Of a stretch of DNA of 64,000 nt, positions 1-64,000 are shown one piece after another. Every line of letters starts with the position of its first letter. Position 1 is the stretch's first letter. The stretch comes from Acidimicrobiia bacterium (lineage in GTDB: Bacteria > Actinomycetota > Acidimicrobiia > Spongiisociales > Spongiisociaceae). The translations under genes were made by a program, and so were the position numbers. Under the pieces are notes generated by a model. It worked only from the letters and a program-made list of their open reading frames with translations, did no database searches and was not told the origin of the DNA. The stretch spans positions 1-64,000 of the forward strand of contig VXMM01000032.1 of assembly GCA_009841105.1 (NCBI GenBank), read 5' to 3'.

Positions 1-52
1 GGGGAGGGCCCGGCGGGCGGCGCCGGCTTGGCCGGTTTTTCGCGTTCTTTCC
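1..52 (+). repeat. Right end of an interspersed non-coding repeat (copy A, cut by window edge)
   Basis: The first bases match the right end of the repeats at 18.7 and 57.1 kb: a GGGGnAGGGCCCGG block, a GC-rich hairpin (CCGGCG/CGCCGG around base 10-26) and then a T-run followed by CGCG (GTTTTTCGCGTT, near 37-48). In all three copies this end looks like a factor-independent terminator. Only the tail is visible, so the assignment rests on a short match. It faces the 3' end of sufU, where it could also stop transcription. Confidence 0.5.
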
Positions 53-103
53 CGATACAGGGCACCCGGGGGTCTGTGGACGTCGCGGCTGCCGGCCGGG
101 GGG

Positions 104-559
104 TCAGCCCTCCTCGAAGCCCTTGATGGCCTCTTCCAGGGTGGTCCAGGGCAGTGTGGCGCATTTGATCCGGACGGGGAACTTGCGGACTCCCTGGAGC
201 GACTCGAGGTCGCCGAGCACCGCGCCGGGCCGGTTCGGATCGAGTCCGGGGTCATTGGCGCCGTCGATACTCATCATGCCTTTGAACCGGTCGGTGAGGG
301 TCCGGATGGTCTCGATGGTCCTGGCTTTCACGGCCTCGCTCATCATCGAACCGGAGGCCTGTGTTATCGAACACCCGTGACCGGTGATCCCGATCTCGGT
401 GACCTCGCCCTGCTCGATCAGCAACTCGACCCGGACGTCATCGCCGCACAGCGGATTGCTACCTTCGGCAGCTGCATTGCACTTCTCGAGGGCCTTCCGG
501 TTGCGGGGGTTCCGGTAGTGGTCGAGGATTACCTCGCGGTAGAGGTCTTCAAGCGCCAT
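104..559 (-). CDS. sufU: Iron-sulfur scaffold / sulfur acceptor SufU
   Basis: This is a 151-residue SufU/IscU-like protein. It takes persulfide sulfur from SufS for Fe-S cluster assembly in the cytoplasm. The zinc/cluster ligands are visible: Cys38 and Asp40 (NPLCGD), Cys63 (GHGCSITQASGS) and Cys133 (RIKCATLPW). The 18-21 residue insertion between the first ligands typical of SufU over IscU is compatible with this sequence. It lies 75 bp downstream of sufS on the same strand and is the last gene of a sufC-sufS-sufU set. Length is usual for the family. The ATG start has no strong ribosome-binding site, so translation may depend on readthrough from sufS. The call is secure. Confidence 0.95.
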   Translation of the reverse strand: MALEDLYREVILDHYRNPRNRKALEKCNAAAEGSNPLCGDDVRVELLIEQGEVTEIGITGHGCSITQASGSMMSEAVKARTIETIRTLTDRFKGMMSIDGANDPGLDPNRPGAVLGDLESLQGVRKFPVRIKCATLPWTTLEEAIKGFEEG

Positions 560-634
560 GGGCGTCCAACCATAGAGAGCACAGCCGGTGTGTGGTGGCC
601 ACCGGATCTTTCGCTGCCGGCAATCCCTGGTCCC

Positions 635-1870
635 TCAGGTGCTGTCGAGTCCGAATATGCTCTGGGCCACGCCGAGGCCGTCCACTAGGGCATCCACGTC
701 CTCGGGAACGTTGTAGACATAGAACGAAGCCCGGGTCGAGGCGGCCAGGCCCAGGCTCCGGAGTAGCGGCTTGGCGCAGTGGTGCCCGGCTCGCACCGCC
801 ACTCCCTCCTGGTCGAGGATGGTGGCCACATCGTGGGCGTGGATGCCGGGCAGGTCGAAGCTGATCGCTCCGCCCCGGTCAACGGTGTCGGCCGGCCCTT
901 GAACGGAGAGGCCAGGGACTTCGGCGAGCCGCTCGAGGGCGTAGCCAGTGAGATGCCGGTCGTGTTCCAGAACGTTGTCCATGCCGATGGCGGACAGGTA
1001 GTCCACCGCCGCTCCCAACCCGATCGCTTCCACGAACGGCGGGGTACCAGCCTCGAACTTGTGGGGTACCGCCGCCCAGTCCGACTCGTGCAAGCGGACA
1101 TCACGGATCATCTCGCCACCGCCCTCGGCAGGCTCCATGCTCTCAAGCAACTCCCTCCGGCCCCATAGGACCCCGATGCCCGTCGGTCCGAGCATCTTGT
1201 GACCCGAGAATCCCAGAAAGTCAGCGCCGAGAGTCTGGACGTCCACCGGGGCGTGAGGAACCAGTTGGGCGCCGTCGACCAGGAGTACCGCTCCGATGTC
1301 GTGAGCCAGGCCGGCGATCTCGCCAACCGGCGGCATAGTGCCCAACACATTGGACATACCCGAGACCGCCACTACCTTGACCCGCTCGTCGAATCGCTCG
1401 CGAGCCCCTTCGATATCGAGCCGGAATCCATCGGTCAGTTCCATGTAGCACAGTTCCGCTCCGGTGTGGCGGGCGATGATGTGCCAGGGCACGATATTGG
1501 CGTGATGCTCCATCACGCTGGTCAGAACCCGATCACCGGGCTTCAGGTTGTTGAGACCCCATCCGTACGCGAAGAGGTTCATCGCCGCGGTGGCGCTTCG
1601 CGTGAAGACGATCTCCTCGTCGCAGGCGGCGTTCAGGAAGACGGCCACCTTGTGGCGGGCTGCCTCGTAGGCCTCGGTGGCCTCCTGTGAGAGGGTATAG
1701 GCGCCACGATGGACGTTGGCGTAGGAGTTCCGGTAGACGTCGGCCATGGCATCCAGCACCTGTACCGGTTTCTGCGAGCTCGCCGCGGAGTCGAGGAAGG
1801 CCATTCTGCGACCGTTGATCCTGCGCTCCAGGATGGGAAAGTCACTGCGAATGGCGTCGGTGTCCATCAT
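635..1870 (-). CDS. sufS: Cysteine desulfurase SufS
   Basis: A 411-residue class-V aminotransferase-fold, PLP-dependent cysteine desulfurase that produces persulfide from cysteine for Fe-S assembly. The PLP lysine is Lys225 in SGHKMLGP. The catalytic cysteine lies in RAGHHCAKPLL near residue 360, in the short loop typical of group II (SufS) enzymes. The N-terminal FLDSAASSQKP and HRGAYTLS motifs are also typical. Its start overlaps the sufC stop by four bases (ATGA), so the two are probably translationally coupled. The partner acceptor SufU follows. Two consecutive ATG codons make the first residue ambiguous by one. Confidence 0.96.
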   Translation of the reverse strand: MMDTDAIRSDFPILERRINGRRMAFLDSAASSQKPVQVLDAMADVYRNSYANVHRGAYTLSQEATEAYEAARHKVAVFLNAACDEEIVFTRSATAAMNLFAYGWGLNNLKPGDRVLTSVMEHHANIVPWHIIARHTGAELCYMELTDGFRLDIEGARERFDERVKVVAVSGMSNVLGTMPPVGEIAGLAHDIGAVLLVDGAQLVPHAPVDVQTLGADFLGFSGHKMLGPTGIGVLWGRRELLESMEPAEGGGEMIRDVRLHESDWAAVPHKFEAGTPPFVEAIGLGAAVDYLSAIGMDNVLEHDRHLTGYALERLAEVPGLSVQGPADTVDRGGAISFDLPGIHAHDVATILDQEGVAVRAGHHCAKPLLRSLGLAASTRASFYVYNVPEDVDALVDGLGVAQSIFGLDST

Positions 1871-2625
1871 GGCGCCGGGGCGGTTCGGAAGGCTTCGTAT
1901 CCTTCCTCCTCTAGTTGACGGGCCAGTTCGGGGCCGCCGGATCTGACGATCCGGCCGTCAACCAGGACGTGAACATGGTCGGGTGTGATGTAGTCGAGCA
2001 GCCGCTGGTAATGGGTGATCACCACGAACCCGCGCTCGGGGCTGACCAGCCGGTTCACTCCTTCGGCAACCACCTGAAGAGCATCGATGTCAAGTCCGGA
2101 GTCGGTCTCGTCCATGATGGCCAGTTCTGGCTCGAGCACTGCCATCTGCAAGACCTCGTTGCGCTTCCGCTCGCCGCCGGAGAAACCCTGGTTCACGTAG
2201 CGGTCGGCGAAGGAGGTATCCATGCCGAGCGACTCCATCGCGTCCATGACCCGCAACCGCAATTCCAGGACGGTGTAGTCGACACCGGTCCGGTTGCTGA
2301 GCGCGGTGCGCATGAAGTTGACCACCGATACACCGGGAATCTCCTCGGGATACTGGAACGCCAGGAACATGCCCATGTTGGCCCGGGTAGGAGGATCGGC
2401 CTCCGTTATGTCCTCCCCCTTCATGCGGACCGTTCCGGACGTGACCTCATAACCGGGATGCCCCATCAGGACCTTGGCCAGAGTGGACTTTCCCGAGCCG
2501 TTCGGCCCCATGATGGCATGGATCTCGCCTTGCCGGGCGGTGAGGTTGACGCCGCGCAGGATTGGTTGGCTGTCGACAGACGCATGCAGGTCTTCGACAG
2601 CCAGTAGCGGCCGCGAGCTAGTCAA
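1867..2625 (-). CDS. sufC: Fe-S assembly ATPase SufC
   Basis: A 252-residue ABC-type ATPase that normally works in the SufBCD scaffold complex. Visible motifs are Walker A GPNGSGKSTLAK, the signature FSGGERKRNEVLQ, Walker B with MDETDSGLDIDALQ, and the switch histidine in VITHYQRLLDYI. The start is a TTG at 2625 preceded by AGGAG about nine bases upstream. It overlaps sufS by four bases. Upstream is a divergent gene at 2765, so the usual partners sufB and sufD are not next to it. They must lie elsewhere if the complex is made. Confidence 0.95.
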   Translation of the reverse strand: MTSSRPLLAVEDLHASVDSQPILRGVNLTARQGEIHAIMGPNGSGKSTLAKVLMGHPGYEVTSGTVRMKGEDITEADPPTRANMGMFLAFQYPEEIPGVSVVNFMRTALSNRTGVDYTVLELRLRVMDAMESLGMDTSFADRYVNQGFSGGERKRNEVLQMAVLEPELAIMDETDSGLDIDALQVVAEGVNRLVSPERGFVVITHYQRLLDYITPDHVHVLVDGRIVRSGGPELARQLEEEGYEAFRTAPAP

Positions 2626-2764
2626 TGGGTGGATCTCCTGATGATGAGGAACCGGTGCGCATCCCAGGGTACCCGCCCGGCTACGGGGTCGGGAACCGAA
2701 GGGCGGCCACGGGGCGTCATAGGGAGGAATCGTCCATCAGAATCATTCCTGGAAGGAGCCGGAC

Positions 2765-4903
2765 ATGAGAAAGCACGCAGTCTGGTTGGTCGCCATGGCA
2801 CTCCTCGTCGGCGCCTGCGCGCCGGACCTGGCCGTGACCACCACCCGACCGGTTGCCATCACCCCGACCGTAGCAACGGTACCGGCGATCACCGTTACCA
2901 CGGCCCCCACCACCGGCTCCGCAGTCGCCACTACGGGCCTCACGGTCTCCACCACCGTCCCCGACCCCGTTGTCGGCCTCTTCGCCTCGGCGCTGGTGGA
3001 GTTCGACTCGTGCGACGCGTTCATCGGCCACGTCAAGGCGCAGGCGCTGGAACGGGTGGGGCCCTACGGCCTCGACGGTGGCCGCTACCCCGAAGAGCTC
3101 ATCGTGGAACAGGCAGATTTCGAGATCATGGAGGAGAGCGCTGCGGCTGCGACCGGCGGCGTCGCCTCGGCCCCGCAAGCCGGCGTCGACTACTCGACGA
3201 CCAACGTCCAGGAAGTCGGCGTCGACGAGCCGGACCTCGTCAAGACCGACGGGAGCCGGATCCTCGTCGTGGCCCATGGCATGCTCCACTACATCGACGT
3301 CTCGTCAGGCAGTCCTGACCTGGTGGGGACGCTCGATCTCTGGTCCTGGGAATCCCAACAGGGCAAGGACGACAGTTTCGGCAGGTTCCACAGTTTCCGG
3401 ATGTTCCTCGGCGAAGGCACCGCCCTGCTGATGGCCGGCGGCTATGGACCGGTCGGCGACCTCACCCAGGTGGTGCAGGTCGATCTGTCCGACCCAGGGG
3501 ACCTCACCGTGACGGGCACCCTCACGGTGGAGGGCAGGTACGTGTCGGCCCGGCTGGTGGGCGAGCGGGTCAGCCTGGTCCTCTCCTCCCGGCCCCACGA
3601 AAGGCTCCCGTTCGTCTATCCCGCATCCAGGTCGGCCGAGGCCAGGGCCGAGATGGCCAACCGGATGACCGTCGCGGAATCGACTCTGGAGGACTGGGCA
3701 CCTGGTTACGTCCTCGAGGGTCCGGGCGGCATCTCGCGGGGCCTGTTCATCGATTGTGCCTCGTCATACGCACCCGAGCAGTTCTCGGGGTTCGACTTCC
3801 TGTCCGTGCTGAGCTTCGACCTCGCCGGCGGGATCGGCACCGAGGCGGTGTCAACCGTGATGTCGGGAGGCGACACGGTCTACGCTTCGTCGACCAACCT
3901 CTACGTCGCCACCCAGCGCTGGGCCGACTGGGATGCCCTCGACGAGGAGACGGCGATCAGGGAGGCGGAAGCCATCAGCACCCATATCCATCAATTCGAC
4001 ATCGGGGGCTCGGGCGGCCCCGAATACCTGGCGAGCGGGTCGGTGGACGGATTCCTCCTGAACCAGTTCGCCATGTCGGAATACGACGGACACCTGCGGG
4101 TGGCCTCCACCGACGACCCTTCGTGGAGCTGGTGGGTCCGTGAGAACCGGCCCTCGGTGAGCCGGGTGGACGTTATGGCCAGGGATGGCCGCCAGCTACG
4201 GATCGTCGGATCCGTGGGAGGCCTCGGGCAGGGCGAGCGCATTTTCGCCGTCCGGTTCATCGGCGATATCGGCTACATAGTCACCTTCCGCCAGACCGAT
4301 CCGCTCTACACCGTCGACCTGTCCGACCCCGAGAACCCCCGGGTGGTGGGTGAGCTCAAGATCCTCGGCTACTCCGCCTACCTGCACCCGATCGGTGACG
4401 GGCTCCTGCTGGGAATCGGTCAGGATGCCGATGAACGCGGTTGGACGCTGGGCACCCAGGTATCGGTGTTCGATGTCTCCGATCTGGCCAACCCGCTTCG
4501 CATCCATCAGTTCACCGTGGAGGACTCGTATTCGGACGTGGAGTGGGACCACCGCGCCTTCCTGTACTGGGCGCCGAAGGACATGGCCGTGATGCCGGTG
4601 GGCTGGTGGAAATACGACGACCAGTCGGACTACTGGGACTACTTCGCGGGGGCCTTCGTGCTCTCGGTCGGCGCCGGAGGCATCCGGCAACTGGCCACTG
4701 TCGAGCACGAGCCCAAGGTGCCCGGCGTTCCCGAGGACGAGCTCCGCTTCTGGGCCCCCTGGCCGATCCTCCGCTCCCTGGTGGTGGGCGACACGCTCTT
4801 CACCGTGTCGGAAGGCGGCTTGCTGGGCTCGGACCTGGACAGGTTCGAGGCAACCTCCTGGACCGGGTTCCCGATCCCGGAAGAGCTAGTTGGCGGTTGG
4901 TAG
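2765..4903 (+). CDS. Secreted beta-propeller-domain lipoprotein
   Basis: A 712-residue exported protein. Residues 1-18 form a lipoprotein signal ending in the lipobox LVGAC, so Cys18 is probably lipidated. A Thr/Val-rich linker follows to about residue 75. The rest carries the hallmarks of the Beta_propel family (Pfam PF09826), including TNVQEVGVDEPDLVKTDG, followed by repeated blade-like segments (e.g. VDLSDPENPRVVGELKI). Members are surface proteins of unknown function. A very good ribosome-binding site (GGAAGGAG) precedes the ATG. It is divergent from sufC with a 139-bp gap. Its stop codon lies inside the heptamer repeat at 4887, which suggests the original 3' end was altered. Confidence 0.85.
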   Translation: MRKHAVWLVAMALLVGACAPDLAVTTTRPVAITPTVATVPAITVTTAPTTGSAVATTGLTVSTTVPDPVVGLFASALVEFDSCDAFIGHVKAQALERVGPYGLDGGRYPEELIVEQADFEIMEESAAAATGGVASAPQAGVDYSTTNVQEVGVDEPDLVKTDGSRILVVAHGMLHYIDVSSGSPDLVGTLDLWSWESQQGKDDSFGRFHSFRMFLGEGTALLMAGGYGPVGDLTQVVQVDLSDPGDLTVTGTLTVEGRYVSARLVGERVSLVLSSRPHERLPFVYPASRSAEARAEMANRMTVAESTLEDWAPGYVLEGPGGISRGLFIDCASSYAPEQFSGFDFLSVLSFDLAGGIGTEAVSTVMSGGDTVYASSTNLYVATQRWADWDALDEETAIREAEAISTHIHQFDIGGSGGPEYLASGSVDGFLLNQFAMSEYDGHLRVASTDDPSWSWWVRENRPSVSRVDVMARDGRQLRIVGSVGGLGQGERIFAVRFIGDIGYIVTFRQTDPLYTVDLSDPENPRVVGELKILGYSAYLHPIGDGLLLGIGQDADERGWTLGTQVSVFDVSDLANPLRIHQFTVEDSYSDVEWDHRAFLYWAPKDMAVMPVGWWKYDDQSDYWDYFAGAFVLSVGAGGIRQLATVEHEPKVPGVPEDELRFWAPWPILRSLVVGDTLFTVSEGGLLGSDLDRFEATSWTGFPIPEELVGGW

Positions 4904-4967
4904 ATGTTGTTAGTGATGTCCATCACGCCGTCAGCCGGAAACTAGAGACTCGCGACCAGAAACCCTC
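4887..4967. repeat. Inverted heptamer-repeat hairpin, gene-free copy 1
   Basis: The left arm (4887-4907) reads as 7-base units TAGTTGG CGGTTGG TAGATGT. The right arm (4940-4967) reads in inverted sense as AACTAGA GACTCGC GACCAGA AACCCTC. The arms share the 7-base period and consensus of the repeats at 28030 and 51274, with about 32 bases between them. The left arm overlaps the last codons of the beta-propeller gene and supplies its TAG stop. This is the most degenerate of the three loci, so the assignment depends on comparison with the other two. Confidence 0.5.
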
Positions 4968-4980
4968 CTAGGATCCGGCT

Positions 4981-5427
4981 ATGCCATCCGTTCCGGTCAT
5001 CGCGCTCGGGGTGGCGCTAATCCTCCTCCTGGCCCTGGCCGCCATGTCGGTGGCCGTCGTGGTCCGGCGCAGGAGTACCCGGGCAGAGCGTCAACCGGTC
5101 TACGTCATCAACGACGCCATCGACTTCGCGGTGGAGCATCTCGACCCGGAGGTACTCGACCGGATCCGGCGGGCGGGGGCGCAGCGCATCATCGAGTGGT
5201 CGGTCCACTACCTTCAGGGTCTGGCGGTTCCCGCCCGCCGCCGGAGGGGCTTGCGGGTGGTGGCCGGGGGCGAGGGCAGCGCCATCGAGTACATCCGTGC
5301 CAAGCTGGCCGCAAGCGGATACGATTACTCCCGGTCCGACATAGCCGCGGTGCTGGCCCGAGAGGCCGCGTACCTGGCGGGCATAGGAGCCATGGGAGAA
5401 CCGGTCGAGGAAGGGGAACCTGTATGA
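4981..5427 (+). CDS. Membrane-anchored protein of unknown function
   Basis: A 148-residue protein that I do not recognise. Residues 4-27 form one hydrophobic segment (VIALGVALILLLALAAMSV and onward), followed by basic residues (VVRRRSTR), so the rest is probably cytoplasmic. A soluble part with helical, mixed-charge sequence follows. Its stop overlaps the ATG of the next gene (ATGA), and a third small gene follows directly, so the three probably form one operon. Nothing points to a specific role. Confidence 0.75.
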   Translation: MPSVPVIALGVALILLLALAAMSVAVVVRRRSTRAERQPVYVINDAIDFAVEHLDPEVLDRIRRAGAQRIIEWSVHYLQGLAVPARRRRGLRVVAGGEGSAIEYIRAKLAASGYDYSRSDIAAVLAREAAYLAGIGAMGEPVEEGEPV

Positions 5428-5711
5428 GGGCGCGCTGCGGTCGCTGCGGGACAGGTTTCGAAGTCATGGCGCCGGGCCGCTATGCCTGTCCGGCTTGCGG
5501 GGTCACCAACGAGGTGCGCGGCGGTGGAGGAGGTCCTGGTCCCGGACCACGGCCCCAGGACATGGCGCCTCCGGCCCCTCCACCCGAGGTTCCCTCCCGG
5601 AGGGCGAGATGCCCGGATGCCGAGTGCGGATTCAGCTTCATCGTCGGCGATGTGAGCGTGGCGCCCTGCCCGATGTGCGGGGCGGAGGTGGTTATCGGGG
5701 GAGGAGCCTGA
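5424..5711 (+). CDS. Small double zinc-ribbon protein
   Basis: A 95-residue protein with two treble-clef or ribbon-like cysteine clusters. The first is CGRCG near the N-terminus paired with CPACG around residue 23. The second is CPDAECG near residue 64 paired with CPMCG near residue 85. A flexible Gly/Pro-rich linker (about 30-52) separates them. Each cluster should bind one zinc ion. The start is the ATG that overlaps the upstream stop (ATGA); an open frame extends further 5' but is the shadow of the preceding gene. Function unknown; zinc ribbons of this type often mediate protein or nucleic-acid contacts. Confidence 0.75.
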   Translation: MRARCGRCGTGFEVMAPGRYACPACGVTNEVRGGGGGPGPGPRPQDMAPPAPPPEVPSRRARCPDAECGFSFIVGDVSVAPCPMCGAEVVIGGGA

Positions 5712-5939
5712 ATGTCCGGCGCGACATCATCCCGCCTGTCGCGATTCGAGAAGAGCCGTTTCATCGGCGCCAGGGACACGATGATCGTCTACGACTGCGA
5801 CGATGCGGGACAGTTCGCCCGGCTTGAGGCCAGGCTCGGCGACGATGACCTGCTGGGTCGCAACCTGATCCAGAGCTTCGGCCCCGACACCCTGGCCGAG
5901 GCCCGCAACCGGGGATTCCGTTTGGCAACTATCAACTAA
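5712..5939 (+). CDS. Hypothetical small protein
   Basis: A 75-residue acidic/basic mixed protein beginning directly after the stop of the zinc-ribbon gene, with a strong GGGGGAGGAG ribosome-binding site inside that gene's last codons. No signal peptide, membrane segment or known motif is visible. The central part (VYDCDDAGQFARLEARLGDDD) looks like a folded alpha/beta segment. Operon position suggests a joint role with the two upstream genes. Family not recognised. Confidence 0.65.
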   Translation: MSGATSSRLSRFEKSRFIGARDTMIVYDCDDAGQFARLEARLGDDDLLGRNLIQSFGPDTLAEARNRGFRLATIN

Positions 5940-6028
5940 AGAACTCCGAGCAGGAACCAGGCGCCCACCCCGACCAGTATCACCATGGCCGTGACCAGCG
6001 ACGCGATGATCAGGTACCTGGTGGGCAT
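5936..6028 (-). CDS. Possible 30-residue membrane peptide
   Basis: A short frame of 30 codons encoding Met-Pro-Thr-Arg-Tyr followed by one long hydrophobic stretch that forms a single membrane helix almost to the C-terminus (LIIASLVTAMVILVGVGAWF). It is convergent with the upstream gene, and the stops overlap by four bases. No clear ribosome-binding site precedes the ATG. The membrane-helix composition is what supports it. It could be a chance frame. Confidence 0.4.
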   Translation of the reverse strand: MPTRYLIIASLVTAMVILVGVGAWFLLGVL

Positions 6029-6190
6029 GCCAGGAGGGTACCGAAGTCCAGGCGCCCGATAACCGGGGACGAGGCTGCAAGTTTGAGGCGTCGCGGGGCC
6101 AAGCCGTTCCGGTCTCCCGGCCCTCCCCTGAGTTTGAGATCGCTCAGCCCGAACTAGGCTCCTCTCTTGGCAAATCGGAGAATTGCATCG

Positions 6191-7570
6191 GTGTATGACG
6201 TAATCGTGATCGGCGGCGGCCCGGGAGGCTACGGGGCCGCCCTGTACGCGCAAAACTTCGGGCTGTCGGTGGCTCTGGTCGAGAAGGACGAGGTGGGCGG
6301 CACCTGCCTGCTACGAGGCTGCATCCCCGCCAAGAGCTGGCTCCAGTCCGCCGAGGTCTATTCGACGGTCCGGTCCGCCGGGGAGTTCGGAGTGGTGACG
6401 GGGGAGGCTTCCTTCGACTGGCCCACGGCGCTGGCGCGCAAGGACCGGATCGTGAACGGGCTGGTACGAGGCCTGTCCGGTCTGCTAAGGATGCGCAAGG
6501 TCGAGGTCATCAAAGGCGCGGGCCGCCTGGCCGGACCGGGAAGGGTCGAGGTCGGCCAGGGCGGAGAAGCCCGTGTGCTCGAAGGCCGGAGCGTGATTCT
6601 CGCCACCGGATCGGTGCCGATCGAGCTACCTGCCTTCCCCTACGACGGCAAGAGGGTCGTCAGCTCCGACCATGCCCTCGACTGGGCAGAGCGGCCCGAT
6701 CGGGTCGGGATCATCGGGGGCGGGATCGTGGGTTGCGAATTCGCCAGCCTGCTGGCCGACGTAGGTAGCCAGGTGGTGGTCTTCGAGATGCTGGACCAGA
6801 TCATTCCCGGCTTCGAGCCGGCCGCCGCCCGCGAGCTCCAGAAGCAGTTGAGGCGAAGAGGGGTGAGGTTCTATCTGGACGCGGCTGCGACGCTCGACAG
6901 CTCCGGCGACCACCCGGTACTCCTGGGAGGGACTGGCTCCGCCGCGTCGGGAATCGAGGTGGATGCGGTGCTGGTGGCGGTCGGACGCCGCCCGGTGACG
7001 GAGAACCTGGGCCTCCATACGGTGCGGACAGAGACCGATCGAGGCTTCGTGATCGCCGATCTCGAGACTATGCAGACTGCCGAGCCGGGTGTGTTCGCGG
7101 TGGGCGACATCGTGGCAGGCACGCCCGGTCTTGCTCATGGCGCATTTGCCGAGGCCATCGCCGCCGTAACGTTCATAGCCACCGGAGAGCCCCATCCGGT
7201 GGACTATCGAGCCCTTCCCAGCGTGGTCTACACCCATCCCGAGGTGGCCTCCGTGGGAATGACCTCGGTAGATGCGGCCGCCTCGGGTGTCGCAGTCGAG
7301 GAGCATGACCACTCCTTCGTAGGCGTGGGCCGGGCTCGCATCATCGGGAGGAACCAAGGATTCGTGAGGATCGTGAACGAGGTCGATGGACCTATCGTGG
7401 GCGCCACCGTGGTCGGAGCGCAGGCTGGCGAGATGATCCACGAGCTGATGTACGCGGTGGGCTGGGAGGCCCTGCCGGAGGAGATGGCGGCGTTCATACA
7501 TGCCCATCCCACGCTGAGCGAGGCGATCGGAGAGACGTTGCTGTCCTCGGCAGGTCGTTCCCTTCACTGA
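6191..7570 (+). CDS. lpdA: Dihydrolipoamide dehydrogenase (E3)
   Basis: A flavoprotein disulfide reductase that reoxidises dihydrolipoamide on E2 (and GcvH), passing electrons to NAD+. Visible are the FAD-binding GGGPGGYGAAL, the redox pair in GGTCLLRGCIPAKSW, the NAD-binding GIIGGGIVGCEFASL, the second FAD motif VFAVGDIVAGTPGLAH and the C-terminal HAHPTLSEAIGE with the catalytic His-Glu. I chose the GTG at 6191 (459 residues) because GGAG lies ten bases upstream; a TTG at 6167 would add eight residues. It is followed 40 bp later by an E2 gene and then by the lipoate-assembly fusion, a coherent 2-oxoacid dehydrogenase cluster. E1 is not in the window. Confidence 0.93.
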   Translation: MYDVIVIGGGPGGYGAALYAQNFGLSVALVEKDEVGGTCLLRGCIPAKSWLQSAEVYSTVRSAGEFGVVTGEASFDWPTALARKDRIVNGLVRGLSGLLRMRKVEVIKGAGRLAGPGRVEVGQGGEARVLEGRSVILATGSVPIELPAFPYDGKRVVSSDHALDWAERPDRVGIIGGGIVGCEFASLLADVGSQVVVFEMLDQIIPGFEPAAARELQKQLRRRGVRFYLDAAATLDSSGDHPVLLGGTGSAASGIEVDAVLVAVGRRPVTENLGLHTVRTETDRGFVIADLETMQTAEPGVFAVGDIVAGTPGLAHGAFAEAIAAVTFIATGEPHPVDYRALPSVVYTHPEVASVGMTSVDAAASGVAVEEHDHSFVGVGRARIIGRNQGFVRIVNEVDGPIVGATVVGAQAGEMIHELMYAVGWEALPEEMAAFIHAHPTLSEAIGETLLSSAGRSLH

Positions 7571-7610
7571 GTCCGCATACGAGGCGCCTACCCCTGGAGA
7601 GGTGAGAAAC

Positions 7611-8930
7611 ATGCCAACCACAGTGTCCATGCCGCAGTTGGGCGAGACGGTAACGGAGGGGACCGTGCTCCGGTGGATGAAGAAGGTGGGCGATTCCATC
7701 GATCTCGACGAAGCCATCGTCGAGATCTCCACCGACAAGGTCGACACGGAAGTCCCGTCGCCGGTGGCCGGTGTGGTCAGCGACATACTGGTCGGCGAGG
7801 GTGAGACGATCGAGGTGGGTACCGCCATGGTGGTGATCGCCTCGCCGGACGAGGGCGCGCCGGTCACCACTCCCGCGGGGGTTGAAGCGGACGAAGCCCC
7901 CCAGGCGCCCGAAGACGATGCGTCCCGGCCGGCACCAGCTCCTGCCACCGCTCCGGCCCCGACATCTGCACAACGCGACCGGCCCGCACCCCGCAAGTTC
8001 CTGTCGCCGGTGGTGCGCCGCCTGGCCCGGGAGCACGACATCGATCCGAGCGTCATCGATGGCACCGGACGGGACGGACGGGTGACGCGCAACGACGTGC
8101 TTGCCTACATAGAGAGCATGAAGGCGAAGCCCGAACCGGCGCCGACCCCGCCGCCCGAGCCGGCCCAGGCCCCTGTGCCAGCCCCTGCTCCTGCCGCTCC
8201 GGAGCCTCCGATGGACGAGCCGGCCAAGCTGAGCCGGCTACGGGTGCGAATTGCCGACAATATGGTCGCCTCGTTACGTACCGCGGCCCATGTGTGGACC
8301 TCCATGGAGGTCGACTACGAGGGGGTCGAGAAGGTGCGCCAGGCCCATCGCGAATCCTTCCGGCAGCAGGAAGGGTTCTCGCTCACCTACCTGCCCTTCA
8401 TCGCTCGAGCCACTATGGACGCCCTCCGCGCCTTTCCGGTGATCAACAGTTCTTTCAACCAGCAGGGTCGTACCGCCACCTTCCACCAGGATGTTGACCT
8501 GGGGATCGCGGTCGACCTCAACCAGGACGGCCTCATGGTGGTCACCATCCAGAAGGCGGATGACTACTCGTTGAGGGCGCTCGCCAGAAAGGTCCGCGAC
8601 CTGGCGGTGCGGGCACGGAGCGGTCGGGTGGGTCCCGACGACGTATCACGCAGCACCTTCACGATCACCAATCCCGGACCCTACGGATCGTTCATGTCGG
8701 CGCCGATCATCAACGTTCCCAACGTGGCCATCCTCTCGACGGACGGGATCGCCAAGCGTCCCAAGGTGATAACCACGCCCGACGGCGCGGACGCCATCGC
8801 CATCAGGCACCTCGGCTACCTCGGCCTGTCATGGGATCATCGGGCCTTCGACGGCTCCGTTGCCGTCTTGTTCCTCCGCCGGATAAAGGAAAACCTGGAG
8901 ACCTGGGATTGGGAACAGCAACTGACCTAG
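7611..8930 (+). CDS. 2-oxoacid dehydrogenase E2, dihydrolipoyl acyltransferase
   Basis: A 439-residue E2 acyltransferase. One N-terminal lipoyl domain (about 1-80) carries the lipoylated Lys43 in TDKVDTEV. An Ala/Pro linker, a peripheral-subunit-binding domain (about 125-165, SPVVRRLAREHDIDPS...GRDGRVTRNDV), a second Pro/Ala linker and the catalytic domain (about 205-439) follow. The active site is His410-Asp414 in SWDHRAFDG. Whether it serves 2-oxoglutarate, pyruvate or branched-chain oxoacids cannot be decided from this sequence alone. The ATG at 7611 is preferred over a GTG at 7602 because GGAGAGGTGAG precedes it. The 3' end overlaps the probable start of the LipB-LipA fusion. Confidence 0.92.
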   Translation: MPTTVSMPQLGETVTEGTVLRWMKKVGDSIDLDEAIVEISTDKVDTEVPSPVAGVVSDILVGEGETIEVGTAMVVIASPDEGAPVTTPAGVEADEAPQAPEDDASRPAPAPATAPAPTSAQRDRPAPRKFLSPVVRRLAREHDIDPSVIDGTGRDGRVTRNDVLAYIESMKAKPEPAPTPPPEPAQAPVPAPAPAAPEPPMDEPAKLSRLRVRIADNMVASLRTAAHVWTSMEVDYEGVEKVRQAHRESFRQQEGFSLTYLPFIARATMDALRAFPVINSSFNQQGRTATFHQDVDLGIAVDLNQDGLMVVTIQKADDYSLRALARKVRDLAVRARSGRVGPDDVSRSTFTITNPGPYGSFMSAPIINVPNVAILSTDGIAKRPKVITTPDGADAIAIRHLGYLGLSWDHRAFDGSVAVLFLRRIKENLETWDWEQQLT

Positions 8931-10657
8931 AGCCGACCCTGCTCACGGTCGAGCCGGACCGGCAGTTCCGGGTCGCCGCCGAGCGGACCCGGCTACGCAC
9001 CAGGTGGTTGGGCCGCCTCGCGTATGACGAGGCCTGGGACCTGCAGCGCGCCTTCTGGGAAGGCCGGCAGACCGGCCGGGCCGCGTCGGACTACCTGCTC
9101 CTGCAGGAACATCCCCACGTCTACACAGTGGGCCGCAACGGCGACGGCTCCCACCTCCTCATCCCCGAGGAGGGATTGGCCGGAATCGGCGCGCAGCGTT
9201 TCGACATCGACCGCGGCGGAGACATCACCTACCACGGCCCCGGCCAGCTGGTCGGTTATCCCATCGTGGCCTTGGCGGACCTGCGCAAGATCGTCCGCTA
9301 CGTCCGGGCTGTGGAGGAGGTGCTCATCCGCACCCTCTCCGACTTCGGCGTCGAGGCCTGGCGGGATGCCGGGTACACGGGGGTGTGGACCGATCGGGGG
9401 AAGGTGGCTGCAATCGGTGTCCGGGTGGCGCGAGGCGTGACCATGCATGGCTTCGCCCTGAACGTCGACCCCGACATGAGCTACTTCGGCCACATGCATC
9501 CGTGCGGCATCACCGATCGTCCCGTCACATCCCTGGTCGAACTACTGGGCACATCGTTGTCGATCGAGGAAGCAGTCGAAGTGCTGGTCCCTCGATTCGT
9601 CGAGGTGTTCGGGTACGAGCGAAACGATCTCCAACTGGGTCCCTTCACCCGGGGACAGGGACGGCCCCGAGCCTTCGAGGTGGACCGGCTCCTTGCCGAG
9701 GGGACCTTCGCTCCCAAGGGTCGGGCAGCCGTGCCGGTGACGATCGGCAAGCGACTCGAGGGCGAACCGCCTCGGGCGCCCTGGATGAAGGTGACCGCCC
9801 GCCTGGGCCCGGAGTACCGCCAGCTCGGGAGGCTGATGCGGGAGCTCGATCTCCACACCGTGTGCGAGGAGGCGGGCTGCCCCAACATCTACGAGTGCTG
9901 GAGCGAAGGCGCCGCCACCATCATGATCCTGGGCGGCGTATGCACCCGGGCATGCGGCTTCTGCGACGTCACCACGGGCCGCCCCCAGGGACTCGACCTG
10001 CACGAACCGGTCCGGGTGGCCGAGGCGATCGCGACCATGGGACTCCGCCACGCCGTGATCACGTCCGTCAACCGGGATGACCTGCCCGACGGCGGCTCGA
10101 CCATATTCGCCAGGACGGTGCAGGAGGTACGCAAACGGGTACCGGAGTGCGACGTCGAGGTGCTGATTCCCGACTTCAAGGGTGCCAGAGCGGACCTGGA
10201 GCGGGTTCTGGAGGCGGGACCGGCGGTGCTAAACCACAACACCGAGACCGTGCTCCGGCTCCAGAGGGAGGTGCGAACCGCCGCCTCGTACGGACGATCC
10301 CTCGCGCTCCTGGCCCGGGCGAAGTGGTACCGACCCGACCGGGTGGTGAAGTCGGGGTTGATCGTGGGTATGGGCGAAACCCGTGAGGAGATCTTGGGCG
10401 CCATAGCCGATCTCAGGGCGGTCGGCGTGGATGTCGTCACGGTGGGTCAGTACCTGCGGCCCACGGTCAGGCACCGCCCCGTCCACCGCTACGTGCCCCC
10501 CGACGAATTCGACGAGTACGCCCGCTTCGGCGGGCGGATCGGCCTGGCCCATATCGAGTCGGGCCCGCTGGTGCGGTCGTCGTACCACGCCCGGGACTCG
10601 CTGGACGCCGCCACTACCTCCGGCCTTCCGGCAGCCATCGGCGGCCACCACTCCTGA
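8909..10657 (+). CDS. LipB-LipA fusion: octanoyltransferase plus lipoyl synthase
   Basis: One open frame encodes both enzymes of de novo lipoate assembly. Residues about 25-255 are LipB, which moves octanoyl from ACP to apo-E2/GcvH; catalytic Lys165 (GKVAAIGVRV) and Cys199 (HPCGITDRPVTSL) are present. Residues about 285-570 are LipA, a radical-SAM enzyme that inserts two sulfurs. Its auxiliary-cluster cysteines lie in CEEAGCPNIYEC (Cys319 first) and the radical-SAM cluster is C345xxxC349xxC352 (CTRACGFCD). The C-terminal RSSYHA serine ligand is also present. There is no stop or internal break between the two parts. The start is uncertain: TTG 8909 has GGAG eight bases upstream and overlaps the E2 gene by 22 bases, giving 582 residues. 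Separate proteins are the norm, so the fusion is notable. Confidence 0.9.
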   Translation: MGTATDLEPTLLTVEPDRQFRVAAERTRLRTRWLGRLAYDEAWDLQRAFWEGRQTGRAASDYLLLQEHPHVYTVGRNGDGSHLLIPEEGLAGIGAQRFDIDRGGDITYHGPGQLVGYPIVALADLRKIVRYVRAVEEVLIRTLSDFGVEAWRDAGYTGVWTDRGKVAAIGVRVARGVTMHGFALNVDPDMSYFGHMHPCGITDRPVTSLVELLGTSLSIEEAVEVLVPRFVEVFGYERNDLQLGPFTRGQGRPRAFEVDRLLAEGTFAPKGRAAVPVTIGKRLEGEPPRAPWMKVTARLGPEYRQLGRLMRELDLHTVCEEAGCPNIYECWSEGAATIMILGGVCTRACGFCDVTTGRPQGLDLHEPVRVAEAIATMGLRHAVITSVNRDDLPDGGSTIFARTVQEVRKRVPECDVEVLIPDFKGARADLERVLEAGPAVLNHNTETVLRLQREVRTAASYGRSLALLARAKWYRPDRVVKSGLIVGMGETREEILGAIADLRAVGVDVVTVGQYLRPTVRHRPVHRYVPPDEFDEYARFGGRIGLAHIESGPLVRSSYHARDSLDAATTSGLPAAIGGHHS

Positions 10658-10797
10658 CTCCTGCCCTTCCCGGCACGCCGACCTACATCGGGCCACTACA
10701 ACCGCATCACGGGGAGCGGTCACCGTCCGCGAGGTTGGCGCGACGGGCCTTGCGACGCGATTAGCCTCCGACCCAAGCCGATCGTAAGCGAGGAGAC

Positions 10798-12759
10798 GTG
10801 GCCGAGCGCACCATCGAAAACCTATTGCAGGAAGACCGCATCTTCCGGCCGTCGCCGGCGTTCGCCGAACAGGCCAACGCCCAGCCCGGCATCCATGAGC
10901 AGGCCGCCGCCGACCCGGTCGCGTATTGGGAAACGCAGGCCCGCAACCGGGTGACCTGGTTCCGGGAGCCAACCGTCCTCCTGGACGACTCCAACCCACC
11001 CTTCTTCAAGTGGTTCACCGACGGCGAGCTCAACATGTCCTACAACTGCCTGGACCGCCACATAGAGGCCGGCCAAGGCGGCAAGGTCGCCTACTACTGG
11101 GAGGGCGAGCCGGGTGACGAGCGCACCATCACCTACCAGGATCTTTACGAGGATGTCTGCCGGTTCGCCAACGGCCTGCGCTCGATCGGTGTCCGGAAGG
11201 GCGACCGGGTGGCCGTCTACATGGGCATGGTCCCCGAATTGGCGGTGGCCATGCTGGCCTGCGCTCGCATCGGCGCCGCCCACAGCGTCATCTTCGGCGG
11301 CTTCTCGTCCGACGCCATCTACGACCGTGTCGAGGACGCCGGCGCCCGGGTGCTGATCACCTGCGACGGCGCCTGGCGCCGGGGGAAAGTCGTGGATCTG
11401 AAGGTGGCCGCCGACCGCGCCATGGAGAGGACCGAACTGGTCGAGCGCTGCGTGGTGCTCCGCCGGACCGAGAACGACGTGACCATGAAGGAGGGTCGGG
11501 ACATCTGGTGGCACGACCTGGTGGAAGGGCAGAGCACCGAATGCGCGCCCGAGGTCATGAACGCCGAGGACCTGCTCTACATCCTGTACACGTCCGGCAC
11601 CACCGCCAAGCCCAAGGGCATCATGCACACCACGGGCGGATACCTGGTGGGCGCGGCCACGACCCACAGCTTCGTGTTCGACATCAAGCCCGACCAGGAC
11701 ATCTGGTGGTGTGCCGCCGACATCGGCTGGGTGACCGGTCACACCTACATCGTCTACGGACCCCTGGCCAACCAGACCACCTCGGTCATGTACGAGGGGA
11801 CGCCCGACTACCCGGACAAGGACCGGCTCTGGTCGATCATCGCCAAGTACGAGGTGACCCAGCTCTACACCGCTCCCACCGCCATCCGGGCCTTCATGAA
11901 GTGGGGTGAGGAATACCCGCAACGCCACGATCTCTCCACGCTGCGGTTGCTCGGCACGGTGGGCGAACCCATCAACCCCGAGGCTTGGATGTGGTATCAC
12001 GAGCACATCGGCGGCGGCAAGGCGCCGGTCATGGACACCTGGTGGCAGACCGAGACCGGCTCGATCATGATCGCCCCGCTACCCGGCATCACCGCCACCA
12101 AGCCGGGCTCGGCAACCAACCCGATGCCGGGCATCCAGGCGGACGTGGTCGACGAAGCAGGCAGCCCGGTTGGCCGGGGAGGGGGCGGCTACCTGGTGAT
12201 CCGCAACACCTGGCCTTCCATGCTGCGCTCCATATGGGGCGACGACCAGCGGTACGTCGACACCTACTGGTCAGAGTACGACGGCATGTACTTCCCGGGT
12301 GACGGGGCCAAGCTGGACGATGACGGGTACCTGTGGTTGCTGGGCCGGGTGGACGACGTGATGCTGGTGTCGGGCCACAACATCTCGACCATGGAGGTGG
12401 AGTCGGCCCTCGTCTCGCATCCATCCGTGGCGGAGGCGGCGGTGGTGGGCCGGTCCGATCCGCTGACCGGCCAGGCGATCGCCGCGTTCGTCAGCCTGCG
12501 GGCCGGCATCGAAGGTAACGCATCGCTGCTGGCCGAGCTACGGGATCATGTCGCCAACTCGATCGGTCCGATCGCCAAGCCCAAGAGCATCGTCTTCACC
12601 CCGGACGTGCCCAAGACCCGTTCGGGCAAGATCATGAGGCGCCTGCTGAGAGACATCTCGGAGCAGCGGAAGCTGGGCGACGTGACCACCCTGGCCAATG
12701 CCGATATCGTGGCCGAGATCGCGGAGAAGGCAGCCGCGGCCCCTGCCGACGACGAGTGA
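10798..12759 (+). CDS. acs: Acetyl-CoA synthetase
   Basis: A 653-residue AMP-forming acetate-CoA ligase. It activates acetate to acetyl-AMP and then acetyl-CoA. Motifs include the nucleotide loop YTSGTTAKPKGIMHTTGG, the adenine-binding DTWWQTETG, the hinge LLGRVDDVMLVSGHNIST and the C-terminal acetylatable lysine region PKTRSGKIMRR. Length is that of the family. The start is GTG with AGGAG close upstream. It stands alone, 140 bp after the LipB-LipA gene. A GC-rich hairpin (12771-12778 with 12797-12804) lies between it and fabI. The residues that set acetate versus propionate preference look acetate-like (WW in DTWWQ). Confidence 0.95.
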   Translation: MAERTIENLLQEDRIFRPSPAFAEQANAQPGIHEQAAADPVAYWETQARNRVTWFREPTVLLDDSNPPFFKWFTDGELNMSYNCLDRHIEAGQGGKVAYYWEGEPGDERTITYQDLYEDVCRFANGLRSIGVRKGDRVAVYMGMVPELAVAMLACARIGAAHSVIFGGFSSDAIYDRVEDAGARVLITCDGAWRRGKVVDLKVAADRAMERTELVERCVVLRRTENDVTMKEGRDIWWHDLVEGQSTECAPEVMNAEDLLYILYTSGTTAKPKGIMHTTGGYLVGAATTHSFVFDIKPDQDIWWCAADIGWVTGHTYIVYGPLANQTTSVMYEGTPDYPDKDRLWSIIAKYEVTQLYTAPTAIRAFMKWGEEYPQRHDLSTLRLLGTVGEPINPEAWMWYHEHIGGGKAPVMDTWWQTETGSIMIAPLPGITATKPGSATNPMPGIQADVVDEAGSPVGRGGGGYLVIRNTWPSMLRSIWGDDQRYVDTYWSEYDGMYFPGDGAKLDDDGYLWLLGRVDDVMLVSGHNISTMEVESALVSHPSVAEAAVVGRSDPLTGQAIAAFVSLRAGIEGNASLLAELRDHVANSIGPIAKPKSIVFTPDVPKTRSGKIMRRLLRDISEQRKLGDVTTLANADIVAEIAEKAAAAPADDE

Positions 12760-12824
12760 GCCGCCTGCCGGGCCGGGCCCGTACCGTAGGGTCGGCGCCC
12801 GGCCGGTGACGATGGAGGAGAGTC

Positions 12825-13598
12825 ATGCTGCTGACAGGTAAGCGGGTGCTGGTGACCGGCGTTCTCACGCATGGCTCGATTGCCTGGCACAGCGCCAAGG
12901 TGGCCCAGGAACAGGGCGCCGAGATCGTCCTGACCGGTTTCGGTCGGGGGATGCGCCTCACGGAACGGTCCGCCCGCCGCCTCCCGGATCCCCCCGACGT
13001 CTTCGAACTCGACATCAACGATCCGGTCCACATGCAGCAACTTGTGGACGAGTTGGAGCGCCGCTGGGGGAGCCTGGACGGGGCCCTGCACGCCATAGCC
13101 TTCGCCCCCGGGGACGCGCTGGGGGGCAAGTTCCTAACCACGCCCGTGGAAAGCGCATCCCTGGCCTTCACCACCTCGGCGTTCTCCTACAAGACGCTGG
13201 CCGTCGGGCTGCTCCCGCTCTTCGAGGATGCAGGAGGCGGCTCCCTGGTGACCCTCGACTTCGACAACAGCACGCAGGCCTGGCCCGCCTACGACTGGAT
13301 GGGCGTCTGCAAGGCCGCCCTGGCCTCGGTCACCCGCTATCTGGCCCGCGACCTGGGCCGCTACAACGTCCGGGTGAACGCCGTGTCGGCCGGTCCGCTG
13401 TCGACGATGGCGGCCAAGGGCATACCCGGCTTCGACCGGTTCCAGGATGTCTGGAACGAACGAGCCCCTTTGGCTTGGGACACCGCCGATCCCACCCCGG
13501 TGGCCAACATGATCTGCGTGATGCTCTCCGACTTCGCCACCAAGGTGACCGGCGAGGTAATCCACGTGGACGCCGGCTTCCACGCCATCGCGACTTAG
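12825..13598 (+). CDS. fabI: NADH-dependent enoyl-ACP reductase, FabI/InhA type
   Basis: A 257-residue short-chain dehydrogenase-fold enoyl-ACP reductase that completes each fatty-acid elongation cycle. The nucleotide-binding start is GKRVLVTGVLTHGSIAW. The catalytic pair is in YDWMGVCKAAL (Tyr...Lys, YxxMxxxK), as in mycobacterial InhA, and RVNAVSAGPLSTMAAKGIPGF follows. A strong ribosome-binding site (GGAGGAG) precedes ATG 12825. In many actinobacteria fabI/inhA follows fabG; that is not so here. It is followed 11 bp later by ccdA, probably in one transcript. Confidence 0.93.
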   Translation: MLLTGKRVLVTGVLTHGSIAWHSAKVAQEQGAEIVLTGFGRGMRLTERSARRLPDPPDVFELDINDPVHMQQLVDELERRWGSLDGALHAIAFAPGDALGGKFLTTPVESASLAFTTSAFSYKTLAVGLLPLFEDAGGGSLVTLDFDNSTQAWPAYDWMGVCKAALASVTRYLARDLGRYNVRVNAVSAGPLSTMAAKGIPGFDRFQDVWNERAPLAWDTADPTPVANMICVMLSDFATKVTGEVIHVDAGFHAIAT

Positions 13599-13609
13599 GA
13601 TCTCGAGTC

Positions 13610-14362
13610 ATGGAACCTGCCGGGTATCTGAGCGCCCTGGTCTTCGGGGCACTTTCCTTCGTATCGCCCTGCGTCCTGCCCTTGTTGCCGGGATACCTGG
13701 GGCTCATGTCGGGTTACTCGGTGGCCGATCTGCAACAGGGGAAGGCCTCCACCGCCCGGATGCTCCGGGTCACCGTGATGTTCGTGATCGGGTTGACAAT
13801 CGTGTTCGTGGCCCTCGGGGCGGGGGCTACCTCGGTGGCCGGCCTGCTCGCCCGCAACAAGGGGACCATCACCACGGTGGCGGGCTGGATGATTGCCGTG
13901 TTCGGGCTGGTCATCGTGCTGATGGCGCTCAGCACGTCGCCCCGCCTGGCCTTCCTCTACCGGGAGCGCCGGCTCCACTTGCGCCCTTCGCAGCTCGGGG
14001 GTTGGGCGCCGCTGTTGATGGGCATGGCCTTCGGTTTCGGCTGGACCCCGTGCATCGGTCCGGTGCTGGCGGCCATCCTCACTCAAGCCGCCACCCAGGA
14101 GACGGTCGGGAGGGGGATGCTCCTCCTGTTCGTCTTCTCGATGGGTATGGGCCTCCCGTTCATCGCCGCCGGGATCGGAGTGACCAAGCTCTACTCGGGG
14201 ATCAAGCTCCTCCAGCGCCATCTGCGGACCATCAACGTCCTGTCGGGCCTCCTGATGATGGTCTTCGGCTGGCTGTTCATCACCGGTCGTATCACGGACC
14301 TGTCGAGCCTGATAAGTGAGTGGATGATCCGGCTCGGCCTCGAAGGCCTGGCGTCCATCTGA
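13610..14362 (+). CDS. ccdA: Thiol-disulfide electron carrier CcdA
   Basis: A 250-residue polytopic membrane protein of the CcdA/DsbD-beta family. It moves reducing equivalents from cytoplasmic thioredoxin to extracytoplasmic thiol proteins, often for cytochrome c maturation. The two membrane-embedded cysteines are in SFVSPCVLPLLPGYLG and GFGWTPCIGPVLAA. Six hydrophobic segments can be traced. Start ATG 13610 lies 11 bp after fabI. No haem-handling genes (ccsA/ccsB, resB) lie next to it, so the partner is not evident here. Confidence 0.9.
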   Translation: MEPAGYLSALVFGALSFVSPCVLPLLPGYLGLMSGYSVADLQQGKASTARMLRVTVMFVIGLTIVFVALGAGATSVAGLLARNKGTITTVAGWMIAVFGLVIVLMALSTSPRLAFLYRERRLHLRPSQLGGWAPLLMGMAFGFGWTPCIGPVLAAILTQAATQETVGRGMLLLFVFSMGMGLPFIAAGIGVTKLYSGIKLLQRHLRTINVLSGLLMMVFGWLFITGRITDLSSLISEWMIRLGLEGLASI

Positions 14363-14465
14363 TCGCACATCGCCCCGGAAGCGGGCGCATGGCATCCTCG
14401 CCCATTCGCTAGCCTCGTAGCGCTCCCGGTGGCAAGGCGCAGACCTCCGGGTGCCGGGAGGACTC

Positions 14466-15950
14466 GTGAACAGGCCGGGTGCCTGGGTGTTGGCCTTTGT
14501 TCTGGTGGCGGGCTTGGTGGCCGCCGAGCCACCCGGCCCTGTTGTTGCCCAGGATTCGGAGATATGCGACGCCTCCGGCGCCCGCCTCTTCGCCGACGTC
14601 TCCGCTACCGACTACGCCGCCGAGTACATCCTCTGCATGAGGGCTCTCGGTCTCACCCAAGGCAACTCCAGCGGAGGATACGGCCCGGACGACACCCTCA
14701 ACCGGGGGCAGATGGCATCGTTCATCGTGCGACTGTGGCGGGACATCCTCGGCGGGGAGTGCCCGACCGGGGTCATACCCTTCACGGACGTGGCGAGCAC
14801 CAACACCCACGCCGCCAACATCGCCTGCCTGTACAACCTCGGCATCACCAAGGGCGTCTCCGACACGGAGTTCGCCCCGCGCAACCAGGTGACAGCCTCC
14901 CAGGTATCCAGGTTCCTCTTCAGGATCTACGAGCGGGACGGCGGTACGTGTCCTGATCGGGAATCAGAACTCGACAAGGCGGTCGAGTGCCTCGAATCCC
15001 TCCACGTGATCCCGACTACGGACGAGGGCCGCGGCCGCCAAGCCGTTATCAGGTCACAGATGGCCGTCTACATGATCGGCCTCTGGCACAACCTCGAGTA
15101 CGGCCCTCCGCCCGTTCCGCCCCTCCTCGGCACCCCTACCGAAGTCCTTGGCGATGGCCGCGCGCTGGCCCTGCTCTCTCGGATCACGGTTGCTCCGGAG
15201 CGGCCCACCGGCTACAGCCGGAGCCTGTTCGACCACTGGAAGGACCTGGACGGGGACGGTTGCGACACCCGGCGTGAGGTGCTGATCAGGGACTCGAGAG
15301 TCGATCCGGCGATGGACCGGGGCCGGGCCTGCTGGGTGCTCTCCGGTCTCTGGTACTCGCAGTACGACGGCGTCTGGCTGACGGATCCCTCCGATCTCGA
15401 CATCGATCACCTGGTGCCGCTGGCGGAGGCCTGGGCATCCGGCGCCCATCTATGGGATCGGGCTCGCCGCGAGCAATTCGCCAACGACGAGAACGCACTG
15501 GTGGCGGTCACGGCCAGGTCCAACCGGAGCAAGGGCGCCCGGGATCCGGCCGAGTGGATGCCCACCGGCGAGGCCGGTTACTGCCCGTACGCAGCTGCAT
15601 GGGTGGCCGTCAAGGTCCGCTACGACCTGGCCATGGATCGGAGGGAGTACGACTTCCTGGCGGATGTGCTCGACGGGACCTGCGCCACCACGACGGTGAG
15701 CCTCGCTACCCCGATCCTGGCGTTCCCCGTGCTGGCGACTCCAGACCTGGCCCCGGTCGGAACCACTACCACGACCACGCCGGCCCAGGGGAGGCCTCCG
15801 GATCCGGGCGACACCAGGAATTGCTCCGACTTCTCCACGCAGGCAGAAGCGCAGGAGTGGTTCGATCGCTACTTCCCTCACTACGGCGACGTGGCCCGGC
15901 TGGACGGGGACGGCGACGGCGTGGCCTGCGAGTCCCTCCCTCAGGGCTGA
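14466..15950 (+). CDS. Secreted SLH / HNH-nuclease / excalibur protein
   Basis: A 494-residue exported protein with an unusual architecture. Residues 1-29 are a signal peptide ending in VVAQ. Three SLH-like repeats follow (about 33-85, 98-150, 155-210), normally used to bind cell-wall polymers. About 230-405 is an HNH nuclease domain of the DUF1524 type, with [15 protein letters not shown], the catalytic His315 in [12 protein letters not shown] and [20 protein letters not shown] Thr/Pro linker leads to a C-terminal excalibur domain (about 452-494) with [11 protein letters not shown], a calcium-binding loop. GTG 14466 has GGGAGG just upstream. The likely role is a wall-attached extracellular DNase, for nutrient use or defence; that role is inference. 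Confidence 0.85.
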
Positions 15951-15986
15951 CGACGCCCCTGGTCCGGTCGGGACACCCGGCGGCTG

Positions 15987-17402
15987 CTACCGCCAGTCCC
16001 GGGCGAGGTCGGTCAGTTGCGCCCGGCCGAAGAGTTGTGCGGCCGCCTCGGCCGCCAGGGCCCGGACCTCGTCCTCATCCACCCTCGTGGAGCGCCCGTC
16101 CTCCACGATGATCTCGCCTGCCACGATCACCATCTCCACATCGGCCGAACTGCCGGAGTGAACCACCGACGCAACCGGACGGCTCCATGGCGTATGCCTG
16201 ACGCCCGAGACATCGACGACCACCAGATCGGCCGCCCGGCCCGGTTCCAGCGACCCGGCCTCCAGCCCTGTCATGGCCGCCCCGCCCCGCGTTCCCAGTT
16301 CGAGAAACTGCTCCACGGTGGTGGCCGTGGAGTCGAGGCTGGCCACCCGGTGCATCAGCATGCCCGCCTTCATGGCCTCGAAGATGTCCTGGCCTGCCAC
16401 CGCCACCCCGTCGCTACCGAGGGCGACGGTTGCGCCTGCCGACAGCAATGGCTCCAGGTGGAGTACGCCGGAAGCCAGGTACTGGTTGGAGATCGGGTTG
16501 TGCACGGCCGTGGCGGTGGCCGCGCCCATGGCGGCCACCTCGTCAGGGTCCAGCCAGACGGCGTGAGCGAGCGTGGTGTGGTGGCTCAGCAGCCCCCGGT
16601 CCGCCAGCCAACCCACCGGACGGGTTCCGTGTACCTCCATGAAGAACGAGATCTCGTCCTGCACCTCCGAGCAGTGCATGTGCCAACGAACCCCGCCGGT
16701 CTCAGCCATCTCCGCGGAGGCCTCGATCAACTCCGGCCACACGTAGACGATGTTCTCCGGACACGGCCAGACCTCGACCAGGCCACCCCGGGGACGTTCC
16801 GCCATGCACTCCGCCGTGATGTCTAGTTCCTCCTGATTGGTCCAGGAGAACAAGTCCGGATCCACCCCCATCAACTCACCGCCCGGGTTCATCTCCCCGA
16901 AGATCCCCCGGGCGATCGCGCCCCTGATCCCCACCTCTTCCACCGCGTCGGCCACGGCCAGGATGGTCTCCGTGTCGGTAGGGGCGTAGTGGTTGTCCAC
17001 CACCATCGTGGTCCCCGACAGAGCGGCCTGGAGTGCGCCAAGCTGGACGGCCGCCACGCTCATCTCCTTGGTGATGGCCTTCGAGTAGGGCAGCATGAAC
17101 CTCTGGAGCCAGGGAACCAGCGTCATGCCGTCGCCCAGTCCCCGGCCCAACGACTGGAACAGGTGCGTGTGGCCGTCGGTGAGCCCGGGGAGGACCACCT
17201 TGCCTCGGCAGTCGATAACCTTCCCCGCCGTTTCGCGCAGATTCCGGAGGTCGGCGGCGGCGCCGACCTGCGCGATCTTCCCACCGGCCACGGCCACCGC
17301 GCCGTCATCCAACACCCGCCGGCTCCCGTCGAGCGTGATCACGACCCCACCTTCGAGCAAGAGGTCGCACTCGAAGCGATCAGTAGAAGAACCCTGGCTC
17401 AT
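15987..17402 (-). CDS. Amidohydrolase, aminohydrolase (deaminase/hydroxyatrazine-type) family
   Basis: A 471-residue member of the ATZ/TRZ-like amidohydrolases, cytoplasmic metal-dependent hydrolases acting on purine or triazine-like amines. Metal ligands are visible in DGHTHLFQ (HxH), HMHCSEV, HAVWLDPDE and LGSDGVAV (Asp). The pattern resembles 8-oxoguanine deaminase and hydroxyatrazine ethylaminohydrolase. The true substrate cannot be read from the sequence. ATG 17402 is chosen because GGAGGT lies six bases upstream; the frame is open further 5'. It is convergent with the SLH-nuclease gene and has no obvious operon partner. Confidence 0.85.
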   Translation of the reverse strand: MSQGSSTDRFECDLLLEGGVVITLDGSRRVLDDGAVAVAGGKIAQVGAAADLRNLRETAGKVIDCRGKVVLPGLTDGHTHLFQSLGRGLGDGMTLVPWLQRFMLPYSKAITKEMSVAAVQLGALQAALSGTTMVVDNHYAPTDTETILAVADAVEEVGIRGAIARGIFGEMNPGGELMGVDPDLFSWTNQEELDITAECMAERPRGGLVEVWPCPENIVYVWPELIEASAEMAETGGVRWHMHCSEVQDEISFFMEVHGTRPVGWLADRGLLSHHTTLAHAVWLDPDEVAAMGAATATAVHNPISNQYLASGVLHLEPLLSAGATVALGSDGVAVAGQDIFEAMKAGMLMHRVASLDSTATTVEQFLELGTRGGAAMTGLEAGSLEPGRAADLVVVDVSGVRHTPWSRPVASVVHSGSSADVEMVIVAGEIIVEDGRSTRVDEDEVRALAAEAAAQLFGRAQLTDLARDWR

Positions 17403-17501
17403 CGGTGACCTCCGTGTACGAAGCACGCATCCGGCGCTGATGGCCCGATCGTAACCATCCGGGCGACCGACGCGCTCGGGTGCTGTTTCCCGCGTGGCAC
17501 C

Positions 17502-17530
17502 TTGCGGGCAGCCCGTCCGGCGGGTTAAAC
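17502..17530 (+). promoter_or_regulatory. Probable promoter of the initiator tRNA
   Basis: TTGCGG (17502-17507) and TTAAAC (17525-17530) are separated by exactly 17 bases and end 15 bases before the tRNA, the geometry of a housekeeping sigma-factor promoter. Judged by sequence and spacing only. Confidence 0.5.
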
Positions 17531-17545
17531 TCGGGTCCTGAACGA

Positions 17546-17622
<77 letters not shown>

Positions 17623-17629
17623 CGGTACG

Positions 17630-17666
17630 GCCCTCGTTCCCCGTCGATGGGGACGGGGGCTGTTTC
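17630..17666 (+). terminator. Likely factor-independent terminator after tRNA-fMet
   Basis: A GC-rich stem (GCCCTCGTTCCCC against GGGGACGGGGGC, with one mismatch and one bulge) closes a five-base loop, 17630-17660, and is followed by TGTTTC. It sits about ten bases after the tRNA. Confidence 0.6.
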
Positions 17667-17686
17667 ATTGTGATCCGTCGGGGTGC

Positions 17687-18259
17687 GTGGCCGCGGCGGG
17701 GGAAGGATGGGGATTGACCGCTTCGATGGCGGTGTTCGAGGCGATGCGAAGGCGCCGCATGCACCGCGACTTCTTGCCGGAACCGCCCGACCGGGCGACG
17801 CTGGATCGCCTGGTCTATGCCGCCGGTAGGGCCCAAGTGGCCCGCCCGGGTATCCGTCACTTGATCGTGATCACCGATCCGCGGATCGTCCATACCCTGC
17901 GCCAGGCCTGCCCGGGATTCGTGAACAACGCCCCCGCGGCCATCGCCGTCTGTAGCGACCTGAACCGTTCGGAGGCGGAGTCGGGTATACGCGGCGTGGA
18001 GGTGGTGAGCCGGCTGGATGCGGGTGCGTCGGCCGCCTTCATGGCCATCGCCGCACCTGCCCTCGGTATCGGCGTGTGCAAGGTCACCAGCTGGAGCGAG
18101 GAAGTGGTCCAGGCCATCCTGGGCCTTCCGGAGCATGTGCGCCCGGAGGTGCTGATGGCGGTAGGCATACCGGTCGCAAAACCCTCCAAGCCGCTGAAGG
18201 GCTTCCAGCCCTCCGTTCATGCCGACCGGTTCGATCAACCGTGGACGGCATCATCATGA
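17687..18259 (+). CDS. Nitroreductase-family flavoprotein
   Basis: A protein of about 180-190 residues in the nitroreductase (NAD(P)H:FMN oxidoreductase) fold. The FMN-contacting N-terminal MRRRRMHRDF (the R-S/H-R-x-F type motif), the ITDPRIVHTL stretch and the C-terminal VLMAVGIPVAKP segment fit. It is shorter than most members. Substrate unknown. The start is unclear: GTG 17687, TTG 17714 (GGAAGG upstream) or ATG 17726 are all in frame. Its last codon overlaps the ATG of the next gene (ATGA), so the two are coupled. Confidence 0.75.
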   Translation: MAAAGEGWGLTASMAVFEAMRRRRMHRDFLPEPPDRATLDRLVYAAGRAQVARPGIRHLIVITDPRIVHTLRQACPGFVNNAPAAIAVCSDLNRSEAESGIRGVEVVSRLDAGASAAFMAIAAPALGIGVCKVTSWSEEVVQAILGLPEHVRPEVLMAVGIPVAKPSKPLKGFQPSVHADRFDQPWTASS

Positions 18260-18576
18260 GCAGCCAGGAAATCGATCCCAGGGAGTTCCTGTTCGACTTC
18301 GTGCTCTACCTGGTCACCTGCGCGCGGCTCCATCTGGATGAGAAGCCCATCTACGGCGCATTCCGGATGATCGAGGGCGCCAGCCGCCTTGTCGAGGCGG
18401 CGGAGAACCTGCCCGGGTGGGAGGTGGACGCGTTCCTGGCCGAGCAGCGGGCCGCGATCGAGGCCAACAAGGCTCGGATGACGCTCGACAAGGATGGCTT
18501 CCGCGGCTGGCTGGGCGATCTGGCCAGGGAGATGGCCGCCGAAGCCACCAGGAGGAACCTCGACCCGCCGGGTTGA
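18256..18576 (+). CDS. Conserved-looking small protein of unknown function
   Basis: A 106-residue, mostly helical soluble protein. Its start overlaps the nitroreductase stop by four bases, so the products probably act in the same process. The N-terminal half (FLFDFVLYLVTCARLHLDE) and the GAFRMIEGASRLVE segment look like packed helices, and no membrane span or metal motif is present. I do not recognise the family with certainty. Confidence 0.7.
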   Translation: MSSQEIDPREFLFDFVLYLVTCARLHLDEKPIYGAFRMIEGASRLVEAAENLPGWEVDAFLAEQRAAIEANKARMTLDKDGFRGWLGDLAREMAAEATRRNLDPPG

Positions 18577-18716
18577 TCGTGGGAGGGAGAGCCACCTTCC
18601 GAGCCCGGATCCTGGCTCCATGAGTCCCTTTGGCGGGGCACCCGCGCGACTACCTGACCCCGTATCCCTCGGCTCCCACCAGACCGTAAGCGTGCCGGCC
18701 TAGAAAAAGATCGGAA

Positions 18717-18946
18717 CGAAGGGGTTGAAACTGTCAAAGGCTTGCGATATCTGGCCTCTCGCCAAGCACCTACACCGGTCGCAAACATCTCATCGATCGG
18801 AGCGGTCCGGCCCGCAGGGAACATTCACAGGCTTCACAGGGATCGATCCGCCGACACCCGGCCCTGGCCAGGCATGGCCGAATACGCTCCCGTCCAAGGA
18901 CAGGTGGTGGTGGGGGAGGGCCCGGTGCGGAGCCCGTTTTTCGCGA
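18717..18946 (+). repeat. Interspersed non-coding repeat, copy B (possible small RNA gene)
   Basis: This lies in a 571-bp stretch (18577-19147) without a convincing gene. It aligns with 57108-57357 through blocks such as GCCAAGCACCTACACCGG, GATCGGAGCG, CAGGGAACATTCA, AAGGACAGGTGGTGG and AGGGCCCGGTGCGGAG. Small insertions and deletions break every reading frame between the copies, so it is not protein-coding. A TTGAAA (18725-18730) and GATATC (18746-18751) are spaced as in copy C, and the right end is a GC-rich stretch followed by a T-run and CGCG. The layout suggests a transcript of roughly 200 bases ending at an intrinsic terminator. Function is unknown. Confidence 0.6.
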
Positions 18947-18966
18947 CTTCTCGAACTTTGGGCAGA

Positions 18967-19036
18967 GGGCACCGTATTTGGTGCTGTGAACCTCAGGTTC
19001 TGGGCACCGTATTGGCGTCCTGACCCTCAGGTTGCC
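18967..19036. repeat. Imperfect tandem duplication, 2 x 35 bp
   Basis: Two neighbouring 35-base units, 18967-19001 and 19002-19036, both begin GGGCACCGTATT and both contain CCTCAGGTT near their end. They lie between repeat copy B and the lectin/transpeptidase gene. I see no gene in it; apart from this and copy B the 18577-19147 gap appears empty. Confidence 0.6.
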
Positions 19037-19147
19037 CGGTACCGGCCGGGTAGGGGCGATTTCCGCGTTCTTTGGGGTGACTCTGGACGCCGGCAGCCGT
19101 TGATTTAGTGGAATCGTGGGCGATCGTCCACCTATAGTCCGGTAGCG

Positions 19148-20002
19148 ATGCGGATCCGAGTCGGTGCGATAGCGGTGATGGCCGCCCTCTTGCTCCCTGT
19201 CTCCGGTGCGCTGGCGCAGTCCGGAAACGAGGCCCCGCGCCAAGCCGTGTCCTTCCGAGACTCGCTCGTGCCGGGGGACGTCCTCCTGCGCGGCCAATCG
19301 CTCCGGTCCCCTGACGGCGCCCACCGGATGGCGTTCCTGCCGGGCGGCAATCTGGTTCTGTATCGCGGGACGCAGGAAGTCTGGTCGTCGGGAACGACCG
19401 GACATCCGGGCAACCGGCTCGTCATGCAGCACGACGGCGACCTCGTGATGTACCTAGCACTTCAGTTCGGAACCGTGCCGGTCTGGCGTTCCGGGACTGC
19501 CGGCTTCGATGGCGCCGAGCTAAGACTGCCTGAAGAGGGGGGAGCGACCATCCGTCAGCACGATGCGCAGTTGCTCTGGTCGGCCGGGCTGACGGCTCCG
19601 GAAGTGGGTCTCGCCGGCCGGCAACACGCGATCTATGACCGGCGTGGCGAGAAGATGATGACCTGGTTGGTGGAAGCCGACGGGACCCTGACGGATACCT
19701 ACCCCGTGAGCGGGATGTTCCGGAATCCGCCCGCCGGTCACTACGAGATCTACTCGAAGTCCGAGGTGGCCTACGGTTTCCGGGGTGGCAGCATGAAGCA
19801 CATGGTCCGCTTCGCCTGGGGCGCAAGCGGTTGGCGGATCGGGTTCCACTCGATCGGTGTGGACGCCACAGGAGCACCCAACCAGACGCTCGACCAACTC
19901 GGCCAGGGCCTGTCGGCCGGTTGTGTCCGGCAGCGTGACGACAAGGCGGCGTTCCTGTATGACTGGGCGCCGATCGGCATGCCGGTGGTCGTGCTGGGTT
20001 GA
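19148..20002 (+). CDS. Secreted bulb-type lectin / L,D-transpeptidase
   Basis: A 284-residue exported protein. Residues 1-23 are a signal peptide ending in GALAQ. About 38-150 is a bulb-type (mannose-binding) lectin domain with repeats such as FLPGGNLVLYRG and QHDGDLVMYL. About 158-284 is a YkuD-type L,D-transpeptidase domain; catalytic His234 (FHSIGVDATG) and Cys259 (GLSAGCVRQ) are present. Such enzymes cross-link peptidoglycan stem peptides 3-3 or attach proteins to the wall. The lectin part may hold it to wall or capsule sugars. The catalytic motif has Ser-Ala-Gly-Cys where Ser-His-Gly-Cys is usual, a small departure. It is a single gene with no operon partner. Confidence 0.85.
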   Translation: MRIRVGAIAVMAALLLPVSGALAQSGNEAPRQAVSFRDSLVPGDVLLRGQSLRSPDGAHRMAFLPGGNLVLYRGTQEVWSSGTTGHPGNRLVMQHDGDLVMYLALQFGTVPVWRSGTAGFDGAELRLPEEGGATIRQHDAQLLWSAGLTAPEVGLAGRQHAIYDRRGEKMMTWLVEADGTLTDTYPVSGMFRNPPAGHYEIYSKSEVAYGFRGGSMKHMVRFAWGASGWRIGFHSIGVDATGAPNQTLDQLGQGLSAGCVRQRDDKAAFLYDWAPIGMPVVVLG

Positions 20003-20112
20003 GGCCTGCCTCCGACCGGCGGCACCCGAAGACACTCCCTTTTGACCCGATCGACAGCCGGGCGCGGAGTTCGGGGTTCCGGTCCGTGAGTTCTCTCGGT
20101 AACGTGGACCGC

Positions 20113-21591
20113 ATGAATGTCACCCCGAGCTCGGCCGAGTTTCGCCGCCTGGCCGAGCACGCCTCGGTGGTCCCGGTCAGGATCGCCCTGCTCTCCGATC
20201 GGGAGACCCCGGTGAGCGCGTTCGGCAAGCTGGTCGGCGATGCGCCCGGCTTCCTGCTCGAGTCCGTCGAGGGAGGGGAACGTTGGGCGCACTGGTCGTT
20301 CCTCGGCTGGGACCCGGTCTTCACGCTCACCAGCCGGGACGGGGTGTGCCATGTGGACGATGCCCGGGTCCGGCTGCCGGAAGGGGATCCGCTCACGGTC
20401 ATGGAGAAGCTGCTGGCCCGCTATGCCACGGACCCGCTGGATGACCTGCCCCCCTTGCATTCCGGGGCGGTCGGCTACCTCTCCTATGACGCCGTCCGTT
20501 ACATCGAGCGGCTCCCGGACCGGCCACCCGACGACCGCGGCCTACCCGAGATGATGTGGCAGTTCGTCGGGACCCTGGCGGCACTGGACCATCCGGGCCA
20601 GACCTTGCACCTGGTCCGCAACGTATTCATCGACCTCGAGGACGACCTCGATGCCGCCTACGGGGACGCGGTGGCCCGGCTCCGTGCCTCCGCCGAACGG
20701 CTCGGCACGGCCCTTCGCTACCGCCCCGCCGCCCGGCCGGACCACTCCGCACGACCCGACCTGCCCGCCGCCTCCACCCTGGACCGGGAGGACTTCGAAG
20801 CGGCCGTCCTCAGCGTCAAGGACTACGTCCGGGAGGGGGATGCGTACCAGGTGGTACTCAGCCGACGCATCGGAGCGCCTTTCGGGGGAGATCCGTTCGG
20901 CCTCTACCGGGCGCTGCGCCTCATCAACCCCTCGCCCTTCCTCTTTTACCTGAGACACCCGGAGGTCACCGTGGTGGGCGCGTCGCCGGAGCTGATGACC
21001 CGGGTGAGGGACGGCACCGTGTTCTCCCGTCCCATTGCCGGTACCCGGAGGCGGGGTGCGTCGCAGGCGGAGGATGAGGCTCTGGAAGAGGAGTTGGTGG
21101 CCGACCCGAAGGAGCGGGCCGAACACGTGATGCTGATCGACCTGGCGCGCAATGACCTGGGCAGGGTGTGCGACTTCGGCACGGTGACCGTGGACGACCT
21201 GATGGTGGTGGAGCGCTACTCGCACGTCATGCACATGGTGTCGGGCGTGTCAGGACGACTTCGTGAGGGGCTGGGTCCGGTCGACGTGGTCCGGGCGGTG
21301 TTCCCGCATGGCACCGTATCGGGAGCGCCGAAGGTGCGAGCGATGGAGATCATCGACGAGCTGGAGCCGGTCGCCCGCGGTCCCTATGCCGGCGCCGCCG
21401 GGTACATGGACTTCAGCGGCAACGTGGACACCGCTATCTGCCTGCGGACCGTCGTCATAGCCGACGGCACCGCGTGGGTCCAGGTGGGCGCCGGAGTGGT
21501 GGCGGATTCCGATCCGGAGGCCGAGTTCCAGGAAACGGAGGACAAGGCCGCCGCCGCGCTGGCGGCGGTGGCGGGAGCCGAGTTGCTTTGA
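20113..21591 (+). CDS. trpE: Anthranilate synthase component I
   Basis: A chorismate-utilising enzyme of about 492 residues that makes anthranilate from chorismate and ammonia or glutamine. Motifs include LLESVEGGERWAHWSFLG, the C-terminal SPELMTRVRDGTVFSRPIAG, DLARNDLGRV, FPHGTVSGAPKVRAMEII and AGYMDFSGNVDTAI. The glutamine amidotransferase partner trpG is not adjacent. ATG 20113 is chosen for homology of the N-terminus; no strong ribosome-binding site is visible, and a GTG at 20086 is possible. No Trp-rich leader peptide is visible upstream. It begins a run of genes ending in trpA. Confidence 0.95.
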   Translation: MNVTPSSAEFRRLAEHASVVPVRIALLSDRETPVSAFGKLVGDAPGFLLESVEGGERWAHWSFLGWDPVFTLTSRDGVCHVDDARVRLPEGDPLTVMEKLLARYATDPLDDLPPLHSGAVGYLSYDAVRYIERLPDRPPDDRGLPEMMWQFVGTLAALDHPGQTLHLVRNVFIDLEDDLDAAYGDAVARLRASAERLGTALRYRPAARPDHSARPDLPAASTLDREDFEAAVLSVKDYVREGDAYQVVLSRRIGAPFGGDPFGLYRALRLINPSPFLFYLRHPEVTVVGASPELMTRVRDGTVFSRPIAGTRRRGASQAEDEALEEELVADPKERAEHVMLIDLARNDLGRVCDFGTVTVDDLMVVERYSHVMHMVSGVSGRLREGLGPVDVVRAVFPHGTVSGAPKVRAMEIIDELEPVARGPYAGAAGYMDFSGNVDTAICLRTVVIADGTAWVQVGAGVVADSDPEAEFQETEDKAAAALAAVAGAELL

Positions 21592-22529
21592 CCATCCGGC
21601 CCGGTGAATCCCGCGACTTCAGGACGGCGTATGCGAGCGCTCGCGCCGGCGCGGGTTTCACCACGGACACACTCGGCCTGTTCTGGGCGGTCGGGTCGGA
21701 CGTGATCTCCTACCTGCAGGGCATCCTCAGCCAGGACATCGGGGGGCTCGCGCCCGGCCAGGCGGCGAGGTCCTTCCTTCTGGCGCCCCGGGGGAAGCTC
21801 GACGCCCTGCTCTGGGTGCTGCGCGACGAGGACCGGGTGGGGATCGTCACCGACGCCACGCTCCGTGGGGCGGTCATCGACTCGCTCTCGCGATGGCGCC
21901 TGCGGGTGGACGTCGAGTTCCGCGACGACCCGCGTCCCGTCCTCGACGTGTGGGGACCTACCGATCTGGTGCCCGGAGCGCCGGGTGGTTGGCGGGACAA
22001 GCAGGGGCTGCTGGTCGCGGAACTGCGTGAGCAGCCGGTGCGGCGCCGCCTGGTGGCCGGTCTGGACCCGCAACAACTCGAGGAGCTCGGCGCCGTCCCG
22101 ATAGGCCGCAGAGTGCTCGACTCCTTCCGGGTCGAGGCCGGGGAACCCAGGATGGGCATCGACGTGGACGCCAAGACCATCCCGCAGGAGACCGGCCTAG
22201 TCCCCGAGGCCGTCTCGTTCACCAAGGGATGCTTCCTCGGGCAGGAACTGGTGGCCCGCATCGACAGCCGGGGCCGCGTCAACCGCCACCTCCGCGGGAT
22301 CAGGATGCTCGGACCGGCCATCCCGCCGGCGGGCGCGCAGGTCACGCACGAGGGGAGGGTGGTGGGTGAGCTCACCACGGTGGGGGAGAGTCCCGTGATG
22401 CAGGCTCCGATAGCGCTGGCCTTGATCCGCCGCGAAGCCCAGCCGGGCAGCCGGGTCGCCGTGACCTGGGATCAGGCCGGGACCGAAGCAGAGATACACG
22501 ATCTACCGATGACCGGCCGGCCCGCATGA
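21588..22529 (+). CDS. ygfZ: Folate-binding Fe-S protein maturation factor YgfZ/GcvT-like
   Basis: A 313-residue protein of the YgfZ family (GcvT fold), which uses tetrahydrofolate to support assembly or repair of certain Fe-S proteins. The family signature K-G-C-[FY]-x-G-Q-E appears as KGCFLGQELVARI. The start is a TTG at 21588 overlapping the trpE stop (TTGA) with GGGAG upstream, so translation is coupled. It separates trpE from trpC, although no role in tryptophan synthesis is known. LipA and the Suf proteins in this window are Fe-S related, but no direct link is shown. Confidence 0.88.
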   Translation: MTIRPGESRDFRTAYASARAGAGFTTDTLGLFWAVGSDVISYLQGILSQDIGGLAPGQAARSFLLAPRGKLDALLWVLRDEDRVGIVTDATLRGAVIDSLSRWRLRVDVEFRDDPRPVLDVWGPTDLVPGAPGGWRDKQGLLVAELREQPVRRRLVAGLDPQQLEELGAVPIGRRVLDSFRVEAGEPRMGIDVDAKTIPQETGLVPEAVSFTKGCFLGQELVARIDSRGRVNRHLRGIRMLGPAIPPAGAQVTHEGRVVGELTTVGESPVMQAPIALALIRREAQPGSRVAVTWDQAGTEAEIHDLPMTGRPA

Positions 22530-22601
22530 GGTTCCGCCCAGCCTGAACCCCGGCGGCGGCCGTGTGGGATACGCCCACGGGCGCGAGTAGCCTTCCTCCC
22601 C

Positions 22602-23369
22602 ATGCTGGACAGGGTTCTCACCTCGGTGCGCCGGCGCCTGCCCGAGGTGAGGGCGCGCCAGGATCGGTTGCGTGAGGAGGCGGCCGGTCTGGCACCGCCG
22701 CGGGACTTCGCCGGCGCCCTGGCCGGCCCCGGACTATCGGTGATCGCCGAGTTCAAGAGGGCCTCGCCCTCGAAAGGGGTGATCAACGCCGGGATGGATC
22801 CCTCCGAGCGGGCCGCCGCCTACGAGGCGGGCGGAGCATCGGCGATGTCGGTCCTGACGGAGCCGGATCACTTCATGGGAAGCCCCGAGGACCTGCGGTC
22901 GGCCCGGTCCGCAACGGCGCTGCCCGCGCTCCGGAAGGACTTCACGCTCGACACCGCGCAGGTCTGGGAGGCCAGGGTCATGGGCGCCGATGCGGTGCTG
23001 CTCATCGTGGCGATACTGGACGATGCGCTCCTCGCCCGGATGCTTCGAGCCGCCGAGGAAGCGGGGCTGGACGCCCTGGTGGAGGTCCACAGCCGCCGGG
23101 AGGCCGAGAGAGCCATCGAGGCCGGCGCCACCCTCATCGGGGTCAACAACCGGGACCTGCGGACCTTCGACGTGGACCTGGCCACGTCGGAGCGGATCGC
23201 ACCGCTGCTGGAAGGCGTCGACCTGCGGATAGCCGAGAGCGGTGTGAAGGGTCCGGATGACGCCGCCCGGCTGGGAGCCGCGGGATACGACGCTCTCCTG
23301 GTGGGGGAGTATCTATCGAGATCGGCCGATCCGGCCGAGGCGATCTCCGGACTCAGGGGGGTGGCATGA
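22602..23369 (+). CDS. trpC: Indole-3-glycerol phosphate synthase
   Basis: A 255-residue (beta/alpha)8 enzyme that closes the indole ring from CdRP with loss of CO2. Motifs: IAEFKRASPSKG with the catalytic lysine, LRKDFT, GVNNRDLRTF and IAESGVKGPDD. Length is usual. The stop overlaps the start of trpF (ATGA). Unlike E. coli it is not fused to TrpF. Confidence 0.95.
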   Translation: MLDRVLTSVRRRLPEVRARQDRLREEAAGLAPPRDFAGALAGPGLSVIAEFKRASPSKGVINAGMDPSERAAAYEAGGASAMSVLTEPDHFMGSPEDLRSARSATALPALRKDFTLDTAQVWEARVMGADAVLLIVAILDDALLARMLRAAEEAGLDALVEVHSRREAERAIEAGATLIGVNNRDLRTFDVDLATSERIAPLLEGVDLRIAESGVKGPDDAARLGAAGYDALLVGEYLSRSADPAEAISGLRGVA

Positions 23370-23980
23370 CCTGGGTGAAGGTGTGCGGGATGCGGACCGT
23401 GGCGGACGTGGAGGCGGCGGCCGAGGCCGGCGCCGACGCTCTGGGCCTCAACCTGATCCCCGGAACTCCCCGTTACCTGGAGGTGGAGGACGCCGCCCGC
23501 CTGGCCTCCCTGTCCCGGGTGCCCTCGGTGATCCTCACCCTTGACGCCCGTCCCCACGAACTCGTGGAGCTGCTGGAGCGGGTGGGCGCAGCCGGAGTAC
23601 AGCCCTACGGCGACCACGCTCCCGATGCCGCCCGCGCCTCCGCCGCGGCCGGGGCCTTCGTGCTCCGACCCCACCGGGTGCGGGGCCCGGTGGACCTCGG
23701 GACCATCCCCACCGGCCAGACCGGCCTCCTCGACGGTTACTCCGCGGAGGGCTTGGGCGGCACCGGCCGGCAGGTCGCCCCGGAGTGGCTCCCCCCGCCG
23801 GGCAGCCGCTACGTCCTGGCGGGCGGTCTGAACCCCTCCAACGTGGCGGATGCGGTGTCGCGCCACCGTCCGTGGGGTGTAGACGCGTCGTCCGGCCTAG
23901 AGTCTGCACACGGAGTGAAGGATCCCGCCAGGATCCGCAGCTTCGTGAGGAACGCCAAGCGGGTTGAGGAGGATCGATGA
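23366..23980 (+). CDS. trpF: Phosphoribosylanthranilate isomerase
   Basis: A 204-residue (beta/alpha)8 isomerase for step 3 of tryptophan synthesis. The catalytic Cys is in VKVCGMR and the catalytic Asp in [26 protein letters not shown] and the phosphate-binding GVDASSGLE...GVKDP are present. It overlaps both neighbours by four bases. Many actinobacteria (Mycobacterium, Streptomyces) lack trpF and rely on the bifunctional PriA, so a dedicated gene is noteworthy. Confidence 0.93.
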
Positions 23981-25185
23981 CAGTTGCCGCCGGGACAGGC
24001 CACGGCGCAAGGCTGGATCGCCCCGACGACCGGGGTCGCTTCGGCGAGTACGGCGGGATGTTCGCCCCGGAGACCCTGATGCCCGCCCTGCAAGGGCTGG
24101 CCACCGACTTCGCCGAGGCGTGGGCGGATGCCGCATTCGTAGCCCGGTTCCATGACCTCCTGGAGAAGTACACCGGGCGCCCCACGCCGCTCCACGCCGC
24201 CGATCACCTGTCGGAGGAGACCGGAACCACGGTGCTGCTCAAGCGCGAGGACCTGGCTCATACCGGCGCCCACAAGATCAACAACGCCATCGGCCAGGCC
24301 ATCCTGGCCACCCGCACCGGCAAGACCCGGCTCATAGCCGAGACCGGCGCCGGGCAGCACGGGGTGGCCACCGCCACCGCCGCCGCATACACCGGCCTGG
24401 AGTGCGTGGTCTACATGGGCGAGAAGGACATCGAGCGCCAGTCCCTCAACGTCCAGCGCATGCGCATGCTCGGCGCGGACGTGGTTCCGGTGGCCGCCGG
24501 CGCGGCAACCCTCAAGGATGCGGTCAACGAGGCCATGCGCGACTGGGTGCGCACGGTGGAGACCACCCACTACATCATCGGCTCGGCGGTCGGGCCCCAC
24601 CCTTTCCCCTGGATGGTGCGGGAGTTCCAGAGGATCATCGGAGACGAGAGCATGTGCCAGCTACAGGGAGAGCCCGTCGACGTGGTGGTGGCGTGCGTGG
24701 GAGGCGGCTCGAACGCAATCGGCATGTTCTATCCCTTCGCCGGCCGTGACGATGTCGAACTGGTCGGTGTCGAGGCGGCGGGCCACGGGATCCATACCGG
24801 ACGGCATGGCGCCTCGATCGGCGCCGGATCACCGGGAATCCTGCACGGCGCCCGTACCTACATGCTCCAGGACGGCGAGGGCCAGGTCCTGGAGGCACAC
24901 TCGATCTCAGCGGGTCTCGACTACCCGGGGGTCGGCCCCGAGCACGCCTACTTCGCCGACATGGGCCTGGCCCGATACGTCTCGATCACCGACGAGGAGG
25001 CCTTGGCCGGGGTCGACCTCCTCTCGCGAACCGAGGGCATCATCCCGGCCCTCGAGTCGGCGCATGCCATCGCCTGGGTGGCCAAGGACGCCGATCGGCT
25101 CGCAGGGAAGACGGTGCTGATCAACCTGTCCGGCCGGGGTGACAAGGACATGGACATGATCGCCGAGAAGGCCGGTATCGGATGA
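23977..25185 (+). CDS. trpB: Tryptophan synthase beta chain
   Basis: A 402-residue PLP enzyme joining indole and serine. The PLP lysine is Lys100 in [29 protein letters not shown] at the N-terminus, the phosphate loop [15 protein letters not shown] and [12 protein letters not shown] are conserved. It overlaps trpF and trpA by four bases each, forming the alpha2-beta2 complex with the next product. Confidence 0.97.
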
Positions 25186-25976
25186 ACCGCCGGGCCCTGG
25201 ACGACCTGTTCACGCGGGTGCGGGCGGAGGGGAGGACCGCCTTCCTGCCCTTCATGACCGCCGGGCTGCCCAGCCCGGCCCGGACCGTGGAGTGTTTCGA
25301 GGCGATGGCGGACGCCGGAGCGGATGCCTTCGAAGTCGGCATCCCCTACAGCGACCCCATGATGGACGGGCCGACCATCCAAGTCGCCAGCGCCCGCGCC
25401 ATCGAACAGGGCATGACCCTCAAGGGCGGGTTCGACGTCCTCCACCGGGTGGTCGAGGCGACCGGGAAGCCCTCGCTGGCCATGTCCTACGCCAACCCGG
25501 TGTTCCGGCTGGGACCGGACGAGTTCGCCCGCCGGGCCGCCGATGCGGGCGCCGCAGGGTTGATAATCGCCGACCTGCCCCTGGAGGAGGCGGCGCCGGT
25601 GGCCGAAGCATGCGACCGGTCCGGAATCGGCTTGGTTCTGTTCGCGGCGCCCACCACCCAGGACGAGCGTCTGGAACGTATCGCCGCACGCGCCCCGGTC
25701 TTCATCTACGGGGTCGCCGAACTGGGCGTGACCGGGGAGCGGGACGAGCAGTCGGACCACCCGAGAACGCTGGCGGAGCGGATCCGGGCCATCACGGCCG
25801 TGCCCCTGGTGATGGGGGTGGGCATAAGCACACCCGTACAGGCCGAGGCGCTGGCTCCGTATGTGGACGGGATCATCGTGGGCTCGGCGCTGGTAAGGCG
25901 GGCGCTCGAGTCACCCCATCCGATCACTGACATAGCCGAAGCCACCAGGAGCCTGGTAGACGTCCTGGCCCGGTGA
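25182..25976 (+). CDS. trpA: Tryptophan synthase alpha chain
   Basis: A 264-residue (beta/alpha)8 lyase that splits indole-3-glycerol phosphate and channels indole to TrpB. Catalytic Glu51 and Asp62 are visible in [15 protein letters not shown]. The phosphate site is formed by [11 protein letters not shown] and [10 protein letters not shown]. Last gene of the trp run; lepA converges on it with a 12-bp gap. Confidence 0.96.
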
Positions 25977-25988
25977 CCGGCTCGACCG

Positions 25989-27794
<1,806 letters not shown>

Positions 27795-27940
27795 GATCCA
27801 GGAAGGTGCTCGAAACGATTCTTGCGGGCCAGCGGGTGGGCAAACTGCCCGGTCCGGGATTCGCAGGCTAGCGAGGCCCCCTGCGTCAAGGGGATCACCT
27901 GCCGCAAGGTGGGGCCGTCCGGTAAGATCGGCGCCCGCTC

Positions 27941-28024
27941 GCCGGGATGGCGGAATTGGTAGACGCGCCGGACTCAAAATCCGGTGCCCGCGAGGGCGTA
28001 TGGGTTCGAGTCCCATTCCCGGTA
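27941..28024 (+). tRNA. tRNA-Leu (CAA)
   Basis: A class II tRNA with a long variable arm (TGCCCGCGAGGGCGT). The anticodon loop CTCAAAA puts CAA at 27975-27977. The acceptor stem GCCGGGA/TCCCGGT closes with a G-T pair at position 1-72. The discriminator is A; CCA is not encoded. A TAAGAT 13 bases upstream (27923-27928) may be its -10 box, but no convincing -35 is seen. Confidence 0.95.
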
Positions 28025-28029
28025 CTGTG

Positions 28030-28129
28030 TAGTTGTTAGCTGGTAGTTGCCAGTTGGTAGTTCCTAAGTTACTGACGTTGCACCATCAAACGACCAACTA
28101 CAGACTATCGACTACAAACTACTAACTAG
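28030..28129. repeat. Inverted heptamer-repeat hairpin, gene-free copy 2
   Basis: Left arm 28030-28064 reads as five 7-base units: TAGTTGT TAGCTGG TAGTTGC CAGTTGG TAGTTCC. Right arm 28093-28129 is the inverted form with the same period (units such as GACTATC GACTACA AACTACT). The arms are about 28 bases apart and would fold into a long imperfect hairpin. No gene lies between them. It fills the space between tRNA-Leu(CAA) and polA. The same arrays flank the four-helix-bundle gene at 51353. Confidence 0.75.
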
Positions 28130-28149
28130 GACTGCGCTACGATCAGCGC

Positions 28150-30807
28150 ATGCCGACCCTGGCCCTCGTGGATGGCCACAGCCTCGCCTACCGCGCCTTC
28201 TACGCCCTACCACGTGACCTCTCCACCAGTACCGGCCAGGTGACCAACGCCGCATTTGGGTTCACGTCGATGCTGATCAAGCTGCTCGGTGAGCACCAGC
28301 CCGACGGCATGGCGGTGGCCTGGGATGTGGGCAGGTCCACCTTCCGCACCGAGCGCTATGCCGAGTACAAGGCCCAGCGGGAATCATCGCCCGACCTGTT
28401 CCGTAGCCAGCTCCCTTTGATCCGTGAGGTGCTGGAATCCATGGGGATCGTCCAGATGGAATGCCCCGGATTCGAAGCCGACGACGTGATCGCGACGCTC
28501 GTGAAGAGGGTGACCGACCTCGGTTGGGAGGTGCTGGTGGTCACCGGAGACCGTGACAGCTTCCAGCTGGTCTCCCCGACCGTCAAGGTGGTCTACACCC
28601 TTCGGGGGATTTCGGACACGGTGGTGGTCGATCAGGAGTGGGTCGAGAAGAAGTACGGGGTACGGCCCGGGCAGTACCTGGACTACGCGGCGTTGCGGGG
28701 CGACACGTCCGACAACCTGCCCGGTGTGCCGGGGGTGGGGGAGAAGACCGCCGCCCGGCTCCTGTCGCAGTTCGAGGACCTGGAAGGGGTCTTCTCTCAT
28801 CTGGACGGCTATCCCCCCAGGCTGCGCAGCAACCTCACCAGCCACCAGAACCAGGTCCTGCTGAACCGCGAGTTGATGGCGCTGGTCGACGACCTGGACC
28901 TCGAGGTCGACGAGGACCGGCTCCGCCGGAGGGACCTCGACTGGCCGTCAATACAGGCCGTGTTCGACCGTCTGGAGTTCGCCACCCTGTGGAAACGCCT
29001 GACGGATCAAGAGGGGGGTTCCTCTCCGTCCGTGGAAACGCCCATCGAGGTGGAGGTCCGGGTGGTCGGGTCGGGAGCCGAGGTCGCCGCGCTCGCAGGT
29101 GCGGAGGGCCTCGTCCTGGAGCCCGTTCATGAGTCGGGCGAACTGGTCGGGTTGATGGTCGTCCCCTCCCTCGAAGAGCCGCCGTCCGACGGGTCGGAGC
29201 CAACGGCCACGACGGCTTTCTACGTTCCGCTGTCGCTTCTCGATCACCTGGCGTCCGTTCTGGCCGATCCCGGCTCACCGCATTCGGTCTACAAGTCGAA
29301 GGATCTGGTGCAGGAGATGCACCGGATCGGCTACGAGCTGGAGGGACTCGGGTTCGATCCTGAACTGGCCGGGTACATCATCGGCCCGGCCAGCCGATCG
29401 GAGACGCTCGAGGAATTGGCTTCCCGCTTTCTCAAGGTCGACCTGACCGCCACCGAGGGCGGGGAGACCGATGACGGCCAGGCTGCCTTCGACTTCGGCG
29501 GGGGACCGGACCTGGAGGCGGCCGGCGCGAGGGCCGTGGCGGTCGGGGACCTGCGAGCCGTCATGGAAGCCGAGCTGGCAGATCGGGACCAGTTGACCCT
29601 GCTCAGGGAGATGGAGTTGCCCCTGGTGCGGGTGCTGGCCCGGATGGAGCAGCACGGGATAAGGGTCGACCGGAACTACCTGGAGGAGATGGGCACCGGT
29701 CTACGGGCCGAGCTCGCCGAGCTGGAGACCGAGATCCACGAACAAGCCGGTACGACGTTCAATATCAAGTCCAGCCAGCAGTTCGGGAAGGTGCTCTTCG
29801 GCGAACTCGGGCTTCCGGTAGTGAAGAAGACCTCTCGGGGGACGCCCAGCACCGACGCCTCCGTGCTCCAGAAGCTCGAGGATGCCCATCCCATCGTGGG
29901 GCTCGTCCTTCGTTACAGGGAGGTCGAGAAGCTCCGGAGCACCTACGTCAAGGGATACCTGCCGTTGATCGGACCCGACCAACGCATCCACGCCCGGTTC
30001 AACCAGACCGGCGCCGCCACCGGGCGGCTCTCCTCGGATCGGCCCAACCTCCAGAACATACCGGTGCGCTCCGAATTGGGCCGTACCATCCGCCGGGCGT
30101 TCGTCGCGGCGGAGGGTTTCCGGTTCGTGGTGGCCGACTATTCCCAGATCGAGCTCCGGATCCTGGCCCACCTTTCCAAGGACCCCGGTCTGCTCGGTGC
30201 GTTCAAGGCGGGTGAGGACATCCACACCGCCACCGCCGCCCGGGTGTTCGGGCTCACCGCCGACACGGTTACCGCCGACACCAGGCGCCGGGCAAAAGCC
30301 ATCAACTTCGGCCTCCTCTACGGGATGGAGGCGTACGGCCTCGCGGACCGGCTGAAGATCGGCCGGGCGGAGGCCCAGGAGCACATGGACACCTACTTCC
30401 GGCAGTTTCCCGACGTGCGCCACTACCTGCGGGAGGTCGTGAAGGAGGCCCGCCGGGTCGGCTACACCACCACGCTCTTCGGGCGTCGCCGGTACCTTCC
30501 GGAGCTGTTGTCGGGCAACTGGCGGACCCGTCAGATGGGGGAGCGGATGGCTCTGAACGCACCCGTTCAGGGGTCCGCCGCAGATGTCATGAAGATGGCG
30601 ATGATCGAACTGGACGGCCGACTCGCCCGCGATGCGGTCCGGATGCTCCTCCAGATCCATGACGAGCTAGTGTTCGAGGTCCGGGAGGACGCTGTCGACT
30701 CCACCGTCCGTCTCGTCCGCGAGGTGATGGAGGGGGTGGTGAGACTCGACGTGCCGCTCACCGTCGACGTGGGAGCAGGACCGGACCTGGCCTCTGTAAA
30801 GGGGTAG
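28150..30807 (+). CDS. polA: DNA polymerase I
   Basis: An 885-residue repair and Okazaki-processing polymerase. About 1-290 is the 5'-3' exonuclease (VDGHSLAYRAFYALP, VTGDRDSFQLV). About 300-490 is the 3'-5' exonuclease-like domain, which lacks the acidic Asp-x-Glu metal motif (VLEPVHESGE there) and should be inactive, as in mycobacterial PolA. About 500-885 is the polymerase domain with VVADYSQIELRILAHLSKD, RRAKAINFGLLYGM and QIHDELVFEV. First gene of the conserved polA-rpsA-coaE-uvrB-uvrA block. Confidence 0.97.
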   Translation: MPTLALVDGHSLAYRAFYALPRDLSTSTGQVTNAAFGFTSMLIKLLGEHQPDGMAVAWDVGRSTFRTERYAEYKAQRESSPDLFRSQLPLIREVLESMGIVQMECPGFEADDVIATLVKRVTDLGWEVLVVTGDRDSFQLVSPTVKVVYTLRGISDTVVVDQEWVEKKYGVRPGQYLDYAALRGDTSDNLPGVPGVGEKTAARLLSQFEDLEGVFSHLDGYPPRLRSNLTSHQNQVLLNRELMALVDDLDLEVDEDRLRRRDLDWPSIQAVFDRLEFATLWKRLTDQEGGSSPSVETPIEVEVRVVGSGAEVAALAGAEGLVLEPVHESGELVGLMVVPSLEEPPSDGSEPTATTAFYVPLSLLDHLASVLADPGSPHSVYKSKDLVQEMHRIGYELEGLGFDPELAGYIIGPASRSETLEELASRFLKVDLTATEGGETDDGQAAFDFGGGPDLEAAGARAVAVGDLRAVMEAELADRDQLTLLREMELPLVRVLARMEQHGIRVDRNYLEEMGTGLRAELAELETEIHEQAGTTFNIKSSQQFGKVLFGELGLPVVKKTSRGTPSTDASVLQKLEDAHPIVGLVLRYREVEKLRSTYVKGYLPLIGPDQRIHARFNQTGAATGRLSSDRPNLQNIPVRSELGRTIRRAFVAAEGFRFVVADYSQIELRILAHLSKDPGLLGAFKAGEDIHTATAARVFGLTADTVTADTRRRAKAINFGLLYGMEAYGLADRLKIGRAEAQEHMDTYFRQFPDVRHYLREVVKEARRVGYTTTLFGRRRYLPELLSGNWRTRQMGERMALNAPVQGSAADVMKMAMIELDGRLARDAVRMLLQIHDELVFEVREDAVDSTVRLVREVMEGVVRLDVPLTVDVGAGPDLASVKG

Positions 30808-31024
30808 CGCGGAGGACGGCGAGCGGATACCCTCCTAGAATCCGCATGCGTGGCCGGGCCGCGAGGTGTTATTCTTCGCGCGCCGTCACCGGTAACACTC
30901 AGCGGAGACGGTTTCCTGCCTGGAGGTCCACAACCAACCACAACCAGCCCGATCAGCTTTGCCGAGCGGCATCCGTCTCGGCTTTCACCCCCGTCCAGGT
31001 CCTCCCCGCAGAGAAATAGGAAAG

Positions 31025-32443
31025 ATGGAAACTACCCCCGACAAGACAGAGAAAACACAGGACACCGGCCCTGCCAAGCCGGAAGCCTCCCCTGCCGCCG
31101 TGGCATCCCTGCCGCCGGTCGTGGTGCCGACCGAGATGGTCGCCAGCCCGAATGAAGACAACCCGGTCATGGGACCGCCCGCCATCACAGCTCGTAGCGT
31201 CAGTTCCCTGCCGGATGACCTCGGCCCCGAAGACTTCGAAGCCGCCATCGCCGAGACCGTTCTCGAGTTCAAAGAGGGCGACATTCTCGAGGGACACGTG
31301 GTCAGCATGGGCCAGGATGAGGTCCTCGTCGATATCGGCTACAAGTCCGAGGGCGTCGTCCCGCTCAAGGAACTGTCGATTCGCAAGAACGTCACCCCGG
31401 ACCAGATCGTTTCGATCAGCCAGAAGATCGAAGTGCTGGTCATCGACAAGGAGGACGAGCACGGCCGCCTGATCCTCTCCAAGAAGCGTGCCCTCTACGA
31501 ACGGGTCTGGGGTCAGATCGAAGCGGTCAAGGAGAACAAAGGCACCGTTCGAGGCACCGTGATCGAGGTGGTCAAGGGCGGATTGATCGTGGACATCGGC
31601 CTCAGAGGCTTCCTGCCCGCCTCGCTGGTCGATCTCCGCCGGGTTCGGGATCTCGAGCCGTTCGTGGGGGAGGACATCGAGGCCAAGGTCATAGAACTGG
31701 ACCGTAACCGCAACAACGTGGTGCTGTCTCGCCGGGCCTACCTCGAAGAGGCCCAGGCCGAGCAGAGAGGCGCGTTCCTCAGCAACCTGACGGTGGGCGA
31801 GACCCGGACCGGCTCGGTCTCGTCAGTGGTGAACTTCGGGGCCTTCGTAGACCTGGGTGGTATGGACGGCTTGGTGCACGTTTCCGAGCTGAGCTGGAAA
31901 CACGTCAACCATCCATCGGAAGTGGTCAAGGTCGGCCAGAAGGTAACTGTCAAGGTTCTGGAGATCGACCGCAACCGGGAACGGATTTCCCTGTCCATCA
32001 AGCAGACCACCGCCGATCCGTGGCAGGCGTTCAGCCGCCAGCACGAGGTCGGGACGGTTCTCGAGGGAGAGGTGATCAAGACGGTCCCCTTCGGCGCCTT
32101 CGTGGCGGTGGGAGACGGCGTCGAAGGTCTCGTCCACGTCTCGGAGATTGCCATGCACCGCGTGGAGTCACCCGAGTTGGAACTGTCCATCGGCCAGCGG
32201 GTCAAGGTCAAGCTGACCGAGATGGACGAGGGCCGCCGCCGGGTGAGTTTCTCCATCAAGCAGGCCCTGCCGGAGTTCAGCGCCCGGCAGTCGGGCCATC
32301 GTCCCCCTCGCCGCCGCCGCCCCGCCGTGTCGGAGTTCGAGCGAGCGGATACCAAGGAAGAGAAGCAGCCCTCCTTTGATGTGGACGCCTCCCTGGAAGC
32401 GATCCTCCAGGAACTGAAGGAGCGGGGGATCGGCCGCCGTTAA
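31025..32443 (+). CDS. rpsA: 30S ribosomal protein S1
   Basis: A 472-residue RNA-binding ribosomal protein with four S1 (OB) domains at about 78-150, 165-240, 255-325 and 340-410. Repeats of the type GAFVDLGG..DGLVHVSEL are evident. The N-terminal Pro/Thr-rich segment and the short charged C-terminus are actinobacterial in style. ATG 31025 is preceded by AGGAAAG; the frame is open further 5' but has no site. The 217-bp leader region upstream (30808-31024) holds a possible -10-like TATTCT near 30871 and no gene. Confidence 0.95.
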   Translation: METTPDKTEKTQDTGPAKPEASPAAVASLPPVVVPTEMVASPNEDNPVMGPPAITARSVSSLPDDLGPEDFEAAIAETVLEFKEGDILEGHVVSMGQDEVLVDIGYKSEGVVPLKELSIRKNVTPDQIVSISQKIEVLVIDKEDEHGRLILSKKRALYERVWGQIEAVKENKGTVRGTVIEVVKGGLIVDIGLRGFLPASLVDLRRVRDLEPFVGEDIEAKVIELDRNRNNVVLSRRAYLEEAQAEQRGAFLSNLTVGETRTGSVSSVVNFGAFVDLGGMDGLVHVSELSWKHVNHPSEVVKVGQKVTVKVLEIDRNRERISLSIKQTTADPWQAFSRQHEVGTVLEGEVIKTVPFGAFVAVGDGVEGLVHVSEIAMHRVESPELELSIGQRVKVKLTEMDEGRRRVSFSIKQALPEFSARQSGHRPPRRRRPAVSEFERADTKEEKQPSFDVDASLEAILQELKERGIGRR

Positions 32444-32461
32444 CCCCGGGCGAGGCCGCTC

Positions 32462-33052
32462 ATGAAACCGCTGCGGTTGGTCATAGGTGGAGGCATCGGT
32501 TCGGGTAAGTCGCAGGCCGGTGAGTTGCTGGTCGAGCGGGGCTTCGCGGTTCTGGACGCCGATCAGGTAGGTCACTCCATGCTCTCGGGAGACCATCCGG
32601 TAGCTCGCCGTGTTGCTGAGCGTTGGCCTGATGCTGTGACCCGCGGGAAGATCGACCGGCGCGCGCTAGGCCGCATAGTCTTTCGCGACCGGGACCAACT
32701 TGCCGAACTCGAGGCGATCACCCACCCGGCCATTCGCGACAGCATCGCCGGATGGGCTCGGGGGGCGGGAAGCCGTCCGGTAGCCGTGGAGGTTCCGATC
32801 CTTGCGGACCTGCTTGACGGCAGCTGGTTGTGGGTGATAATCGAAACGCCCCTGGGACTCAGGAAAGAGCGGTTACGGGAACGGGGCATGTCGGATGGCG
32901 AAATCGAGGCTCGCATGGCCGCTCAGCCCAGCCACGGGGAGTGGATGGAAGCGGCCGACTTCGTGGTCGGCAACGCGGGAACGAGGGAGGATCTCGGCAG
33001 GGCACTCGACGATGCCTTAGCCCGGATCAGGGTCGCGACCGGCGCGACCTAG
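32462..33052 (+). CDS. coaE: Dephospho-CoA kinase
   Basis: A 196-residue P-loop kinase that phosphorylates the ribose 3'-OH of dephospho-CoA, the last step of CoA synthesis. The P-loop is GGGIGSGKSQAGE; the DADQVGH and THPAIRDSI motifs are family hallmarks. It follows rpsA by 18 bp. It lacks the C-terminal GrpB-like extension found in mycobacterial CoaE. Confidence 0.93.
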   Translation: MKPLRLVIGGGIGSGKSQAGELLVERGFAVLDADQVGHSMLSGDHPVARRVAERWPDAVTRGKIDRRALGRIVFRDRDQLAELEAITHPAIRDSIAGWARGAGSRPVAVEVPILADLLDGSWLWVIIETPLGLRKERLRERGMSDGEIEARMAAQPSHGEWMEAADFVVGNAGTREDLGRALDDALARIRVATGAT

Positions 33053-33094
33053 TCCCTTCCCCACTCCGGCCTCGCCTGCAGCCGGTCGGGTGGC

Positions 33095-34129
33095 CTAACC
33101 GACTGACCGCCGGACCCGGGTACCCGACTTCTTCTTGACGGCGAGCGCGGAGAGCGCCTCCATCACCACGCGGTTGGCCGCCATGGAGGTGAGGTCGGCA
33201 TGGTCGAACGGTGGCGAGACCTCTACCACATCCATTCCTGCCAGGTCCACTGCGCCGACTATCCGCCGGATCGCCCGCAAGAGCTCGCGGGTACTCATGC
33301 CGCCGGGCTCGGCTGTTCCCGTTCCCGGAGCGTAGGCAGGGTCGAGAACATCTATGTCGATGCTCAGGTATACGGCGTCGGCGCCGTCCAGTGCTTCGTC
33401 GATAGCCCGGTCGACCACCGTCTCGGCCCCGTTCTCCTCGATCTCGGTGATGAAGTGGGTTCTGAAGCCCTTCTCCTCCATCCACGCCAGGGTCTCACCG
33501 TCCGGCCAGTAGCCCCTCAGCCCTACCTGGACGAAGTTCGGTCCGGCGATGGCGCCGGACTCCAGGAGCTTCCGCATCGGGGATCCGTGGTTCGCGATCG
33601 GTCCGGTGACCTCACCCGTGTCAGCGTGCGCGTCGAAATGGACCATTCCGATCCTCGCCGGATCGTTGACCTCTGCGATGGCGGTGGCTGACGGCCAGGT
33701 GATGCCATGGTCACCTCCGAGAACGATGGGCACCGCGCCCGTGCCGGCCAGGTCGCAGACCTTCCGGTAGATCATCGCGTAGCCCCGTTCCAGCCATACC
33801 GGTTCGATGTTGGCGTCACCGGCGTCGACCACATCGAGCACCTCGAAGAGGTCCACGCCGAGCTGGAGGGAGTGGAACACGCCGTAGTTGTTGTTGCCCG
33901 TCCGGATGGCGCGGGGCCCGAATCTCGCCCCCGGCCGGTAGGTGGTGCCGTCGTCGAGCGGAGCGCCGACGATGACCACGTCAGGGGCCAGTCCGGCGAT
34001 CTGGCCGATGTCCGTGACCAGGGGTAACTTGGCGAAGGTCGTGGCCCCCATGTACGCAGGCAGCGAGGAGTCCGGACGCTCGACGAACTTGTCGTCGTGC
34101 CATCCATGCATGCTGCCGTAGTCAGGCAT
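33095..34129 (-). CDS. speB: Agmatinase-like ureohydrolase
   Basis: A ureohydrolase of about 344 residues with a binuclear manganese site, hydrolysing a guanidino compound to urea plus an amine. Metal ligands are in [21 protein letters not shown] and [22 protein letters not shown]. Agmatine, guanidinobutyrate or a related substrate are all possible, so the gene symbol is by family. I prefer ATG 34129, which has GAGGAG just upstream; ATG 34150 would add seven residues. It sits antisense between coaE and uvrB, an intrusion in the conserved block. Confidence 0.85.
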
Positions 34130-34253
34130 CGCTCCTCGAGTCGTAGCCATGGCGACGAACGATAGACCATCCCGGTGCGTTCCCAGCGCCCGGCCGCCCG
34201 TCACGGCTCGCTCCGCAATACCTCCTCCGGCCAGGTTGTCACGCCTCCCTCCT

Positions 34254-36284
34254 ATGATCGAGCGCGTGGCGGATTTCGCAGTTGTCTCGGACTTCAACCC
34301 GGCCGGTGATCAACCTGCCGCGATCGCCGGGCTCGCCCAAGGTGTGGAACGCGGCGACGCGTTCCAGACCCTGCTGGGCATAACCGGCTCCGGTAAGTCC
34401 GCCACCATCGCCTGGACGATCGAGCAGGCCCAACGTCCCGCCCTGGTGATTGCTCCGAACAAGGCCCTCGCCGCCCAGCTGGCCTCCGAGTTCCGCCAGT
34501 TCTTCCCAGGAAATCGGGTGGAGTACTTCGTCTCCTACTACGACTACTACCAACCGGAGGCCTACATCCCCCAGACCGACACCTACATCGAGAAGGACGC
34601 CACCATTAACGACGAGATCGACCGGCTCCGTCACGCCGCCACCTCTTCGCTGCTGTTCCGGGACGATGTGGTGATCGTGGCCAGCGTGTCCTGCATCTAC
34701 GGTCTGGGCAGTCCCGACGAGTACGGCGGGCAGGTCCTGAGGCTGATCCGGGGGGTCGAGTTCCCGCTCCACGAGGCCATCCGCCGGCTGGTGGACATCC
34801 AGTACCAGCGCAACGAGGTGAACCTGGTGCGGGGCCGGTTCCGGGTCAGAGGCGACACCCTCGAGGTCTTCCCGGCCTACGAGGAGACCATCGCTCGGGT
34901 GGAGTACTTCGGAGACGAGGTGGAGCGTATCGTTCGTATCAACCCGGTGACCGGTGAGATCATCGACGAGATGAAGGAGCTGTGGGTCTACCCGGCCACC
35001 CACTACGCCGCGTCAGAGGAGCGCATGGAGCGGGCCATGGTGGGCATCGAGGCGGAGCTGCGGGAGAGGCTGGCGGAGCTGGAGCAGCAGGGGAAGCTTC
35101 TCGAGGCGCAACGGCTTCGCATGCGCACCACCTACGACCTGGAGATGATCCGCGAGGTCGGCTTCTGCTCCGGGATCGAGAACTACAGCCGCCACATCGA
35201 CGGTAGGGAGCCGGGGGAGGCGCCCTACACATTGCTGGACTACTTTCCGGACGACTTCCTGACCATCATCGATGAGAGCCATGTGGCCATCCCGCAGCTT
35301 CATGGCCAGTACGAGGGGGATCGAAGTCGCAAGGACGTGCTGGTGGACCACGGTTTCCGCCTGCCCTCAGCGCTTGATAACCGGCCGCTGCGCTTCGACG
35401 AGTGGTTGGAGAAGACCGGCCAGGTGATCTTCATGTCGGCCACGCCCGGCCCCTTCGAGCGCCGGCATTCCGACAGCATCGTCGAACAGATCGTGCGGCC
35501 CACGGGCCTGGTCGATCCCGAAGTGGTGGTCAGGCCGGCCAAGGGCCAGATCGACGATCTGATCGGGGAGATCAGGGACCAGGCCGTGCTGGGCAACCGG
35601 GTACTGGTCACCACGCTGACCAAGAAGATGTCGGAGGACCTGACCGACTACCTCCTGGAGATGGGCGTCCGGGCTCGCTACCTGCATTCGGAGATAGACA
35701 CCCTCGAACGGGTCCAGCTGCTACGCGACCTCAGGCTGGGCGACTACGACGTCCTGGTCGGCATCAACCTGCTCCGGGAGGGATTGGACCTTCCGGAGGT
35801 GTCGTTGGTGGCGATCCTGGATGCCGACAAGGAAGGCTTCCTCCGCTCCGAGACCAGCCTGATCCAGATCATCGGTCGGGCGGCTCGGAACGTCTCGGGG
35901 CGGGTGATCATGTACGCAGACGACGTGACCGATTCCATGAGTTCCGCTATCGGCGAGACCAACCGGCGCCGCTACCTGCAGATGGACTACAACGAGCAGC
36001 ACGGCATCGACCCCCAGACCATCCGAAAGAAGGTGTCCGACATCCTCGAGTTGGTGTCATCGAGCCCGTCTTCGTCGCGCCGCCGGGACAGGAGCCTGGG
36101 TTCGATGGAGGTCACGTCCCCGGTGGAGCTGGCCGGCGAGGACCTGGGACGCCTGATCCAGAGCCTCGAGGACGAGATGAGAGAAGCCGCCCGGGAACTC
36201 CGCTTCGAGTACGCCGCCCGCCTCCGGGACGAGGTGTCCGAACTCAAGCGAGAGATGAGGGAGTTGAGCGAGGTGACGAGGTAG
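34254..36284 (+). CDS. uvrB: Excinuclease ABC subunit B
   Basis: A 676-residue damage-verifying helicase-like subunit of nucleotide excision repair. Walker [14 protein letters not shown], the beta-hairpin region [20 protein letters not shown]-like [10 protein letters not shown], motif [11 protein letters not shown] and a C-terminal UVR domain ([18 protein letters not shown]) that contacts UvrC. ATG 34254 begins the family-typical N-terminus. It precedes uvrA by 86 bp. Confidence 0.97.
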
Positions 36285-36370
36285 TCGCCCACCCGCCGCC
36301 CGGCCTTGCCGTCGCCGCTGAACGGCTGGTCACGGGCACCCACTAGCATGATCGGTATCCCGCCTCCCCT

Positions 36371-39211
36371 GTGACGAACCGTCCGAGCTTCATGACCAGA
36401 GACAAGCTCATCGTTCGCGGAGCACGCGAGCACAACCTCCAGGACATCTCCGTCGAGTTGCCCCGCGAGAGGTTCATCGTCTTCACCGGCCTGTCCGGGT
36501 CGGGAAAGTCCAGCCTGGCGTTCGACACCATATACGCAGAGGGCCAGCGCCGCTATGTGGAGAGCCTGTCCGCGTACGCCCGCCAGTTCCTGGGGCAGAT
36601 GGACAAGCCCGATGTGGACTTCATCGAGGGCCTGTCACCCGCCATCTCGATAGACCAGAAGACCGCCAGCCGGAATCCCCGCTCCACGGTCGGCACCGTC
36701 ACCGAGATCCATGACTACCTCCGCCTCCTCTACGCCCGTATCGGGACGCCCCACTGTCCCCAATGCGGGAAGGTGGTGGAGCGCCAGACCCCCCAGCAGA
36801 TCGTGGACCGGATAGCCGAACTCGAGGCCGGCACCCGCTTCCAGGTGCTGGCGCCCATCGTCCGGGGACGGAAGGGGGAGTACGAGGAGCTGTTCCGGGA
36901 CCTGTCCCGCCAGGGCTTCAGCCGGGCCCGGGTCGACGGTGAGATCGTGGACCTGGCCGAGTCCATCCGTCTCGACCGCTACTACACCCACACCATCGAG
37001 GTGGTGGTCGACCGGCTGGTAGCCGGCCGGGGCGACATCCGGCGTCTCACCGATTCCCTCGAGACCGCCCTGGGCCTGACCGGCGGGACCGCGTTGATCG
37101 ACATCATCGACGGGCCCGAACTGACCTTCAGCCAGCATCTCTCCTGCGACAGCTGCGGCATCTCGTTCGACCAGTTGGAGCCCCGGTCGTTCTCTTTCAA
37201 CAGCCCCTACGGCGCCTGCGAGGCCTGCTCCGGAATCGGCACCAGGTTCGAGGTGGATCCCCGCCTGGTCGTGCCGGATGACGAGCGCTCCATCGCGGAC
37301 GGCGCGCTCGCCCCATGGGCGACGAACAGCAACCGCTACTACCAGCATCTCCTCAACGGCCTCGCCAAGGCGCTGGGTTTCGATGTCAACACCCCGTTCT
37401 GCGACTTGGACATCGAACACCAGCAGGCCGTGCTGTACGGCACCGGAGACCTCCGGGTCCAGGTGTCCTTCACCAACCGGTTCGGCCGCCGCCGACGCTA
37501 CCGAGCCAAGTACGAAGGAGTGATACCGGTGCTGCGCAGGCGGCACGAGCAGACCGACTCAGATCATGCCCGGTCGGTGTACGAGGAGTACATGCGCCGG
37601 GTGCCGTGTCCGACCTGCTCCGGGGCACGCCTCAACCCGGTGTCGCTGGCGGTCACCGTCGGAGAGTTGAACATATTCGAGATGTGCGACCGGTCGATCC
37701 GGGGCACGCTCGTGGCCCTCGAGCGGCTCGAACTCAACGAACGGGACAAGACCATTGCGGGACCGGTACTCAAGGAGATCCGCGAGCGCCTCAACTTCCT
37801 TCTCGATGTGGGTCTCGAGTACCTGACCCTCTACCGGGGAGCGGCCACCCTCTCCGGAGGCGAGGCGCAGCGCATCCGCCTCGCAACCCAGATCGGCTCG
37901 GGACTGGTAGGCGTTCTCTACGTGCTCGACGAGCCTTCCATCGGTCTTCACCAGCGGGACAACCGGCGGTTGCTCGAGACGCTGCTCCGTCTCCGCGATC
38001 TCGGCAACACCCTGATCGTGGTCGAGCACGACGAGGAGACCATCCGGACCGCCGATCACGTGGTCGACCTGGGCCCGGGAGCGGGGGAGCGGGGCGGGCA
38101 CGTGGTGGCGGAGGGGGATCTCTCCAACCTCGTGGCCGAGCCGGAGTCACTGACCGGGGCGTATCTGGCGGGACGCCGGCACATCCCCACGCCCGGGCGG
38201 CGTCGCAACGGCGACGGGCGGTCCCTCAAGGTGATCGGCGCCGCTGAGAACAACCTGCGCAACCTTGATGTGGATCTCCCTCTGGGCAAACTGATCGCGG
38301 TGACAGGCGTGTCCGGAAGCGGCAAGTCCTCCCTGGTCCAGGAAATCCTGTCCAAGGGCCTGCACAGCCGGCTGTATCGCTCGAGGTCCGTTCCCGGACG
38401 TCATCGCCGCATCGAAGGGGTCGAGCACCTCGACAAGGTGATAAATATCGACCAGTCGCCCATCGGGCGCACGCCGCGCTCGAACGCCGCCACGTATACG
38501 AAGGTGTTCGACCGGATCCGCAAGCTGTTCTCCTCCACGCCGGAGGCCCGGGCCCGCGGCTACCTGCCGGGACGCTTCTCGTTCAACGTCAAGGGAGGGC
38601 GCTGCGAGGCCTGCCGGGGCGACGGCAACATCAGGATCGAGATGCACTTCCTGCCGGATGTCTACGTGATGTGCGAAGTCTGCGAGGGCCGGCGCTACAA
38701 CCGGGATACCCTGCAGGTGTTGTGGAAGGGCCGGTCGATCGCCGACGTCTTGAACATGCCCGCCGAGGAGGCACTCTCGTTCTTCGAGGCGCAGCCCCCG
38801 ATCGCCCGGATCATCCAGACCATCTGCGATGTCGGCCTTGGCTACATCCGCCTGGGCCAGCCTGCCCCGACCCTTTCCGGAGGGGAGGCCCAGCGGGTGA
38901 AGCTGGCATCCGAGCTGGGCAAGCGGGCCACGGGCAACACCTTCTACATCCTGGACGAGCCCACCACCGGACTGCACTTCGAGGACACGCGCAAGCTCCT
39001 GGAGGTACTCCACCGCCTGGTGGACACCGGGAACACGGTCGTGGTGATCGAGCACAACCTGGACGTGGTCCGCTCTGCGGACTGGATCATCGACCTCGGC
39101 CCGGAAGGCGGAGACGAGGGCGGACGGATCGTGGCCTCGGGGACCCCCGAGCAGGTGGCCGCCGTACCCGAGTCCTACACCGGCAAGTTCCTCCGGGATG
39201 TCCTCCGGTGA
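36371..39211 (+). CDS. uvrA: Excinuclease ABC subunit A
   Basis: A 946-residue damage-recognition ATPase with two ABC modules. Walker A sites [12 protein letters not shown] and [12 protein letters not shown]; signatures [14 protein letters not shown] and [14 protein letters not shown]; zinc-binding clusters [24 protein letters not shown] and [19 protein letters not shown]. The start may be GTG 36371 or ATG 36392. In Streptomyces uvrC lies close downstream; here 6.6 kb of other genes intervene. Confidence 0.97.
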
Positions 39212-39224
39212 CAAGCGCAAATTC

Positions 39225-39252
39225 CTAGACTTAGTTCACGAACTTAGTCTAG
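39225..39252. promoter_or_regulatory. 28-bp palindromic operator of the antitoxin-toxin pair
   Basis: CTAGACTTAGTTC, AC, GAACTTAGTCTAG: 13-base arms with one mismatch around a two-base centre. It ends 31 bases before the antitoxin ATG and is markedly AT-richer than its surroundings. Phd/YefM-type antitoxins bind such palindromes to repress their own operon, so this is the likely autoregulatory site and probably overlaps the promoter. Confidence 0.75.
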
Positions 39253-39283
39253 AGTGGAGCGGCATGTGAGAGGAGCAACTCGT

Positions 39284-39520
39284 ATGACCGTGACCGTGAA
39301 CGTGCACCAGGCCAAGACGCACCTGTCGAAGTTGTTGGATCGTGCCCATGCCGGGGAGGAGATCATCCTCGCCAAGGCGGGAAAGCCCTATGCCGTGCTC
39401 GGACCGCTCCCTCCCCAGGACGTGGGCCGCCGCCCCGGCCGGCTGGCCGACCAGACCGTCGGCCCGGAGATACTCCTGCCCCTACCCCCGGGCGAACTTG
39501 ATGCCTGGGACCGGCGGTGA
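39284..39520 (+). CDS. Phd/YefM-family antitoxin
   Basis: A 78-residue antitoxin. The N-terminal half (VNVHQAKTHLSKLLDRAHAGEEIILAKAGKP) is the DNA-binding Phd/YefM fold; the C-terminal half is Pro/Asp-rich, probably disordered until it wraps the toxin. ATG 39284 has AGGAG eight bases upstream. Its stop shares one base with the toxin start, so the pair is coupled. The palindrome upstream is its expected operator. Confidence 0.88.
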   Translation: MTVTVNVHQAKTHLSKLLDRAHAGEEIILAKAGKPYAVLGPLPPQDVGRRPGRLADQTVGPEILLPLPPGELDAWDRR

Positions 39521-39906
39521 TGCGGCTCCTCCTTGACACGCATGCCTTGCTCTGGTGGTGGACCAACAACCCCGGCCTCTCGGCCCTAGCCCATAATTCC
39601 ATCGCCGATGGGACATCCGAGGTGTTCGTGAGCGCGGCAAGCGCTTGGGAAATCGCCACTTTGCGACGGCTGGGGCGCCTGGATCACGCACCCGACGCCA
39701 TCCAACGCTTTCATGAACTGGTCACAGCGGATGAGTTCCATCATCTCGCCATCACGTACACACACTGTCTCCGCGCCGGCTCCTACACGGCGGAGCATCG
39801 TGATCCCTTCGACCGGATGCTGGCCGCCCAGAGCGAGATGGAGTCACTCACCCTGGTAACCAAGGACCCTGCGTTCGGACAATTCGGAACCACGGTTATC
39901 TGGTGA
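39520..39906 (+). CDS. PIN-domain ribonuclease toxin, VapC type
   Basis: A 128-residue PIN-domain protein. Acidic metal ligands: Asp in LLLDTHALLWWW, Glu in SAASAWEIATL, and the Asp pair of HRDPFDRMLAAQ, with a final Asp in TKDPAF. VapC toxins cut tRNA or rRNA. The pairing with a Phd-type antitoxin rather than a VapB/AbrB type is common. Start ATG 39520, directly after the antitoxin. Confidence 0.88.
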   Translation: MRLLLDTHALLWWWTNNPGLSALAHNSIADGTSEVFVSAASAWEIATLRRLGRLDHAPDAIQRFHELVTADEFHHLAITYTHCLRAGSYTAEHRDPFDRMLAAQSEMESLTLVTKDPAFGQFGTTVIW

Positions 39907-39981
39907 GACCGCAGTGGTCCCGGAGGCAGCAACAGCAGCGATCACCCGTGCCGGGACCGCAGGTGATGAGAATGGATCGCC

Positions 39982-40707
39982 ATGAGGATGCCAGGGAGAC
40001 AGGAACAGCCGGACGATTGGACCGACCTGGCCGGCTGGTGGTTTGCCGAGGCCGATGATCCGGCCTACGGGGAAGAGGTGGTACCCCTCTTCCTCGAAGT
40101 GTTCCGGCCGATGAATGGTCAGGTATTGCTTGATCTGGGTTGCGGGGACGGCCGCATCGGCGAGAGGCTGGCGGACGAGGGCGTCAGGGTGGTCGGTGTG
40201 GACGTCAATCTCGAGCTGGCCCGCCTGGCCTCCGGTCGCCATCCGGTGTTCCTCAGACGGCTGCCCGACCTGGCCTGTGTACGCGACGCGGCGGTGGATG
40301 GCGCCTACGCCGTCCTGGCTCTGGAGCATCTCGAAGACTCGGGGCGCTTCTTCGCCGAGACCGCCCGGGTCACCCGCTCCGGTGGGTCGCTGGCGATCGT
40401 GATCAACCATCCCTTCTACACGGCTCCCGGGTCCGGGCCGGTGATCGACCCGACCGACGGCGAGTTGTTCTGGAGGTTCGGGGACTACCTGAGCGAGGGC
40501 CGAACCCGGGAGCCGGCCGGAGACCGGTCCGTCAAGTTCATCCACCGACCCATCGGAACGCTGCTCACCCAAGCGGCCGCGGCCGGGTGGTCACTCGAGG
40601 CGGTACTGGAGCAGGGTGTGGGTTCGAGAGCCGCATCCAGAGATCCGATCCTGGCCAAGCACCGGGACATCCCCCACCTCATGGCGCTCCGCTGGCGGCG
40701 CGACTAA
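39982..40707 (+). CDS. Class I SAM-dependent methyltransferase
   Basis: A 241-residue methyltransferase. Motif I is VLLDLGCGDGRIGERL, followed by VVGVDVNLELARLA, ALEHLEDSGRFFAE and a SGGSLAIVI strand. Substrate not evident; the long insertion with INHPFYTAPGSGP resembles methyltransferases of small molecules or quinones. Either ATG 39982 or 39991 may start it. It lies between the toxin pair and a strong terminator and has no operon partner. Confidence 0.85.
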   Translation: MRMPGRQEQPDDWTDLAGWWFAEADDPAYGEEVVPLFLEVFRPMNGQVLLDLGCGDGRIGERLADEGVRVVGVDVNLELARLASGRHPVFLRRLPDLACVRDAAVDGAYAVLALEHLEDSGRFFAETARVTRSGGSLAIVINHPFYTAPGSGPVIDPTDGELFWRFGDYLSEGRTREPAGDRSVKFIHRPIGTLLTQAAAAGWSLEAVLEQGVGSRAASRDPILAKHRDIPHLMALRWRRD

Positions 40708-40740
40708 ACCCGGGACGCGAGAGCTTCGCCTCCGGCACGC

Positions 40741-40782
40741 GAAGACCCGGCTCCTCTTGATTCGATGAGGAGCCGGGTCTTC
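40741..40782. terminator. Bidirectional hairpin terminator
   Basis: A perfect 16-base inverted repeat (40741-40756 with 40767-40782; GAAGACCCGGCTCCTC on the left) around a 10-base loop. It sits exactly between the convergent methyltransferase gene and the betaine-binding gene, so it can end transcription from both sides. No long T-run follows. Confidence 0.8.
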
Positions 40783-40809
40783 CGTTAGCTGTCTTGGTTT
40801 CCGGACCCG

Positions 40810-41751
40810 TCAGCCGGCAGCTCGCGCTGTCGCCAGCCAGTCGTCGACCTGGGCACGGTTGGCGGCGATCCAAGCCTGGGCGTCGGCCTGGACATCAGCC
40901 TCCGAGTACTCGTCGGCAGCGGCCATCTTGGCGTTCTGAGCCGCGATGTCACCCAGCGGAATCGCCACTACCTCGAGCAGGCGTTGGACATCCGGGTTCC
41001 TATCCAGGAAGTCGGTGTTCGCCACCGCTCGAATGTGATTGACGTTCGACTGCAGCCAGACGGCATTCTGACCATCCACCAGAACGGTGTTCGTCCAGTT
41101 GGGCGTCCAGGCATAGAACAGTGCCGATTGACCGGCACTCACCTTGTCCACGACCCCAGCGGCCAACTCGTCATAGGTGCCGGAGATCTGCTCCACGCTG
41201 GAACCCCAACTCTCGTTGGCGATCTGCTCGTTGATGGCAGACTCGCATCCCCATCCGACGTTGCATCCGAATAGGTCGGCCTTGCCGTCGCCGTCATGGT
41301 CGAAGGCACCAGCGTTAGCGGCCACACCGTCCATCGAGGTGATCCCCAGACTGTCAGCCGTAGCCTTGTCGATCATCAGGCCGTCGGTGGCACCTTGGGC
41401 CACCTGCCAGCCGACCGGTTCGATCGGTAAGTCGACCGCTTGGCCGGTGACGTTCTCTCCTTCCAGGTAGAAATCGTGGAGAGGGAACCACCCATTGGCC
41501 CACAGGTCGTACTGCCCGGCGGCCAGGGCCGGATAGAACGAGTAGGGGCTGAGGGTGGCGGCCGCCGGATCGGTGACCTCGTACCCGAGTTCCGTGATCA
41601 GCTCCGCATAGATGGCAGCCTGCATGTAGCCGGAACTCCAGTTGGCCCGGGCGATCGCCACGGGGCCCTCCTCTTCCTGAACGCCGCAGGCCGAGAGCAC
41701 GAGTACGAATGCCGCGACCGCGGCGATTGCAGTGCTCGATCTCTTGATCAC
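40810..41751 (-). CDS. Glycine-betaine-type substrate-binding lipoprotein
   Basis: A 313-residue lipoprotein of the OpuAC/ProX superfamily. The signal ends in the lipobox LSAC (Cys22). The binding domain has the Trp-rich pattern ARANWSSGYMQ, AAGQYDLWANGWFPLHD and YAWTPNWTN that forms the aromatic box for quaternary amines. An EF-hand-like loop DHDGDGKAD precedes paired cysteines (CNVGWGC). GTG 41751 overlaps the BCCT stop (GTGA) and has GGAGG upstream. No ABC permease or ATPase is nearby: its partner appears to be the BCCT carrier. It is clearly homologous to the N-terminal half of the channel protein at 43725, over its whole length. Confidence 0.9.
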   Translation of the reverse strand: MIKRSSTAIAAVAAFVLVLSACGVQEEEGPVAIARANWSSGYMQAAIYAELITELGYEVTDPAAATLSPYSFYPALAAGQYDLWANGWFPLHDFYLEGENVTGQAVDLPIEPVGWQVAQGATDGLMIDKATADSLGITSMDGVAANAGAFDHDGDGKADLFGCNVGWGCESAINEQIANESWGSSVEQISGTYDELAAGVVDKVSAGQSALFYAWTPNWTNTVLVDGQNAVWLQSNVNHIRAVANTDFLDRNPDVQRLLEVVAIPLGDIAAQNAKMAAADEYSEADVQADAQAWIAANRAQVDDWLATARAAG

Positions 41752-43526
41752 GTTCCACCTCCTCTCTCCAGCCGCTCGATCAAGCCGCTGTGCTGTGCTT
41801 GGAAGATGGCCTCGTCGTAGTGGCTCTCCAGGAGGTCGAGTTCCTCGTCGAAGGCCTTCTTCAGGCTCCACAGCATGATCAACAGCACGAAGAGGAAGGG
41901 CAGCCCGGTAGCCACGGCAGCTGTCTGTAAGGCGGACAGGCCGCCTCCCGCCAGCAACACGATCGCCACCGCGCCTTCCATCAACGCCCAGAACACGCGC
42001 TGCGGCTTGGGCGAGTCGAGCTTTCCTCCCGAGGTCAGGTGGTCCACCACCAGGGATCCCGAGTCCGACGAGGTGACGAAGAACGAGACCAGCAACAGGA
42101 TGCCCACTATCGAGACGAAGAAGGTCCATGGGAAGGCCTCCAGCATCACGAACAGGGCTGTCGCCACGTTTTCGTTCACCGCCGTCGCAACGTCCAACTC
42201 TCCGGTCATCTGGAGATTCATGGCCGCTCCGCCGAACACCGCGAACCACAGGAAGCAGAGCAGGCAGGGAAGGACGATCACACCGATGATCATTTCCCGC
42301 ACCGAGCGTCCCTTGGAGATCCGGGCGATGAACATGCCGACGAAGGGGGACCAGGAGATCCACCATCCCCAGTAGAAGATGGTCCACCACTGCTGCCACT
42401 GTGTGTCGAGCAAGGCTGCATTCCAGAACGAGAACTCCGGCAGGATCTGGATGTAGACGCCGATGCTCTCCACGTACAGCGACAGGACCAGCAGGGTCGG
42501 GCCCACCGCCAGCACAAAGACCAGGAAGGCCGCGGCCAGCCAAACGTTGAGCGCGCTGAGCCGCTTGACACCGGCGTCCAAGCCGGCCACAACCGAGATG
42601 GTGGCCAGCCCCGTGATACCTGCGATCAGCAGAATCTGGACCAACAGGGTATCCGGTACACCGAAGACCTTGTTCAGCCCTGCGGCGGCCTGCGAGGCGC
42701 CGAACCCCAGCGAAGTGGCCAAACCAAAGAGGGTGGCCACCACGGTGAGGATGTCGATGGCGTTGCCCCATCCGCCGTAGATCCTCGGACCCAGGATCGG
42801 GTAGAAGACCGAGCGGAAGGTCAGGGGTAGTCCCCGGTTGTAGGCAAAGAACCCCAGGGCGAGGGCTACCAGGCCGTACAACGCCCACCCATGGATCCCC
42901 CAGTGGAGGTAGGAGGTCGCCAGCGAGGCCCGGGCCGCGCCCGTCGACAGGGGCTCCACGTCGAACAGGGGAGGCGGCGCCGTCAGGTGGAAGATCGGCT
43001 CTGCCACGCCCCAGAACATCAGCCCGATGCCGAGACCGGCCGAGATCAGCATGGCGTACCAGGCGGGGGTGGAGAACTCCGGAAGGGCCCCCGGGCCGCC
43101 TAGTCGGATCTTGCCGTACCTCCCCAACGCGAAGTAGAGGGCGGCGCCGATGAAGACGTTGAACGCGATGATGTAGAGCCAGCCCACCTTCTCGTTGATG
43201 AAGCTGAGGATGGCGCTGAACACCCCGCCCGCCTGATCCGGGAAGATCAGGGTGGCCGCGATAAATATCAGGAGAAATCCTGCGGCGTAGAACGTCACCT
43301 GGGGATGTATGTCGAATCCCCACCTGACGATGTTCTTGTCACCGGGCTCCCGGTCGGCCACCTCGGGATAGAAATCGATATCAGGGTCGACCTGGAGACC
43401 CTCGAAGCGCGCACGATGCCGGATGGCGTCATCGCGCCGGCGCTCCTGGTCCCTCTCCCAGTCCTCGTAGGCCTCCGAGATGCCCGTGAGGTCTAGGTCT
43501 TGGTCTTGCCCTTTGCCGTCAGCCAT
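41748..43526 (-). CDS. BCCT-family betaine/carnitine/choline transporter
   Basis: A 592-residue secondary transporter with about 12 membrane helices, typically driven by Na+ or H+. A long charged cytoplasmic N-terminus (about 1-75) is followed by the helices. The family's Trp-rich segment is present (YWGWWISWSPFVGMFIARISKGRSVREM), as are the Gly-rich unwound helix (LISAGLGIGLMFWGVAEP) and the SSDSGSLVVDHL motif. The C-terminus has a 35-residue charged tail, a region that senses osmolality in BetP. ATG 43526 has an excellent site (GGGAGGGGGG). It is translationally coupled to the binding lipoprotein that follows. Confidence 0.93.
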   Translation of the reverse strand: MADGKGQDQDLDLTGISEAYEDWERDQERRRDDAIRHRARFEGLQVDPDIDFYPEVADREPGDKNIVRWGFDIHPQVTFYAAGFLLIFIAATLIFPDQAGGVFSAILSFINEKVGWLYIIAFNVFIGAALYFALGRYGKIRLGGPGALPEFSTPAWYAMLISAGLGIGLMFWGVAEPIFHLTAPPPLFDVEPLSTGAARASLATSYLHWGIHGWALYGLVALALGFFAYNRGLPLTFRSVFYPILGPRIYGGWGNAIDILTVVATLFGLATSLGFGASQAAAGLNKVFGVPDTLLVQILLIAGITGLATISVVAGLDAGVKRLSALNVWLAAAFLVFVLAVGPTLLVLSLYVESIGVYIQILPEFSFWNAALLDTQWQQWWTIFYWGWWISWSPFVGMFIARISKGRSVREMIIGVIVLPCLLCFLWFAVFGGAAMNLQMTGELDVATAVNENVATALFVMLEAFPWTFFVSIVGILLLVSFFVTSSDSGSLVVDHLTSGGKLDSPKPQRVFWALMEGAVAIVLLAGGGLSALQTAAVATGLPFLFVLLIMLWSLKKAFDEELDLLESHYDEAIFQAQHSGLIERLERGGGT

Positions 43527-43724
43527 GGTCCCCCCTCCCGTTGCTCATGACCATACGGGCCTCCTTTCAGTCGCCGGCCAGGTCGGCGGCCGCATCTGGC
43601 CGTGACCTGTGCACGTTCACTATATGAAGAACCGGCACGCGCGATCGAGGAAAAGCCGATTTTTGTTTCGATGGGGAGTCTCGAGACGTAGCTAGCCTTG
43701 GCACAACCACTACCGGAGACCATC
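43527..43724. promoter_or_regulatory. Divergent intergenic region between BCCT and channel genes
   Basis: A 198-bp gap that must carry promoters for both the BCCT-binding-protein operon (minus) and the chimeric channel (plus). The stretch 43615-43680 is AT-richer than its surroundings (ACTATATGAAG; GATTTTTGTTTCG). A shared regulatory site is plausible, but I cannot name one. No open frame of interest lies in it. Confidence 0.45.
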
Positions 43725-45803
43725 GTGCGCCGCACCCTGATCGCCAGTTCGCTGTTGGTTCTGGCACTTCTAGCCATGGGGGCGGTTGGCCCGGTGGCGG
43801 GCCAGCAACAGGAGGGTCCGGTCGAACCGAAGACGGTCCGGATGGCCCGGGCGACCTGGGACACTGGCTGGTTCCAGGCCGAGGTGTACCGGCTCCTGCT
43901 GATGCGTCTCGGGTATCGCGTGGAAGGCCCGGTCACCATGGAGAACCCCGACTTCTACCGCGCGGTGGCGGCTGGACAGGTCGATCTCTGGGCGAACGGA
44001 TGGTTCCCGACCCACGACGGTCTCATCGAGCCGGGACTCGTGGAGACCGTCGGGACGCAGGTGGACGCGGGAGCGCTCCAGGGATACTTCATCGATGCGG
44101 CCACGGCCGGGGCGCACGGCACAACCAACCTCGGAGACCTGGCCGATCCCGGAGTCGCCGCGCTGTTCGACCGGGACGGTGACGGGCGGGCCGACCTGAT
44201 CGGTTGCCAGACCGGCTGGACCTGTTCCCACATCATCGAGCACCATCTCGAAGTGTTCGGACTATCCGCCACGGTAGAGCAGGTACAGGGGGACTACTCA
44301 CCGCTGATAGCGGATACCATCGCCCGGTTCGAGGCCGGGCAGCCGGTCCTGTACTACACGTGGACTCCCAACTGGACCGTGGGCGAGTTGGTGCCCGGTC
44401 GTGACGTGGTGTGGCTGGAGACACCGTTCGCCTCCCTCCCTCCCGACCAGGCAGCCTTTCTCGACCGTACGTCGATACCGGGAATACCGGGATGCGCCAA
44501 CAATCCGTGCCAGGTGGGGTGGCCCCCCAACGACATCCGGGCAGTGGCCAACTCCGGCTTCCTAGAAGCCAACCCGTCGGTTCGCCGGCTTCTCGAACAG
44601 GTGGTGATACCCCTTGCGGACATCTCCAGCCAGAACGCGCGTATGGTCCATGACGAGGGTGATCCGGAGGACATCCGGCGACACGCGGAAGAGTGGCTGG
44701 TAGCCAATGCGGGCATGGTGTCCAAGTGGCTCGAAACCGCCGACCCGGAGGCCACGCCCCTTGACGCCGGGGACGGTTCGGCAGCCTCGGGCGGGGTGCT
44801 CACTGTCGCCGCCCGCATCCTTCCGCCCTTCACCATCTATGAGGAAGGGACCTACAGCGGCTTCGAGGTCGACCTGTTGCGGCTCATCGCCGCCCACCTC
44901 GGCATGACGGTCGACGTCTACGCTGTCGACACCGTGGCCAAGCAGGTGGACGACATCCACCGTGGACTTGCCGCCGTGGGGTTGGGGGGCGTGGCGATCA
45001 CCGGCCATCGGGAGGAAGCCATCGACTTCTCGCTCCCCTTGCTCGACACCGGCCTCACGATCATGACTGCGACGCGCGGATCCGAACCCGTATGGGACCG
45101 CATCCTGGTCTTCCTGCATGCCATCTGGGGTTCGGACCTGCCCTGGCTACTCGTGGTGTTCGCCGTCGCCGTCCTGGTCGCCGCGCACGTGATCTGGTGG
45201 CTGGAACGGAAGCACAACGCCGACTTCGCGGTGCCCTACCGTCGCGGCATCTGGGACTCGTTCTACTGGTCGGTCGTGACCATGAGCACGGTCGGTTACG
45301 GCGACAAGGTGGCCCGTGGAATGTCGGGCAGGGTGTTCGCTCTGATCTGGATCGCCCTGGGAACCCTGGTGTTCGCCAGCTTCACCGCCGCCATCGCCTC
45401 GTCGTTGGCGGTGAGCGAACTCCGGGGCGACATCGACGGACCCGCGGACCTCCCGGGCAACCGGGTCGCCACCGTCCAGAATTCGGCCGGACACACCTAC
45501 TTGACCGGTGTCGGCGTCGGCCCGGTCGCGGTACACGATCTCAACCAGGCCTACGACCTTCTGGCTCAGGGCGAGGTCGACGCGGTCGTGTTCGACGCGC
45601 CCGTTCTCCGGTTCCACGTAGCGCGCGAGGGCGAGGGCGAGGTGACCACGGTCGGCCCGCTGTTCGACAAGGTCCAGTACGGGCTGATGGTCAGCGAGGA
45701 CGACATCGCGCTCCGAGAGAGGATCGATCTGGCCCTGCTGGACCTCATCGAGTCTGGCGCCTACCAGCACATCCACGACCGGTGGTTCGGTGCGCACGGT
45801 TGA
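43725..45803 (+). CDS. Chimeric ligand-gated K+ channel: betaine-type binding domain fused to a GluR0-like receptor
   Basis: A 692-residue membrane protein. Signal peptide 1-25. About 33-340 is a complete OpuAC/ProX-type domain with Trp45, Trp49, Trp89, Trp93, Trp213 and Trp217 and a Ca-like loop 149-157. From 356 comes ligand-binding lobe S1 (GGVLTVAARILPPFTIYEEG) with Arg429 in TGHREEAIDFS, the carboxylate-binding Arg of glutamate-receptor domains. Helix M1 is about 473-495. The pore loop has the K+ filter TVGYG at 522-526. Helix M2 (about 537-560) ends in SFTAAIASS, like the SYTANLAAF of ionotropic receptors. Lobe S2 (about 565-692) contains Asp624 (VVFDAPVL), at the amino-group-binding position. 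The order S1-M1-P-M2-S2 is that of prokaryotic GluR0. GTG 43725 has GGAG seven bases upstream. Ligands are inferred, not known. Confidence 0.92.
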   Translation: MRRTLIASSLLVLALLAMGAVGPVAGQQQEGPVEPKTVRMARATWDTGWFQAEVYRLLLMRLGYRVEGPVTMENPDFYRAVAAGQVDLWANGWFPTHDGLIEPGLVETVGTQVDAGALQGYFIDAATAGAHGTTNLGDLADPGVAALFDRDGDGRADLIGCQTGWTCSHIIEHHLEVFGLSATVEQVQGDYSPLIADTIARFEAGQPVLYYTWTPNWTVGELVPGRDVVWLETPFASLPPDQAAFLDRTSIPGIPGCANNPCQVGWPPNDIRAVANSGFLEANPSVRRLLEQVVIPLADISSQNARMVHDEGDPEDIRRHAEEWLVANAGMVSKWLETADPEATPLDAGDGSAASGGVLTVAARILPPFTIYEEGTYSGFEVDLLRLIAAHLGMTVDVYAVDTVAKQVDDIHRGLAAVGLGGVAITGHREEAIDFSLPLLDTGLTIMTATRGSEPVWDRILVFLHAIWGSDLPWLLVVFAVAVLVAAHVIWWLERKHNADFAVPYRRGIWDSFYWSVVTMSTVGYGDKVARGMSGRVFALIWIALGTLVFASFTAAIASSLAVSELRGDIDGPADLPGNRVATVQNSAGHTYLTGVGVGPVAVHDLNQAYDLLAQGEVDAVVFDAPVLRFHVAREGEGEVTTVGPLFDKVQYGLMVSEDDIALRERIDLALLDLIESGAYQHIHDRWFGAHG

Positions 45804-45834
45804 TGGGTTGTCCGGGACCGAAGGGAACGAACCC

Positions 45835-47661
45835 GTGAACCGCCCCGCCCCGGCCGAGATCCCTGACGCTCCCGGCGCCTACCTGTTCCGTGATCGGCAT
45901 GGCCGCGTGAACTATGTGGGCAAGGCGAAGTCCCTCCGGAAGCGGGTCTCCACCTACTTCACAGGAGACCTGCCCCCCAGGACCCAGGCCATGGTCGAGG
46001 CGTCCGACGGGGTCGAGTGGATCGTGGTTGACAGCGAGGTAGCGGCTCTGTTCCTGGAGTTCTCGCTGATCAAGGAGCACCGGCCCCGCTTCAACATCCG
46101 CCTCCGGGACGACAAGAGCTATCCCTACCTGGCCATAACCCGGTCCGACCTCTGGCCGCGGGCCCGGGTGGTAAGGGGCGCGAAGCGCAAGGGTGTCCAG
46201 TACTTCGGCCCCTTCGCCCATGCGTACGCCATCCGCAACACCCTGGACCTGCTGCTCAAGTCGCTGCCGATTCGCACCTGCTCCGATGCGGTGTTCCGGC
46301 GCCACGAGCTCAAGGGCCGGCCATGCATCGAGTACGAGATCGATCGGTGTTCGGCGCCCTGCGTCGGCTATGTCGATCCGGATACCTACGCCGGGTACGT
46401 GAGTGGTCTGGAACAGGTTCTCTCGGGCAGCGCCGACGACCTGATCGAAGGCATCGAAACCCGGATGGTCGAAGCGTCAGAGAAACTGGACTACGAGCGC
46501 GCCGCCCGCCTGCGCGACCAGGCTCAGGATGTAAGGCGCGCGGTGGCCCGCCAGGAGGTGGTCACCGACCGGCGGGAGGACTTCGATCTGATCGCCATGG
46601 AGGAGACCGACCTAGAGACCTCCGTGCAGGTACTCAAGGTACGCAACGGTCGTATCGTCGGGAGGTTGGGGTCGATCATCGACAAGGTCGAGGACGTCAC
46701 GCCCTCCCAGGTCACCGCCACGGTCCTCCGGGATCTGTACGACGAGTCCTCTCCGCCGCCCCGCCTCATCCTGGTAGAAGCCCTGCCCCCCGGTGACGAG
46801 CCCTGGTCGGATCTCCTGTCCCAGCGACGCGGTGCTCGGGTAACCCTCAGGTCTCCCAAGCGGGGCGCCAAACGCCGGTTGCTGGAGACCACCAAGACCA
46901 ACGCTTCCGAGGCCCTCCTCCGGCACCGGCTGAGGCGCCAGTCCGACCACAACGCCCGAGCCCGCGATCTGCGCAGCCTCCAGACCGCCCTGGCGCTCCC
47001 GGAGCCGCCACTTCGGATCGAGGCCTACGACATCTCCACGATCCAAGGGCGCCATACCGTGGGGTCGATGGTGGTCTTGGAGGACGGGCTTCCCCGCCGG
47101 GCCGACTATCGAAGGTTCCGGATCCGGACCGTCACCGGGCAGGACGATCTCTCCTCGATGGAGGAAGTAATCCGCCGACGCTTCACCGCCTATCTCGCCG
47201 ACCTCGACAAGCCCGTTTCCGAACGGGGCAAGTTCGCCTACCCGCCCTCGCTGGTGCTGATCGACGGGGGACCGGGACAGATCGCCAGGGCGGTCGAGGT
47301 CCTCGCCCGGCTCGATCTCGACATACCTGTGGCAGGGCTGGCGAAGCGCATGGAGGAGGTGTACGTTCCGGGCCAGGTGGACCCGATCGTCATCCCTAGG
47401 GACCAGCCTGCACTCCACCTCCTCCAACGGGTCCGTGACGAGGCCCATCGTTTCGCCCTCATGTATCACCGCCAACTCCGCGGCAAGCGGATGATCGATT
47501 CCATCCTCGACGATGTGGATGGCGTCGGACCGGCTCGTAAGAAAGCCTTGGTCCGGACGTTCGGCTCGGTCAAGAAGATGCGCGAGGCCAGCGTGAGCCA
47601 GTTGGCCGAAGTGGTGCCCCTCCGGGTGGCCGAGAACCTCTACGCTACCTTGCATGGCTGA
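45835..47661 (+). CDS. uvrC: Excinuclease ABC subunit C
   Basis: A 608-residue dual-incision nuclease of excision repair. The GIY-YIG domain is N-terminal (PGAYLFRDRHGRVNYVGKAKSLRKRV). A UVR motif (LDYERAARLRDQAQDVRRAV) at about 210 binds UvrB. The RNase-H-like nuclease domain holds YDISTIQGRHTVGSM and LVLIDGGPGQI, and tandem HhH motifs end it. GTG 45835 has AGGGA upstream. It starts 31 bp after the channel gene and overlaps rapZ by eight bases. Confidence 0.95.
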   Translation: MNRPAPAEIPDAPGAYLFRDRHGRVNYVGKAKSLRKRVSTYFTGDLPPRTQAMVEASDGVEWIVVDSEVAALFLEFSLIKEHRPRFNIRLRDDKSYPYLAITRSDLWPRARVVRGAKRKGVQYFGPFAHAYAIRNTLDLLLKSLPIRTCSDAVFRRHELKGRPCIEYEIDRCSAPCVGYVDPDTYAGYVSGLEQVLSGSADDLIEGIETRMVEASEKLDYERAARLRDQAQDVRRAVARQEVVTDRREDFDLIAMEETDLETSVQVLKVRNGRIVGRLGSIIDKVEDVTPSQVTATVLRDLYDESSPPPRLILVEALPPGDEPWSDLLSQRRGARVTLRSPKRGAKRRLLETTKTNASEALLRHRLRRQSDHNARARDLRSLQTALALPEPPLRIEAYDISTIQGRHTVGSMVVLEDGLPRRADYRRFRIRTVTGQDDLSSMEEVIRRRFTAYLADLDKPVSERGKFAYPPSLVLIDGGPGQIARAVEVLARLDLDIPVAGLAKRMEEVYVPGQVDPIVIPRDQPALHLLQRVRDEAHRFALMYHRQLRGKRMIDSILDDVDGVGPARKKALVRTFGSVKKMREASVSQLAEVVPLRVAENLYATLHG

Positions 47662-48544
47662 GCCCGACGCCCCGGTATCCCCCACGACGGGCCACGGCTC
47701 CCGGTTGCTGATCCTGACAGGTCTATCCGGCGCCGGTCGCTCCACGGGCGCCAAGGTCCTCGAAGATCTGGGCTTCTACGTGATCGACAACCTGCCCCCT
47801 TTCCTTCTCCGCCAAGTTGTCGAGCTGAACGACCTGCGGGCGGGCGGCCGGCACCTAGCCGTAGTTCTGGACAGCCGCGGCGGCTTCCCGGTGAGCGAGC
47901 TCGAGACCCACATCCAGGAGTTGGAGCGGTCCGGTATCGGCGTGACGCTGGTCTTCCTCGACGCTGATGACGATGTTCTGATCCGCCGCTACGAGGAGCA
48001 CCGCCGTCCCCACCCTCTCGGATTGCCGACCCTCGCCGACTCGATCTCGGCCGAACGCGAGATGATGGTCGACCTCCGGCTCCGAGCCGACATGTATATC
48101 AATACCAGCGAGACCAATGTCCATCAGCTTCGCGAGTGGTTCGGGAGCCACCTCTCGGCGCTGGTGGACGAGCACGCGATGCGCCTGGCGGTGACCTCAT
48201 TCGGCTTCAAGAACGGCACGCCACGCGACAATGACCTGATGTTCGATGTACGTTTCCTCCCCAATCCTCACTGGGTGCCCGGTCTCCGTCTCCTAACCGG
48301 CCGAGATGAGCAGGTGAGGGCCTTCGTGCTCGGCACCGAAGATGCTCGCGGCTTCCTGGAGAGGATCCGTGACCTGCTCTCGTTCCTGATCCCGCGCTAC
48401 CGGGAGGAGGGCAAGTCCTACGTGAGTATCGGGATCGGCTGTACCGGAGGGCGGCACCGATCCGTGGCCATCGCCGAGGACCTGGGGGAGTGGCTGGCAG
48501 ACCAGGAGTATCACGCCACCATCCGTCACCGGGATGTCGAGTAG
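47654..48544 (+). CDS. rapZ: RapZ/YvcJ-family nucleotide-binding protein
   Basis: A 296-residue P-loop protein; in E. coli RapZ directs small-RNA decay for amino-sugar control, and in actinobacteria its role is less clear. Walker A is GLSGAGRST, with Arg where Lys is usual; the same substitution is known from actinobacterial homologues. The C-terminal domain has FGFKNGTPRDNDLMFDVRFLPNP and IGIGCTGGRHRSVAI. In other actinobacteria yvcK and whiA follow directly; here pgk does. Confidence 0.93.
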   Translation: MAEPDAPVSPTTGHGSRLLILTGLSGAGRSTGAKVLEDLGFYVIDNLPPFLLRQVVELNDLRAGGRHLAVVLDSRGGFPVSELETHIQELERSGIGVTLVFLDADDDVLIRRYEEHRRPHPLGLPTLADSISAEREMMVDLRLRADMYINTSETNVHQLREWFGSHLSALVDEHAMRLAVTSFGFKNGTPRDNDLMFDVRFLPNPHWVPGLRLLTGRDEQVRAFVLGTEDARGFLERIRDLLSFLIPRYREEGKSYVSIGIGCTGGRHRSVAIAEDLGEWLADQEYHATIRHRDVE

Positions 48545-48556
48545 GGACGGGGGCCG

Positions 48557-49741
48557 GTGGGAAGGCTCTTGACCCTTGCGGATCTTCCGGTTTCCGGGCA
48601 CCGGGTGCTCCTCCGTTCCGACCTCAATGTTCCCCTGCGAGACGGGAAGGTGGCCGACGACTTTCGCCTCCGAGCGACGCTCCCCGCCATCGAACAGCTC
48701 CGTGACGCAGGCGCCGCGGTCATCCTCTGCAGCCATCTCGGACGGCCCCGAGGATGCGTGGTGGACGGGATGCGAATGGCCCCCGTGGCCGGGGCACTGT
48801 CCGAGCTGGGTGGATTCGCCGTCGCCCAGGCCTCAGATTCCGTCGGCGCGGACGCGGGACGCCTGGTAGGAGAGGCGCGCCCGGGCGACGTGGTGCTGCT
48901 GGAGAACACCCGTTTCCATCCCGGCGAGACCACCAACGACCCCGACTACTCCTCGGAGTTGGCCGAATTGGCCGACTTCTTCGTGCTGGACGCCTTCGGT
49001 TCGGCTCACCGGGCCCACGCCTCCACCACCGGAGTGTCCGCTCTGATCAGATCAGCGGCAGGACCCCTGCTCGAACGCGAGCTGGCTGCCTTCCAGACCC
49101 TCATGGAGAAGCCGCCCCGCCCGTTCACCGTGGTGCTGGGAGGCGCCAAGGTCTCCGATAAGCTGCCGCTCGTCCGGGCGCTGCTACCCAAGGTCGACGC
49201 CTTGCTGATGGGCGGCGGTATGTGCTTCAGCCTTCTGGCCGTGGAAGGCTACGAGGTGGGAAACTCGCTGGTGGAGCCGGACCATTTCGACTCGTTACGG
49301 GAACTCTTGAGCACTCCGGCGGCGGACCGCCTGGTGCTGCCCTCCGACATAGTCACCGCTGACCGGTTCGACGAGGACGCCGGCAGCACGGCGGTCGGTG
49401 TGAACTCGATCGAAGAGGGTACCTGGGGCCTGGACATCGGCCCCGCCACCGCCGAACAGTTCGCGGAGGTCATCGGCGGATCGGGGTCGGTGTTCTGGAA
49501 TGGCCCCATGGGCGTGTTCGAGTGGGAGGCGTTCCGGGCCGGAACGGCAACCGTGGCCGCCGCAATGGCCCGGTCGAGCGGGTTTCGAGTAGCCGGCGGG
49601 GGCGACTCGGTTGCCGCGTTGAGAATGCTCGGCCGTCAAGACGACCTCGATCATCTGTCGACCGGCGGCGGGGCCGGGCTGGAGCTGCTGGAAGGCAGGA
49701 TCCTCCCGGGTGTAAAGGGACTGGAGAGATGGGCTCGATAG
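48557..49741 (+). CDS. pgk: Phosphoglycerate kinase
   Basis: A 394-residue glycolytic kinase. LLRSDLNVPLRDGK, SHLGRPRG, LLENTRFHPGE, LGGAKVSDK, GGGMCFSLL and the C-terminal AGGGDSVAALR nucleotide motifs are all present. GTG 48557 follows a G-rich site; TTG 48569 is possible. It overlaps tpiA by 13 bases. The usual upstream gap gene is missing. Confidence 0.95.
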   Translation: MGRLLTLADLPVSGHRVLLRSDLNVPLRDGKVADDFRLRATLPAIEQLRDAGAAVILCSHLGRPRGCVVDGMRMAPVAGALSELGGFAVAQASDSVGADAGRLVGEARPGDVVLLENTRFHPGETTNDPDYSSELAELADFFVLDAFGSAHRAHASTTGVSALIRSAAGPLLERELAAFQTLMEKPPRPFTVVLGGAKVSDKLPLVRALLPKVDALLMGGGMCFSLLAVEGYEVGNSLVEPDHFDSLRELLSTPAADRLVLPSDIVTADRFDEDAGSTAVGVNSIEEGTWGLDIGPATAEQFAEVIGGSGSVFWNGPMGVFEWEAFRAGTATVAAAMARSSGFRVAGGGDSVAALRMLGRQDDLDHLSTGGGAGLELLEGRILPGVKGLERWAR

Positions 49742-50505
49742 CGCGCCGGCCGCTCATGGTGGCCAACTGGAAGATGCACGGGACCTTCTTCGAGGCCATG
49801 CAGTGGGTTCAGGCGCTGAGCTACCAGCTCGATCCAGCAGATTACGACCGGGTCGATGTCGGGGTTGCGCCGTCCTTCACCTCTCTCCGCTCGGTCCAGA
49901 CCGTCATCCAGATGGATGACCTGCCGATTCACATCGTGGCGCAGAACGTACATTGGGCGAACAAGGGTGCCTACACCGGTGAAGTGTCGGCCCGCATGCT
50001 GGCCAAGCTCGCCGTCAGCTACGTAATCGTCGGCCACTCGGAGCGCCGCCGGGATTTCGGCGAGGACGACCGGATGGTCAACCGGAAGGCTCGGGCAGCG
50101 CTGTCGGAGGGAGTCACGCCGATCGTGGCGGTGGGTGAGACCCTGGAGCAACGGGAAGGCGGTCGAGCCGAGCAGACGGTGGGCCGGCAGGTCTCAGGCT
50201 CCCTGGCCAGGATGCCGTCCGACCAAGTGGGCCGGCTGGTGGTTGCGTACGAGCCGGTGTGGGCGATCGGCACCGGCCGCCATGCCCGCCCGGCCGTGGC
50301 TCAAGAGATGATCTCCTACATCAGGAGCCGCATCCGATCAAAGCACGGGGACGCGGCCGATCAGGTGAGGATCATCTACGGCGGGTCGATCAACCCGGGT
50401 AACGTGGCCGCTCTCATGGCCAAGCGGGACATCGACGGCGGCCTGATCGGGGGAGCCTCTCTCGACCCCGGGACGCTGGCGGCCTGCGTGAGGTACTGGA
50501 CATAA
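49729..50505 (+). CDS. tpiA: Triosephosphate isomerase
   Basis: A 258-residue (beta/alpha)8 isomerase. ANWKMHGTFFEA with the catalytic Lys, IVGHSERRRDFGE with the His, AYEPVWAIGTGRHA with the Glu, and the phosphate motif IIYGGSINPGN. ATG 49729 lies inside the last codons of pgk, so translation is coupled. Confidence 0.96.
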   Translation: MGSIARRPLMVANWKMHGTFFEAMQWVQALSYQLDPADYDRVDVGVAPSFTSLRSVQTVIQMDDLPIHIVAQNVHWANKGAYTGEVSARMLAKLAVSYVIVGHSERRRDFGEDDRMVNRKARAALSEGVTPIVAVGETLEQREGGRAEQTVGRQVSGSLARMPSDQVGRLVVAYEPVWAIGTGRHARPAVAQEMISYIRSRIRSKHGDAADQVRIIYGGSINPGNVAALMAKRDIDGGLIGGASLDPGTLAACVRYWT

Positions 50506-50526
50506 GAGGGGAGGGAGCGGACGCGT

Positions 50527-51276
50527 ATGACCCGACCGAACGAGTTGGTCCTGCTGAGACACGGTGAGAGCACGTGGAACCTGGAGAATCGCTTCTCGGG
50601 CTGGACCGACGTGCCGCTCACCGTTAGCGGGGAGGAGGAAGCGACATCCGCCGGCCTGTTGATGGCCGAGGAGGGCCTGGCCTTCGACGTAGTCCACACC
50701 TCGTTGCTACGGAGGGCCATCAACACCGCCAACCTCGCCCTGGACCGCATGGATCTCCACTGGTTGCCCGTCAGCCGGAGCTGGCGCCTCAACGAGCGTC
50801 ACTACGGCGGATTGCAAGGACTGAACAAGAAGGAGACCGCCGCTATGCATGGCGCCGAGCAGGTCTTCCAGTGGCGGCGGAGCTACGCGGTGCCACCCCC
50901 GGCCCTGGAGAGCGATGATCCGCGCCATCCCCGCTCCGACCGGAGGTACCGGGACGTGCCGTCAGGTGAGCTCCCCGCCTCCGAGTGCCTGGCGGATGTG
51001 GTAGATCGCGCGGTGCCCTACTGGAAGGCGGGGATCATGCCTGACCTCTCCGCAGGACGCCGTGTCCTGGTAGTCGCCCACGGCAACAGCATCCGCGCCC
51101 TGCTCAAGTACCTGAAACACATCGGCGACGATGAGATCACCCGCCTCAACATCCCGACCGGTATCCCGCTGGTCGTGGAGTTGGACGACGCCTTCGAGTA
51201 TGCCGGAGACCGGTACCTGGGCGATCCGGCGGTAGCAGCGGCGGCCGCAGCGGCGGTAGCGGCTCAAGCGGGCTAG
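50527..51276 (+). CDS. gpmA: 2,3-bisphosphoglycerate-dependent phosphoglycerate mutase
   Basis: A 249-residue histidine-phosphatase-fold mutase interconverting 3- and 2-phosphoglycerate. The active RHG is in [34 protein letters not shown] and [14 protein letters not shown] complete the site. The C-terminus ends in an Ala-rich tail ([14 protein letters not shown]) and the TAG stop is the first base triplet of the heptamer array that follows. Confidence 0.95.
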
Positions 51277-51311
51277 TTGCTAGTTGCTAGTTGTTAGTTG
51301 TTAGTTGTTAG
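51274..51311 (+). repeat. Heptamer array, left arm of the four-helix-bundle cassette
   Basis: Five tandem 7-base units, TAGTTGC TAGTTGC TAGTTGT TAGTTGT TAGTTGT, then TAG. The first TAG is the stop of gpmA. The inverted counterpart is at 51705-51739. Between this array and the next gene lies a short AT-rich stretch (51312-51350) that could hold a promoter. Confidence 0.9.
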
Positions 51312-51352
51312 TAAATATAGTTTAACTCTTACTGATAGCTATAGTAGCCATC

Positions 51353-51724
51353 GTGGGCAACTATCAGGATTTAGAGGTCTGGCGGAAGTCTCTAGACCTG
51401 GCCGAGATGGTCTATCGCCTCTCCGCCAGTTTCCCGTCCTCGGAGAAATACGGCATGACGGTCCAAGTGCGACGGTCTGCCTGCTCGATCGCGGCGAATA
51501 TCTCCGAGGGGGCGTCGCGCCGGGGTGCCAGGGAGTTCCTCCAGTTTCTGGGGATCGCGAGCGGATCGCTGGCAGAGACAGAGACCTTCCTGATATTGGC
51601 AAGCCGTCTGGGCATGGCCAACTGCGAACACATCGATGATGTTCTGGTCTGCGCTGACGAGGTTGGTAAGATGCTGACCGGACTCAAGCGCTCCGTTCGA
51701 CGCCAACTCGCAACTACCGACTAG
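51353..51724 (+). CDS. Four-helix-bundle (S23 / 23S rRNA intervening-sequence type) protein
   Basis: A 123-residue protein of the family named after the protein encoded in 23S rRNA intervening sequences (TIGR02436). The opening NYQDLEVWRKSLDLAEMVY, QVRRSACSIAANISEGASR and EFLQFLGIASGSLAETE are family hallmarks; it forms a pentameric helix bundle in studied cases. Function unknown; a relative (Avd) assists diversity-generating retroelements, but no reverse transcriptase is seen here. The GTG start follows the AT-rich stretch, and the TAG stop lies inside the right heptamer array. It looks inserted as a unit between gpmA and secG. Confidence 0.88.
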   Translation: MGNYQDLEVWRKSLDLAEMVYRLSASFPSSEKYGMTVQVRRSACSIAANISEGASRRGAREFLQFLGIASGSLAETETFLILASRLGMANCEHIDDVLVCADEVGKMLTGLKRSVRRQLATTD

Positions 51725-51739
51725 CGACTAGGGACTACC
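51705..51739 (-). repeat. Heptamer array, right (inverted) arm of the cassette
   Basis: Five units AACTCGC AACTACC GACTAGC GACTAGG GACTACC, the inverted form of the left array, with the same 7-base period. It covers the last codons and the stop of the four-helix-bundle gene and ends two bases before the secG start codon. Confidence 0.85.
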
Positions 51740-51741
51740 TC

Positions 51742-51981
51742 ATGACTATCGCGATCGCCATCATCACCGTCCTCCATCTGATCGTGGCGGTCGCCCTGGT
51801 CTTCCTGATCCTGCTTCATGCCGGCAAGGGCGGGCTCGGCGACATGTTCGGCGGGGGGATGCAGGCAGGCGGGATGGGCGGGTCCACGCTCGCCGAACGG
51901 AACCTGGACCGCATGACCGTCATCGTGGCGGTGCTGTTCGCGGCCACCACCGTCAGCCTGGCGATCCTTCTCGGCCGCTGA
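51742..51981 (+). CDS. secG: Preprotein translocase subunit SecG
   Basis: A 79-residue inner-membrane protein, part of SecYEG. Two hydrophobic segments (about 3-24 and 58-78) flank the conserved loop HAGKGGLGDMFGGG. Located after tpiA/gpmA as in other actinobacteria. Its ribosome-binding region is formed by the right heptamer array, so its translation may be affected. Confidence 0.92.
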   Translation: MTIAIAIITVLHLIVAVALVFLILLHAGKGGLGDMFGGGMQAGGMGGSTLAERNLDRMTVIVAVLFAATTVSLAILLGR

Positions 51982-52058
51982 GGTCATGATCCCCAGCCGG
52001 CGACCGGGAGCGGGCCGGCGCACGGGCTGATGACCAGATCCCCCGGCGAGGCCGCGGC

Positions 52059-53597
52059 GTGAACCCCGGACGCCGCTGGGCGCTTCTGATCGGTCTGGTG
52101 GCGCTGGTGGGCGTCGCCGCGCTGGTAGCCATCCGATCCGGGGGTCCACCGGGCGGAGACCTCGGGACCCTTGAGGTCGAGGACCCTATCGAAGTGACCA
52201 CCACCACCGGCCCGACGGCACCCTCCACCGTGGCTTCCGGTGACCAGACGACGGGTGATCCTCCGGCGGATGCGCCCGAGGAGGTCTCCGCAGATACCAC
52301 CACGGCTCCGGCCGATCCGACCGATGAAACGCCGGTCGCCCTGGCGGCGGACGTGGAAGCCGATCTCCAAGCCCTTCTCGACTCGTTGACCACCGGGCTG
52401 GACACGGAGGCCATCGGCCGGCTCGGCCGGTCCGGTGACCTGCGCGTCGCCTGGGTCATCGCTGATCTCATGCGCTTCATCCCTCCTGACGCCTCGGGCC
52501 TCCGATTCGCCTTCACCGAACTGACAGGCGTCGACCTCGGCTCGAACCCGTGGCGCGACGCCACCAACCAGCTGATCGCATGGGACACGCCTGCGCCGCC
52601 AGGGCTTGCCAAGTGGAAGGGCGGGTTGTACACCCTGGTCGAGTTGGGATGGGCGCCCTTCTTCGCCGACGAGGACTCGCTCATCGATTGGCGTCACGTC
52701 ACCTGGGGCGGCGTGCTGATCGACGACCGCCCTCTCAACTCGACCCATCTGCCGTGCCCGCGGGGTTGCATCCCGGCGCTCAACGATCCCCTACTGGTGG
52801 CCGCCTCCGAGGGTGACTACTACCCCGATGATGCGTACGTCTTCGCGGTGACCGTCAACGGGGAGGCGGTGGCGTTTCCGAAGAACATGATGGAAGTCCA
52901 TGAAATGGTCAACATCACCATCGGGGGCAGGCGTCTGGGGATTCCGTACTGCACTCTGTGCGGCTCCGCCCAGGCTTACTTCACGGACTTGGTGCCCGAC
53001 TCGGTCCGCGACCGGCTCGGGGACGCGGGGACGTTCGAGCTCCGCACCTCCGGGCTTCTGTCACGCTCCAACAAGATGATGTACGAGTTCCACACGCGTT
53101 CTATGTTCGACACGTTCACCGGCCAAGCAGTGAGCGGTCCGCTTCGCGAGGCCGGCGTATGGCTGCCCCAGACCACGGTCGTGGCCTCGCCGTGGGGCGA
53201 GTGGAAGGCGGCCAACCCGAACACTCTCATCGTGGCGGAGGGCGGCGGGCTCGGCCGCTCCTACCCGGACGACCCGCTGAGGGGTCGGGACGACGATGGC
53301 CCCATCTTCCCGATAGGGGACTGGGACGACCGCCTGCCGGTCCAGGAGAAGGTGCTGGGCGTGCTCGTCGGGGTGGCAACGGAGCAGATCGCGGTGGCCT
53401 TCCCCGTTGTGGATGCCCACGCAACGCTGGACCGCGGAGGGTCAGTCGAGCACGCCGGGATCGTCGTGACGAAGGACGGAGGTGGCCTGCGCGCCCTGAG
53501 ACCGGACGGAGTCGAGATACCCGCCCATGAGTCCTTCTGGTTCGCGTGGAGCCAGTTCCATCCCGAAACCGAACTCTGGACACCATCCGAGAGGTAA
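52059..53597 (+). CDS. Exported DUF3179-domain protein
   Basis: A 512-residue protein. An N-terminal hydrophobic segment (about 6-26) anchors or exports it; a Thr/Pro/Ala-rich spacer runs to about residue 95. The DUF3179 domain follows, with [40 protein letters not shown] and the [21 protein letters not shown] and [17 protein letters not shown] segments. The CxxC of PYCTLCGS is the best-conserved site; function is unknown. Start GTG 52059. It is not obviously linked to its neighbours. Confidence 0.85.
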
Positions 53598-53661
53598 GAA
53601 TGCGGGCCGGTCCTGGCCACTCCCACTAATCTTCCGCATAAGGTCGGCAGAGGAGGAGAGA

Positions 53662-54747
53662 ATGCCACGGACCGTGCAGGGTGTGGTGTCGAAGGCAGTC
53701 GGCGAGCCGGTGACCCTTGAGGAAATCCTCATTCCGGATCCTGGTCCCGGGGAGGCCGTGGTCCGAATCCAGGCGTGTGGGGTATGCCACACCGACCTCC
53801 ACTACCGCGAGGGCGGCATCACTGACGAATTCCCGTTCTTCCTCGGTCACGAGGCGGCCGGAGTCGTCGAGCAAGTGGGCGCCGGCGTGACCGACCTAGA
53901 GCCCGGCGACTTTGTCATCCTGAACTGGCGGGCCGTATGCGGCCAGTGCCGGTCGTGCTTTAGGGGCCGGCCCAACATATGCTTCAGCACTCACAACGCT
54001 TCCCAGAAGATGACCCTCGCCGACGGCACCGAGCTATCGGCAGCCCTAGGTATCGGGGCGTTCGCGGAAGCCACCCTCGTGGCGGCCGGCCAGTGCACGA
54101 AGGTGAACCCCGCCGCCTCGCCCGTGGCGGCCGGCCTGCTCGGCTGCGGTGTCATGGCCGGTATCGGGGCAGCCATGAACACAGGGGGCGTCGGCCCCGG
54201 CGACAGCGTGGCCGTGTTCGGCTGCGGAGGCGTCGGCGACGGCGCCATCGCAGGGGCCAAGCTGGCCGGAGCGACCACCATCATCGGAGTCGACATCGAC
54301 GACCGCAAGCTTGAATGGGCCAGCGAGTTCGGAGCGACCCACACCATCAACTCCAACGACGAGGATCCGGTCCATGCCATCAAGAAGCTGACCGGTGGTA
54401 ACGGGGTCGACGTGGCCATCGAGGCGATCGGCCTACCCCATGTCTACCAGCAGGCCTTCAAGGCCCGTGACCTGGCCGGCACCGTGGTGCTGGTGGGGGT
54501 GCCGGCCCCCGACATGACCCTGGAACTGCCGTTCCTCGAGGTGTTCGGCCGCGGAGGCGCCCTGAAGTCGAGCTGGTACGGGGACTGCCTCCCTTCCAGG
54601 GACTTCCCCATGCTGGTGGACCTGTACCTGCAGGACCGCCTCGACCTGGACCGCTTCGTTTCCGAAACGATCGGCTTGGGAGACGTCGAGGAGGCCTTCC
54701 ACAAGATGGAGCGCGGGGAGGTACTTCGCTCAGTGGTCGTATTCTGA
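53662..54747 (+). CDS. mscR: S-(hydroxymethyl)mycothiol dehydrogenase (formaldehyde / S-nitrosomycothiol detoxification)
   Basis: A 361-residue zinc alcohol dehydrogenase. It oxidises the formaldehyde-mycothiol adduct with NAD+ and can reduce S-nitrosomycothiol. Catalytic zinc ligands are in [15 protein letters not shown] and [11 protein letters not shown]; structural zinc cysteines in [18 protein letters not shown]-binding in [12 protein letters not shown]. The C-terminus [20 protein letters not shown] is specific to the mycothiol-dependent group, and length matches exactly. ATG 53662 has AGGAGGAG upstream. The following MBL hydrolase is its usual operon partner. It implies that the organism makes mycothiol. 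Confidence 0.94.
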
Positions 54748-54760
54748 GGCGGCGATAGAC

Positions 54761-55390
54761 ATGCCGCTCGAGCTGGTAATCACTGAAGGACTGTTCATTC
54801 TCGATGGGGGCGAGTGGGAGGTCACGAACAACGTCTGGCTGGTCGGAAACGATCGGGAGGTGATGGTGATCGATGCCGGCCACGACCACGCTCCGATTGT
54901 GGAGGCAGTGGCGGGCCGGCGGGTGACCTCAATCGCCTCAACCCACGGCCACAACGACCATATCAACTCGGCGGTCGCCCTGCGCGACGAGGTCGATGCT
55001 CCCATCTTGCTCCACCCGGACGACCGGATGCTCTGGGACATGGTGTATGCCGATGACGCTCCGGACCGTGACCTGGCGCACGGCGCCACCCTGCGGGCGG
55101 CCGGACACGAACTGGCGGTGATCCACACGCCCGGTCATTCACCGGGCTCGTGTTGCTTCTGGGACGCTGGGAGCGGTCTGATGTTCTCCGGCGACACCCT
55201 GTTCAACGGGGGACCGGGGGCTACCGGACGGAGCTTCAGCGACCGACCCACCCTGCTTCGGAGCATCCGCGACATGTTGCTGGTCCTGCCGGACGAGACG
55301 ATCGTGCACACCGGCCACGGCGACAGCACCACCATAGGTTCCGAACGGGCCGGGTTGCTTGACCATATCGCGCGGCTGGAAGTCGACTGA
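54761..55390 (+). CDS. MBL-fold metallo-hydrolase, partner of MscR
   Basis: A 209-residue metallo-beta-lactamase-fold hydrolase. The metal motif is STHGHNDHINSA; further ligands are the His in VIHTPGHSPGSC, Asp in FSGDTLF and His in VHTGHGD. It begins 13 bp after mscR. In mycobacteria the same gene follows mscR and is thought to hydrolyse the S-formylmycothiol product, the step done by FrmB/EstD in glutathione organisms. That role is inference. Confidence 0.88.
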   Translation: MPLELVITEGLFILDGGEWEVTNNVWLVGNDREVMVIDAGHDHAPIVEAVAGRRVTSIASTHGHNDHINSAVALRDEVDAPILLHPDDRMLWDMVYADDAPDRDLAHGATLRAAGHELAVIHTPGHSPGSCCFWDAGSGLMFSGDTLFNGGPGATGRSFSDRPTLLRSIRDMLLVLPDETIVHTGHGDSTTIGSERAGLLDHIARLEVD

Positions 55391-55409
55391 GGCGCGGACC
55401 CGCAGTGGG

Positions 55410-55415
55410 TATAAT
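55410..55415 (+). promoter_or_regulatory. -10 box of the tRNA-Leu(GAG) promoter
   Basis: A perfect TATAAT ends 15 bases before the tRNA in otherwise GC-rich DNA. No clear -35 is seen 17 bases further upstream. Confidence 0.65.
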
Positions 55416-55430
55416 CGTGCCTCCGCTCGG

Positions 55431-55516
55431 GTCGGAGTGGCGGAACTGGTAGACGCGCTAGGTTGAGGGCCTAGTGCCCGCAAGGGCGTGGAGGTTCGAG
55501 TCCTCTCTCCGACACC
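55431..55516 (+). tRNA. tRNA-Leu (GAG)
   Basis: A class II tRNA with a long variable arm (TGCCCGCAAGGGCGT). Acceptor stem GTCGGAG/CTCCGAC pairs fully. Anticodon loop TTGAGGG places GAG at 55465-55467. Discriminator A at 55514; CC follows but CCA is not complete. Confidence 0.96.
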
Positions 55517-55553
55517 GGTCACCCACCCCGGGCCGGACAGTATCCTCCCGGCT

Positions 55554-56096
55554 GTGTCTCAGGCCGATCTAACCCATGGGGAGCCTGACGGACCGGTGGT
55601 CCTAGGAACCCCAACGATCCATCCCGCCTCGTTCGTGGCGCCGAACGTTCAGATCTACGGCGATGCTTTGATAGAAGCCCGCGCCGTCATCATGTTCGGT
55701 GTGGTGATCCGCGCCGAGTTGGACCGGGTGGAGGTGGGGGCCGGCTCGAACCTCCAGGACAACGTGGTGATGCACTGCGACCCCGGCTTCCCGTGCGTGG
55801 TGGGAAGGAATACCACTGTTGGGCACGCCGCGGTGCTGCATAGCGTGAGGGTCGGCGCCAATTGCCTGGTCGGGATCGGCTCCATGGCGCTAACCGGCTC
55901 CGAACTGGGAGAGGGCGCCTGGCTGGCGTCCGGAGCCGTGCTGCCGGAGGGCCGGAGCATCCCGCCCTGGACCCTCGCCATGGGCATCCCGGCCAAGCCG
56001 GTACGGCGGCTGACCGAGGACGAGATCGAGCGGCAGAGAGACGGGGTGGCCACCTACCAGCGGTTCCTGGAGGCCTACAAACCCCTGCTGGGATGA
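55554..56096 (+). CDS. Gamma-class carbonic anhydrase-like hexapeptide protein
   Basis: A 180-residue left-handed beta-helix protein. Hexapeptide repeats run from about residue 20 to 135 and a C-terminal helix follows (EDEIERQRDGVATYQRFL). The three zinc-binding histidines are visible in NVVMHCDPG and GHAAVLHSV. Members either hydrate CO2 or, like PaaY and YrdA, have other or unknown activity. Start GTG 55554, 38 bases after the tRNA, without a clear site; a short leader or leaderless transcript is possible. Confidence 0.88.
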   Translation: MSQADLTHGEPDGPVVLGTPTIHPASFVAPNVQIYGDALIEARAVIMFGVVIRAELDRVEVGAGSNLQDNVVMHCDPGFPCVVGRNTTVGHAAVLHSVRVGANCLVGIGSMALTGSELGEGAWLASGAVLPEGRSIPPWTLAMGIPAKPVRRLTEDEIERQRDGVATYQRFLEAYKPLLG

Positions 56097-56130
56097 AGCC
56101 TCTCCTTCCATTGCGGACGGCGCGGCGATC

Positions 56131-56142
56131 ACGTGTGACACG
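56131..56142. promoter_or_regulatory. Short palindrome upstream of the holin-family operon
   Basis: CGTGTGACACG (56132-56142) is a perfect 5+1+5 inverted repeat lying about 70 bases before the ATG at 56213, followed by an AT-rich TCTGTATTTTCGTGAGG. It could be an operator; this rests on the sequence only. Confidence 0.3.
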
Positions 56143-56212
56143 TTCTGTATTTTCGTGAGGAATACCTACCTCCTGTCGCTAGGCTGGAGTTCCCCCGCCG
56201 GACCCACATGCA

Positions 56213-56518
56213 ATGAAGCAACCTGAAATCCCCCAATTGATCTCCGAGCTGGTGGAGATGTCCAAGACGTACCTGGCTCAGGAGACGGTCGCTCCCTTGC
56301 GCAGGGTGGCGCGTTTCGCGGGGTTCAGCCTGCTGGCCGGGTTGCTGTTTGCCGTGGGATGGCTGTTGCTCTCGATCGCGGGGCTGAGGCTGGTGCTGGA
56401 CCTGCTTCCCGACAGCGCGCTTTGGAGTGTCCTGGGCTACTTCATCGGTGCGGTCGTCGCCGTGCTGCTGGCCCTGTTCGTCATGTGGCTGGCCAACCGC
56501 CCGAGGGAGGCGCTGTGA
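56213..56518 (+). CDS. Membrane protein of the actinobacterial holin-X family
   Basis: A 101-residue membrane protein. An amphipathic N-terminal helix (QLISELVEMSKTYLAQETVAPL) is followed by two membrane helices (about 36-60 and 70-93). The pattern matches the actinobacterial Holin-X (Phage_holin_3_6, PF07332) family, which is chromosomal and rarely phage-linked. Its stop overlaps the next start (GTGA). Confidence 0.8.
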   Translation: MKQPEIPQLISELVEMSKTYLAQETVAPLRRVARFAGFSLLAGLLFAVGWLLLSIAGLRLVLDLLPDSALWSVLGYFIGAVVAVLLALFVMWLANRPREAL

Positions 56519-56706
56519 TCACCCGCGACGACATCGAAGCCAAGGCCCACCAGATCGAGGAGGCCGTCGGTGACACCGGTGACTTCGTCCGCTCGGCCGC
56601 GATGAGAAACGCGTTGGGTTGGGGAGCTGCGCTTGCGATCGCATTCCTGGTCGGACGGCGGCGCGCCAAGCGCCGGGGCGCCCGGATCGAGATCCACCGC
56701 CTCTAG
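56515..56706 (+). CDS. Small membrane-associated protein
   Basis: A 63-residue protein, with a soluble acidic start (DDIEAKAHQIEEAVGDTGDF) and one hydrophobic segment (about 34-47), ending in a very basic tail (GRRRAKRRGARIEIHRL). GTG overlaps the upstream stop, so it is coupled to the holin-family gene. Proteins of this layout commonly accompany Holin-X genes; function is unknown. Confidence 0.7.
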   Translation: MITRDDIEAKAHQIEEAVGDTGDFVRSAAMRNALGWGAALAIAFLVGRRRAKRRGARIEIHRL

Positions 56707-56943
56707 CTACTTCCCGTCCACTCGGAAGGTCACCGGCTCCTCGCCCGGCCGCGAGACTCGCAGGCCCACGGACTGACCGGCCTTCACCCGTGCCGCCGCT
56801 ACCCGGGAGCCTCCCGGCCTCCAACGCTTGTTGAACCGCGCCACCAGGACAGTCAAGCCGACCAGGATGAGCGGCCACCTTCCTTCCCGAAGGCCCTGGA
56901 AGAAGTAATGAGCGCCGCGACGGGCGGAGAAGAACCGGAGCAT
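56707..56943 (-). CDS. Hypothetical small membrane protein
   Basis: A 78-residue frame beginning with a basic segment (MLRFFSARRGAHYFF), one hydrophobic helix (about 24-37) and a basic C-terminal part with a small beta-rich end (GLRVSRPGEEPVTFRVDGK). It ends exactly where the convergent upstream gene ends. No clear ribosome-binding site. Not recognised. Confidence 0.5.
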   Translation of the reverse strand: MLRFFSARRGAHYFFQGLREGRWPLILVGLTVLVARFNKRWRPGGSRVAAARVKAGQSVGLRVSRPGEEPVTFRVDGK

Positions 56944-57107
56944 CACCGAACAGGCTAGTGGTCTGCCTGCGAACCAACCAGGCGTGACCTGGGCAGTCAT
57001 ACCACACCGCCATTCCACAGACAGACCACTCCATATCCCCGGAAACGGCGGCCGCTCTGCTTACCCCCGGCCGGACGGCAACAATCCGGACGATCCGGTC
57101 ACCCGCC

Positions 57108-57357
57108 GCGAAGAAAGGGTTGAAAGTGTCACGCGGCCGCTATACGTTGCCCATTGCCAAGCACCTACACCGGCCGCAAGCGTCTCGCCGATCGGAGCGA
57201 CCGGCCCACAGGGAACATTCAGGCTGACGGGAGCGACCCGCCCATACCTAGCCCCAACCCAGGTATGGTCGAACACGCCCGAGCCAAGGACAGGTGGTGG
57301 CGGGGGCAGGGCCCGGTGCGGAGCACCGGTTTGCCGGGCGTCGATTTTCGCGTTTTC
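57108..57357 (+). repeat. Interspersed non-coding repeat, copy C (possible small RNA gene)
   Basis: It lies in a gap of about 500 bp (56944-57442) with no convincing gene. It matches 18717-18946 over most of its length, with shared blocks GCCAAGCACCTACACCGG (57155 onward), GATCGGAGCG, CAGGGAACATTCA and AAGGACAGGTGGTGG. TTGAAA (57120-57125) and TATACG (57141-57146) are 15 bases apart, the same spacing as in copy B. The right end folds into CCGGTGC-GGA-GCACCGG and then a T-run with CGCG, a terminator-like form. The rest of the gap (56944-57107, 57358-57442) appears empty. Confidence 0.65.
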
Positions 57358-57442
57358 CTAGGCCTCTATGGACACTAGATTGGCGGGCGAAGTGTTCGGA
57401 CCACGGAGACGACACCTCGCCGGAGCACCAGGAGAGGGGCAG

Positions 57443-57544
57443 ATGAGGAACACGCCCACATGGGTGAAGGTGGTGGTCTGGGTCACCGTGGCCGGCATGG
57501 TGCTGACCGCAGTGGCCAGCCTGGCCTCGCTCGGAGGGCTCTGA
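57443..57544 (+). CDS. 33-residue membrane peptide upstream of trmI
   Basis: A short frame (MRNTPTWVKVVVWVTVAGM... GGL) with a very good ribosome-binding site (GGAGAGG) and one membrane helix. It stops six bases before the trmI GTG and its last codons contain the GGAGGG that may serve trmI, so it could couple translation of the operon. Too short for family assignment. Confidence 0.6.
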   Translation: MRNTPTWVKVVVWVTVAGMVLTAVASLASLGGL

Positions 57545-57549
57545 CCGTC

Positions 57550-58407
57550 GTGGCGACGGTAATGCCTTTCAGGGAGGGCGAACCGGCTCTCCTGCTTGAC
57601 GACAAGGGCCGCAAGTACCTCTTGCAACTTCGCTCCACCGGTACGTTCCAGTACCACCGGGGAAGCCTTGCGCACGCCGACATCATCGGCAGCCCCGAAG
57701 GCTCCAGGTTCACATCCTCGAACGGCGCCCCGTTGATCGGTTTGCGTCCGCGCCTGGCCGATTACGTTCTCAAGATGCGGCGCGGGCCGCAGGTTGTGTA
57801 CCCGAAGGATCTCGGTCCGATCCTTGTGTATGCCGACATCCGCCCCGGCACTACCGTCGTTGAGGCCGGCACGGGCTCGGGGGCTGCCACTCTGGCGCTG
57901 GTCCAAGCGGTGGGTCCGACCGGACGGGTGATCTCGTGCGAGCTCCGCGAAGACCATGCCGCCCGCGGGCGGGCCAACATCGAACGCTATTTCGGTTCGA
58001 TTCCCGACCACCTCGACCTGCGCGTCGGCGATGTCCGCGGGATCGCGGCCGAGGTCTGCCACGACCGCCTCGTCCTCGACCTGGCGGAGCCCTGGCAGGT
58101 CATCCCGGCCGCGGCCAAGACGCTCCGACCTGGAGGTCTGGTCGCCGGCTACGTCCCCACGGTTCCGCAGGTCGACAGGTTCCATAGCACGCTGGAATCC
58201 AGCCACCGGTTCGTCGACATCGAGACCTTCGAGGTCCTGCTCCGGACCTGGCACGTTGCGGGCCGTTCGGTGCGTCCGGATCACGGAATGGTCGGCCACA
58301 CGGGATTCGTGACCACCGCGCGATGCGTTCAACCTCCTGAGGAGAAGATGGTTCGCGAAGAGGGCGTCCACTCGTATACTGCCCGCAATGCTGAGGCGGG
58401 CGAATGA
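57550..58407 (+). CDS. trmI: tRNA (adenine-58-N1)-methyltransferase TrmI
   Basis: A SAM-dependent methyltransferase of about 285 residues making m1A58 in the T loop of tRNAs. A small N-terminal beta domain (about 1-75) is followed by the Rossmann domain with [20 protein letters not shown] and the catalytic-region [15 protein letters not shown] 57550 or ATG 57562 may start it. Its stop overlaps the arc ATG. In actinobacteria trmI typically opens the proteasome operon, as here. Confidence 0.93.
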
Positions 58408-60143
58408 CTGAAAGACAGAAGCCGTACGAGTACGAGCACCGGATCAACGCGCTTCGAAGCACCGTGCACGCTCTGGAAGAAGAGGTTTCGGTCCTGCGCC
58501 GTCGCATCCAGGACGCCCCCCGCCGGGTCCGGATGCTGGAGAGCCGTCTCGCCGAAGCTAAGGCCCAGGTCGCCCTGGCCGGTCAGCGCAACGAGAAGTT
58601 GTCCGCAGTCCTAGAGGAGGCCAGGGAGCAACTCGCCATGCTCAGGGCCGAGGTGGAGAAGCTGACCACCGCCCCCAATCCGTTCGCTACGGTCCTGGGT
58701 GTCAACAGCGACAGTACCGTCGACGTCATCAGCGGCGGGCGGCAGATGCGCGTGAACGCCCAGCCCTCCATCGAGATCAAGGAGCTCCAGCGCGGCCAGC
58801 AAGTGCTGGTGAACGACTCGATGAACATCGTCGAGGTGAGGGATTTCGACCGCCAAGGTCAGGTCGTCACCATTAAGGAAATCCTCTCCGACGACCGACT
58901 GCTCGTGATGGCCCACGCCGATGAGGAGCGGGTCGTGGAGTTAGCAGGGCCCCTACAGGGCACATTCTTGAGGATCGGAGACCACGTCCGCATCGATCCC
59001 CGCCATGGCCTCGCCTATGAAAGGCTGATCCGGCCCGAGGTGGAGGAACTGGTGCTCGAGGAAGTCCCCGACGTCACCTACGAACAGGTGGGTGGCCTTG
59101 CGGACCAGATCGAAGCTATCAAGGACGCGGTCGAGCTCCCGTACGTCCACCGTGACCTGTTCGAGGAATACGGGCTGGTGGCGCCGAAGGGCGTTCTCCT
59201 CTACGGGCCGCCCGGATGCGGCAAGACACTCATCGCCAAAGCGGTGGCCAACAGCCTGGCTGACGCGGTGGCCCGGAACACCGGCCACGAGGACGCCCGG
59301 TCCTACTTCCTCAACATCAAGGGTCCGGAACTCCTCAACAAGTACGTGGGCGAGACGGAGCGGCAGATCCGGCTGATCTTCCAGAGAGCCCGGGAGAAGT
59401 CGGACGAAGGCGTCCCGGTGATCGTCTTCTTCGATGAGATGGACTCCCTGTTCCGGACCCGCGGCACCGGTATCTCATCGGATGTCGAGTCCACCATCGT
59501 CCCCCAGCTCCTCTCCGAACTCGATGGCGTGGAGATGATCAAGAACGTGATCGTGATCGGCGCCTCCAACCGGGAAGACCTCATCGATCCGGCCATCCTC
59601 CGCCCCGGCAGGTTGGATGTGAAGATCAAGATCGCCCGTCCCAATACCGCGGAGGCCCGCCAGATTTTCAAGATCTACCTCAGCCCCGATCTCCCGTTCG
59701 CCCCCGGCTCTCTGGAGGAGGCGGGGGGTGATCCGCTTGTCCTGGTGGACCACATGGTTGACCAGGTGGTGGAGAAGATGTACGCCGAGAGCGACGAGAA
59801 CCGCTTCCTCGAAGTCACCTACGCGAACGGTGACCGGGAAGTCCTCTTCTTCCGCGACTTCGCGTCCGGCGCCATGATCGAGAACATCGTCCGCCGGGCA
59901 AAGAAGGCGGCCATCAAGCGGCGGATAGGCGGTGAAGCCGGCGGGATCAGCACCCAGGACCTGCTGGTAGGTATCAAGCAGGAGTTCCGGGAGCACGAGG
60001 ACTTGCCGAACACCACCAACCCGGATGACTGGGCCAAGATCTCCGGGAAGAAGGGGGAGCGGATCGTCTACGTGCGCACGCTCATCGAGGGAGAGGACGA
60101 GTCGAGGACCATCGAGGCCGTCGGCGCAGGTCAGTACCTATAA
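58404..60143 (+). CDS. arc: Proteasome-associated AAA ATPase ARC/Mpa
   Basis: A 579-residue hexameric unfoldase that binds pupylated substrates and feeds them to the 20S proteasome. N-terminal coiled coil (about 10-80) captures Pup; tandem OB domains follow (about 85-225). AAA module: Walker [13 protein letters not shown], Walker [13 protein letters not shown], arginine finger region [10 protein letters not shown]. The C-terminus ends GQYL, the penultimate tyrosine motif that docks on the proteasome alpha ring. Overlaps trmI by four bases. Confidence 0.97.
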
Positions 60144-60145
60144 GC

Positions 60146-61663
60146 ATGGCAACTCCCAAAGTCATCGGGACCGAGACCGAATACGGCATCACCGTTCGTA
60201 ACCAACCCGACTTCAACCCGACTCTCGCTTCCTCTTTAGTGGTCAACTCCTACCGGGGAGGGCGCGTTCGGGTGCGGTGGTCGTTCGATGAGGAGACCCC
60301 CGGCCGGGATGCCCGCGGGGGCGGTCATGAGGACCACGCCATGGCCGAGCCCGACTCCGGTCTGGTCAACGTGGTATTGACCAATGGCGCCCGCTTCTAC
60401 GTCGATCATGCCCATCCCGAGTACTCCAGCCCCGAGTGCGTCGACCCCCGGCAGGCCGCTCTGTACGACAAGGCAGGGGAGAGGGTGGTGGCCACCGCCG
60501 TCGACCAGGCGTATCAGATCCTGAGGCCGGGCGAGTACATGTACGTCCATAAGAACAACAGCGACGGTAAGGGCAACTCCTACGGTTATCACGAGAACTA
60601 CCTGGTCGACCGGGAGTTGCCGTTTTCCGACCTGATTCGCTATGCGACCACCTGGCTGGTCACCCGCCAGATCTTCACGGGGTCAGGAAAGCTTGGCTCC
60701 GAGAACGGCCGCCCGCCGGCGCGGTACCAGATCAGCCAGCGAGCAGACTTCTTCGAGGAGGAGGTAGGCCTGGAGACCACGCTCAAGAGGCCCATCATCA
60801 ACACCAGGGACGAGCCCCACGGCGACCCCTCCCGGTATCGCCGATTCCACGTCATCATCGGCGACGCCAACATGTCCGAGGTGCAAACGTTCGTGAAGCT
60901 CGGGACCACGGCCTTGATCCTCGCCGCCATCGAAGACCAGGCCATTCCGGATGATCTGGCCCTGGCCGACCCGGTCTCGGCGACGTGGCAATTGAGCCAC
61001 GACCTCTCTCTCAGCCTGCCCATAGCCATGGCCGATGGCTCATCCGCCACTGCTCTCGAGCTCCAGTTCCGTTACCTCGAATGGCTGTCGAAGTACGCTG
61101 CCTCCAACCATCCGGAGCCGGTGTGGACGGACGTCATCACCGAGTGGAGTTCCATCCTCAACGACCTGGAGCAGGACGCGATGCTCACGTCGGACCGGCT
61201 CGACTGGACTGCCAAGCTACGGATGCTGAGCGCCTTTCGCCGGCGGGACGACCTGGAATGGCACGATCCCAAGCTGGCCATGGCCGCACTCCAGTACCAC
61301 GACACCGATCCCCGCAAGGGCTTGGCATACCGGCTTGAAGAGCGCGGGCTGCTCCGGCGGATCTTCGACGACGCCGAACTGCGCCGGGCTACCCTGGAAC
61401 CCCCTGCTGAGACCCGCGCCTACTTCCGGGGACGATGCGTCAAGAAGTATCCGGACTCGCTCGTGGCCGCGAACTGGGACTCGCTGGTGTTCGATGTGGG
61501 TGAAGATTCCCTCAAGCGGGTGCCTATGATGGAGCCCCTGCGTGGTAACGAGTCCCTGGTTGGAGACCTGCTCGACACCTCCCTGGACGCGGCCGCGCTT
61601 CTGCACGCTCTGGAGGGTGCAGCAAGACACTCTCCGGCACCGAGCCGCTCGGTCGACGAGTGA
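60146..61663 (+). CDS. dop: Pup deamidase / depupylase
   Basis: A 505-residue glutamine-synthetase-fold enzyme that removes Pup from substrates and deamidates Pup-Gln where needed. GTETEYGITVRNQ with the Mg ligand and the DHAHPEYSSPE and NNSDGKGNSYGYHENYL segments fit Dop. The Dop loop that PafA lacks is visible near residues 45-70 (GRVRVRWSFDEETPGRDARGG). It starts three bases after arc. Because Pup here already ends in Glu, its main role should be depupylation. Confidence 0.95.
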   Translation: MATPKVIGTETEYGITVRNQPDFNPTLASSLVVNSYRGGRVRVRWSFDEETPGRDARGGGHEDHAMAEPDSGLVNVVLTNGARFYVDHAHPEYSSPECVDPRQAALYDKAGERVVATAVDQAYQILRPGEYMYVHKNNSDGKGNSYGYHENYLVDRELPFSDLIRYATTWLVTRQIFTGSGKLGSENGRPPARYQISQRADFFEEEVGLETTLKRPIINTRDEPHGDPSRYRRFHVIIGDANMSEVQTFVKLGTTALILAAIEDQAIPDDLALADPVSATWQLSHDLSLSLPIAMADGSSATALELQFRYLEWLSKYAASNHPEPVWTDVITEWSSILNDLEQDAMLTSDRLDWTAKLRMLSAFRRRDDLEWHDPKLAMAALQYHDTDPRKGLAYRLEERGLLRRIFDDAELRRATLEPPAETRAYFRGRCVKKYPDSLVAANWDSLVFDVGEDSLKRVPMMEPLRGNESLVGDLLDTSLDAAALLHALEGAARHSPAPSRSVDE

Positions 61664-61708
61664 AGCTCATCGCAACGTTGCCGGGTTGAAACACTAGGAG
61701 GAGAAGAG

Positions 61709-61897
61709 ATGGCACAGGAACGAGATCAGATCCGGCGCCGTCCCGGTGAAGTATCCGAGCCGGCTGCGGCATCCCCGCACGTCGCCGCGCAGGGCGGGGT
61801 ACACAAGATCGACGAACTCCTGGACGAGATAGATTCCGTACTCGAGGAGAACGCCGAGGAGTTCGTGAAGAACTACGTACAAAAGGGCGGCGAGTGA
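61709..61897 (+). CDS. pup: Prokaryotic ubiquitin-like protein Pup
   Basis: A 62-residue disordered tag. The helical ARC-binding region is KIDELLDEIDSVLEENAEEF and the conserved tail is FVKNYVQKGGE. The last residue is Glu, not Gln, so Pup can be ligated by PafA without prior deamidation. ATG 61709 has AGGAGGAG upstream. Overlaps prcB by four bases. Confidence 0.97.
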   Translation: MAQERDQIRRRPGEVSEPAAASPHVAAQGGVHKIDELLDEIDSVLEENAEEFVKNYVQKGGE

Positions 61898-62685
61898 CCG
61901 GCAGCCTGCTTCCCCTGGGGGAGCCCATGCCCGGCGCCAGCTTCACCGAACTGATCAGGTCGCTCGATCTGGCTCCGGAGTGGACGCTGGGAACGGACGC
62001 CGTGCCTCCCAGCTTCCACCCGCCCGACGCCACCACGGTGCTGGCCCTCCGCTACGACGGCGGCGTAGTGATGGTCGGGGATCGCCAGGCAACCGCCGGC
62101 TACGACATCGCTCATCGTTACATCCAGAAGGTCTTCGCGGCAGATTCCTATTCGGCGGTTGCCATCTCGGGAACGGCGGGCCTCGGGGTTGAGTTGATCC
62201 GCCTTTTCCAGACCGAGTTGGAGCATTACGAGAAGCTAGAGGGCGTGCGGCTCAGCCTGGACGGCAAGGCAACCTACCTAGCCCGGATGGTTCGTTCCCA
62301 GCTTCCCATGGCCCTGCAGGGGTTCGTGGTCGTGCCGCTGTTCTGCGGGATCGAACCCGAGAACGGGACCGGACACGTGTTCACCTTCGATGCCGTGGGA
62401 GGACGCTACGAGGAGCGGGACTTCGGCGCGGCCGGGTCGGGGAGCCGGGAAGCACGGGCATACCTGAGAACGGTATACAGCCCCGAGTTCGACCGGACCG
62501 CGGCCATCGATCACAGCGTCGCCGCCCTCGTGGCGGCTGCCGGCCAGGACCTGGCTACCGGAGGCCCCGACCTGCGTCGCGGCATCTACCCCAATGTGGT
62601 CACAGTCACCACCGAAGGCCTTCAGGAGGTTGACCACGCGTCCGTTGTCGCAGCGGCCGAACGAGCATTGGAGGTGGTCCGGTGA
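61894..62685 (+). CDS. prcB: Proteasome beta subunit
   Basis: A 263-residue precursor. The propeptide ends at DA|TTVLAL, freeing the catalytic Thr (residue 47 of the precursor). Asp in GDRQAT and Lys in YIQKVF complete the active site. GTG start overlaps pup (GTGA), and the stop overlaps prcA likewise. Forms the two inner rings of the 20S core. Confidence 0.96.
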   Translation: MTGSLLPLGEPMPGASFTELIRSLDLAPEWTLGTDAVPPSFHPPDATTVLALRYDGGVVMVGDRQATAGYDIAHRYIQKVFAADSYSAVAISGTAGLGVELIRLFQTELEHYEKLEGVRLSLDGKATYLARMVRSQLPMALQGFVVVPLFCGIEPENGTGHVFTFDAVGGRYEERDFGAAGSGSREARAYLRTVYSPEFDRTAAIDHSVAALVAAAGQDLATGGPDLRRGIYPNVVTVTTEGLQEVDHASVVAAAERALEVVR

Positions 62686-63359
62686 CCCTTCCGTTCTACG
62701 TAGCTCCCGAACAGCTGGTCAAGGACCGAGCCGAGTACGCCCGCAAGGGCATTGCGCGAGGTCGATCGATCGCGGCCCTGGAAGTCAGAGAAGGGGTGCT
62801 GCTCCTAGCGGAGAACCCCAGCCGCACTCTCACCAAGACCTCCGAGATATACGACCGTATCGCCTTCGCCGGAGTGGGCAAGTACAACGAGTTCGAATCG
62901 TTGCGGGTGGCGGGAATCCGCTATGCCGATGTCAAGGGCTACCAGTACGGGCGCCGTGACGTCACCGCCAAGAGTCTGGCGTCCGCCTTCTCGCAGACAC
63001 TGGGAAACATCTTCGTTCAGGGCCCCAAGCCCTTCGAGGTGGAGGTGCTTGTGGCGGAAGTCGGTCGGACCGTCGCAGAAGACCGTCTATTCAAGGTGAC
63101 GTATGACGGCACTCTGTACGACAAGCGCGGTTACACGGCCATCGGTGGGCAAGCTGACGAGTTGTCCGACCGGCTGGGGGAGGACTACGAGGGCACTCCC
63201 GGCCTGGCGGAGGCCCTTGCGCTCACCGCCAACGCCTTCCGGGAGGTCGAGGGCCGCGCCATCCACGGCTGGGAGGGCGCTCTCTTGGCGCGCGAGGGTC
63301 CGCCACGCCGGTTCCGCCGCCTGACCAAGGAAGAACTCGGCGAGATCGCGACCTCCTGA
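62682..63359 (+). CDS. prcA: Proteasome alpha subunit
   Basis: A 225-residue outer-ring subunit. The N-terminal gate and H0 helix region is visible (YVAPEQLVKDRAEYARKGIARG). It lacks the catalytic threonine, as expected. GTG start overlaps prcB. The C-terminus is short compared with mycobacterial PrcA. Confidence 0.95.
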   Translation: MTLPFYVAPEQLVKDRAEYARKGIARGRSIAALEVREGVLLLAENPSRTLTKTSEIYDRIAFAGVGKYNEFESLRVAGIRYADVKGYQYGRRDVTAKSLASAFSQTLGNIFVQGPKPFEVEVLVAEVGRTVAEDRLFKVTYDGTLYDKRGYTAIGGQADELSDRLGEDYEGTPGLAEALALTANAFREVEGRAIHGWEGALLAREGPPRRFRRLTKEELGEIATS

Positions 63360-63403
63360 AACGCATCCTGCTCCGGTGACACCAGCGCCTAGCCTATTGG
63401 CCC

Positions 63404-64000
63404 ATGGACCGCCGCATCTTCGGTATCGAGAACGAGTTCGGGATCACCTGCACGCTTCGAGGTCAGCGCCGCCTCAGTCCCGACGAGGTGGCCCGCATCC
63501 TGTTCCGCGGGGTCGTGACATGGGGCCGGTCCTCAAACGTATTCCTCGAGAACGGAGCGCGGCTCTATCTGGACGTGGGGAGCCATCCGGAGTACGCCAC
63601 GCCGGAATGCGACGACCTCCTCGATCTGGTAGCTCACGACAAGGCCGGGGAGCGCGTCCTGGAGGACCTCCAGCGTTCCGCCGAGCTACGCCTCCGTAAC
63701 GATGGTATCCGGGGAAACATCTTCCTCTACAAGAACAACACCGACTCGGCCGGCAACTCCTACGGATGCCATGAGAACTACCTGGTGCTCCGCAAGGCGG
63801 ACTTCCAGAAGATGCTGGACATCCTCATACCGTTCCTGGTCAGCCGCCAGATCTTCTCGGGGGCGGGCAAGCTGCTCCAGACCGCCAAGGGGCCGAGCTT
63901 CTCGATTTCGCAACGAGCCGACCACATCTGGGAAGGGGTCTCCTCGGCAACGACGCGGTCGCGGCCCATCATCAACACGCGTGATGAGCCCCACGCCGAT
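63404..64000 (+). CDS. pafA: Pup-protein ligase PafA (partial, cut by window end)
   Basis: The first 199 codons of the ligase that joins the Pup C-terminal glutamate to substrate lysines. Family motifs: [46 protein letters not shown] and [15 protein letters not shown]. It lacks the Dop loop, which separates it from dop upstream. Starts 44 bp after prcA; about 250 codons are missing beyond the window. Confidence 0.95.

Follow-up and report, generated by a model that had tools for sequence, protein, structure and literature searches.

A ProX-type binding domain fused to a GluR0-like potassium channel and encoded beside BCCT transporter genes in several bacterial phyla

Bacterial osmoadaptation has two arms, potassium and betaine, and the trade-off between them is usually explained through separate transporters and kinases. 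Within the 64,000-nucleotide stretch of Acidimicrobiia DNA analysed here (the window), a single reading frame appears to join a ProX/OpuAC-type binding domain to an ionotropic glutamate receptor (iGluR) channel of the GluR0 type, raising the questions of whether the fusion is real, what its two ligand domains bind and what such a protein might do. Should it prove to read external betaine and to set K+ conductance, this one receptor would be a direct link between both arms.

The frame is open from a GTG start at 43725 to the stop at 45803 on the forward strand and encodes 692 residues in the order signal peptide, ProX/OpuAC domain and S1-M1-pore-M2-S2; the start is supported by homologues L009, L028 and L030, which have ATG at the equivalent place. 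The predicted signal peptide (residues 1–27; 43725–43805) has a hydrophobic core at residues 4–25 and a modeled helix at 7–16. Pfam places OpuAC at residues 36–325 (43830–44699; E = 1.5e-46, with PF04069 scoring 159.5 bits against a cut-off of 21.2), and NCBIfam assigns the N-terminal half to ProX at equivalog level (NF008334, 340 bits against a cut-off of 215). A variable linker, delimited by alignment, model and dN/dS (residues 341–357; 44745–44795), leads into the channel half, in which a type 3 SBP domain, divided into S1 and S2, flanks two transmembrane helices and a pore loop. The S1 lobe (residues 358–452; 44796–45080) holds R429 and the S2 lobe (567–690; 45423–45794) holds D624, both lobes being defined by Pfam and alignment. 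Between them lie M1 (472–494; 45138–45206), the pore helix (505–521) with the TVGYG filter (522–526; together 45237–45302), identified by sequence, alignment and model, and M2 (533–566; 45321–45422), the two helices being placed by models and hydropathy. Correspondingly, the SBP_bac_3 match (362–689, 1e-21) is interrupted by Ion_trans_2 (479–561, 4.4e-15), and Lig_chan is matched at 474–577 (1.1e-11). A first-pass annotation, made from the sequence alone, had claimed that one frame joins a complete OpuAC/ProX domain to a GluR0-like channel, with TVGYG at 522–526 and Arg429 and Asp624 in the second ligand site; the intact frame and the Pfam order bear out the former claim, and the alignment the latter. 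Every domain of the protein is under purifying selection: against a 90%-identical relative, dN/dS is 0.14 for OpuAC, 0.08 for S1, 0.09 for the transmembrane part and 0.11 for S2, with a looser 0.34 in the linker, and across close relatives it is about 0.1–0.4 in the folded parts and usually higher in the linker.

E. coli ProX, a free periplasmic binding protein for glycine betaine and proline betaine that serves ProVW, is the best solved relative of the N-terminal half (1r9l). The pocket of the fusion was mapped by the ProX residues that form the three-Trp cage, together with His69 and the Cys136–Cys142 disulfide. W65, W140 and W188 of 1r9l align with W93, W165 and W213 of the fusion, H69 with H97, and Cys136/142 with C161/C167; the window protein thus shares the whole domain with E. 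coli ProX, including the complete cage, the His and the disulfide Cys residues. Among 28 diverse fused members, W93, W165, C161 and C167 are present in all 28, position 213 is W, F or Y throughout, and H97 is found in 25. The earlier description of this half as a betaine-type ligand domain therefore holds at the level of sequence, the aromatic cage being kept and the ProX cut-off passed, and the distal domain is predicted to bind a betaine of the glycine betaine/proline betaine class in the Trp cage. Unlike E. coli ProX, it is tethered to a channel and is not a free ABC-transporter binding protein.

The closest solved ligand core for the channel half is that of Nostoc GluR0 (2pyy), followed by NMDA receptors. 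R429 occurs in 28/28 fused members, D624 in 27/28 and TVGYG in 27/28, the exception being Haloactinopolyspora (Jiangellaceae; L056:7746-9944), which reads PFGAG. A Jiangellaceae relative (L077:8068-9957) also has no GYG, so that two family members are without the K+ filter; these may be non-selective or non-conducting receptors. The Arg/Asp pair suggests that the proximal S1S2 site binds an amino acid. Five residues, V401, A405, K406, D409 and R413, are present in all fused but few unfused GluR0-type members, a specificity which indicates that the channel half changed together with the added ProX domain. The position matching GluA2 Thr91 is Ala, Gly or Ser and the fused-specific Lys K406 lies in the first lobe, so that glutamate is perhaps not the second ligand. 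The M1-P and P-M2 loops are positively charged, which suggests that they are cytoplasmic, i.e. that the protein has the inverted iGluR topology measured for GluR0 (PMC13099474). We infer that the fusion protein is a ligand-gated K+ channel; its gating, the sign of that gating and its ligands are inferred likewise.

An AlphaFold2 model of the full protein from a 28-row alignment had a mean pLDDT of 78 and a pTM of 0.48, the domains being confident and their mutual placement uncertain. Foldseek matched this model to ProX bound to glycine betaine (1r9l, TM 0.88, 37% identity over the fold alignment) and also to the AMPA receptor LBD-TMD. The channel half modeled alone, with unfused relatives added to the alignment (49 rows), reached a pLDDT of 89.7 and again matched AMPA LBD-TMD structures. 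The channel is presumably a tetramer.

A fused frame in one assembly could arise by a frameshift or misassembly that joins two genes, and frame breaks are indeed seen in some relatives. Such copies are rare: in L076 the frame changes at a linker poly-A run, L072 and L077 are split elsewhere, and a Kiritimatiellae copy is interrupted by a contig end. Against the breaks in L076 and L072 stand 53 uninterrupted full-length fusions recovered by a peptide-pattern scan of species-representative genomes (one genome per species), including those of the isolates Salsipaludibacter albus, Haloactinopolyspora alba and Halomicronema sp. CCY15110. Together with purifying selection over the whole frame, these loci rule out an artefact, the chance of which we regard as negligible. 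Thirteen further loci come from the window's genome and its relatives and overlap partly with the 53. The hosts are Acidimicrobiia, Nitriliruptoria, Jiangellaceae, deltaproteobacteria including Desulfosarcinaceae, Chloroflexota, Bacteroidota and Cyanobacteria (Halomicronema, Symploca and Leptolyngbyaceae), and Pfam finds an identical domain order in six of the most divergent fused members. The order of OpuAC, SBP_bac_3 and pore, for which the first-pass annotation had proposed a search across genomes, is therefore present in 53 species-level genomes as a single gene, with neither a frameshift nor a stop between the halves. A plasmid-borne full-length fusion was found in 0 of 72,556 records at 80% cover.

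Quick trees, in which long branches are present, were built for both domains. The channel-domain tree unites all fused members in a single clade (SH-aLRT 99), in which two unfused rows from cyanobacteria and L076, with its broken frame, are also placed; the OpuAC tree likewise has one clade (96) for all fused members except the Chloroflexota row L062, whose placement is unresolved. The simplest reading is that the fusion arose once, long ago, and that gene transfer carried it between phyla, with few losses. Repeated independent fusions are not needed, since both trees group the fused members, and a recent origin of the fused ProX as a copy of the neighbouring ProX was rejected since the OpuAC tree sets the fused domains apart from BCCT-paired ProX. 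The earlier proposal of an independent origin of a two-ligand-domain receptor stands in part: the ProX-type addition is separate from that of animal receptors and belongs to one bacterial clade, but it is an old, widespread family and not a one-off.

The fusion gene is divergently oriented to a BCCT-family transporter gene (592 residues; 41748–43526, reverse strand; PF02028, 1.4e-184), the sole BCCT gene of the genome, across a 198-bp intergenic region (43527–43724). The closest solved structure to this transporter is the trimethylamine transporter 8zw8, followed by choline carriers and BetP. On the same reverse strand, a stand-alone ProX lipoprotein identified by Pfam (313 residues; 40810–41751) has a start that overlaps the BCCT stop by 4 bases; the neighbours are thus BCCT and ProX, with no proVW genes alongside. 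A BCCT gene lies within 4 kb of 43/58 fused loci, which belong to several phyla and show the two genes divergent, convergent or on one strand, as compared with 3/21 stand-alone ProX loci of the same scan; a fourth apparent case is a truncated fusion and is not counted. Adjacency is seen at 32/35 fused loci of the window's wider clade (the remaining three being contig-limited), 2/2 in Nitriliruptoria, 4/4 in a second Acidimicrobiales group, 3/4 in deltaproteobacteria, and 1/1 each in Chloroflexota and Kiritimatiellota. The BCCT gene is non-adjacent in cyanobacteria, Jiangellaceae, one Desulfosarcinaceae and a Bacteroidota member. Three deltaproteobacterial fused loci have an OpuAC protein beside BCCT (choline-type by NCBIfam in L071), and the operons L071 and L075 also encode an enzyme, for which the closest structures in L071 are 4e8g, 4h2h and 2pmq, of the hydroxyproline-betaine epimerase group. 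The coupled ProX lipoprotein and BCCT pair (40810–43526 on the reverse strand of the window) also occurs without the channel in L094, L095 and L098. The betaine cassette of the window is flanked by the housekeeping genes uvrA and uvrC-rapZ (36371–48544), and a Phd/YefM antitoxin and PIN-domain toxin pair lies at 39254–39906 on the forward strand.

Presence and absence across genomes follow the same pattern. The fusion occurs in 14 of 59 relatives (a contig end cuts it in one of them), and all 14 have one BCCT gene, the adjoining one; of the 45 relatives without the fusion only one has BCCT, and that genome is without the channel. BCCT was also present in each of the nine further fused genomes that were checked, three of them cyanobacteria in which it lies elsewhere in the genome. 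Of 25 genomes whose GluR0-type channels are unfused (24 of cyanobacteria and one of an actinobacterium), one has BCCT. All these counts share ancestry and are not independent trials. Adjacency in varied orders and phyla and the cyanobacterial contrast point the same way: the fusion is linked to BCCT. The betaine reading is strengthened by this neighbourhood and co-occurrence, evidence that was absent from the first-pass annotation.

Compared with known systems, the fusion has in common with the GluR0 type (Synechocystis GluR0; NpGluR0 LBD 2pyy) the S1-M1-P-M2-S2 order, TVGYG and the Arg/Asp site. The fused clade is separate from GluR0 in the tree and has its own LBD residues, the five given above. 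In animal and plant iGluRs (AMPA, NMDA and GLR), as in the fusion, an extra clamshell lies N-terminal to S1-pore-S2, and the LBD-TMD fold matches. The animal amino-terminal domain is LIVBP-like, whereas that of the fusion is ProX/OpuAC, M4 is absent and the K+ filter is kept. Two serial clamshells also precede the membrane module in the tandem binding-domain proteins GlnPQ (SBD1-SBD2) and BvgS (Foldseek 6h30 and 4q0c), where they feed a transporter or kinase and not, as here, an ion channel. GluR0 has no N-terminal domain (PMC6385376); the fusion, with its complete ProX domain, is therefore a variant and not a typical member of the GluR0-type prokaryotic iGluRs. The sections consulted of a survey of 100 prokaryotic iGluR-like sequences list no betaine-binding domain (PMC2950845). 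The earlier remark that no described protein of this architecture was known to its author agrees with our search of the open-access literature, in which no paper on a ProX/OpuAC-iGluR fusion was found, an absence that is not proof.

The mechanism that we consider probable is a plasma-membrane, K+-selective, tetrameric iGluR-type channel in which the distal ProX domain allosterically sets gating over the amino-acid site and ties betaine uptake to K+ flux. Each subunit would carry two stacked extracellular clamshells, ProX-type distally and S1S2 proximally, and betaine binding to the former would change gating by the latter, in a manner comparable to the amino-terminal domains of NMDA receptors. 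The channel would work alongside the BCCT betaine-family importer, such that K+ permeability changes when external betaine is present and imported. Most likely K+ would leave as betaine takes the place of K+ (and K-glutamate) in the cell; with a cation-coupled importer, K+ exit would have the second benefit of offsetting the charge brought in. Synechocystis GluR0 is a K+ channel of the plasma membrane, has both of its termini on the outer side and influences cell volume following KCl upshock (PMC13099474). The background given in that paper is that cells first import K+ with glutamate and later shift to compatible solutes with release of K-glutamate. This switch fits a betaine-reading channel with an amino-acid site beside an importer, which is why the direction that we favour is K+ release promoted by betaine during its uptake. 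More broadly, it is about an even bet that the fusions form a class of dual-ligand receptor channels, in which a betaine-gated or -modulated K+ channel and BCCT make up a betaine-for-K+ exchange module and the bacterial N-terminal addition to the iGluR core is independent.

The link to BCCT could also mean that the ProX domain captures substrate and delivers it to the importer, in a channel-importer complex whose pore only compensates charge, with no betaine gating. BCCT adjacency, the strict co-occurrence and the second ProX lipoprotein coupled to BCCT would all fit, but the operon already encodes a free ProX lipoprotein, purifying selection acts on the pore module and the S1S2 amino-acid site, and we know of no BCCT carrier that needs a binding protein, those of known structure working without one; we regard delivery as unlikely. 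We think it similarly unlikely that the amino-acid site is the only gate, with ProX tuning sensitivity or inhibiting, so that betaine closes the channel and K+ is retained or taken up. The near invariance of R429 and D624 is consistent with this, as is the finding that Synechocystis GluR0 serves for passive entry of K+ when KCl is high (PMC13099474), although the sequence fits activation and inhibition alike and does not distinguish the sign. Less likely still is a ProX domain that has lost ligand binding and serves only assembly, trafficking or stability. An engineered AMPA/K+ channel functions without the animal N-terminal domain (PMC6385376), but the cage and disulfide residues of the fusion are almost invariant across phyla, beyond what assembly alone needs, and the gene is linked to betaine genes.

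If betaine-modulated gating is correct, the two-domain layout known from animal glutamate receptors would have been reached a second time, in bacteria, and the family would offer a simple model for control of an iGluR pore by an N-terminal clamshell. It would also give a function to GluR0-type channels, for which little is known about the physiological ligands. Three related loci or groups were also observed. Unfused cyanobacterial GluR0 relatives (L130-L135) form a clade without TVGYG, with a TLATQADE-like sequence instead. The Olavius algarvensis Delta 3 genome (G254) encodes the fusion and at least four unfused GluR0-like channels. Genome G011 (C1:2009919-2018095) has five consecutive OpuAC matches on one strand in about four frames, of which an 830-residue frame holds two.
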